A DNA stretch of 35,448 nt from Nitrospirota bacterium (GTDB taxonomy: Bacteria; Nitrospirota; Thermodesulfovibrionia; Thermodesulfovibrionales; UBA6898). The stretch is from positions 1-35,448 of the forward strand of contig SCQH01000104.1 of NCBI GenBank assembly GCA_004321925.1. The letters run 5' to 3'. Shown here piece by piece: positions 1 through 35,448 of the stretch. Under the pieces are notes generated by a model. That model made no database searches and was not told where the DNA came from. It saw only the letters and a program-made list of their open reading frames with translations. Within the stretch, counting starts at the first letter, position 1. Each line of letters starts with the position of its first letter. The position numbers and the translations under genes were made by a program.

Positions 1-12
1 CTCTTCCGATCT
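1..12. other. Illumina adapter remnant at contig end
   Basis: The first 12 bases, CTCTTCCGATCT, are identical to the 3' end of the standard Illumina TruSeq adapter. The reading frame that gives a good TlyA protein can be followed back only to about base 14, so these bases are most likely untrimmed library sequence and not genome. They should be masked before any join to a neighbouring contig is attempted. Confidence 0.85.
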
Positions 13-13
13 G

Positions 14-658
14 GTCGTTGTGCCGGGCAGCATGGCCCTCAAGGCAGGGAGCATGGTCGATCGTGATGCGGACATTACCCTGAAAAACGGGGACATTCCG
101 TTTGTCGGCCGCGGCGGCCTGAAGCTCGATGCGGCCCTTGAGCATTTCAATATTGACGTTGCCGGCAAGGTCGTGCTGGATGTCGGCTGCTCGACCGGCG
201 GGTTCACGGATTGTGTGCTGCAAAGAATGGCCCTGAGGGTATATGCGGTCGATGTCGGCTATGGGCAGTTTGACTGGTCGCTGCGAAATGACCCGCGGGT
301 CGTACTTCTGGAAAAGACGAATTTTCGGTATCTTGACCGGCAGGCAATACCGGAGAGGATCGACCTTGCGGTCGCCGATGTATCGTTCATCTCCCTCTTG
401 AAGGTCCTGCCCAAGATCGCGGAGTTCCTTCAGGACGCGGGCGAGGTCCTTGCACTCGTCAAGCCTCAGTTCGAGGTAGGGAAGGGCATGGTGGACAAAG
501 GAGGCATCGTCAGACTGGAATCAGCGAGACTTGCTGCCGTGGAGTCGGTCAGAGCCGGCGCCGAGCAGTTGGGGTTTATTGCAAAAGGTGTCTTTACGTC
601 CCCGGTCAGGGGACAGAAAGGCAATGTGGAATACTTCATCTATTTAGGGAGGAACTAA
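14..658 (+). CDS. tlyA: TlyA family rRNA 2'-O-methyltransferase, 5' truncated
   Basis: This encodes the FtsJ-fold methyltransferase domain of TlyA, which in characterised members methylates cytidine 2'-OH groups of 16S and 23S rRNA (some homologues are annotated as hemolysin). Visible are the SAM-binding stretch VVLDVGCSTGGF and the K-D-K-E catalytic set: Lys in GRGGLKLD, Asp in VADVSF, Lys in LVKPQFE and Glu in NVEYF. The S4 RNA-binding domain that normally occupies the first 60 or so residues is missing because the contig begins inside it; the first residues, VVVPGS followed by a VDRDADI-like segment, match the end of that domain. A GTG at 20 is therefore not the true start. The stop codon directly abuts the start of the next gene, so the two are probably co-transcribed. 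Confidence 0.93.
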   Translation, partial: VVVPGSMALKAGSMVDRDADITLKNGDIPFVGRGGLKLDAALEHFNIDVAGKVVLDVGCSTGGFTDCVLQRMALRVYAVDVGYGQFDWSLRNDPRVVLLEKTNFRYLDRQAIPERIDLAVADVSFISLLKVLPKIAEFLQDAGEVLALVKPQFEVGKGMVDKGGIVRLESARLAAVESVRAGAEQLGFIAKGVFTSPVRGQKGNVEYFIYLGRN

Positions 659-1336
659 ATGGCAGACGATCAGAAAATACTCATCGGACTGGATTTTAGT
701 CTCGCATCAAAGGATGTGCTCGAGGTCCTTATCGACGATATCGATGACCCTGCGGTCTTTGATGAGATCGCGAAGGCCAATGTCCATCGGCCCGAGATCC
801 TGACCATGCTCCTGGAGCATGCGGATACCCCTGCCGGGGTCCGCAGCTTCATCTCAGGGCATATTAATCTTCCTGTCCCTCAGAAGGCTGCTGAGCCGAG
901 GGAAAGACCGGAGGAGATGCGGCGCGAAAGCCTGACCTCGAAGATACAGAGACTCTCGATATCCGCACGGATACAGCTTGCCCTGAAGGGGGGAAGGGAG
1001 ATACGGGGCATTCTGGCGCGGGACTCCAACAAAGAGGTGATGCTGAGCGTTCTGGAGAACGGGAAGGTCACGGATTCCGAGATAGAGATGATAGCCAAAT
1101 CCCGGTCTGTCCTTGAAGAGGCCCTGAGGAGGATATCGAAGAACAGGGAATGGATGAAGAACTATGCGATCACCCTCGGTCTTGTCAACAACCCCAAGAC
1201 CCCTCCCGGGATCGCGGTCACCTTTGTGAGCGACCTGCGGGTAAAGGACCTTGTTGCCCTCGAAAGGAATAAAGGGGTTGCCGAGGCGGTCAGGAGCGCC
1301 GCGAAGAGGCTTCTTACCGTCAGAAAGCCGAAATGA
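659..1336 (+). CDS. Uncharacterised alpha-helical protein downstream of tlyA
   Basis: I do not recognise a named family for this 225-residue protein. It has no signal peptide, no membrane segment and no cysteine cluster. The sequence is rich in charged amphipathic helices; the region from about residue 95 to the C-terminus (SKIQRLSISARIQLALKGG, then NKEVMLSVLENGKVTDSEI) resembles a HEAT- or leucine-rich-variant helical solenoid, with the repeated idea of an Arg/Lys-rich helix followed by a short loop. The ATG starts on the base after the tlyA stop codon, and the ribosome-binding GGGAGG lies just inside tlyA, so translation is probably coupled. The gene ends 9 bp from the convergent chemoreceptor gene. 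Function is unknown; a scaffold or protein-interaction role is only a guess from the repeat-like helices. Confidence 0.8.
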   Translation: MADDQKILIGLDFSLASKDVLEVLIDDIDDPAVFDEIAKANVHRPEILTMLLEHADTPAGVRSFISGHINLPVPQKAAEPRERPEEMRRESLTSKIQRLSISARIQLALKGGREIRGILARDSNKEVMLSVLENGKVTDSEIEMIAKSRSVLEEALRRISKNREWMKNYAITLGLVNNPKTPPGIAVTFVSDLRVKDLVALERNKGVAEAVRSAAKRLLTVRKPK

Positions 1337-1345
1337 ACAGGCCGA

Positions 1346-3421
1346 TCAGACCTTGAATTTGTGCAGCTCTTTCACCATGTTCATCGCCTCTTCCCGTAAA
1401 GAGCTGATGACCAGGTTCATCTCATTTGATGAATGTATGAGGTTTCCGGTCGTGCTCATCATCTTATCCATGGCCTGAACGATCCGGATGCTCTTTTCCT
1501 TCTGGCTGTTCGTCGCATTGGCTATCTGGGATGCCTGGTCGGTCACGTTCTCAATGACATGGGCGATCAGCTTGCTGCCGTCCTTCTGATCGCTGGTGGC
1601 TGTTTTGACCTGGCTGGAAAGCTCCTTGACCCGCTCCGTTGCTTCGATGATGAACCTGCTGCCTTTTGACTGCTCCTGGATCGCCCGTGAGATGGTCTCG
1701 GTCTGCTCGGTCATCCCGCCAATGGCATCCGTGATCTGTTTGAGGACGATGACCTCTTCCGCGGTCGCCCTCTGAATGGCCCGCGCCATCTCGGTCGACT
1801 CTTTCGAGCTGTCGACGATCTCGGTGAGCGCATTGCTGACATCCTGAACAAGGAGCAGACCCTTTTCAACGGTCTGTATCCCGTCCGATGCCATACGGAT
1901 ACTTGACTTTGTCACGTCCTGGACAGATTTGATCAGAGAGGCGATCTCACTGGTAGAGACCGAGGCCCTTTCAGCAAGGCTTTTGATCTCATCGGCAACG
2001 ATCGTGAACCCCTTGCCGTGTTCGCCGGCCTTTGATGCCAGGATAGCGGCATTCAGGGCGAGGAGATTGGTCTGGTCTGCCACGTCGTCTATGACATTCA
2101 ATATCTTGCCGATATCATTGGTCCGTTTTCCGAGCATGTTGATGACGTCAGAGAGTGCGACCACGCTTTTCTTTATATCCTCAATGCCGTTCATGGCAGC
2201 AGCAGCAGCATGCATACCGTTGTCAGACGCCTTGGTCATGACGGTTTCGGCAAGCCCGACGGAATCGTTCGCCCTGCGCTCAATATCCCGTGTTGTTGCG
2301 TTGACCTCATCAATGGAGGAGGCAATGTCTTCGGAGGAAGAGGACAGATTGTCTATGCTCCCTGCGATCTGCTTGATCGTGGAGATCATTTCCTCAATAG
2401 ATGAGGCAGTGTCATGCGCCGTCTCGCTGAAGATATTGGCATTTTCAGCGACCCGTTCTATGGAGGCGGACATCTCGAGGATCGACGACGAGGTGTCATT
2501 TGCGGATTCGGAAAGGTTTTCTGCACTGGTAGCGACCTTGGAGATAGAATTGTTGATCTCGTCTATGGTGGATGAGGTATCCTCGAGCGCCCTTTTCTGT
2601 ATATCCACTGCAGAGACAACGTCCTGGGACAGGGAAGCGATATTCGAGGTAACGCCGGTAACGCTGTTCGTGACCCCCCCGATCTTTGAGAGCATATCCT
2701 TGAGATTCATCGCCATCCGGTTGATGGCCTTGCCGAGGGAGGCCAGTTCATCGTCGCCGTTTATCTTGATCACATAGGTGAGGTCACCCGAAGCCATCCT
2801 GTCAGCCGCCTTTTCCATCACCAGGATCGGTTTGGTGATGAACCGGGAAATGGATAAATAGACAAGGCCGAGAGAAAGCAGGAAGCAGAGGGATGAAATG
2901 CCGACGGCCCAAAGGAGCAGGGTATAGAGCTGGCTCTTTATCGCGGCAAGATGCACGCCGACGCGCAGTGCGCCGATGACCTTGTTCTCTGCGTTCAGGA
3001 GGGGAAAGGAAAGATCATAGAAGGAACCCACGGTCTGGACAAGCGGTTTGTCGGAGGCCACGATGTTCTTCGTCGCCGGATCCTTCAGTTCCTTCCCGGT
3101 GCTGTTGGGGTCCTGGTGATAGAGGACCCGGCCGGTGATGTCGACCACCATGGCATATCCGATGGCCTTATCCCGGGTGATGAGGTCTTTCATCTTTTCG
3201 TTGACCCCGTCCATGGACTCAATGGGGACCCCGAGGCTCAGCACCTTGGCCAGTTCCCTCTGCATACCGTCACCGATCGCGGTCGTTTTGGACAGTATGG
3301 CGCCTTCGTATTTGTGAGATGCAATATACGTCAGAACGGCCGTGTTGATCGCAAGGATGATAAAGAGGATCCCCGCGACGATTGCGATCGACTTCTGTTG
3401 AAGGGTCATGCTGGTCTTCAT
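1346..3421 (-). CDS. Methyl-accepting chemotaxis protein
   Basis: A 691-residue transmembrane chemoreceptor. TM1 is about residues 12-34, followed by a periplasmic Cache-like sensor domain of about 130 residues (with VVDITGRVLYHQDP near 92-105), TM2 about 167-191, a HAMP domain about 192-245 and a long cytoplasmic signalling coiled coil. The hairpin tip, about 444-488, has the kinase-control signature DQTNLLALNAAI and GEHGKGFTIVADEIKSLAER, with Leu at the position that is usually Glu in NAAIEA. Four tandem 28-residue repeats begin at residues 281, 309, 337 and 365, and matching 28-residue repeats lie on the return helix. There is no C-terminal NWETF-like methyltransferase tether. Its start overlaps the stop of the binding-protein gene by 4 bp (ATGA), so it is the last gene of the electron-transfer operon. 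It probably signals through a CheA/CheW array encoded elsewhere. Confidence 0.93.
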   Translation of the reverse strand: MKTSMTLQQKSIAIVAGILFIILAINTAVLTYIASHKYEGAILSKTTAIGDGMQRELAKVLSLGVPIESMDGVNEKMKDLITRDKAIGYAMVVDITGRVLYHQDPNSTGKELKDPATKNIVASDKPLVQTVGSFYDLSFPLLNAENKVIGALRVGVHLAAIKSQLYTLLLWAVGISSLCFLLSLGLVYLSISRFITKPILVMEKAADRMASGDLTYVIKINGDDELASLGKAINRMAMNLKDMLSKIGGVTNSVTGVTSNIASLSQDVVSAVDIQKRALEDTSSTIDEINNSISKVATSAENLSESANDTSSSILEMSASIERVAENANIFSETAHDTASSIEEMISTIKQIAGSIDNLSSSSEDIASSIDEVNATTRDIERRANDSVGLAETVMTKASDNGMHAAAAAMNGIEDIKKSVVALSDVINMLGKRTNDIGKILNVIDDVADQTNLLALNAAILASKAGEHGKGFTIVADEIKSLAERASVSTSEIASLIKSVQDVTKSSIRMASDGIQTVEKGLLLVQDVSNALTEIVDSSKESTEMARAIQRATAEEVIVLKQITDAIGGMTEQTETISRAIQEQSKGSRFIIEATERVKELSSQVKTATSDQKDGSKLIAHVIENVTDQASQIANATNSQKEKSIRIVQAMDKMMSTTGNLIHSSNEMNLVISSLREEAMNMVKELHKFKV

Positions 3422-4353
3422 TTGATCACCCGTGTGGCAGCGGTCAGAAGGTCAAAGGGTATCTTGAGTCCCATTTCCGTAGCCTCCTTCAGGTTGATGA
3501 TCATATCAACTTTTTTGGGCTGCTGCACCGGTATCGAGGCAGGTTTTGCACCCTTGATGACCCGTGCGACCATTTTTGCCGTCTCTCTTCCCTGTTCCTG
3601 CGGGTTAGCAGCGATGGTGAGGATGACCCCGCTGTTCTCTCCGCCCCCGATGGTTGTTGCAGTCGGTATCTTTGCCTTCTTGGCTATGCCGATGATGTTA
3701 TTGACACAGTGCATAGCTGCACAGCCCGTAGTCATGAACAGGGCATCGACGTTGGTGATCTTTGCGGTATCCTCGGTCTTTTTAACATTAAATCTCACTG
3801 AATGGAAATTGAAGGTGCCTTCGAGCTGTTTTGCCTCGTTCGCCTGCAAGATGGTATCTTTCTCAGATTCGCTGTATATGATCCCGAGCTTCGTAAAGGC
3901 CGAGATGCCTTTAAAGTTCTTCAGGAGGCTGGCAACCGGGACCTTCGAGCTTATCCCTGTTGCATTCTTACCTGCAACTCCCAGCGCCTGGGGGTCATAC
4001 ACCCCGGCAAAGACAACCGGGATCTCGGTGGTTTCATGCAGGACCGACAGCGTCGCAGGGGCACCGTAGGATACGATGATATCAGCGCCGACGGCGACCA
4101 GTTTTCTCGCCGCGTTCGTCCATGACATAGGCTCAGGGTTCGGGCTCTGGAGGATAAGCTCCACCGTCCCCGGGGCAATACCTTCTGCCGCAAGTCCTTC
4201 GGTGAAGGCCTTGTGGATCTCCTTGTAATAGGGGATGCTGCCGGTCATGATAACGCCGACGGTCTTCTCTGCTGCCCATGCCGGGGCAGAACTGAGCAGG
4301 ATCAGGGTCATGACACCTGCTGCAATAAACTTATGTGATAACAATTTTCTCAT
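3418..4353 (-). CDS. Periplasmic substrate-binding protein, ABC_sub_bind (PF04392) type
   Basis: A 311-residue exported protein with an N-terminal signal peptide (hydrophobic core about residues 10-25, cleavage likely after APAWA). The body matches the solitary ABC_sub_bind family of two-lobe binding proteins: VGVIMTGSIPYYKEIHKAF at the start of lobe one, ADIIVSYGAPATLSVL and IPVVFAGVYDPQALGV in the middle, and NPQEQGRETAKMVARVI near the end. No permease or ATPase gene is nearby. The gene overlaps the chemoreceptor by 4 bp and follows the barrel gene by 11 bp. The known family binds small ligands such as aromatic amino acids or other organics. From the context I infer it may present a ligand to the chemoreceptor and not feed a transporter; the ligand cannot be read from the sequence. 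Confidence 0.88.
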   Translation of the reverse strand: MRKLLSHKFIAAGVMTLILLSSAPAWAAEKTVGVIMTGSIPYYKEIHKAFTEGLAAEGIAPGTVELILQSPNPEPMSWTNAARKLVAVGADIIVSYGAPATLSVLHETTEIPVVFAGVYDPQALGVAGKNATGISSKVPVASLLKNFKGISAFTKLGIIYSESEKDTILQANEAKQLEGTFNFHSVRFNVKKTEDTAKITNVDALFMTTGCAAMHCVNNIIGIAKKAKIPTATTIGGGENSGVILTIAANPQEQGRETAKMVARVIKGAKPASIPVQQPKKVDMIINLKEATEMGLKIPFDLLTAATRVIK

Positions 4354-4364
4354 TCACCGATCCT

Positions 4365-6332
4365 TTACCATTTCTTCGATATTGTGAGCAGGGCGATATG
4401 TGCCTTGCCGTTTGTGACATCGTCAAAAATATTGGCGAGAACGTCTTGTACTTCACTGTATCTGTATTTCACACCCACGGAAAAACCTTTTTTAAGATGA
4501 TACTCCCCTCCGGCAGTTACAACAGTTTCCCTGATTTTAAGCTCAGAAAAGGAAGCCACGGAAACAGGCTGAAGCAGCACGGAACTATTGGGATAAAAGC
4601 CTCCATTGCTGATCGTATGGCTGATGCCTCCGGTTACTATGATGGCAGTTGAGGGGCTATATGCAGCATCCAGGGAATAGCTGTGGACCCTGTCCTTGTA
4701 GGGAACGAGCGGGTCGATGAAGGGCGCCCCTGTTGCATTGTGGTATTCAATATCCTGCTGTATCTTGCTATGCATGTAGGAATAACTGCCGGTGACCGTG
4801 AGGTTCCTGAGGAGCCCGACAGTCAGGACACCCAGCAGCCTGTCCCGCGACACATCCCGGTGATCCCCCCCGGTAATGGTGCCGTTCGTTTCAAGAAAGT
4901 GCAGGTTGCTGCGTTTTTCTTTGATCTGGCTGTAGTTGACGTGTGCGCTGACGAACGGCAGGGGACTCCATGACAGGGAGATCCTGCCCTCATCGGAGCG
5001 GTCCGGATAAACATTATAGGCCGGGTCATCATTTTGCTGATGTATATATTTCGCCGTAAGCTGGACACCCCGTATAAGACGGATATCAGAGCTCAGGGAT
5101 GCCGTATTTTTTTGCGTTGATTCGGCAACCTTGATCGTGTCGGCATGATTCCTTTTTATGTCGTCATGACTGTATTCTGCCTTGAACGCAACGCCGGTAA
5201 CGGGTCTGTATCTCACAATTCCCGTAATCGTGTCAGACACCGACGTAACCGACGGCTCAACAGGATAGGTATACGTGTTCGAAGGGTTAAGCCTGTCTGT
5301 GATGGTGACGGTCTCCGGATTTTCGATATCGATATCCTTATGCCGGTATTTTAATACCATTACCAGCCGGGGCGTTGCAGTCCAGATCAGCTCGCCGGCC
5401 CCGATAAAATACTTGGATTTTGTCCCGCTGCTTTGGTTTTCCCTGTCCTGTTGCGAAAAGGTCGCGGAGGCCACAAGACTGCCGGTATAGGACGTATGCA
5501 GTTTGAGCGTGTTTGTCGAGCCCTTGAGTTCGGGGATCAGATTATGCGGGTATTCGCCGGCAGCGCGGGCAGGGGCCGCTGTAACAGCCGAGTATGTATC
5601 AAAGAAAACATTTGTGCCCCCCACGTCCAATCTCTTTTCAGCGTGAGACAAGTCGACCTCAACAGGTCCGAGATGGCTGTTGAGTCCGAGCACTATGTTC
5701 TGTGTCTTCCAGTCCACATCCCGTGCCTGGGATGTCCTTATGATGCTGTTGTTGCTCCCGGAACCCAGGAGAAAGCGCTGCTGCTGGCTTCCCTCCCGTG
5801 TAGTATGGGAGCCGTCTATATACACATGAAGAGGAAAGTCACGGGTCTTAAACCTGAGGAAGACGTTGCTCATAGTACGCTTAATGCCATAATTTACGCC
5901 GGCATCCCTGCTGTTATCAACTCCCGGGCTGGCAGTTGCAGGATTCAGGTCGACCAGGGTTCTCTGGTCCAGATTATGAAATAATCCCCGAAAAACGCCT
6001 CTGAAGACAACCGTATCTTCGTAGGCATAATTAATGTCCCCGAAGTAATCCTTTATGTTATTAAGTTCAAAATCAAGATGGACGCGGTGCGGAAAACTGA
6101 AAAAGCGGTGCTCAGCTCCGAACGTTACCGAATTCTTCAGGTATTCGTATTCAGCAGCGCCGGCAGACCCTCTGAGGCTGGTATATCTGTATCCGGCTGA
6201 AAGGGAGGTCTCAGGAGCGATCGAGGGGAAAACATAGGCCTCGTCAGAGGCAGGCTCCTCAGCATAGGTATAGGCCTTCAACGCGGTGAGCGATACCATC
6301 GTTATAATCAAAATGAATATTATCTTTTTCAT
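4365..6332 (-). CDS. MtrB/PioB-like outer-membrane beta-barrel of a porin-cytochrome conduit
   Basis: A roughly 655-residue exported protein: signal peptide (hydrophobic core IIFILIITMVSLTAL), a short periplasmic N-terminus, then alternating aromatic and polar strands throughout (for example LSAGYRYTSLRG, VVFRGVFRGLFHN, LVMVLKYRHKDI, FSVGVKYRYSEV) ending in a C-terminal Trp, as expected for an outer-membrane barrel. The length fits the decaheme-associated MtrB/PioB family, whose barrels sheath a decaheme cytochrome and pass electrons across the outer membrane. I see no cysteine, so the N-terminal CXXC of Shewanella MtrB is absent. An ATG six bases upstream, at 6338, is in frame, but AGGAGG at 6340-6345 sits 7 nt from the ATG at 6332 and only 1 nt from the other, so I use 6332. 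The decaheme gene is immediately upstream. The family call rests on size, barrel pattern and neighbour. Confidence 0.8.
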   Translation of the reverse strand: MKKIIFILIITMVSLTALKAYTYAEEPASDEAYVFPSIAPETSLSAGYRYTSLRGSAGAAEYEYLKNSVTFGAEHRFFSFPHRVHLDFELNNIKDYFGDINYAYEDTVVFRGVFRGLFHNLDQRTLVDLNPATASPGVDNSRDAGVNYGIKRTMSNVFLRFKTRDFPLHVYIDGSHTTREGSQQQRFLLGSGSNNSIIRTSQARDVDWKTQNIVLGLNSHLGPVEVDLSHAEKRLDVGGTNVFFDTYSAVTAAPARAAGEYPHNLIPELKGSTNTLKLHTSYTGSLVASATFSQQDRENQSSGTKSKYFIGAGELIWTATPRLVMVLKYRHKDIDIENPETVTITDRLNPSNTYTYPVEPSVTSVSDTITGIVRYRPVTGVAFKAEYSHDDIKRNHADTIKVAESTQKNTASLSSDIRLIRGVQLTAKYIHQQNDDPAYNVYPDRSDEGRISLSWSPLPFVSAHVNYSQIKEKRSNLHFLETNGTITGGDHRDVSRDRLLGVLTVGLLRNLTVTGSYSYMHSKIQQDIEYHNATGAPFIDPLVPYKDRVHSYSLDAAYSPSTAIIVTGGISHTISNGGFYPNSSVLLQPVSVASFSELKIRETVVTAGGEYHLKKGFSVGVKYRYSEVQDVLANIFDDVTNGKAHIALLTISKKW

Positions 6333-6339
6333 GTCCATG

Positions 6340-6345
6340 CCTCCT
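6340..6345 (-). promoter_or_regulatory. Ribosome binding site deciding the barrel start
   Basis: AGGAGG on the minus strand overlaps the TAG stop of the upstream decaheme cytochrome gene. Its spacing of 7 nt to the ATG at 6332 favours that start over the ATG at 6338. The overlap with the upstream stop suggests translational coupling, so that cytochrome and barrel are made together. Confidence 0.65.
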
Positions 6346-7339
6346 ACTGTATGAACCTGCCCTTGCCGCTTGCGGAAGGGATGTCAGTACCATGTATCGT
6401 AGAGTGACAATCAGAACAACGCGTATTGCGTGCTGCCCTGTTTTCGGCACTCGTCAGTGGTCCGGTCCGGTGTCCGGCATGACACTGCAGGCAGAGGAAC
6501 GGGGGAGGGGTTGTCAGCAGGTTATTGTTCGGAGAGCCATGCGGACTGTGGCAGGTCCTGCAGTCCTCGGTGTTCTCGGCATGCTGGAACGCAAAAGGAC
6601 CCTCTTTCTCTGCGTGACATTGGGTACAGGTTTCCTTCACCGTCGGTTTTCTCAGGAGTTTTTCGTTGATCGAGCCGTGCGGATCGTGGCAGTCATTACA
6701 GAAGACACGTTTTTCAGGAACAGGGTGATGGCTCGGAAGGGAAAACTCGGCCTTTGTTGTCAGGTGGCATTTGTCGCACATCTCAGCCATATGCTGGAGT
6801 TCCACTTTTAAATCCGAGCCCGCATGGACCTTATGGCAGTCCGAGCAGGCAACGTCGCTGACCGCATGAGTTCCGGCGTTCCAGTTATGGAGATTGAACG
6901 TTGCATTGGCAGTATGGCATTTGAGGCATATAAGCGATTTTGCCTGGGCAGGCAGGGTCTTGAGATCTATCAGGGTCTTGTAATCGCAGGCAGTCTGCTT
7001 TCCTGCCCTGGCATCTTCCGCAACTTTTTCCGGGGTCAACCCTTCAACAGCAAGGCTGCCCGGGCCGTGGCAGGACTCGCAGTCCACCAGAGGCAGGTTC
7101 ATCTTCCGCGAGAGCTGCACACCCATGGTGCTGGCGTCGAAGTCCTGCTTGATCTTGTCATGGAAATGACAGGCTGAAAGACAGGTGCGGGTGCCAATAT
7201 AGTTTGCATCGAGTCGGCCTGCTATCATTTTTTCATATTCCTTGATGGGGATGATGGCCTTTGAGGCCTTCAGCGTCTCACAGCCCGTGAGCACCAAAGA
7301 GGCCATTAAAAGGAAAAAGAAGATATTCCTGGTTCTCAT
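6344..7339 (-). CDS. Decaheme c-type cytochrome lipoprotein, MtrA/DmsE-like
   Basis: A 331-residue exported multiheme cytochrome. A lipoprotein signal peptide ends in LTGC with the lipidated Cys at residue 20. Nine CXXCH heme sites start at residues 87, 138, 165, 188, 214, 238, 260, 283 and 308; a tenth, CLSACH at 53-58, has three residues between the cysteines. Additional histidines (for example HNW, HKVH, HHP, DPHGS, IHGT) can act as distal ligands. Ten hemes in about 330 residues, with even spacing, match the DmsE/MtrA family that carries electrons through the outer membrane inside an MtrB barrel. The gene is the first of the operon, with a good promoter in front and the barrel gene 11 bp downstream. 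The lipid anchor is a difference from soluble Shewanella MtrA and more like the anchored cytochromes of Geobacter conduits. No separate extracellular cytochrome gene lies in the window. Confidence 0.9.
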   Translation of the reverse strand: MRTRNIFFFLLMASLVLTGCETLKASKAIIPIKEYEKMIAGRLDANYIGTRTCLSACHFHDKIKQDFDASTMGVQLSRKMNLPLVDCESCHGPGSLAVEGLTPEKVAEDARAGKQTACDYKTLIDLKTLPAQAKSLICLKCHTANATFNLHNWNAGTHAVSDVACSDCHKVHAGSDLKVELQHMAEMCDKCHLTTKAEFSLPSHHPVPEKRVFCNDCHDPHGSINEKLLRKPTVKETCTQCHAEKEGPFAFQHAENTEDCRTCHSPHGSPNNNLLTTPPPFLCLQCHAGHRTGPLTSAENRAARNTRCSDCHSTIHGTDIPSASGKGRFIQ

Positions 7340-7368
7340 GCTTCCTCCTGCAAATATATTTGTGTTAA

Positions 7369-7397
7369 ATAATATAAATAAATGAGATTTAAGTCAA
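7369..7397 (-). promoter_or_regulatory. Sigma-70-type promoter of the cytochrome-chemoreceptor operon
   Basis: On the minus strand TTGACT (7397-7392) and TATTAT (7374-7369) are separated by exactly 17 bp; each matches the consensus at five of six positions. Transcription would start near 7362, about 22 nt before the cytochrome ATG at 7339, whose ribosome-binding GGAGG lies in between. The surrounding region is AT-rich compared with its genes. Confidence 0.6.
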
Positions 7398-7452
7398 TAA
7401 TATTAAGCCGATTTTAAAGTGGTTCTGCAGTGATTTCCGGCAAATCCATATG

Positions 7453-7461
7453 TGTTAAACT
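7453..7461 (+). promoter_or_regulatory. Possible extended -10 promoter for clpS
   Basis: TGTTAAACT contains a TG dinucleotide one base before a TAAACT hexamer, the layout of an extended -10 element. I see no convincing -35. The nine bases TGTGTTAAA at 7451-7459 also occur at 7361-7369 in the same intergenic region. The start of clpS is about 50 nt downstream. Confidence 0.3.
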
Positions 7462-7511
7462 AGAAGTAGTCCTGCTGAACAGGCAGGGATAGAAGGGATA
7501 CTGAATAAACG

Positions 7512-7826
7512 ATGTCCGGACCAAAACAGCGCACAGCAGAGGAGACGGGTATAAAGGAACGGCGGAAGACCGCGACCCCGCCTTTATATAAAGTATTTCT
7601 TCTGAACGACGATTATACGACCATGGATTTTGTGGTCCAGGTCCTGGAACAGGTATTTCACAAGAACCCTGTTGAAGCTACGCAGATCATGCTGTATGTC
7701 CATAAAAAGGGCCGCGGCCTGGCCGGGGTCTATGAACGCCAGATCGCCGAGGCAAAGATCGTTGCAGTACATAAACATGCTGAGGATAACGGGTTTCCAC
7801 TGAAATGTGACATGGAGAAAGAATGA
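7512..7826 (+). CDS. clpS: ATP-dependent Clp protease adaptor ClpS
   Basis: A 104-residue adaptor that binds N-terminal Leu, Phe, Tyr or Trp of substrate proteins and delivers them to ClpA. After a flexible N-terminus of about 22 residues come the family hallmarks: PPLYKVFLLNDDYTTMDFVV, where NDD and the T-T-M segment help form the N-degron pocket, then the helix ending HKNPVEATQIMLYVHKKG and the loop GVYERQIAEAKI. Length is normal. Its last four bases overlap the clpA start as ATGA, so the two are translationally coupled. The purine-rich AGAAGGG about 14 nt upstream of the ATG is a poor ribosome binding site; no better start exists without losing the N-terminal extension needed for delivery. 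Confidence 0.96.
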   Translation: MSGPKQRTAEETGIKERRKTATPPLYKVFLLNDDYTTMDFVVQVLEQVFHKNPVEATQIMLYVHKKGRGLAGVYERQIAEAKIVAVHKHAEDNGFPLKCDMEKE

Positions 7827-10081
7827 TCAATAAGGAACTGGAACTGACGCTTGAGGCCACGATACGCGACGCAAAGGTGCAGAATCACGAGTACCTCACC
7901 ATAGAGCATATTCTCTATGCCCTGCTGCATAATGACCGCGGCATCGAGATCATTACGAACTGCGGCGGGAGCATTAGCCGCATAAAGAAGTCCCTGGAGA
8001 AATACTTCAGGGAGGACCTGCCGAAGATCGGCGGGGACCCGGCCCTGTTCCCCCAGCCGACTCCCGGGTTCCAGAATGTGCTGCAGAGGGCCCTGTTCCA
8101 TACCCGGTCTGCATCAAAAGATGAAACGGACGCAGGGGACCTGCTTGCGGCCATCCTCCTTGAAACGGATTCCCGTGCCTCGTATGTCCTGGAGTCGGAG
8201 GGGATCAGCAGGCTCGATGTCCTGAACTACATCTCACACGGCATCTCAAAATCTGCCGAAAAGAAGGAAGGGGAAAATGGCTCAGGCCAGGACGATCTCC
8301 CGCAGGACGACAAGGGGAGGGCCGCTCAGCCTGACCCGCTTAAAAGCTTTACGGTCAATCTGACCGAGAAGGCGGCAAAGGGGCTTATCGACCCGCTTAT
8401 CGGCAGGGCCGCTGAATTGAAGAGGACCGTCCAGGTGCTCTGCCGCCGCAGAAAGAACAATGTTGTATTTGTCGGAGAACCGGGGGTCGGCAAGACCGCG
8501 ATCGTGGAAGGGCTGGCCCTGAAGATCCACAATGAAGAAGTACCCGATCTTCTGAAGAACACGCAGATATTCTCTCTCGATATGGGCGGGATTCTTGCCG
8601 GGACAAAATACCGGGGCGATTTCGAGGCTCGCCTGAAGGCAACGATAGACAGGATCGAAAAGATACCCGGGGCCATCCTCTTCATCGATGAGATCCATAC
8701 GATCGTCGGCGCCGGCTCCACGAGCGGCGGGTCCATGGATGCCTCAAATATCCTCAAGCCGGTCCTGAACTCCGGAAGGATCAGGTGTATCGGGGCGAGC
8801 ACCTATGAGGAGTACCGGAATTACTTTGAGAAGGACCGTGCGCTTTCGCGCCGTTTCCAGAAGATAGAGATACAGGAACCTTCGGTCAGCGAGACCATAG
8901 AGATCCTTACCGGGCTGAAGGATTACTATGAAGGCTTCCACGGGGTCCGCTATACTGAGCGGTCCATCAAGGCGGCTGCGGAGCTTTCTGCAAAGTACAT
9001 CAATGACAAGTTCCTGCCGGACAAGGCGATCGATGTCATCGACGAGGCCGGGGCCATCTCACGGCTTACGGAGAAACCAGGACAGAAAAGGGTCATCGGG
9101 ACAAAGGAGATCGAGGGCGTTGTGTCGGATATTGCACGGGTCCCGACCAGGACCGTCTCGACCACTGACATGGAAAAGCTGAAGAACCTTGAGGACGAAC
9201 TCAGGGGTGTGGTCTTTGGCCAGGACCAGGCGATCCATTCCCTCTGCTCTGCCATTAAGCGGTCGCGGTCGGGGCTTGGGGCTCCTGAAAGGCCGATAGG
9301 CTCTTTTCTTTTTGCCGGGCCTACCGGGGTGGGGAAGACCGAGGTCTCCCGCCAGCTTGCTGCAGCCCTCGGCGTCAAGTTCGTAAGGTTCGATATGAGC
9401 GAATATATGGAAAAGCATTCCGTGGCGCGTCTGATCGGCGCGCCTCCCGGATATGTCGGTTTTGACCAGGGCGGGCTTCTGACCGAGGCTGTCCGCAAGA
9501 ACCCCTTCTGTGTGCTCCTTCTGGATGAGATCGAAAAGGCGCACCCGGACATCTTCAGCATCCTGCTGCAGGTGATGGACTATGCGACCCTGACCGACAA
9601 TACCGGGAAAAAGGCGGACTTCAGGAACGTTATCCTGATCATGACCTCAAACGCAGGGGCCAGGGAGATGTCCGGCCAGACCATCGGCTTTGGTGAACGC
9701 TCAAAGGACTCCCTCTTCAAGGGTGAGGCGGCGGTCACCAGGACCTTCAACCCCGAGTTCCGCAACCGTCTCGATGCCATCATTACCTTCGGGCCGCTGG
9801 ACAATGAGGTCATGAAGAGCATCGTCCGGAAGTTCTTCACAGAGATCACCCGGCAGCTCACCCAGAAGAAGGTGACGATCGATATCTCTGACGAGGCCGT
9901 GGCCTCGCTTGCCAGGAAGGGCTACGACCCTGTCTATGGTGCACGCCCCCTGTCGAGGCTTATACAGTCGGTGATCAAGGACAGGCTTTCGGATGAACTC
10001 CTTTTCGGAAAGCTGATTAAAGGCGGCACGGTCGCGATCGGGCTTAAGGACGAAGAAATAACGTTCATCTTTTCGGAGTAG
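7823..10081 (+). CDS. clpA: ATP-dependent Clp protease ATP-binding subunit ClpA
   Basis: A 752-residue AAA+ unfoldase that hands substrates to the ClpP peptidase. The N-domain (1-145) has the double Clp-N repeat that docks ClpS. D1 has Walker A GEPGVGKT at 218-225 and Walker B ILFIDEIH; D2 has Walker A GPTGVGKT at 499-506 and Walker B VLLLDEIEKAH. The short linker between them lacks the long coiled-coil M-domain of ClpB. An IGF tripeptide at 621-623 (GQTIGFGE) corresponds to the IGL/IGF loop that contacts ClpP, so this is a protease partner and not a disaggregase. The gene sits between clpS (4-bp overlap) and aat (12 bp). clpP is not in the window. Confidence 0.97.
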   Translation: MINKELELTLEATIRDAKVQNHEYLTIEHILYALLHNDRGIEIITNCGGSISRIKKSLEKYFREDLPKIGGDPALFPQPTPGFQNVLQRALFHTRSASKDETDAGDLLAAILLETDSRASYVLESEGISRLDVLNYISHGISKSAEKKEGENGSGQDDLPQDDKGRAAQPDPLKSFTVNLTEKAAKGLIDPLIGRAAELKRTVQVLCRRRKNNVVFVGEPGVGKTAIVEGLALKIHNEEVPDLLKNTQIFSLDMGGILAGTKYRGDFEARLKATIDRIEKIPGAILFIDEIHTIVGAGSTSGGSMDASNILKPVLNSGRIRCIGASTYEEYRNYFEKDRALSRRFQKIEIQEPSVSETIEILTGLKDYYEGFHGVRYTERSIKAAAELSAKYINDKFLPDKAIDVIDEAGAISRLTEKPGQKRVIGTKEIEGVVSDIARVPTRTVSTTDMEKLKNLEDELRGVVFGQDQAIHSLCSAIKRSRSGLGAPERPIGSFLFAGPTGVGKTEVSRQLAAALGVKFVRFDMSEYMEKHSVARLIGAPPGYVGFDQGGLLTEAVRKNPFCVLLLDEIEKAHPDIFSILLQVMDYATLTDNTGKKADFRNVILIMTSNAGAREMSGQTIGFGERSKDSLFKGEAAVTRTFNPEFRNRLDAIITFGPLDNEVMKSIVRKFFTEITRQLTQKKVTIDISDEAVASLARKGYDPVYGARPLSRLIQSVIKDRLSDELLFGKLIKGGTVAIGLKDEEITFIFSE

Positions 10082-10093
10082 ACGACCGCCGCC

Positions 10094-10753
10094 ATGACGG
10101 TCTTTCAGCTTACTGACGAGCTTATCTTTCCGCCGGCGGATCGCGCCGACCCCGACGGGCTGCTTGCTGTCGGCGGGGACCTCAGCAGCGACAGAATTCT
10201 GCTTGCCTATTCACAGGGAATTTTCCCCTGGTACTCGGACGACTCACCCATACTCTGGTGGTCCCCTGACCCGCGTCTTGTCCTGTTCCCTGATGAACTG
10301 AGGGTCTCACGGAGCCTGAAGCAGGTCATAAAAAAGGGCGACTACCGGGTCACGTTCAATACGGCATTTAAAGACGTGATCAGAAACTGTGCCTCGGTCT
10401 CAAGAAAAGAGGGGGACGGCACCTGGATCACCGATGAGATGACTGATGCCTATTGTCTGCTTCACGACCGGGGCTTTGCGCAGTCGGCTGAAGCGTGGTA
10501 TGGCGATGAGCTGGCCGGCGGGCTCTATGGTATAGGCCTCGGCAATGTCTTTTTTGGTGAATCGATGTTTGCAAAAAGGTCCAACGCCTCGAAGGTCGCT
10601 TTTGTCGCCCTGGTAACGGCCTTACAGGCGCAAGGCTGCAGAGTGATCGACTGCCAGGTCAGGACCGGACACCTGATGAGCCTCGGCGCCAGAGAGATCC
10701 CGCGGGCCGATTTTGTCAGAATGCTTGAGGAAACCTTCGGGATGCCGGCTTAA
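10094..10753 (+). CDS. aat: Leucyl/phenylalanyl-tRNA-protein transferase
   Basis: A 219-residue cytoplasmic enzyme that moves Leu or Phe from aminoacyl-tRNA to the N-terminal Lys or Arg of a protein, creating an N-degron for ClpS. All family blocks are present: GLLAVGGDLSSDR, AYSQGIFPWYSD, WWSPDPRLVL, TWITDEM, GGLYGIGLGNVFFGESMF, ASKVAF, DCQVRTGHLMSLGAREIPR. The length is typical. It starts 12 bp after clpA and is the last gene of the clpS-clpA-aat operon. Its TAA at 10751-10753 overlaps the stop of the convergent ubiD gene within the palindrome TTAA, so there is no space for a terminator between them. Confidence 0.97.
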   Translation: MTVFQLTDELIFPPADRADPDGLLAVGGDLSSDRILLAYSQGIFPWYSDDSPILWWSPDPRLVLFPDELRVSRSLKQVIKKGDYRVTFNTAFKDVIRNCASVSRKEGDGTWITDEMTDAYCLLHDRGFAQSAEAWYGDELAGGLYGIGLGNVFFGESMFAKRSNASKVAFVALVTALQAQGCRVIDCQVRTGHLMSLGAREIPRADFVRMLEETFGMPA

Positions 10754-12213
10754 AACCCGTATTCCTTCCAGCGGGAATCGACAAGCTTCTTTATCTCTTC
10801 GGACATGAATATCTCATCCGGCCACTCGCGCATCATGCCTTCTTCGCGGGTCTTGCGGGTTGCATCGATGCCCATCTTCGAACCGTAGCGCGGCCAGTTT
10901 GCCGCATGGTCGAGAGCATCGAGCGGACCGTCGGCAAAGACCGTGTCGCGCTTCCAGTCGACGTTGTTCAGCACACGCCAGGCAGTGTAGGAGAGGTTCT
11001 GGACGTCCACGTCGTCATCCACCACGATGAGCAGCTTGGCAAACATCATCTGGCCTTTGCCCCAGAGCCCGCTGATGATCTTTTTGGCGTGGCCTGGATA
11101 GCTTTTCTTTATCGAGATGATCGCAAAGTTATGGAAGACCCCTTCCATCGGAAGGTTCAGATCGGTTATCTCAGGAAAGTCGAGCCGGACCAGCGGAAGG
11201 AAGATCCTTTCGGTCGCCTTGCCCATGTAGCAGTCCTCCATCGGGGGCTTGCCGACGATGGTTGCCGGGTAGACCATGTCCCTGCGGTGCGTGATGCAGG
11301 TGACATGAAAGACCGGGTACGGATCGGCAGGGGAATAAAATCCGGTATGGTCACCGAAGGGCCCCTCGATGCGCGTCTCGCCCGGATCAAGGTACCCCTC
11401 GATCACCATCTCGCTGTTTGCCGGCACCTCGATGTCCGAGGTGATGCACTTGACCATCTCGACCGGGGACCTTCTCAGAAAACCGGCAAAGAGCATCTCG
11501 TCGATCGCCTCAGGAAGCGGGGCGCTTGAGGCGTAGATGACCGCAGGGTCTGACCCGACGGCTATCGCAGCCGGCATGCGCATGCCGAGCTTGAGGTATT
11601 TATCATAATGGCGGGCCCCGTCCTTATGGATATGCCAGTGCATACCGGTGGTCTTCTTATCGTAAATATGGATGCGGTACATGCCGCAGTTCGGCCTCCC
11701 GGTCTCAGGGTCTTTGGTAAAGACCATCGGAAAAGTTATGAATCTGCCTTCATCGCCGGGCTGCCCGTCTCCGGGCCAGCATTTGAGTACCGGGAACCTC
11801 CCGAGGTCAGGGTTCTCCTTTTCGACAACCTCCTGGCAGGCGGCATTCTTCACTCTCTTGGGCAGGTACTTCGAGAACTCGAAGAGTTTTGGGAGCAGTG
11901 CCAGCTTTTCAAGGATATTTTTCGGGGGGGCCTGGTTCAGCAGCTCCTCGATCCGTGCGGCGATATCGTCGAGCTTGTTCACCTCCAGCGACAGCGCCAT
12001 ACGCGAGAACGAACCGAAGATGTTGGTGACGACCGGGAAGTCCGAGCCCTTCACCTTTTCGAAATAGAGCGCCTTGCCGCCGCCGGGCGATTTGGACATG
12101 CGGTCGGTGATCTCAGTGATCTCAAGTATCGGATCGACCTCGGTTTTTATGCGCAGGAGCTCGCCGTTATCCTCAAGTTTCCTTATGAATTCCCTTAAAT
12201 CCCTGTAAGCCAT
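10750..12213 (-). CDS. ubiD: UbiD family prenylated-FMN decarboxylase
   Basis: A 487-residue decarboxylase of the UbiD family, which uses prenylated FMN to remove a carboxyl group from aromatic or unsaturated acids; classic members act on 4-hydroxy-3-polyprenylbenzoate in ubiquinone synthesis, and close homologues serve menaquinone pathways. Visible blocks include RPNCGMYRIHIYD (with an Asn near residue 175 and Arg near 180), MHWHIHKDGARHY, PANSEMVIEGYLDP and RIEGPFGDHTGFY (Glu near 283), all around the cofactor and metal site. The UbiX flavin prenyltransferase is not nearby, so the substrate cannot be assigned from context. An anaerobe would more likely use it for menaquinone or aromatic-acid metabolism than for ubiquinone. 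It appears to be monocistronic, with an AT-rich upstream gap shared with the divergent NifU-like gene. Confidence 0.92.
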   Translation of the reverse strand: MAYRDLREFIRKLEDNGELLRIKTEVDPILEITEITDRMSKSPGGGKALYFEKVKGSDFPVVTNIFGSFSRMALSLEVNKLDDIAARIEELLNQAPPKNILEKLALLPKLFEFSKYLPKRVKNAACQEVVEKENPDLGRFPVLKCWPGDGQPGDEGRFITFPMVFTKDPETGRPNCGMYRIHIYDKKTTGMHWHIHKDGARHYDKYLKLGMRMPAAIAVGSDPAVIYASSAPLPEAIDEMLFAGFLRRSPVEMVKCITSDIEVPANSEMVIEGYLDPGETRIEGPFGDHTGFYSPADPYPVFHVTCITHRRDMVYPATIVGKPPMEDCYMGKATERIFLPLVRLDFPEITDLNLPMEGVFHNFAIISIKKSYPGHAKKIISGLWGKGQMMFAKLLIVVDDDVDVQNLSYTAWRVLNNVDWKRDTVFADGPLDALDHAANWPRYGSKMGIDATRKTREEGMMREWPDEIFMSEEIKKLVDSRWKEYGF

Positions 12214-12343
12214 GGAACCCCCTTTATGCTCTTTGTGAACTGATACTATGATAGCACAGAAAATATCTTCAGGGTGTGATCGGATCGGATGCGAATAAAT
12301 CGATTATTATTAATGGGTAAGATCTGCTGAGATAATAAAATGC

Positions 12344-12372
12344 TTGAATAATACTGCTCTTTTATATATATT
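12344..12372 (+). promoter_or_regulatory. Sigma-70-type promoter of the NifU-like gene
   Basis: TTGAAT (12344-12349) and TATATT (12367-12372) are 17 bp apart within the AT-rich gap at 12214-12398. A start near 12380 would give a leader of about 20 nt carrying the GGAGG that precedes the ATG at 12399. I saw nothing else firm in this 185-bp gap. Confidence 0.5.
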
Positions 12373-12398
12373 AATATTAATTAATAGCAGGAGGTTGT

Positions 12399-12620
12399 AT
12401 GCTCAGGGAAAAGGTTGAAGAGGCTCTGAACAAGGTGAGGGTTGGCCTGAAGTCAGAGGGCGGAGATATAGAACTTGTGGATGTGAAGGACGATATCGTC
12501 TATGTGAAGCTCAAAGGCGCCTGCGGGACCTGCCCGATGTCGACGCTCACCATGAAAAGCTGGGTAGAATCGACCATAAAAAAAGAGATCCCGGAGATCA
12601 AGGCCGTTCAGGCCGTTTAG
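12399..12620 (+). CDS. NifU C-terminal-domain (Nfu-type) Fe-S protein
   Basis: A 73-residue protein consisting only of the NifU C-terminal domain. The fold marker GACGTCPMS contains the CXXC pair (Cys42, Cys45) that holds a bridging [4Fe-4S] cluster between two subunits; GGDIELVDV near residues 21-29 is the other conserved stretch. Such stand-alone Nfu proteins carry or deliver Fe-S clusters in the cytoplasm. A strong GGAGG precedes the ATG by 6 nt. It is followed after 38 bp by the amidase gene. The name nifU would be misleading because the scaffold and ferredoxin-like domains of true NifU are absent. Confidence 0.93.
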   Translation: MLREKVEEALNKVRVGLKSEGGDIELVDVKDDIVYVKLKGACGTCPMSTLTMKSWVESTIKKEIPEIKAVQAV

Positions 12621-12658
12621 CTACAACAGCTCACAGAACAAGGAGATAGTTCAGGACA

Positions 12659-13840
12659 TTGAATTCGTGTTTGACGCCAAAGAGATTTTCACTTCTTCTG
12701 CTCTGCCTCATAGCGGCAGCCTTCCTTTGTTCTTCAGCAGAGGCGGCAGGCGCTGACGTAACCGATATCCGCTACTGGTCCTATCCCGATTATACCCGCG
12801 TCGTTGTGACACTTTCCGATATCCCCGAGTATACCCAGAAGCGGCTCTCCAATCCTGACCGGCTCTATTTTGATATACAGAACAGTCATATCAAAAAAGA
12901 GGTCAAGACAACGCTCCCCGTCGGAAACGGCATGTTAAAGGCGGTGCGGGCAGGGCAGTTCAGCGATAATACGGTCAGGGTCGTCCTGGACCTCGAAAAG
13001 ATCAGGGACTTCAAGATCATCACCCTGGAAGATCCGGTCAGGATAATCATCGATATCTTCGGCGAGCAGGCTGCTCCGGCAGCACCGACCGGTGCGGCCG
13101 TCAAAAAGAGGATCGTCATCGACCCCGGCCACGGAGGGCATGACCCCGGGGCTGTCGGCCCGAACAAACTGTACGAAAAAGATGTTGTCCTTGATATTGC
13201 CCTGAAACTCAGGAAGATACTTTCCGAAGACCCGAATATCGAGGTATTCATGACCCGTGACAAGGATGTCTTCATACCGCTTGAGCAGAGGACAGCGATA
13301 GCCAACAGCAGGAAGGCCGATCTCTTTGTCTCCGTGCATGCCAACGCCAGCCCCCGCAAGGATGCAAAGGGCATAGAGACCTATTTTCTGAACTGGACGA
13401 CCGATGAAGAGGCGATGAAGGTGGCTGCCCGGGAAAACCATATCTCCCTGAAGAAGATGAAAAAGATGAGTCAGGGAAATGATGTCCTTGCCGAGATCAA
13501 GGGCAGTCTGCTGAGGGATTTCAAGCGCGACGAGTCCCTGAAGCTCGCAAATTATATCCAGCTCTCGATGGTCAATAAGCTGCATAAGGAATACAGCCAT
13601 ATCGTCGATCTCGGGGTAAAGCAGGCACTGTTCTATGTGCTCCTCGGGGCCGAGATGTCGTCCGTGCTCGTCGAGGTCTCATTTATCAGCAACCCGCTGG
13701 AGGAGAAGCTTCTGTCAAAAGATACCTACCGTGGGGAGGTGGCCAGGTCCATCGCCTCGGGCATCAACGGCTATGTCACCGCAGCACAGCCGGCAAAGAC
13801 CGTTGCCGGAGCAAGGAAGGCCCTTGCTTCCAGAAATTAA
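12659..13840 (+). CDS. amiC: N-acetylmuramoyl-L-alanine amidase with AMIN domain
   Basis: A 393-residue exported zinc amidase that cleaves the bond between N-acetylmuramic acid and L-alanine in peptidoglycan, usually during cell separation. A signal peptide (hydrophobic core about residues 10-27) is followed by an AMIN targeting domain (about 33-135, with DIRYWSYPDYTRVVV) and an Amidase_3 domain (about 151-375). Zinc ligands are His158 in DPGHGG, Glu173 in LYEKD and His227 in SVHANAS; the catalytic Glu339 lies in VLVEVSFISN. The start is TTG at 12659, with AGGAG 13 nt upstream; TTG at 12671 is an alternative that keeps the signal peptide. The symbol is by family resemblance. The 3' end overlaps the next gene by 17 bp. 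Confidence 0.92.
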   Translation: MNSCLTPKRFSLLLLCLIAAAFLCSSAEAAGADVTDIRYWSYPDYTRVVVTLSDIPEYTQKRLSNPDRLYFDIQNSHIKKEVKTTLPVGNGMLKAVRAGQFSDNTVRVVLDLEKIRDFKIITLEDPVRIIIDIFGEQAAPAAPTGAAVKKRIVIDPGHGGHDPGAVGPNKLYEKDVVLDIALKLRKILSEDPNIEVFMTRDKDVFIPLEQRTAIANSRKADLFVSVHANASPRKDAKGIETYFLNWTTDEEAMKVAARENHISLKKMKKMSQGNDVLAEIKGSLLRDFKRDESLKLANYIQLSMVNKLHKEYSHIVDLGVKQALFYVLLGAEMSSVLVEVSFISNPLEEKLLSKDTYRGEVARSIASGINGYVTAAQPAKTVAGARKALASRN

Positions 13841-14441
13841 GATCGTCCTGTACGTCGTCTTTGTCGTCTCCCTTTATCTGATCACGGCCCTTTCGGTCTA
13901 TCTCTGGCTCCTTATTCCGCTGCTTCTGCTCCTGCTGAGGGTCCCGTGGCGGACCCTGCGCGCCGGATGGCTCCCCATCAGCCTCTTTCTGGCCTTCACG
14001 TTCCTGAGCCATAAACTGAATCAGCACGGCCGGGTCCTTTTTTCGGCCGGGCCGGTCATGCTGACCGACGAAGGACTCCATACCGGTCTTTTTAAGGTAT
14101 TGAGGATCTTCCTGCTGATAGCCGGCATCAAGATACTTATGGCAGGCGAAAAGACTGAGGCCCTGATACAGGCAATGGGCAGGCTGTTCGGGCCGCTTGA
14201 GCGGCTCAATATCCCGGTCAAGGATTTCATCCATACGATGGGGCTCACCCTGCAGTGCTTCCCGCTCCTCAATGCCATGGCCGCGGACATATACCGCACT
14301 GAGGTCAGGCAGGCCGAGGTCAGGGGCTTCATGGCCAGGATAAAGACAGTTTCGTCCTTTCTCATCCCGTTGTTCACAAAAAGCCTGCAGACGCCGGAGA
14401 TGTTCTTTGAAGATGGTCAGGGTCATGGGAAACAGGGTTGA
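13824..14441 (+). CDS. EcfT/CbiQ-like transmembrane protein
   Basis: A membrane protein of about 205 residues that resembles the T component of energy-coupling-factor vitamin or metal transporters. Hydrophobic segments fill about residues 5-60 and 85-105; the C-terminal cytoplasmic part holds EVRQAEVRGF, similar to the Ala-Arg-Gly coupling motif that contacts the ATPases. I place the start at TTG 13824, inside the end of the amidase gene, because AAGGA lies 6 nt upstream and the protein then begins MLPEIKIVLYVV, right at the first membrane segment. A longer frame extending back into the amidase gene has no support. The 3' end overlaps the next gene by 35 bp. No EcfA ATPase or S component is nearby, so its partner is unknown and the assignment is moderate. 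Confidence 0.7.
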   Translation: MLPEIKIVLYVVFVVSLYLITALSVYLWLLIPLLLLLLRVPWRTLRAGWLPISLFLAFTFLSHKLNQHGRVLFSAGPVMLTDEGLHTGLFKVLRIFLLIAGIKILMAGEKTEALIQAMGRLFGPLERLNIPVKDFIHTMGLTLQCFPLLNAMAADIYRTEVRQAEVRGFMARIKTVSSFLIPLFTKSLQTPEMFFEDGQGHGKQG

Positions 14442-16017
14442 TATCCTCATCAGGGACGGGCTCGTCCATGACGGGAGCCTGACAGGACCGGTCATCGCCA
14501 ATATAGCGCTCGTCGGGGATAAGATCGCGTATGTCGGCACCGATGCGCCGGCAGCCGCATCCGTGATCCGTGCCGAAGGCCGTGCCGTCTCACCCGGCTT
14601 TATCGATGCGCATGCTCATTCCGACTTCACGATCCTGGCCGATCCCCGTGCCGAAGGCAAGATAACCCAGGGGGTGACCACAGAGATCAACGGCAACTGC
14701 GGCATGTCCGCTGCCCCGCTGTTCGGCAGGGCGGTAGAGCGGCGAGAGGAGGATCTCAGGGAACTCGGCATAACGGAGCGCTGGAACACCCTCGCGCAAT
14801 ATTTCAGTCTGGTCGAAAAGAGGTCTTCAGCGGTCAATATTGCCTCTCTGGCCGGGCATGGGAATATCCGGGGATCGGTTATCGGCTATGACGACCGGAA
14901 GGCCTCCGGCATCCTGCTGACCGTGATGAAGACCATGCTCTCCGAAACGCTGGAGCAGGGGGCCATAGGTTTTTCGACAGGCCTGATCTATCCGCCCGGC
15001 ATCTATTCCGATACCGAAGAGCTCATTGCCCTGGCAAGATGCCTCCAGCCCCGCGACCTGATCTATACGAGCCACATGCGAAGCGAAGGTAACATGCTTG
15101 AACAGGCGGTCAATGAGGTCGTCCGCATCGGCAGGGAGGCCGAGGTCAGGGTCCATATTTCCCATATCAAGACAGCGGGAGAACAGAACTGGCACAAGGC
15201 CGACCGCGTGATAGGGCTGCTGCATGAGGTCCGCAGGGAGGGTCTCAGACTGACCTGCGACAGGTATCCGTATATCGCCTCCAGCACTGACCTCGATGCC
15301 ATCCTCCCGAGCTGGGTCTTTGCAGGCGGTAATGACGAGGAGCTCAAACGGCTGCAGGATGCTTCGACGAGAAGACGCATCGAGGAGGAGATGAAGCTCC
15401 AGATCAGCAGGACCGGATACTGGCAGAAGGTCATTGTTTCAAGCGTAGCGTCGGAGCAAAACCGCTGGATGGAGGGGATGAACATCGAAGATATAGGCCT
15501 GAAGCTCAATATGGACAGCCTTTCAGCCTTCTTCAGGATCATCATTGAAGAGAAGCTCAGGGCAGGGGCGATCTATCTTTCGATGAGTGCCGATAACCTC
15601 AGGAAGTTCCTGTCCCTGCCTTTCTGCATGATAGGCTCCGACAGCTCAGCCCGGAGCTTCGACGGCCCGACAGCAACCGGCAAGCCGCATCCGCGGACCT
15701 TCGGCACGTTTCCCCGCTTATTGGGTAAATACGTCCGCGACGAAGGGCTGCTCACCCTCACCGGGGCTGTCCATAAGGCCACGATGCAGACTGCAGACCT
15801 CTTCGGGCTCAAGGGCAGGGGACAGATACGTGAAGGCTATTACGCCGACCTGGTGATCTTCGATCCTGAGAAGATAGCTGACAAGGCCACCTTTGAAAGC
15901 CCGTTCCAGCAGGCCGAAGGCATAGAGCACGTTTTTGTAAACGGCGTAGCCGCCCTCTCAGAAGGCCGCCTGACTGGCAGGCTGGCGGGAAAGGTCCTGC
16001 GCCACGGGGGCGTCTGA
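14407..16017 (+). CDS. D-aminoacylase (N-acyl-D-amino-acid deacylase family)
   Basis: A 536-residue cytoplasmic amidohydrolase predicted to cleave N-acyl-D-amino acids to a free D-amino acid and a carboxylic acid. The metal site is visible: H-A-H at 69-71 in SPGFIDAHAHSDFTI, Cys98 in NGNCGMSA, His in YTSHMRSEG, His in VHISHIKTAGEQNW and Asp in IGSDSSA. The signatures GAIGFSTGLIYPPG and KPHPRTFGTFPRLLGKYV are typical of this family. I use the TTG at 14407, which has GGAGA 6 nt upstream; ATG codons at 14413 and 14425 are alternatives. Following a peptidoglycan amidase, it may help recycle D-amino acids from the cell wall, but that link is inference. The exact N-acyl substrate cannot be told. 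Confidence 0.9.
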   Translation: MKMVRVMGNRVDILIRDGLVHDGSLTGPVIANIALVGDKIAYVGTDAPAAASVIRAEGRAVSPGFIDAHAHSDFTILADPRAEGKITQGVTTEINGNCGMSAAPLFGRAVERREEDLRELGITERWNTLAQYFSLVEKRSSAVNIASLAGHGNIRGSVIGYDDRKASGILLTVMKTMLSETLEQGAIGFSTGLIYPPGIYSDTEELIALARCLQPRDLIYTSHMRSEGNMLEQAVNEVVRIGREAEVRVHISHIKTAGEQNWHKADRVIGLLHEVRREGLRLTCDRYPYIASSTDLDAILPSWVFAGGNDEELKRLQDASTRRRIEEEMKLQISRTGYWQKVIVSSVASEQNRWMEGMNIEDIGLKLNMDSLSAFFRIIIEEKLRAGAIYLSMSADNLRKFLSLPFCMIGSDSSARSFDGPTATGKPHPRTFGTFPRLLGKYVRDEGLLTLTGAVHKATMQTADLFGLKGRGQIREGYYADLVIFDPEKIADKATFESPFQQAEGIEHVFVNGVAALSEGRLTGRLAGKVLRHGGV

Positions 16018-16152
16018 GGCTGCCCAAGCAGTAGTCGCGCTGATTGCTCTTGTAATCAAAGGCTGCTGATTTTCGCGTTCATAAGGAAGTCCTCAGTGCC
16101 CCGGATTCTTTTCTTCTACTGCTCTGTCGTATACTCTCTGTGGGTTCATCTA

Positions 16153-16188
16153 TGACACTTCATTCGCTTACCTAAACTTTGAGTGTCA
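16153..16188. repeat. Inverted repeat upstream of hicAB, possible operator
   Basis: TGACACT (16153-16159) and AGTGTCA (16182-16188) are perfect 7-bp inverted arms around a 22-bp centre. They lie just before, and partly over, the presumed hicA start. HicB proteins with a ribbon-helix-helix domain bind palindromes at their own promoter, so this could be the operator. The rest of 16018-16178 holds no gene I can support. Confidence 0.4.
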
Positions 16189-16418
16189 CCCTATTTTCTC
16201 AAATCCTTGGTATCATAAACTGGTTGCGCAGGGTCTGTGACCATCACTTCGGACAGGCGAGGGTGGCAAGCGGCAGTCATAGGGTCTATAAAACGCCGTG
16301 GCCCGGCGATCCGCGGGTGAACATTCAAAACAATAGGGGCCGTGCCAAGGCTTATCAGGTCAGGCAGGTGCTAAAGGCAATAGAAAGGAAGGAATTGGAA
16401 CATGAAAAATGCGGATGA
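16179..16418 (+). CDS. hicA: HicA-like toxin with degenerate N-terminus
   Basis: This frame of 79 residues contains a clear HicA-type core: CDHHFGQARVASGSHRVYK, with the His of the GSH motif that is catalytic in HicA mRNA interferases, then TPWPGDPRVNIQN and AKAYQVRQVLKAIER. HicA degrades mRNA and is neutralised by HicB. The first 18 residues read MSVTLFSQILGIINWLRR and do not resemble the N-terminal helix expected in this subfamily (a segment like NNPxxVRFxEL), and the only in-frame start is a TTG without a good ribosome binding site. The toxin may therefore be truncated or inactive. The gene overlaps hicB by 17 bp, which is normal for the pair. The start given here is uncertain. Confidence 0.65.
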   Translation: MSVTLFSQILGIINWLRRVCDHHFGQARVASGSHRVYKTPWPGDPRVNIQNNRGRAKAYQVRQVLKAIERKELEHEKCG

Positions 16419-16731
16419 TAAATATACATATCGTGTAACGTGGTCTGAGGAAGATGGTGAGTATGTGGGGCTTTGCGCGGAGTTTCCGGGGTTAAGCTGG
16501 CTAACCGGGACCCCAGAAGGCGCGCTTAAGGGTATTCGGAGAGTTGTCGCCGGTGTCGTTGAAGATATGACGAGAAACGGAGAGAAGGTCCCTGATCCCA
16601 TAGCTTTGCGGCATTACAGCGGGAAATTCGTTGTGCGCGTACCTTCTGAAGTCCACCGGCAGATGGCCCTGCAGGCTGCGGAAGCCGGAGTGAGCATCAA
16701 CAGGCTGGTAAGCGCAAAGCTTAGTCGTTAG
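16402..16731 (+). CDS. hicB: HicB family antitoxin
   Basis: A 109-residue antitoxin. The N-terminal half is the HicB partial RNase-H-like domain (YTYRVTWSEEDGEYVGLCAEF, then LSWLTGTPEGALKGI), which wraps the toxin. The C-terminal part, VRVPSEVHRQMALQAAEAG followed by VSINRLVSAKL, is an Arc-type ribbon-helix-helix DNA-binding domain, so the protein probably represses its own operon. A GGAAGG-rich stretch precedes the ATG. The gene is complete, in contrast to the doubtful N-terminus of its toxin partner. Confidence 0.9.
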   Translation: MKNADDKYTYRVTWSEEDGEYVGLCAEFPGLSWLTGTPEGALKGIRRVVAGVVEDMTRNGEKVPDPIALRHYSGKFVVRVPSEVHRQMALQAAEAGVSINRLVSAKLSR

Positions 16732-16780
16732 CTCCCCGATACAACCTTTCCTGAAAAGCAATAAATGCTTCTTCTGACGG

Positions 16781-17209
16781 TCACCGGTAGAGCAGGATCC
16801 CGGTTGCAGTGCCTCCGCCGGGTTTCGGGACGACACTGACATTGCAGCTGTGGTACCCGAGCATATCGGCATGTATCGAAGCGCGGATGTCACCGTTCTT
16901 GTACTGGCAAAAACATTGGGTCGCGGACGCACGACCGGTACTTTCGTAGACAAAGGTCGTCGGTACATTACCGACCGTCGTGCCGGTAAAGCCGGGCATT
17001 TCAGACGTCTTTGTTGTAATGTCCATAACCGTGATGGTGTCAGGACAGAGGAGCGTTGTTGGGGCCGGGCGCTTGAGGTCTGCAGCCCTCGTCGCCGGAG
17101 GTTTATTCACCGCGGGCACCTTATTGAGACTCTCTGCGGCATGGAGCCCTGAACCGGCCAGGCCCAGAAGAAATATCCCTGTTGCAGCCAATACCCATAT
17201 TCGTTTCAT
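16781..17209 (-). CDS. Small exported protein of unknown function
   Basis: A 142-residue protein that I do not recognise. It begins with a clear signal peptide, MKRIWVLAATGIFLLGLAG, with likely cleavage after LHAAE. The mature part has a Pro/Lys-rich linker (about 30-55) and a compact domain with four cysteines, one in LLCPDTITV, two in QCFCQYKN and one in YHSCNVSV, which could form two disulfides in the periplasm. GGAGG lies 5 nt before the ATG at 17209, which decides this start over longer in-frame possibilities. It is transcribed in the same direction as the peptidase and methyltransferase genes upstream but separated from them by 155 bp, in which I saw no firm signal. Function unknown. 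Confidence 0.72.
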   Translation of the reverse strand: MKRIWVLAATGIFLLGLAGSGLHAAESLNKVPAVNKPPATRAADLKRPAPTTLLCPDTITVMDITTKTSEMPGFTGTTVGNVPTTFVYESTGRASATQCFCQYKNGDIRASIHADMLGYHSCNVSVVPKPGGGTATGILLYR

Positions 17210-17364
17210 GAAGTCCTCCATGAAGGGAACAGCCTTCTCATCGCGACTCAGGCAAGGCCCTGCGCGATGCCGCCCTGCAGCTGTTTCCCCTCTGATTGAT
17301 AATATCATATTCGTTGAACCCGGTGGGAATACCGCTGCTTTAAATAATAAAGCTCTGTCCGTGT

Positions 17365-17940
17365 TCAGGAGGCTGATCTGAACTGTCTCCAGAGGACCAG
17401 CCCGCCCCAGACGCAGGCGGTGATCATGATGATGCTCCCGAAGAGATGTGCTGTTGTCGCAAGGAAATGATCCCACGTAAGAAGGCCGAGATGACCGAGG
17501 ATATACTCCCAGTCATGGTAGTCGTCGACATCCTGACCGGTGACGCCCCCCAGCAAGATCAGTCTGAGCGCCCGGGCATCGTTGATATAGGGGGCAAGGT
17601 CCAGCAGGCTCTCTCCGGTCCACCAGAAAGCGACCGCCCCGGCAAAGGGGTCACGCGTCTTGATAAGAAAAGTCCCGAGGCAGATAAGCGGGATGAGCAC
17701 CTGCAGCAGGCTTCCGCCCAGAACGGTCATGAACCTGCCGAAGAGGCGGAAGAGTATATGGCCTGCCTCATGAAAGGGCAGGTTGATGAGATGCATGAAG
17801 CTCGTCCCCGCATAATTGCTGTCGACCGATGAAAAGATGAGTCTGAACCCCCATATGACCAGGACAAGGAGAATAATGCATCGACCGATCAGGCTGGCGA
17901 TGCTGACCTCTGCGTCAGACCCCATGAGCAGCTCTTTCAC
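17365..17940 (-). CDS. Membrane protein with HEAGH zinc-peptidase motif (M50-like)
   Basis: A 191-residue integral membrane protein with about four hydrophobic segments (near 18-36, 68-92, 122-132 and 162-185). FHEAGHILF near residues 56-64 is the HEXXH zinc-binding motif, located at the start of a membrane helix as in site-2-protease-like (M50) enzymes. The later segment LLDLAPYINDARALRLILLG resembles the conserved second block of a widespread uncharacterised HEAGH membrane family. The start is GTG at 17940 with a G-rich ribosome binding site 8 nt upstream; ATG five codons later is possible. It starts 3 bp after the methyltransferase gene and is probably co-transcribed with it. Substrate and biological role are unknown. 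Confidence 0.75.
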   Translation of the reverse strand: MKELLMGSDAEVSIASLIGRCIILLVLVIWGFRLIFSSVDSNYAGTSFMHLINLPFHEAGHILFRLFGRFMTVLGGSLLQVLIPLICLGTFLIKTRDPFAGAVAFWWTGESLLDLAPYINDARALRLILLGGVTGQDVDDYHDWEYILGHLGLLTWDHFLATTAHLFGSIIMITACVWGGLVLWRQFRSAS

Positions 17941-17943
17941 CGG

Positions 17944-18576
17944 CTATCCCCCCTGCTGCGGGAAAGGGCAGCTCCGGCGGTAGGCAAAGAGCGTGAAGTC
18001 ATGGATCATCCGGTCCTGCCGCACGGTGACGAACGGGGTGAGTTCCTCAAGGGCAAAGGCCAGCATCTCCTCCGGCGCAACGTAATGCAGCTCGAAATCC
18101 TTATGGGTGTTATGCGAGGACAGGGCATTATATGCCAGGCCTGTTCTGCAGTGGGCGAAGAGCTTTTTCAGCGTGAAGCGGATAAGGTCGTCCAGTCCCT
18201 CAAGCCTCAGGTTGAAGACCCCGCAGAGGAAGATGTAATCAAAATCCCCGGTGAGCTCGTCCGTACTGATATCAAAGACACTGAATTGTGCCCCGGGATG
18301 TTTGGTTTGAGCAAGCGATATGAGATTCGCATTGATATCATAGCCGGTGTAATCCACGCTGATACCCTGTTCCTTCAGAAAGCCATAAAAGTCTCCCTTG
18401 CCGCATCCGAAATCGAGTATTTTTGAGCCGTCTATCGTTTCAGCGATATCAAGCATGCATTTGTAATGGAGTATCTGTCCGGGCAGGGTCCAGCGCAGGG
18501 CCTCGGGCCGGTCGCCATGCATCTGCAGGGTCTTGTCGAAAAAGGAGATCAGATATTCCTTCGAAAGTTCGTCCAT
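17944..18576 (-). CDS. Class I SAM-dependent methyltransferase
   Basis: A 210-residue cytoplasmic protein with a Rossmann-type methyltransferase fold. Motif I is KILDFGCGKGDFYGFL (near residues 52-67), the acidic residue ending strand two is in YTGYDINANL, and the post-I and motif II region is FSVFDISTDE and FDYIFLCGVFNLR. The substrate cannot be inferred. It lies 3 bp upstream of the HEAGH membrane peptidase gene, a pairing that might be functional or simply operonic. The gap to the divergent glyQ gene is about 107 bp. Confidence 0.85.
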   Translation of the reverse strand: MDELSKEYLISFFDKTLQMHGDRPEALRWTLPGQILHYKCMLDIAETIDGSKILDFGCGKGDFYGFLKEQGISVDYTGYDINANLISLAQTKHPGAQFSVFDISTDELTGDFDYIFLCGVFNLRLEGLDDLIRFTLKKLFAHCRTGLAYNALSSHNTHKDFELHYVAPEEMLAFALEELTPFVTVRQDRMIHDFTLFAYRRSCPFPQQGG

Positions 18577-18626
18577 ACACTACCATCATAACACACGTAA
18601 CTTTGCAGAATAAAATGTGCGAATGA

Positions 18627-18656
18627 TTGACAAAACCCCTTAATATCCTTTAAGAT
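18627..18656 (+). promoter_or_regulatory. Sigma-70-type promoter of glyQS
   Basis: A perfect TTGACA (18627-18632) is followed after 18 bp by TAAGAT (18651-18656). The expected transcript would start near 18663, only about 20 nt before the glyQ ATG, which leaves room for the ribosome-binding GGGAGGA but none for a T-box leader. Confidence 0.55.
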
Positions 18657-18683
18657 TTTTACCTTGATGCAGGGAGGAACAAG

Positions 18684-19559
18684 ATGTACTTTCAGGACAT
18701 AATTTTAACACTTCAGAATTTCTGGGCAAAGAAGGGATGCCTCCTTCTGCAGCCGTATGATACAGAGGTCGGGGCAGGGACGTTCCACCCGGCAACGTTC
18801 TTCCGGGTGCTCGGACCTGAGCCCTGGAAGGTCGCCTATGTCGAGCCTTCACGGAGGCCGACCGACGGACGCTATGGCGAGAACCCCAACCGGCTTCAGC
18901 ATTACTACCAGTTCCAGGTCATCATCAAGCCGTCTCCGGCTGACAGCCAGGGACTCTATCTCGAAAGCCTTTCAGCCCTCGGCATCGACCCGGTCAACCA
19001 TGATATACGGTTCGTTGAGGACGACTGGGAATCCCCGACCCTCGGGGCCTGGGGCCTTGGCTGGGAGGTCTGGCTCAACGGCATGGAAGTGACCCAGTTC
19101 ACCTATTTTCAGCAGGTCGGCGGCATTGACCTCAAGCCGATCTCGGTCGAGATAACCTATGGCCTTGAGAGGATAGCAATGTACCTGCAGGGGGTCGATA
19201 ACGTCTATAACCTCCGGTGGAACAAGGACCTCTCCTACGGCGATGTCCATCACGCGAGCGAGGTCGAGGGCTCCAAGTTCAACTTCGACTATTCCAACGC
19301 CGAGCTGCTGGCCCGTCATTTTGAGGATTGTGAAAAAGAATCCCTGAGGATGATCAAGGCCGGGCTGGTCATCCCCGGCTATGAGTATTGCCTGAAGTGC
19401 TCGCACCTCTTCAACCTCCTTGACGCGCGCGGCGCCATATCGGTCACTGAGAGGACGAAATATATCACGAGGGTCAGGAACCTTGCCAAGCAGAGCGCAG
19501 AGGCGTTCTTCAAACAACGCCAGGAGATGGAATTCCCTCTCCTGAGGAGCGTCCAATGA
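18684..19559 (+). CDS. glyQ: Glycine-tRNA ligase alpha subunit
   Basis: A 291-residue class II synthetase subunit that activates glycine and, with the beta subunit, charges tRNA-Gly as an alpha2-beta2 enzyme. The sequence matches the family from end to end: [91 protein letters not shown] and the C-terminal [15 protein letters not shown]. Length is standard. GGGAGGA lies 6 nt before the ATG. The stop overlaps the glyS start by 4 bp (ATGA). Confidence 0.98.
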
Positions 19560-21637
19560 ACGCCGAAAATCCGGCCCTGAACCAGCCGCTGCTGCTTGAG
19601 ATCGGCACAGAGGAGATCCCCGCGCGCTTCCTGCCGGGGGCCGTCAGCGACCTTGCGAGGCTGGCCGGAGATATATTCAGCGAGTACCGGATCACGCATG
19701 GTGAGATAAAGACCTTTGCCACACCGCGCAGGCTTGCGCTGCTGATGCAGGACGTGGCTCCCATGCAGAAGGACAATGTCAAAGAGGTATTCGGCCCGTC
19801 AAAGAAGGCGGCCTATGATCAGGAGGGCAGGCCGACAAAGGCCGCCGAGGGTTTTGCGGCCTCACTCGGGCTGAAGACCACGGACCTGATCATCAAACAG
19901 AAGGGCAAGGCAGACTATGTTGCCGCGGTTGTGGAAGAGAAGGGCATAGAGACAAAGGCTGTCCTGCCGGAGCTGCTGAAAAAGATGATCCTCTCTCTGC
20001 GCTTTCCGAAGAACATGAGGTGGGGCGAGGGCGGGTTTTCGTTCGTGCGGCCTATCCACTGGATCGTGAGCCTCTATGGGGCCGAGGTCATCGATATAAC
20101 GATCGACACGATTAAAAGCGGCGGCCTTTCCCGGGGCCACCGGTTCCTCTCCCCGGCAGCCTTCCAGGTCAGGGACATTGCCTCGTATATGAGCATGCTT
20201 GAGAACAACTTCGTGCTGCTCGATCAGGACAGGCGCAAAAAGAGCATACGGGAGGGCATCCTTGCCCTGGCAGCCGGTTCAGGCGGTCATCCGGTGATGG
20301 ATGAGGAGCTGCTTGACCTCGTCAACTTCCTTGTCGAATACCCGGTGCCGGTGCTCTGCAGCTTCAATACTGAATACCTGAAACTGCCGAAGGAACTTCT
20401 TATCACGGTGATGAAGGACCACCAGAAGTACTTTGCGATAGAGGACGACAACGGGAACCTGATGAACAGCTTTGTTGTCATCAGCAACACCAGGGCCGAA
20501 AACAGAGAGAATGTCAGGATAGGTGCCGAGCGGGTCATCAAGGCCCGTTTCGATGATGCAAAGTTCTATTTCCATGAGGACCGCAAAAGACCCCTCATCG
20601 ACAGGCTCGAAGACCTCAGGAAGGTCACGTTCCATGATGCGCTCGGGAGCCTCTTTGCGAAGATCGAACGTATGTCGGCGATAGCCGCGTTCCTTGGAGA
20701 AAAGCTCAGGCCCCAGTCGGCCGATCAGCTTGAAAGGGCCGTGCGGCTTTCAAAGACGGACCTGATAACCGGGGTCGTCAGGGAGTTTCCGGAACTCCAG
20801 GGCATCATGGGTAAATATTATGCCGTGCTTGACGGAGAGCGTCCCGAGACCGCTGCTGCCCTTGAGGAGCAGTACCTGCCGAAGGCCTTTGGCGGCAGGC
20901 TTCCGGCGACCGACACCGGGGCGATCCTGAGCCTCTCCGACAAGATCGATAACCTGACCGCCTTTTTCGCGATCGGCCAGATACCCACCGGCTCAGAGGA
21001 CCCGTTTGCGCTGAGAAGGCAGGCTATGGGGGTCGTGTCGCTGCTGCTGGACCGCGGGTACGAGATCGGCCTCAAAGAGATCATTGAGGAGGCCTTCGGA
21101 CGTCTTGCCGGGATAAAACAGAAAGAGGGGATGCTCGACAGCCTGATGGGCTTTATGGAGCAGAGGACCGAGTTCATACTCTCATCCATGGGATATGAGC
21201 AGGAGATCATCAAGGCGGTGCTGCCGCTTTCTTCAGCCTATCCGCTGAAGGACATTATCGGCAGGCTCAAAGCCCTCGAGTCATTTAAGACTGCACCGGT
21301 ATTTCCTGATTTCCTTCTTGCGATCAAAAGGGTCAATAACATAATCCCCAAAACAGCGCTGCCGGCAATGAACGGGGCGCTCTTTTTGGCCGGGGAAGAA
21401 AAGGACCTCTTTGAGGCCTTCTCACGGCTGAAAGATGAGGTTGGGCAGGCTGTAACTGAAAAGAAGTTCCATGAAGGTCTCATCGCCTTTTCCGGGATCA
21501 CGACGCCGGTCAATAACTTCTTCGACAAGGTGCTGGTGATGGACAAGGACGAAGCAGTAAAGCTCAACAGGCTTTCCCTGTTGAACGGGATATGGTCTGC
21601 GGTCTATACCATAGCCGATCTCTCGAAACTTACCTGA
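19556..21637 (+). CDS. glyS: Glycine-tRNA ligase beta subunit
   Basis: A 693-residue partner of GlyQ that binds tRNA-Gly. Typical blocks are [17 protein letters not shown] at the N-terminus, [62 protein letters not shown], the HD-domain region [11 protein letters not shown], and [12 protein letters not shown] before the C-terminal anticodon-binding DALR-like helices (final 90 or so residues). Length is normal. Translationally coupled to glyQ. It ends 12 bp from the convergent potassium-channel gene and I see no terminator hairpin there. Confidence 0.98.
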
Positions 21638-21649
21638 GCGTTCCGGGCT

Positions 21650-22654
21650 TCAGCTCCTTTTCGAAGCAGCCATATCTTCAAGGGTCTTGAGGCGCGTGGT
21701 CTCTCCCAGGGCGATCAGCGTATCTCCGGCCGTAATGGCGCTCCTGAAGGTCGGGTTGAACTTCATATCCCCATCCACCTTTTTAATGGCGACAACGATT
21801 ATGCCGAGGTCCCGCCCGATGCCGCATTCGTCGAGGGTGAGGCCGACCAGTTCGGAAGTCTCCTGGATCATAACCTCTTCCATCTGAAGGTCGAGATTGC
21901 CGCTCATGGTCGCGAATTCAATGAAATCGACGACCGCCGGTTTCAGGACCGTATGCGCTATCCTGAGACCACCGATGTGATAGGGGGAGACCACACGGTC
22001 TGCGCCTGCCCTGAGCAGTTTCTGTTCTGACCCCTCTTCGCCCGCCCGCGCCACGATCGTAAGTTTCGGGTTGAGGCCGCGCGCACTCAGGACAACATAC
22101 ATATTCTCGGCATCGGTTGGAAGCACCGAGATCAGGCCCCGGGCCTTTTCAATGCCCAGTTCCTTCAGGACCTCATCCTTTGTCGCATCCCCGGCATAGA
22201 TGAGCAGGTCAGCTTTTTCACCCAGCAGATCAGGGGCCTTTTCGATCGTGACAAAGGGAATGTTCTTTTCCCTGAGCTCCCTGCAGATGATCTTGCCCAT
22301 CCTGCCGTAGCCGCAGACGATAAAATGGTCTTTCAGGTCTTTAATTTTCTTTTCCAATCTCTTCCTCCCGAATATCTCCTGAAGTTCGCCTTCCAGGATA
22401 ATCTTGGCTCCCGTGTGCAATGCATAAAAGACCGTGCCGACACCTCCAAAGATCAGAAGGATCGTGAATATCTGGCCGTTTCTTGACAGGTCATGCACTT
22501 CCCTGTACCCGACGGTCGTCAGGGTTATGATCGTCATATAGAGTGAATCAAAGAGCGGCCAGCCCTCGATCAGACTGTATCCGAAGGTGCCGAACGAGAT
22601 GATAAGCGCTATCAGGCCGCCGGTCAGCAGCAATTTTTTCCTGAGCTCTATCAC
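21650..22654 (-). CDS. Two-TM potassium channel with RCK (TrkA-N/TrkA-C) domain
   Basis: A 334-residue ion channel. TM1 (about 8-26), a pore helix and filter TTVGYRE (filter TVGYRE at 47-52), TM2 (about 61-82), a Rossmann RCK-N domain with the nucleotide-binding GYGRMG at 115-120, and an RCK-C domain from about 255 to 325. Channels of this type open or close in response to nucleotides or ions bound by the cytoplasmic ring. The filter has Arg-Glu where most potassium channels have Gly-Asp after TVGY; such TVGYRE forms occur in bacterial two-TM RCK channels, but conductance is hard to predict. It overlaps the DedA gene by 4 bp and is the last gene of the corA-dedA-channel group. Confidence 0.92.
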
Positions 22655-23319
22655 GGCTGCTCCTGTCCGCCCTGATCGGGACGGCGGTACCGGTGGCGGA
22701 GATATTCGATGACTCCCGGCAAGACCGACAGCACGATGATGACCATGATGACGAGGGTGAAGTTCCGCTTTACCATGGGTATATTGCCGAAGAAATATCC
22801 GCCGGTCACGAAGAGGCCGATCCAGAGCAGGCCGCCCAGGATATTGAAAAGCACGAACCGTGCATAGGTCATCCTCCCGATGCCTGCCACAAAGGGAGCA
22901 AAGGTGCGGATGATCGGCATGAACCGGGCAATGATGATGGTCTTGCCGCCGTATTTTTCATAGAACTGGTGGGTCTTCTCAAGATGCTCCCTGTTGAGGA
23001 AGCGGATCTTTTCCCCGGAGAAGACCCGCGGGCCCACGAGATAGCCGATCCAGTAGTTCAGGGTATCTCCGAGGACAGCGGCAACAAAGAGCAATATCAG
23101 GAGCCAGGTCACATTCAAGGCGCCGAGCCCCGCAAAGGCGCCGGCTGCAAAGAGCAGGGAGTCTCCCGGTAAGAACGGGGTCACGACGAGACCGGTCTCG
23201 CAAAATATTATCAGAAAAAGAATGGCGTAGGTCCATATCCCGTATCCCTCGATGATCGCGCTGAGGTGCTTATCGAGGTGCAGGAAGATATCGATGAAGG
23301 TCTTGAGGTGTTCCATCAT
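22651..23319 (-). CDS. DedA family membrane protein
   Basis: A 222-residue integral membrane protein of the DedA/VTT family, now linked to lipid (for example undecaprenyl phosphate) movement across the membrane and to membrane homeostasis. Diagnostic features are the E-T-G-x-x-x-x-P-x-L-P-G-D segment ([19 protein letters not shown]), the charged [20 protein letters not shown] with its conserved Arg, and the following FVAGIGRM and N-x-x-G-x-x-x-W helix ([13 protein letters not shown]). Two adjacent ATG codons open the frame; the first is used. Its stop overlaps the channel start by 4 bp and it begins 30 bp after corA, so the three are probably one operon. Confidence 0.93.
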
Positions 23320-23349
23320 TCCTGCCTGCAGTTGGCGGTCGTCATGGCG

Positions 23350-24414
23350 CTACAACCATTTTTTCCGATAGAAGAAGTAGAGCATCAGGAGACTGATGCC
23401 GATCATGATGCCCCACAGGGCCGGATAGGCCCAGGGCCACTGCAGTTCCGGCATATATTTGAAATTCATCCCGTACACACCCGCAAGAAAGGTAAGCGGC
23501 ATGAAGATGGTGGCGATGACCGTCAGGACCTTCATGACCGCGTTCATCCTGTTGCTGACGCTCGACAGATAGATGTCGATCATTCCCGACGCCATATCCC
23601 GGTAAGTCTCTACGGTATCGATGATCTGAATGGTATGGTCGTAGACATCGCGGAGATAAAGCCGGGTATGATCCTGCACGAGGGAGGATTCATTGCGTTC
23701 GAGCTTGTTGATCAGCTCGCGCAGCGGCCAGATCGCCTTGCGCAGAACGATGAGTTTGCGTTTGAGCGTATGGATCGCCTGCAGTGACTGTGCCTCGGGG
23801 TTGAGGATGAGCATATCCTCTGTCGACTCTATCTCCTCGCCCATGGTCTCAAGGATCGCAAAATAACTGTCGACGACCGCATCGATCAGCAGGTACAGCA
23901 GATAGTCGGCACCCATCCTGCGGACGCGGTTCTTATCGGTGCGGATGCTTTCTCTGACCGGGTTGAAGACATCTCCTTCCAGGGCCTCCTGAAAAGAGAT
24001 CACAAAATTGGAGCCGGCGACCAGGCTGACCTGTTCGGTCATGATCCCGGCCTCCTTGTTAAGGTAGAGCATCCTGAGGACGACATAAAGATAGTCCGTA
24101 TAATCATCCATCTTCGGCCGCTGCTGCGTGTTGGCGATGTCTTCGAGCATAAGCGGGTGAAAGCCGTAGCACTCCCCCAACTTGGTGATCAGGCCGGTAT
24201 CATGAAGGCCGTCGATATTGATCCAGGTGACCGAAGGGCTTTTTTTGAAGAGGAAGCATTCATCGAGCGTGGCAAGCTCTTTTTCCCTGAAGCCCTGTTC
24301 GTCATAATCGAGGACGGTTATTCTGATCGTGTCGCTCTTCTTCTCACCGATATGCACAAGGGAACCGGGGGGCAGGCCTGATTTTCTGGATCTTTTTGGG
24401 GTCTGTTTATTCAT
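23350..24414 (-). CDS. corA: CorA family magnesium/cobalt transporter
   Basis: A 354-residue pentameric divalent-cation channel. The N-terminal cytoplasmic domain includes TWINIDGLHD and YGFHPLMLEDI; a long stalk helix follows; two C-terminal membrane helices carry the hallmark YGMNF ion-selection motif (in LAGVYGMNFKYMPEL), and the protein ends in a basic tail, RKKWL. An in-frame ATG exists 78 bp upstream (24492), but that region would add an atypical Cys-rich leader and contains a promoter-like pair (TTGACA, TAGCAT), so I take the ATG at 24414. It heads a group with the DedA and potassium-channel genes, all membrane transport or homeostasis functions. Confidence 0.92.
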   Translation of the reverse strand: MNKQTPKRSRKSGLPPGSLVHIGEKKSDTIRITVLDYDEQGFREKELATLDECFLFKKSPSVTWINIDGLHDTGLITKLGECYGFHPLMLEDIANTQQRPKMDDYTDYLYVVLRMLYLNKEAGIMTEQVSLVAGSNFVISFQEALEGDVFNPVRESIRTDKNRVRRMGADYLLYLLIDAVVDSYFAILETMGEEIESTEDMLILNPEAQSLQAIHTLKRKLIVLRKAIWPLRELINKLERNESSLVQDHTRLYLRDVYDHTIQIIDTVETYRDMASGMIDIYLSSVSNRMNAVMKVLTVIATIFMPLTFLAGVYGMNFKYMPELQWPWAYPALWGIMIGISLLMLYFFYRKKWL

Positions 24415-24446
24415 GCAGTACCATATAGCAGCATCAGGAATGCATA

Positions 24447-24476
24447 ATGCTATCAGACAGTCCCGAGCATTGTCAA
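24447..24476 (-). promoter_or_regulatory. Sigma-70-type promoter of corA
   Basis: On the minus strand, TTGACA (24476-24471) and TAGCAT (24452-24447) are separated by 18 bp. Initiation near 24440 would give a leader of about 25 nt before the ATG at 24414, and this position excludes the longer corA frame. Confidence 0.42.
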
Positions 24477-24482
24477 TTGTTA

Positions 24483-24501
24483 CTGCCGTCAATTACGGCA
24501 G
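24483..24501. repeat. Perfect inverted repeat between corA and the thrC cluster
   Basis: CTGCCGT (24483-24489) and ACGGCAG (24495-24501) are perfect 7-bp arms around CAATT. The element sits in the divergent intergenic region just upstream of the corA -35 and about 38 bp upstream of the weak thrC-cluster promoter, a good position for a regulator that controls both directions. Confidence 0.5.
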
Positions 24502-24515
24502 GAGCTTAAATCGCC

Positions 24516-24545
24516 TTTAAATTATTGTGCCGTTTAAAGTAAAAT
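24516..24545 (+). promoter_or_regulatory. Possible promoter of the threonine/sulfur cluster
   Basis: TTTAAA (24516-24521) and TAAAAT (24540-24545) are 18 bp apart. The -10 is good, the -35 is weak, which would fit control by an activator bound at the inverted repeat at 24483-24501. The leader to the ATG at 24577 would be about 25 nt. Confidence 0.35.
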
Positions 24546-24576
24546 AAGCAATATTTTATTAATGAGAGGTGGCGTT

Positions 24577-25818
24577 ATGGGACACATAAAAGGTCTTAAG
24601 TGCAGGGAATGCGGCAGGGAATATCCTGTTGAACCCATATATGTCTGTGAATTCTGCTTCGGGCCTCTCGAGGTGGCCTATGACTATAAGAGCATAGCCA
24701 AGGCCATCAGCAGGAAGAAGATCGAGGGCCGCGACAAGAACCTCTGGAGATACCGTGAGCTGCTCCCGGTCGACGGTGAGCCCCAGGTAGGTCTGAACTC
24801 GGGGTATACGCCCCTGCTTCGTGCCGATAACCTCGCGAAGATCATCGGTGTCGACGAGCTGTATCTTAAGGACGACACCGTGGTGCATCCGACCCTTTCG
24901 TTCAAGGACAGGGTCGTCTCCATTGCCCTCACCAAGGCGAAGGAATTCGGATTCGACACGGTCGCCTGCGCCTCGACCGGCAACCTGGCCCATTCGGTCT
25001 CGGCCCACGGTGCACGCGCCGGGTTCAAGCGGTTCATCTTTATCCCTGCGACCCTTGAGGCGAGCAAGATCGTGGCCTCGCTCGTCTATGAGCCTAACCT
25101 GATCGCGGTCGACGGGAACTACGACGACGTCAACAGGCTCTGCAGCGAGGTGGCTAACAAATACCGGTGGGCCTTTGTCAATATCAATATCAGACCTTTC
25201 TACGCGGAAGGCTCAAAGACGCTCGGCTTCGAGATCATCGAGCAGCTCGGCTGGAAGGCCCCGGACAATGTGGTCGTCCCCTGCGCCAGCGGCTCCCTGC
25301 TGACGAAGGTCTGGAAGAGCTTCAAGGAGTTCAAGGACGTCGGCATCCTCAAGGAGCTCGGCACCAGGGTCTTTGCCGCCCAGGCAACAGGCTGTTCCCC
25401 GATAGCTGCTGCGATCAAGCAGGGGACCGATGTCATCAGGCCGGTCAAACCCAACACCATCGCCAAATCGCTTGCGATCGGCAATCCAGCCGACGGCTTT
25501 TATGCCTCCCAGGTCGTGAAGGAGACCGGAGGGTTCGCCGAGGATGTCAGCGACCAGGAGATCATCGATGCGATAAAACTGCTTGCCCGCACCGAAGGGG
25601 TCTTTGCAGAGACTGCCGGCGGCGTGACCCTTGCCTCGACGATAAAACTGGTCCAGACCGGAAAGATCAAGCGGGAAAGCTCGACGGTCATCTGCATCAC
25701 CGGCAACGGACTGAAGACCCAGGAGGCCCTGCAGGGGCATACCCCGCAGCCGCACCATATCAAGCCGAGTCTTGCCTCTTTTGAAGAGGTATTGAAAAAA
25801 ATAAATCAGGGTCAGTGA
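24577..25818 (+). CDS. Threonine synthase-like PLP enzyme with zinc ribbon (first thrC paralogue)
   Basis: A 413-residue fold-type II PLP enzyme. The N-terminus is a zinc ribbon (Cys9, Cys12, Cys24, Cys27); PLP is expected on Lys110 in HPTLSFKDRV; other blocks are CASTGNLAHSVSAHGARAG, the phosphate-binding PCASGSLLTK and AETAGGVTLAS. Annotated threonine synthases of this long form convert O-phosphohomoserine to threonine, but the canonical PTGSFKDRG is here PTLSFKDRV, and a canonical thrC lies 0.6 kb downstream. The next gene is a CysO-like sulfur carrier, so an alternative is a sulfhydrylase that uses a protein thiocarboxylate on O-phosphohomoserine or a similar substrate. The start at 24577 has AGAGGTGG 4 nt upstream; the ATG at 24562 is in frame but has no such site. 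First gene of the cluster. Confidence 0.88.
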   Translation: MGHIKGLKCRECGREYPVEPIYVCEFCFGPLEVAYDYKSIAKAISRKKIEGRDKNLWRYRELLPVDGEPQVGLNSGYTPLLRADNLAKIIGVDELYLKDDTVVHPTLSFKDRVVSIALTKAKEFGFDTVACASTGNLAHSVSAHGARAGFKRFIFIPATLEASKIVASLVYEPNLIAVDGNYDDVNRLCSEVANKYRWAFVNINIRPFYAEGSKTLGFEIIEQLGWKAPDNVVVPCASGSLLTKVWKSFKEFKDVGILKELGTRVFAAQATGCSPIAAAIKQGTDVIRPVKPNTIAKSLAIGNPADGFYASQVVKETGGFAEDVSDQEIIDAIKLLARTEGVFAETAGGVTLASTIKLVQTGKIKRESSTVICITGNGLKTQEALQGHTPQPHHIKPSLASFEEVLKKINQGQ

Positions 25819-25852
25819 CCTGAAAGTCCAGTGACCTGCAAGGAGGAGATAT

Positions 25853-26137
25853 ATGGCTGTTAAGGTGAGAATACCGACCCCGCTTCAGAGATTGACACAG
25901 GGCAAAGAGGAGGTTGAGGGCAACCCCGGGACCATCATCGAACTGGTGAATGATCTCGACAAGTCCTTTCCGGGCCTTGCTGAGAGGATCTCAGAGAACG
26001 GCAAGATCAGGCGGTTCGTTAATATGTATGTCAACGAGGAGGACATCCGGTTCCTGAATGCCGAGGGGACCATGGTCAAGGATGGTGATGAGGTCTCGAT
26101 CGTACCCGCCATAGCAGGCGGGGAAAGGCAGGAATAG
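25853..26137 (+). CDS. CysO-like MoaD/ThiS family sulfur carrier protein
   Basis: A 94-residue ubiquitin-like protein. KIRRFVNMYVNEEDIRFL and KDGDEVSIVPAIAGG closely follow the mycobacterial CysO pattern; the C-terminal Gly-Gly is the site where such carriers are adenylated and converted to a thiocarboxylate. Here the Gly-Gly is followed by four residues, ERQE, so a peptidase (typically a JAMM/M67 enzyme) would have to remove the tail first. Neither that peptidase nor a ThiF/MoeB-like activating enzyme is in the window. AGGAGG lies 6 nt upstream. The gene lies between the first thrC-like gene (34 bp) and a NIL-domain gene (3 bp), which ties it to sulfur amino-acid synthesis and not to molybdopterin or thiamine. 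Confidence 0.9.
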   Translation: MAVKVRIPTPLQRLTQGKEEVEGNPGTIIELVNDLDKSFPGLAERISENGKIRRFVNMYVNEEDIRFLNAEGTMVKDGDEVSIVPAIAGGERQE

Positions 26138-26140
26138 ATC

Positions 26141-26377
26141 ATGAAGAAAAGGGTCAGACTGACATTCCCCCAGCAGATGATAAAAGAACCGGTCATCTTC
26201 AGCATGGCCAAGCAGTATAATGTCATGCCGAACATCAGGCGTGCGCGGGTGACCGAGACCGTGGGCGAGATGATACTCGAACTTGAGGGTACGGAAGAAG
26301 ACCTTGAAAAGGGCATTAAATGGCTTAAGGAAAAAGGCATCGAGGTCGAGCTGGTAGAAGGCGACATCATCGAGTAA
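26141..26377 (+). CDS. NIL domain protein
   Basis: A 78-residue protein that consists of a single NIL domain, the ferredoxin-like fold found at the C-terminus of the methionine importer ATPase MetN, where it binds methionine, and next to ferredoxin domains in proteins of anaerobic homocysteine synthesis. The pattern is KRVRLTFPQQMIKEPVIFSM, then YNVMPNIRRARVTETVGEM and ILELEGTEEDLEKGIKWL. It has no ferredoxin cysteines. It starts 3 bp after the sulfur carrier gene. I infer a role as methionine sensor or partner in sulfur transfer, but no activity can be read from the sequence. Confidence 0.88.
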   Translation: MKKRVRLTFPQQMIKEPVIFSMAKQYNVMPNIRRARVTETVGEMILELEGTEEDLEKGIKWLKEKGIEVELVEGDIIE

Positions 26378-26382
26378 GGCAT

Positions 26383-26401
26383 TTCGCCGCGCCGCGGCGG
26401 A
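26383..26401 (+). other. GC-rich stem-loop inside the threonine/sulfur operon
   Basis: TTCGCCGC (26383-26390) can pair with GCGGCGGA (26394-26401) across a GCC loop, with one wobble pair; the inner six pairs are all G-C. It follows the NIL stop by 5 nt and precedes the second thrC. There is no U-tract, so it is more likely an RNA processing or stability element than a terminator. Confidence 0.45.
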
Positions 26402-26424
26402 TCATAAGGAGATAGAGCAAGACT

Positions 26425-27486
26425 ATGGGTTGGCAAGGACTGATACGAGAATACCGGGAGTTTCTTCCCGTAACGGATGCGACACCGGTTATCACGCTGA
26501 ATGAGGGGAATACACCCCTGATCGAGGCCCGCAACATGAGAAAGAAGCTCGGCCTTGACGTGGACCTGTATTTTAAATTTGAAGGCGCCAATCCCACGGG
26601 GTCGTTCAAGGACAGGGGCATGACCATGGCCCTCTCAAAGGCTGTTGAAGGGGGGACAAAGGCGGTCATCTGCGCCTCGACCGGCAATACCTCTGCCTCG
26701 GCCGCGGCCTATGCCGCCCGTGCCGGCATTAAGGCCGTTGTCCTGATACCGGAGGGCAAGATCGCCCTCGGCAAGCTCTCTCAGGCGATGGTTCACGGCG
26801 CCCTGGTCATCCAGATCTCGGGCAATTTTGATGATGCGCTCAATATCGTCAAGTCTCTCGTCACGCACTATCCCATTACCCTGGTCAATTCGATCAACCC
26901 TTTCAGGATCGAGGGCCAGAAGACGGCCGCGTTTGAGATCTGCGACCAGCTTGGCTTCGTCCCGAAATACCATGCGCTGCCGGTCGGCAATGCCGGGAAT
27001 ATCACGGCCTACTGGAAGGGCTACAAGGAATACCGTACAGCCGGAAAGATAGCGTCCACTCCGGTCATGCTCGGGTTCCAGGCCGCGGGGGCAGCCCCGA
27101 TCGTGCTGGGGAAAAAGGTCGACAAGCCTGAGACGATCGCGACGGCGATACGGATCGGGAATCCCGCCAGCTGGCAGTCCGCTGTTGCGGCCCGTGATGA
27201 ATCAGGCGGAAAGATAGAGGCGGTCACCGACGAGGAGATCCTGCAGGCTTACAGCGCGGTTGCGCTGACCGAGGGGGTCTTCTGCGAGCCGGCATCCGCT
27301 GCGTCCCTTGCCGGTGTGATTAAGCTGAACAGGGAAGGATATTTCAAGCCGGGCGACAGCGTTGTCTGCACCCTGACCGGTAACGGGCTGAAGGACCCTG
27401 ATACCGTATTTAAGGTCTCCAAGGAGCCGATGAAGGTCAAGGGAGATATGCAGGCAGTGGAAGACCTCATCAAGGAGATCCTCTAA
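26425..27486 (+). CDS. thrC: Threonine synthase
   Basis: A 353-residue fold-type II PLP enzyme that converts O-phosphohomoserine to threonine and phosphate. The cofactor Lys62 sits in the canonical [29 protein letters not shown], the phosphate-binding [12 protein letters not shown] and [10 protein letters not shown] are standard. Length matches the short bacterial form. This copy looks entirely canonical, unlike the zinc-ribbon paralogue upstream, so it is the better candidate for the real threonine synthase. It begins 47 bp after the NIL gene, beyond a GC hairpin, and ends 10 bp before the phosphoglycerate-mutase-like gene. Confidence 0.95.
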
Positions 27487-27496
27487 GAGGGACCGC

Positions 27497-28708
27497 ATGA
27501 AATATGTGGTGATCATCGGCGACGGGATGGCGGACAGGCCCCTCAAGGAACTCGGGGGCAAGACACCGCTCCAGTATGCCCGCACGGACAATATGGACCG
27601 GCTCGCCTCTAAAGGGATCATCGGGAGCGCGCATACGATACCTGAAGGCATGCATCCCGGGTCCGACATCGCGAACCTGAGCATCCTCGGCTACAATCCC
27701 GCCGAATATTATTCCGGCCGCGCCCCGCTCGAGGCCGCAAGCATCGGGGTCGGCCTCACAGAGACGGATGTGGCATACCGCTGCAACCTCGTCACGCTCA
27801 AGTTCAACCGTGACAGGACCAAGGCGCTTATGGAGGACTACAGCAGCGGGCATATAACGACCGAAGAGTCAAGGGAATTGATGCAGGAAGTAGGCAGGGT
27901 CCTCGGATCAGAGCAGATACGGTTTTATCCCGGGGTCAGCTACCGGCATCTCATGGTCTGGGCCAACGGGTCCAGTGACATGGAATGCGCCCCCCCGCAT
28001 GATATCCTCGGCAAGGACATCATCGATTATCTGCCGGTGGGGCATAATGAGGCGCTGCTTCGGCAGCTCATGCTGGATTCGGTCGACCTGCTCGAAGGGC
28101 ACCCGGTGAACAGAGAACGGGTCAAAAATGGCTTGAACCCGGCCAACAGCATATGGTTCTGGGGCCAGGGCAAGAGGCCGAGCATCCCGTCCTTTGAGAA
28201 AAAATACGGTCTGAAGGGCGCTCTGGTCTCCGCGGTCGACCTTACCAAGGGGCTTGGCATTTATGCCGGCTTCGAGATCCTCGAGGTGCCGGGCATGACC
28301 GGGTACATCGACACCAATTACCAGGGCAAGGCCGACGAGGCGCTCAGGTCTCTGGAGCGGGCAGACTTTGTCTATATCCATGTTGAGGCGCCCGATGAGG
28401 CCGGCCATTCCGGGAAATGCCGGGACAAGGTAAAGGCCATTGAAGACTTTGACCGGATCGTCGTCGGTACGGTCATGGAGGGGGTGAAGAGGTTCGGGGA
28501 CCACCGCATACTCGTCATGCCGGACCATCCGACACCCATTGAGCTGAGGACCCACTCTGCCGATCCGGTGCCGTTCATCATCTATGACAGCCGGTCTCAG
28601 CGGCCGGAGCAGGATGTTGTCTATGATGAGTCGATCCTTGACCGGGACGGGATCATGGTGGTCAGGGACGGCTACACCCTGATGGATCATTTCATCCGGG
28701 AAAAATAA
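27497..28708 (+). CDS. Archaeal-type phosphoglycerate mutase family protein, possible homoserine kinase
   Basis: A 403-residue member of the alkaline-phosphatase-superfamily group COG3635. The metal-binding Asp9 is in IIGDGMADRP; the phosphoryl-accepting serine is in HPGSDIANLSILGYNP (Ser56 or Ser62); C-terminal metal ligands lie in HVEAPDEAGHSG and MPDHPTPIELRTHSADP. Archaeal relatives are cofactor-independent phosphoglycerate mutases. Bacterial members found beside threonine genes have been proposed (TIGR02535) to act as homoserine kinase. Here it stands between thrC and lysC and no thrB-like gene is in the window, which supports the kinase idea by context only. Spacing to neighbours (10 and 18 bp) indicates one operon. 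Confidence 0.9.
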   Translation: MKYVVIIGDGMADRPLKELGGKTPLQYARTDNMDRLASKGIIGSAHTIPEGMHPGSDIANLSILGYNPAEYYSGRAPLEAASIGVGLTETDVAYRCNLVTLKFNRDRTKALMEDYSSGHITTEESRELMQEVGRVLGSEQIRFYPGVSYRHLMVWANGSSDMECAPPHDILGKDIIDYLPVGHNEALLRQLMLDSVDLLEGHPVNRERVKNGLNPANSIWFWGQGKRPSIPSFEKKYGLKGALVSAVDLTKGLGIYAGFEILEVPGMTGYIDTNYQGKADEALRSLERADFVYIHVEAPDEAGHSGKCRDKVKAIEDFDRIVVGTVMEGVKRFGDHRILVMPDHPTPIELRTHSADPVPFIIYDSRSQRPEQDVVYDESILDRDGIMVVRDGYTLMDHFIREK

Positions 28709-28726
28709 CAGCATGCGGAGGAAGCA

Positions 28727-29947
28727 TTGGCCCTTATAGTCCAGAAATACGGCGGCACGTCGGTCGGTACGGTAGAGCGTATCAAGGCGGTTGCCCAACG
28801 GGTTGTGATGACAGCGCAGGAAGGCAATAGTGTGGTCGTGGTCGTCTCTGCCATGTCCGGGGAGACCGACAAGCTGATAAACCTTGCGCACCAGATAACG
28901 GCAGCTCCCGGGGAGCGTGAGATGGATATGCTCCTTTCCTCGGGCGAGCGGGTCACCAGCGCCCTCACCGCCATGGCGGTCGAGGCGGCCGGCCATAAGG
29001 CGATCTCGCTGACCGGCAGGCAGGCGGGCATTATCACCGATACCGTCCATACCAAGGCGCGGATAGAGAAGATACATGGTGACAGGATCACCAAGGCGGT
29101 CCAGGACGGCTATGTGGTCGTCATAGCCGGGTTCCAGGGCGTCACCGAAGGGGGGTCTGATGTGACGACCCTCGGCAGGGGAGGGTCGGACCTTTCGGCC
29201 GTTGCCATTGCCGCAGCGATCAAGGCTGACCTCTGCGAGATCTATACCGATGTTGACGGTGTCTACACCACCGACCCCAATATTGTGCCCGAGGCCAGGA
29301 AGCTCCGGAAGATCTCGTACGAAGAAATGCTCGAACTGGCCAGTCTCGGCGCCAAGGTGCTGCAGACCAGGTCTGTCGAGTTTGCGATGAAATATAATGT
29401 ACCGGTCGTGGTGCGTTCAAGCTTTAATAATAATCCCGGGACACTGGTCGCGGAGGAGGACACAGATATGGAGAACGTTGTTGTATCAGGCATAGCCTAT
29501 GACAAGAACCAGGCCAAGGTAACGGTAGTGGATGTGCCTGACAAACCGGGAGTGGCGGCGCAGCTGTTCAATGCGATCGCCTCCGCCAATATCATCATCG
29601 ACATGATCGTCCAGAACATCAGCAGCGACGGCAAGTTCGCCGATATCTCCTTTACGGTCCCGAAGACCGATTCGAAAAAGGCACTGGAGGTTGCCGGGGC
29701 CATGGCAAAGGAACTCGGCGCAAAGAGGGTGGACCTGCGGGAGGACATCAGCAAGGTCTCGGTCGTCGGGGTCGGCATGAGGACCCATTCCGGTGTTGCA
29801 GCCAGGATGTTCCAGACGCTTGCCGACCACTCGATCAATATCTTCATGATAAGCACCTCCGAGATCAAGGTCTCCTGCATCATCGACCTGAAATTCACCG
29901 AACTTGCGGTCAGGGTGCTGCACGACACCTTCGGACTTGCGCACTAG
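28727..29947 (+). CDS. lysC: Aspartate kinase
   Basis: A 406-residue enzyme that phosphorylates L-aspartate, the first step toward lysine, methionine, threonine and diaminopimelate. KYGGTSVG (7-14) is the catalytic N-terminal motif; [39 protein letters not shown] and [12 protein letters not shown] complete the kinase domain. The C-terminal third holds two ACT domains (starting near [17 protein letters not shown] and [19 protein letters not shown]) for feedback inhibition by lysine or threonine. The start is TTG at 28727 with GGAGG 5 nt upstream. It feeds the homoserine branch served by its neighbours, although homoserine dehydrogenase and aspartate-semialdehyde dehydrogenase are not in the window. 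Confidence 0.97.
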
Positions 29948-29962
29948 GCCTCCGGCTGCCAG

Positions 29963-31543
29963 ATGAGGAAGATCGAGATATATGATACGACGCTCAGGGA
30001 TGGCGCCCAGTCAGAGGATATCTCTTTTTCGGTCGAGGACAAGCTCAGGATAACTGAAAAGCTCGACGACCTCGGTGTCCATTATATAGAAGGCGGATGG
30101 CCGGGGTCCAATCCGCGCGACATAGAGTATTTCAAGAAGGCCGTCAGGCTGAAGCTGAAGAATTCCCGGCTTGTCTCCTTCGGGAGCACCCACCGGCCGA
30201 AGAAAAAAGCGAACAGGGACGAGACACTGAAGGCCCTGCTGGATGCAAAGACCGGCTGCATCACGATCTTCGGGAAGACCTGGGATTTTCATGTCAGAGA
30301 GGCGCTGAAGGTCTCGCTCAAAGAGAATCTGGACCTGATCCATGATTCCGTCGCTTTTCTCAAAAAGCATGCTGACCAGGTCTTTTTTGATGCAGAGCAT
30401 TTTTTTGACGGGTTCCTGCATAACCCCGCCTACGCCGTCAAATGCCTTCATGCGGCAGAGGAGGCAGGGGCTGACCGTCTGGTGCTCTGTGACACCAACG
30501 GCGGGACCATGACCACCGCTCTGAAGGATACCGTAAAAAAGATCATTAAGGATTTCCACGTACCCTTCGGCATCCATGTCCATAATGACGGCGACTGCGC
30601 CGTGGCCAATTCGATCGCGGCTGTCGAGGCCGGGGTGCTGCAGATACAGGGCACGATCAACGGTCTGGGGGAGCGGTGCGGAAACGCCAACCTCGTCTCG
30701 ATCATCCCGAACCTTCAGCTGAAATCCGGCATCAAATGCATCTCCCCTGAACAGCTGATGAGGCTCAGGGAGGTATCGCGGTTCGTCAACGAGATAGCCA
30801 ACGTACGCCACTTCAAACGCCAGCCGTTCACCGGGGACAGCGCCTTTGCCCACAAGGCCGGCATCCATGTCAATGCGATCAGAAAGAGACCGGAGACCTA
30901 TGAACATATCAGGCCCGGGCTTGTCGGGAACTCCCAGCGTGTCCTGGTCTCTGACCTTGCCGGCAGGTCAAATATCCTGCGAAAGGCCGAAGAGTTCGGC
31001 ATCAGGATGTCCGGCGACTCGGCAGAGCTCCAGTCGATCGTGACCAACCTCAAGGAGCTTGAGAACCAGGGGTTCCAGTTCGAGGGCGCCGAGGCCTCCT
31101 TTGAGATGCTGATGAAGAAGGCCCTGGGCCTCCATAAGAGGTTCTTTGATCTGATCGGCTTCAGGGTCATCATAGAAAAACGCAAAGAGGGTGAGGACCC
31201 CCTGAGCGAGGCGACGATCATGCTGAAGGTCAGCGGCCATATCGAGCATACCGCGGCAACGGGCAGGGGGCCGGTCAATGCCCTGGACAATGCCCTGAGG
31301 AAGGCCCTTGAGAAATTTTACCCGCAGCTCCGGGAGGTCAGGCTGCTTGATTACAAGGTGCGTGTCCTTGCTGCCGGAAAAGGCACAACGGCCCGGGTAA
31401 GGGTCCTGATCGAATCGGGGGACAGGGAAAACCGCTGGGGGACCGTCGGGGTCTCCGAAAATATCATCGAGGCCTCATACCAGGCCCTGGTGGACAGCAT
31501 TGAATATAAGCTTCTGAAAGAGGAGCAGCCGCCTCAGTCCTGA
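29963..31543 (+). CDS. cimA: (R)-citramalate synthase
   Basis: A 526-residue enzyme of the isopropylmalate-synthase family that condenses acetyl-CoA with pyruvate to citramalate, starting isoleucine synthesis without threonine deaminase. The catalytic DTTLRDGAQ (8-16), the substrate region EGGWPGSNP, the metal-binding [15 protein letters not shown] and [12 protein letters not shown], and a C-terminal LeuA-dimer regulatory domain (about 390-515) are present. The [10 protein letters not shown] segment and long form are typical of bacterial CimA and not of LeuA. The gene follows lysC by 15 bp. Making isoleucine from pyruvate would spare threonine, which makes sense if O-phosphohomoserine is also needed for methionine. 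Confidence 0.94.
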
Positions 31544-31602
31544 CCGGTCGATCCCTCCGGCTGATCGAATCTTCACAATTATTTCACAAACTCTCGGTAT
31601 GG

Positions 31603-31608
31603 TATAGT
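31603..31608 (+). promoter_or_regulatory. Probable -10 element of the htrA gene
   Basis: TATAGT lies 28 bp upstream of the htrA ATG in an AT-rich stretch. I see no good -35 at 16-18 bp. TTCACAA occurs twice 11 bp apart just upstream (31572 and 31583), one helical turn, as could suit an activator. Confidence 0.3.
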
Positions 31609-31635
31609 ATTATTTTCTTTTCCAGGGAGGACTCT

Positions 31636-33093
31636 ATGCAGATAATCAAATCAGGGAAACAGGGTTTTGGCGGTCGTGCGTTCGCTCTGGTTGTAACCGT
31701 GATCGTGATGCAGCTGGTCTTTGCCGCCGGTGCTTTTGCTGTCCAGGGCAGGATCTCCGAACAGTCGGTCGACCTGCTCACGCGCACCGGCAAGGCAATG
31801 GCAGAGATATCCGGGGCCGTAAAGCCGGCGATCGTCAACATCGCCACTTCAAGGACGGTCAAGGTCCAGGGCGGCGCGGAGATGTTCGACGACCCGTTCT
31901 TCCGCCGTTTCTTCGGCGATAATTTCAACAGGCAGAAACAGCCGCGTGAACGCAAGGCGTCCGGTCTCGGATCGGGTGTCATCGTTTCGACGGACGGGTA
32001 TATTGTCACGAATTTCCATGTGGTGAAGGATGCCGATGAGATCAAGGTGACCCTCTCTGATAAAAGGGAATTCAACGGCAAGGTCGTCGGGTCGGACCCC
32101 AAGACCGAGATATCGATCGTCAAGATAGAGGCCAAAGGCCTGCCGACGCTCCCCTGGGGGGATTCCGACCGTCTGCAGGTGGGTGAGATCGTGCTTGCCG
32201 TCGGCAGCCCCTACGGCCTGAACCAGACCGTGACCATGGGTATCGTCAGTGCGATCGGCAGGGCAAATGTCGGCATCGCCGATTATGAGGACTTTATCCA
32301 GACCGATGCGGCGATCAACCCGGGCAACTCCGGCGGCGCCATGGTCAATGTGCGGGGTGAGCTCGTCGGGATCAATACGGCCATCTACAGCACCAGCGGC
32401 GGGTACCAGGGGATAGGGTTTGCGATCCCGAGCAATATGATCAAGACGATCATGGACAGCCTTGTCAGGAAAGGCAAGGTCGTGAGAGGCTGGCTTGGTG
32501 TCTCGATCCAGAAGGTGACGCCGGAGCTCTCGAAGCAGTTCAACGTCAAGGATGAGGCCGGCGTCCTGATCAGCGATACGTTTGAGAACGGTCCTGCTGA
32601 TAAGGCCGGGCTCAGGCGCGGAGACGTCATCATCGAATATGACGGCAGGAAGGTCGACGAGCCGTATCAGATCAGGAACATGGTTGCCGGGAACGCACCC
32701 GGTGAGGAGCATGCACTGAAGGTGCTGCGCGAAGGCCAACCGCTGGTCGTCAAGGTCATTGTCGGCGAATTGCCCGGAGACCTGAAGGCAGAGCCCGGCG
32801 ATTACCAGAATGTTTTCAGGGGCATCGGGGTGCAGGACATCAACCCCGAGCTCTCCCGGAAGATGAACATTCCGGCGAGGATCAAAGGGGTCATCATAAC
32901 CGATCTCGACGAGAACAGCCCGGCTTCCGCTATCCTCATGCAGGGTGATGTGGTCCAGGAGATAAACAAGAAAAGGATCGGCTCGGTCAGGGAGTACCAG
33001 GAGGTCGTCTCGAGGATAGCGAAGGATGAGGATGTCCTGATGCTGATCTTCAGGAACGGGGCATCGGTATTTATCACGCTTTCGAACAAGTAG
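31636..33093 (+). CDS. degP: HtrA/DegP (Do) family periplasmic serine protease
   Basis: A 485-residue exported protease/chaperone for misfolded envelope proteins. Signal peptide core about residues 14-33, a trypsin-like domain (about 50-270), and two PDZ domains (about 275-365 and 385-480). The catalytic His128 is in TNFHVV and the nucleophile Ser232 in GNSGGAMV. Where family members have Asp (DPKTDIA-like), this protein reads DPKTEIS, so Glu158 replaces the usual triad Asp; the reading is direct from codon GAG. GGGAGG precedes the ATG by 5 nt. It is probably a single-gene unit ending at a strong terminator. The symbol reflects family resemblance; DegQ or another Do-like name is equally possible. 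Confidence 0.94.
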   Translation: MQIIKSGKQGFGGRAFALVVTVIVMQLVFAAGAFAVQGRISEQSVDLLTRTGKAMAEISGAVKPAIVNIATSRTVKVQGGAEMFDDPFFRRFFGDNFNRQKQPRERKASGLGSGVIVSTDGYIVTNFHVVKDADEIKVTLSDKREFNGKVVGSDPKTEISIVKIEAKGLPTLPWGDSDRLQVGEIVLAVGSPYGLNQTVTMGIVSAIGRANVGIADYEDFIQTDAAINPGNSGGAMVNVRGELVGINTAIYSTSGGYQGIGFAIPSNMIKTIMDSLVRKGKVVRGWLGVSIQKVTPELSKQFNVKDEAGVLISDTFENGPADKAGLRRGDVIIEYDGRKVDEPYQIRNMVAGNAPGEEHALKVLREGQPLVVKVIVGELPGDLKAEPGDYQNVFRGIGVQDINPELSRKMNIPARIKGVIITDLDENSPASAILMQGDVVQEINKKRIGSVREYQEVVSRIAKDEDVLMLIFRNGASVFITLSNK

Positions 33094-33107
33094 GTCCGGC
33101 AGCAGTC

Positions 33108-33146
33108 AACCGGCGGGGCAGTTCAGGCCCTGCCGGTTTTTTTTTT
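33108..33146 (+). terminator. Rho-independent terminator after htrA
   Basis: AACCGGCGGGGC (33108-33119) pairs over 12 bp (one G-T wobble) with GCCCTGCCGGTT (33127-33138) around a 7-nt loop, followed directly by a run of Ts to 33146. It faces the htrA direction only; read from the other strand there is no T-run. The T-run overlaps the last codon of the convergent sigma-54 activator gene. Confidence 0.93.
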
Positions 33147-34698
33147 ACTTTTTTGAAATACCGTAGATCTTGATCTTGTAGCCGATCTGGCGTGAGGTGA
33201 TGCCGAGCATGCGTGCGGCCTTGGCCTGGTTCCAGCCAGCATGTTTCAGCGCCTCGATGATCCTCTGCTTTTCAATATCCGCAATGGTCAGGGGAAGGGC
33301 ATCTCCCGGACCTGCCGCCTGTTTCCTGAGGGCGGCTTCACGAATGACCGCCGGTATGTCCCGCAGCGAGACCGTCTTGCCTGTCGACATGACGACCAAC
33401 CTCTCGATCGTGTTTTCGAGCTCCCTGACATTGCCCGGCCAGGTATACTGCATGAGCAGGTTCAGTTCGTCGGCGCTGATCTCCGCAGATTTTCGGTTCT
33501 CTTTGTTGTATTTTCCCATGAAAAAATCGGCTAGGAAGGGTATGTCTTCTTTCCTGTCCCGAAGCGGAGGAAGATATATCGGCACAACGTTCAGCCGGTA
33601 ATACAGGTCCTCTCTGAAGTTGCCGCTTCCGACCAGTTTCTCAAGGTCCCTGCTGGTTGCCGCAATAAGCCTCACATCCACCGTGATGGTCTTTTCACCG
33701 CCGACCCGCTCGAACTCCTTCTCCTGCAGCACCCTCAGGATCTTGGGCTGAAGCGAAAGCGGAAGGTCGCCGATCTCATCGAGGAATATGGTCCCGGTAT
33801 GCGCCAGCTCAAAGCGTCCCTTCCTCAGGGCCATGGCCCCGGTAAAGGCCCCCTTTTCATGGCCGAAGAGCTCAGACTCGAGCAGTCCTTCAGGGATCGA
33901 GGCACAATTGAATTTAATAAAAGGATTCTTTGCCCGCGGGCTCATATAATGAAGCGCCTTGGCAATAAGCTCCTTCCCGGTCCCGCTTTCACCCCGGAGC
34001 AGGACATTCGCCCGCGACGGGGCCACCCTGTGCACAGACTCGAACACCTCCTGCATACGGTCGGAATGACCGATGATATTTTCGAGCCGGTATTTGCCCT
34101 TGAGCTGATGCTTCAGGTTCTCTCGTTCCTGGTTGAAGGCTTCGCGCTCCTTTTCAACCTCCATATGGAGCTTTATGGACTGGGCCATCAGGGAGGCGAT
34201 GATCTTGAGCAGCTTGATGTCTTCCTCAAAGGATATGCCTTTTGTGTCATAGAGGCGGTCCACGTTCAGGACACCGAGTATCTCTGTCTTGAACTTGACC
34301 GGCACGCAGAGGAAGGCCACCTTCTCTTTCTTTATATTGACCCTGGAGCCGGTCTTGTTTAAGAACATGGGCTCGTCCCCGATATTGGGGATGACGATAG
34401 GCGAACCGAGCTTTGCGACCCGCCCGATGATGCCCTCGCCGAGGCTGTAGGTGCCTTTTTTGAACTCATCCTCGGACAGGCCATGGGCGGCAATGACCGA
34501 TACCTCATTGCCGCTGCGTAAGGAGACCGTCCCGCGGTTCATATCAAGGTATTCGGCAAGGACACGCAGGACGCCCCGGAGGTTCAGCCGGAGATTCAGG
34601 GATGAGCTCAGGAGCTTGCTGATCTCGTACAGGGCGGTAAGCTGAATGGTCCTGTAGTCCCGTGACGGGTGTCTGGGTTGTGACGGCGGTGTCGTAAT
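33145..34698 (-). CDS. NifA-type sigma-54-dependent transcriptional activator
   Basis: An activator of about 517 residues with three parts: N-terminal GAF sensor, central AAA+ domain and C-terminal Fis-type helix-turn-helix. The AAA+ domain shows Walker A GESGTGKE, the sigma-54-contacting GAFTGA, and Walker B TIFLDEIGDLPL. The C-terminus, NQAKAARMLGITSRQIGYKI followed by KIYGI, is close to NifA. The first ATG (34542) would cut off the first GAF helix: in-frame codons upstream encode LYEISKLLSSSLNLRLNLRG, a clear family match. No ATG, GTG or TTG lies between the upstream stop (34738-34740) and 34542; the only start with a good ribosome binding site is ATT at 34698. Targets may include nitrogen-fixation genes, none of which are here. 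Confidence 0.9.
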   Translation of the reverse strand: MTTPPSQPRHPSRDYRTIQLTALYEISKLLSSSLNLRLNLRGVLRVLAEYLDMNRGTVSLRSGNEVSVIAAHGLSEDEFKKGTYSLGEGIIGRVAKLGSPIVIPNIGDEPMFLNKTGSRVNIKKEKVAFLCVPVKFKTEILGVLNVDRLYDTKGISFEEDIKLLKIIASLMAQSIKLHMEVEKEREAFNQERENLKHQLKGKYRLENIIGHSDRMQEVFESVHRVAPSRANVLLRGESGTGKELIAKALHYMSPRAKNPFIKFNCASIPEGLLESELFGHEKGAFTGAMALRKGRFELAHTGTIFLDEIGDLPLSLQPKILRVLQEKEFERVGGEKTITVDVRLIAATSRDLEKLVGSGNFREDLYYRLNVVPIYLPPLRDRKEDIPFLADFFMGKYNKENRKSAEISADELNLLMQYTWPGNVRELENTIERLVVMSTGKTVSLRDIPAVIREAALRKQAAGPGDALPLTIADIEKQRIIEALKHAGWNQAKAARMLGITSRQIGYKIKIYGISKK

Positions 34699-34706
34699 TA
34701 CAGTAT

Positions 34707-34712
34707 CCTCCC
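34707..34712 (-). promoter_or_regulatory. Ribosome binding site supporting an AUU start
   Basis: GGGAGG on the minus strand lies 8 nt before an in-frame ATT at 34698-34696. This is the only Shine-Dalgarno-like sequence between the upstream in-frame stop and the first ATG of the activator gene. Confidence 0.5.
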
Positions 34713-34780
34713 GGTAGTGATAGGCATGATATATATTCTATTTTTTGCGGGGCATTTGTCCAGTGATTTAGCAGGCGGAT

Positions 34781-34860
34781 CCGGCAGGTGAGTCTGCCGG
34801 TATCAGCCTGGCTGAACACCCTGCCTGATAAAGAGGCAGTCCTGCTTAATAACAAGGCAG
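34781..34860. repeat. Array of four stem-loops in the divergent intergenic region
   Basis: Four hairpins follow each other: CCGGCAG/CTGCCGG (34781-34800, perfect 7 bp), TCAGC/GCTGA (34803-34815, 3-nt loop), CTGCCT/AGGCAG (34821-34839, perfect 6 bp) and CTGCTT/AGGCAG (34842-34860, one wobble). Three share GGCAG and its complement. None is followed by a T-run, so they are not ordinary terminators. The array fills most of the gap between the divergent activator and amidotransferase genes. Confidence 0.55.
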
Positions 34861-34926
34861 AAGAGCGGGGCGGTCAGCCGGCATCTTCCTGATATTAAAG
34901 ATAATATGCCCTGGCAAGCTTCTTGT

Positions 34927-34932
34927 TATAGT
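34927..34932 (+). promoter_or_regulatory. Possible -10 element giving a leaderless transcript
   Basis: TATAGT ends 6 bp before the ATG of the amidotransferase gene, the distance expected if transcription begins at the start codon. No ribosome binding site precedes this ATG and no convincing -35 was found. Confidence 0.3.
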
Positions 34933-34938
34933 ATTGGC

Positions 34939-35448
34939 ATGTCTGTACTGATCCTGAAGAACGTCCGCAACGAGGGGCCGGGGACCATAGAGAATTTTCT
35001 CCTGGCCCGCGCAGTACCGTATTCGATCGCTGACTGCCAGACCGACGGCGTACCCGTTGCCCCGGATGCCGATACGCTGGTGATCATGGGCGGACCGATG
35101 AGCGTCAACGAGGCCGGCGTCCTTCCCTATATCGCGGACGAGATCGCCCTGGCGGCAGAATATATGAAAAAAGGGAAGAAGGTCCTCGGCATCTGCCTGG
35201 GGGCGCAGGTCATGGCAAAGGCGCTGGGGGCCCGGGTCTATCCCGGTCCAGAAAAAGAGATCGGCTGGTACGACCTGGAGCTTGTGGATGCCGGGCTTAG
35301 TGACCCGCTGCTGAAGCTGCTCAGCCTGCAGCAGGGGGCCGGCGGACCCGAGCAGGGACTGAGGGTCTTCCATTGGCATGGGGAGACCTTCGACATACCC
35401 GAGGGTGCCGGAAGGCTGGCGGCATCAGCGCTCTACCCCAACCAGGCC
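34939..35448 (+). CDS. Class I glutamine amidotransferase (GuaA-like), 3' truncated
   Basis: The first 170 residues of a type 1 glutamine amidotransferase domain protein of the COG0518 kind. The nucleophilic Cys is in KVLGICLGAQVMAKAL; the oxyanion region is VIMGGPMSVNEAGVLPYI; RVFHWHGETFDIPEGA contains the expected catalytic His region. The contig ends before the C-terminus (normally about 230-240 residues). Stand-alone members are often misnamed GMP synthase because they lack the synthetase domain; acceptor unknown. It is transcribed away from the NifA-type gene. An open frame on the opposite strand is a shadow. Confidence 0.9.
   Translation, partial: MSVLILKNVRNEGPGTIENFLLARAVPYSIADCQTDGVPVAPDADTLVIMGGPMSVNEAGVLPYIADEIALAAEYMKKGKKVLGICLGAQVMAKALGARVYPGPEKEIGWYDLELVDAGLSDPLLKLLSLQQGAGGPEQGLRVFHWHGETFDIPEGAGRLAASALYPNQA

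Follow-up and report, generated by a model that had tools for sequence, protein, structure and literature searches.

Why should the genes of a putative extracellular electron conduit share an operon with a chemoreceptor and a binding protein? The question is raised by four genes on the minus strand of the window, the stretch of 35,448 nucleotides analysed here (Nitrospirota contig SCQH01000104.1, assembly GCA_004321925.1). The genes and the promoter that precedes them are listed in the order of transcription.

7369-7397, minus strand: sigma-70-like promoter (TTGACT-N17-TATTAT) ahead of the cytochrome gene (scan and conservation).
6344-7339, minus strand: decaheme DmsE/MtrA-type cytochrome lipoprotein, 331 aa (TIGR03508, 6r2q_A, 19 orthologs).
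4365-6338, minus strand: MtrB/PioB-like outer-membrane beta-barrel, 657 aa (PF11854, AlphaFold2, 6r2q_B).
3418-4353, minus strand: solitary periplasmic substrate-binding protein (SBP), PF04392, 311 aa (Pfam, AlphaFold2, PDB fold matches).
1346-3421, minus strand: chemoreceptor (MCP) with the architecture TM-sCache_3_2-TM-HAMP-MCPsignal, 691 aa, with the tip sequence NAAILASKAGEHGKGF (Pfam, TM segments, arm length, tip).

In the list of open reading frames of the window, the cytochrome and barrel genes are separated by 5 bp, the barrel and SBP genes by 11 bp, and the SBP and MCP genes overlap by 4 bp, which bears out the four genes, coordinates and spacings described in an earlier note on this DNA. 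The operon comprises these four genes only and, having neither a surface cytochrome nor a terminal reductase, does not amount to a complete system of the MtrCAB or DmsEFAB kind. The promoter scored 10 of 12 in the scan, which is weak by itself, given 7 promoter-like hits against 4.4 expected. Its -35/-10 block, TTGAC(a/t)...TATtAT, is retained in all seven aligned upstream regions from members of the genus and family, and the promoter that the note had placed ahead of the gene set can thus be upheld.

The cytochrome has nine CXXCH motifs, one CXXXCH motif (CLSACH) and a lipobox (LTGC), and its score against TIGR03508 (DmsE), 243.7 bits, lies above the cut-off of 192.2, in agreement with the decaheme lipoprotein read earlier from the sequence. 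The heme motifs and the lipobox cysteine are invariant across 19 aligned orthologs. The CXXXCH motif is the first heme site (residues 53-58) and is the same in all 19. A profile search against the PDB returned 6r2q chain A (E 1e-52), which we take to be MtrA; this search labelled the chain cystathionine beta-synthase, an ill-fitting name, and the fold search titles 6r2q as the Mtr complex. The nearest named families for the cytochrome and the barrel are those of Geobacter GSU2203-GSU2204 (OmcK and its partner; NF041028 and NF041027), and both window proteins score under the curated cut-offs (220 against 325 and 86 against 350 bits, respectively). Several of the order's families have a gene for a 7-heme cytochrome ahead of the conduit (L057, L059, L061, L063, L098, L107, L112).

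The barrel passes PF11854 (MtrB_PioB) with 35.1 against a gathering score of 23, and stays below TIGR03509, the MtrB/PioB decaheme-associated subfamily, with 19.8 bits against a cut-off of 240. Its sequence profile found no MtrB chain in the PDB. The AlphaFold2 model (pLDDT 87.7) has as its top PDB fold match 6r2q_B of the Mtr complex (E 8e-21, TM 0.73), and the runner-up has an E-value of 1e-9. On the PF11854 and 6r2q_B matches, we rejected the possibility that the barrel is unrelated to MtrB, and its earlier description as MtrB/PioB-like holds. We regard the cytochrome and barrel as a putative porin-cytochrome conduit of the MtrAB/DmsEF type, with a presumed conduit activity. Like Shewanella MtrAB(C) and DmsEF, it pairs an MtrA/DmsE-type decaheme cytochrome with an MtrB-type barrel, and chains A and B of 6r2q are the best structural matches. 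Unlike in these systems, the operon is without MtrC/OmcA or a DMSO reductase, the SBP and chemoreceptor coming next instead; the first heme motif is CXXXCH, and the barrel is far under the TIGR03509 cut-off.

The barrel is present in 34 of 61 relatives. The order cytochrome-barrel-SBP-MCP is found again, amid varying flanking genes, in members of the genus and the family and in other families of the order, and in a phylum-wide sample two families outside the class of the window's organism (f22 and f23) also carry the SBP and MCP in this order. The closest named loci are those of Nitrospirota metagenome-assembled genomes, including the same-genus Thermodesulfovibrio sp. SW.3.86 (L074), with a cytochrome 82% identical. 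Since families with different flanking genes keep the four-gene order, the arrangement is more than chance, and chance adjacency was rejected; the order is likewise not confined to one genome, an outcome that would have counted against the earlier note.

A scan of named genomes yielded 80 cytochrome loci. The conduit is followed by an SBP and an MCP in 22 of them, with a gap between the two that is mostly -4; by an SBP, a PhnD-type SBP and a histidine kinase in 13, plus three that are cut off (type B); and by an SBP, a 13-heme cytochrome and another MCP in five (type C). Ten loci with complete flanks contain the conduit without SBP or MCP, and the conduit therefore does not need them. The rest are cut by contig ends or unresolved, and a few of the 80 are under-classified owing to spurious antisense frames among the long-ORF calls in GC-rich relatives. 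Pfam bore out the domain composition of representative loci. Surface cytochromes with 10 or 13 hemes occur in f23 and in type-C relatives. Type-B operons (L077, L082, L091, L099, L133, L142, L150 and others) combine the conduit with a PF04392 SBP, a PhnD-type SBP and a kinase bearing CXXCH; some add a sigma-54 response regulator, and the type resembles AioX/ArrX systems.

The SBP belongs to PF04392 (115 bits, Pfam), and its AlphaFold2 model (pLDDT 88.6) has as its closest PDB structures 3lft (with L-Trp), 3lkv and 6hni, the last of which is CD0873, a tyrosine-binding protein. The TorS-TorT complex 3o1i is also among the fold matches, and the score against TrpX is 131.5 bits, short of the cut-off of 390. 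Permease or ATPase genes adjoining the SBP gene were not found in the window. A role as part of a transporter was rejected on the missing permease and on paralogs (contigs C37 and C57) that adjoin histidine kinases. The genome encodes four PF04392 proteins, and the other three are all next to histidine kinases, not transporters (L180:3234-10242, L181:4881-8758). A CxxxxC pair (C211 and C216 in the window SBP) occurs in most MCP-type SBPs, is absent from the kinase-type SBPs, and is lacking in L106 and L130. The SBP tree sorts by partner type, with 4 changes against 19.4 in shuffles, and the SBP has therefore been inherited with its partner.

The chemoreceptor is an MCP by its domains (sCache_3_2, HAMP and MCPsignal by Pfam), with TM segments at residues 5-36 and 164-193 and no heme motif. 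Its signalling hairpin has about 32 heptads per arm (a class of about 64 heptads by arm length), the C-arm spanning 226 aa. The genome encodes about 15 MCPs and about six CheA clusters. Among its MCPs, the tip NAAIL..AGEHG together with the arm length is common only to the receptors of the window, contig C28 and contig C113, a grouping also seen in the tree; the tip of C28b reads AGEYG. At the tip (residues 457-470), NAAIL stands in place of NAAIE, with Leu for a Glu conserved in most MCPs, and is invariant in the class. Clustering is expected among MCPs that belong to one class (PMC2577667). Contig C28 carries the genes RR-CheA-AAA ATPase-CheW-MCP-PBP-MCP-CheW-HEAT-CheR-CheB, and all five MCPs of this class in the genome have a binding protein fused or adjoining. 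Some MCPs have a PhnD-type (PF12974) binding domain fused C-terminally to their signalling hairpin, at L172:4021-6873, at L177:1771-4704 and 9135-11999 (the window's genome) and at L206:8809-11715. Since no TM helix lies between hairpin and domain, this domain is predicted to be cytoplasmic in the fusions.

Within the window's genome, the receptor and the CheA cluster lie on different contigs, and the window receptor is therefore linked to C28 by homology and class. Relatives join the two physically. Families f22 and f23 have RR-CheA-AAA ATPase-CheW-cytochrome-barrel-SBP-MCP-(MCP)-CheW-HEAT in one run (L206 by Pfam), with a 10-heme cytochrome gene before the conduit cytochrome in f23. Their RR, CheA and ATPase share 43-63% identity with those of C28 in the window's genome, and CheW and HEAT about 28-42%. 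The C28 CheA is the best match in that genome for the CheA of f22 and f23, at 505-600 bits; the other five CheAs reach about 300 or less. In G055, a member of the window's own order, the start of the cytochrome gene diverges from RR-CheA-ATPase (L213), and these three are 61-68% identical to C28. The RR, CheA and ATPase of G055, f22 and f23 are thus, judged by sequence, orthologs of the C28 cluster. A C28-type CheA was found in 24 of 27 operon genomes against 18 of 34 others, an association that its p-values overstate, as the genomes compared are related; in G018 (96% complete), the operon is present and a C28-type CheA was not found.

We consider it probable that the operon encodes a conduit-coupled chemosensory input, in which an SBP-gated MCP feeds the CheA of C28. 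The protein identities, the conserved order, the joining to the CheA cluster seen in relatives, the match of receptor class and the lack of FliM (below) are what this model builds on; from them, we infer the conduit activity, the docking, the ligand and the output. The solitary PF04392 protein would act as a periplasmic sensor and not as part of a transporter, binding a small molecule, possibly a shuttle, an acceptor or an aromatic compound. It would dock on the Cache_3 domain of the MCP encoded by the overlapping gene, in the manner of RbsB on Trg, and the MCP, being of the C28 class, would signal through the C28 CheA. The SBP and the MCP are linked by co-occurrence, by the overlap of their genes and by joint inheritance. 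Co-transcription would ensure that the receptor is present whenever the conduit is made.

The MCP might instead respond to the conduit, to its redox state or the electrons flowing through it, for instance via the CxxxxC of the SBP or by contact with the cytochrome, and not to a soluble ligand. We think this unlikely, though it is the best placed of the alternatives. The type-B kinases, which occupy the same operon slot, all bear CXXCH in the periplasmic domain, at residue 88 (15 of 15), as expected of c-heme sensors; the cysteine pair accompanies MCP-type SBPs and is lacking in the kinase type; and in f22 and f23 the Che operon encloses the conduit. Against it, the window MCP is without a heme motif, the pair is absent in L106 and L130, and the amino-acid-binding fold of the SBP suggests a soluble ligand. 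The type-B heme kinases, like the cysteine pair, favour looking at redox, and the SBP fold favours a small molecule.

It is improbable that the operon serves the sensing of a nutrient or aromatic amino acid (Trp- or Tyr-like) that is merely co-expressed with the conduit and unrelated to electron transfer. The closest folds do bind L-Trp (3lft) and tyrosine (CD0873, 6hni), but the TrpX score is far off its cut-off (131 against 390), and the association with the conduit in three receptor contexts, together with conservation across the phylum, argues for a conduit-related cue.

Least probable of all is chemotaxis by swimming toward an electron acceptor or shuttle in solution, the sense in which the earlier note's taxis is taken here, for even though the MCP, CheA and CheW are present and mineral congregation by Shewanella oneidensis needs the Cache MCP SO_2240 and mtrBC/omcA (PMC5789149), FliM, the sole flagellar gene checked, was not found at E 1e-3 in the window's genome, which is rated 100% complete, and is absent from 22 of 27 sampled operon genomes (15 of 18 at a completeness of at least 95%) and present in five. 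With FliM missing here and in most carriers, swimming is very unlikely as the output in this organism; flagellar taxis was rejected for the window's genome on these grounds, barring a flagellum of some unrecognised type. Of the earlier interpretation, the tie of a conserved, dedicated MCP and SBP to an MtrAB-like conduit stands, and taxis, as worded there, is not supported. PilT is present in all 61 genomes. Under the preferred reading, in which the C28 CheA takes its input from an SBP-gated receptor, the output in a cell without a flagellum would, if behavioural, most likely run via type IV pili as a surface behaviour, or else be regulatory, acting on gene expression or biofilm.

Sensing of a respiratory substrate by a periplasmic binding protein that signals to a membrane receptor, beside respiratory genes, is the principle of TorT-TorS-TorR and of AioX/ArrX-AioS/ArrS. 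Type-B operons share with the AioX/ArrX systems a PhnD-type SBP and a kinase. Unlike in Tor, Aio and Arr, the receptor of the window is an MCP, the SBP is of PF04392, and the respiratory genes are those of an outer-membrane conduit. The electrode sensing network EsnABCD of Geobacter sulfurreducens (GSU1704, GSU2220, GSU2222, GSU3376) likewise couples chemosensory signalling to extracellular electron transfer and is not a swimming taxis (PMC5585712). By description, its CheW-ATPase-CheA gene set resembles that of C28; its MCPs are of class 40H, against about 64H by arm length here, and a link to a conduit or SBP is not described (PMC5585712). Congregation in S. oneidensis is one behaviour that needs both a conduit and a Cache MCP, involving mtrBC/omcA, SO_2240 and CheA-3 (PMC5789149); unlike in the window, the genes are at distant loci by locus tag, no SBP is described and the output is flagellar. 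A paper on pcc clusters makes no mention of chemotaxis (PMC4245776), and our literature search found no described conduit-chemoreceptor operon. The parts are of known kind, and the wiring is new and conserved.

How bacteria sense the availability of insoluble or extracellular acceptors is an open question, in which Esn and the Shewanella congregation implicate chemosensory proteins. We tentatively suggest that the Che pathway and the MtrAB-type conduit of Nitrospirota may form one unit with the conduit as an input to the chemosensory array, so that non-flagellated cells could read the availability of extracellular acceptors or donors via conduit, SBP and receptor and adjust gene expression or how they behave on surfaces; a heme histidine kinase could take the receptor's place. 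Few members of this phylum have been cultured, and its conserved operon, with three interchangeable kinds of receptor and, for some families, the entire Che pathway, gives a direct handle on the ligand (via the SBP), on the receptor and on the kinase.
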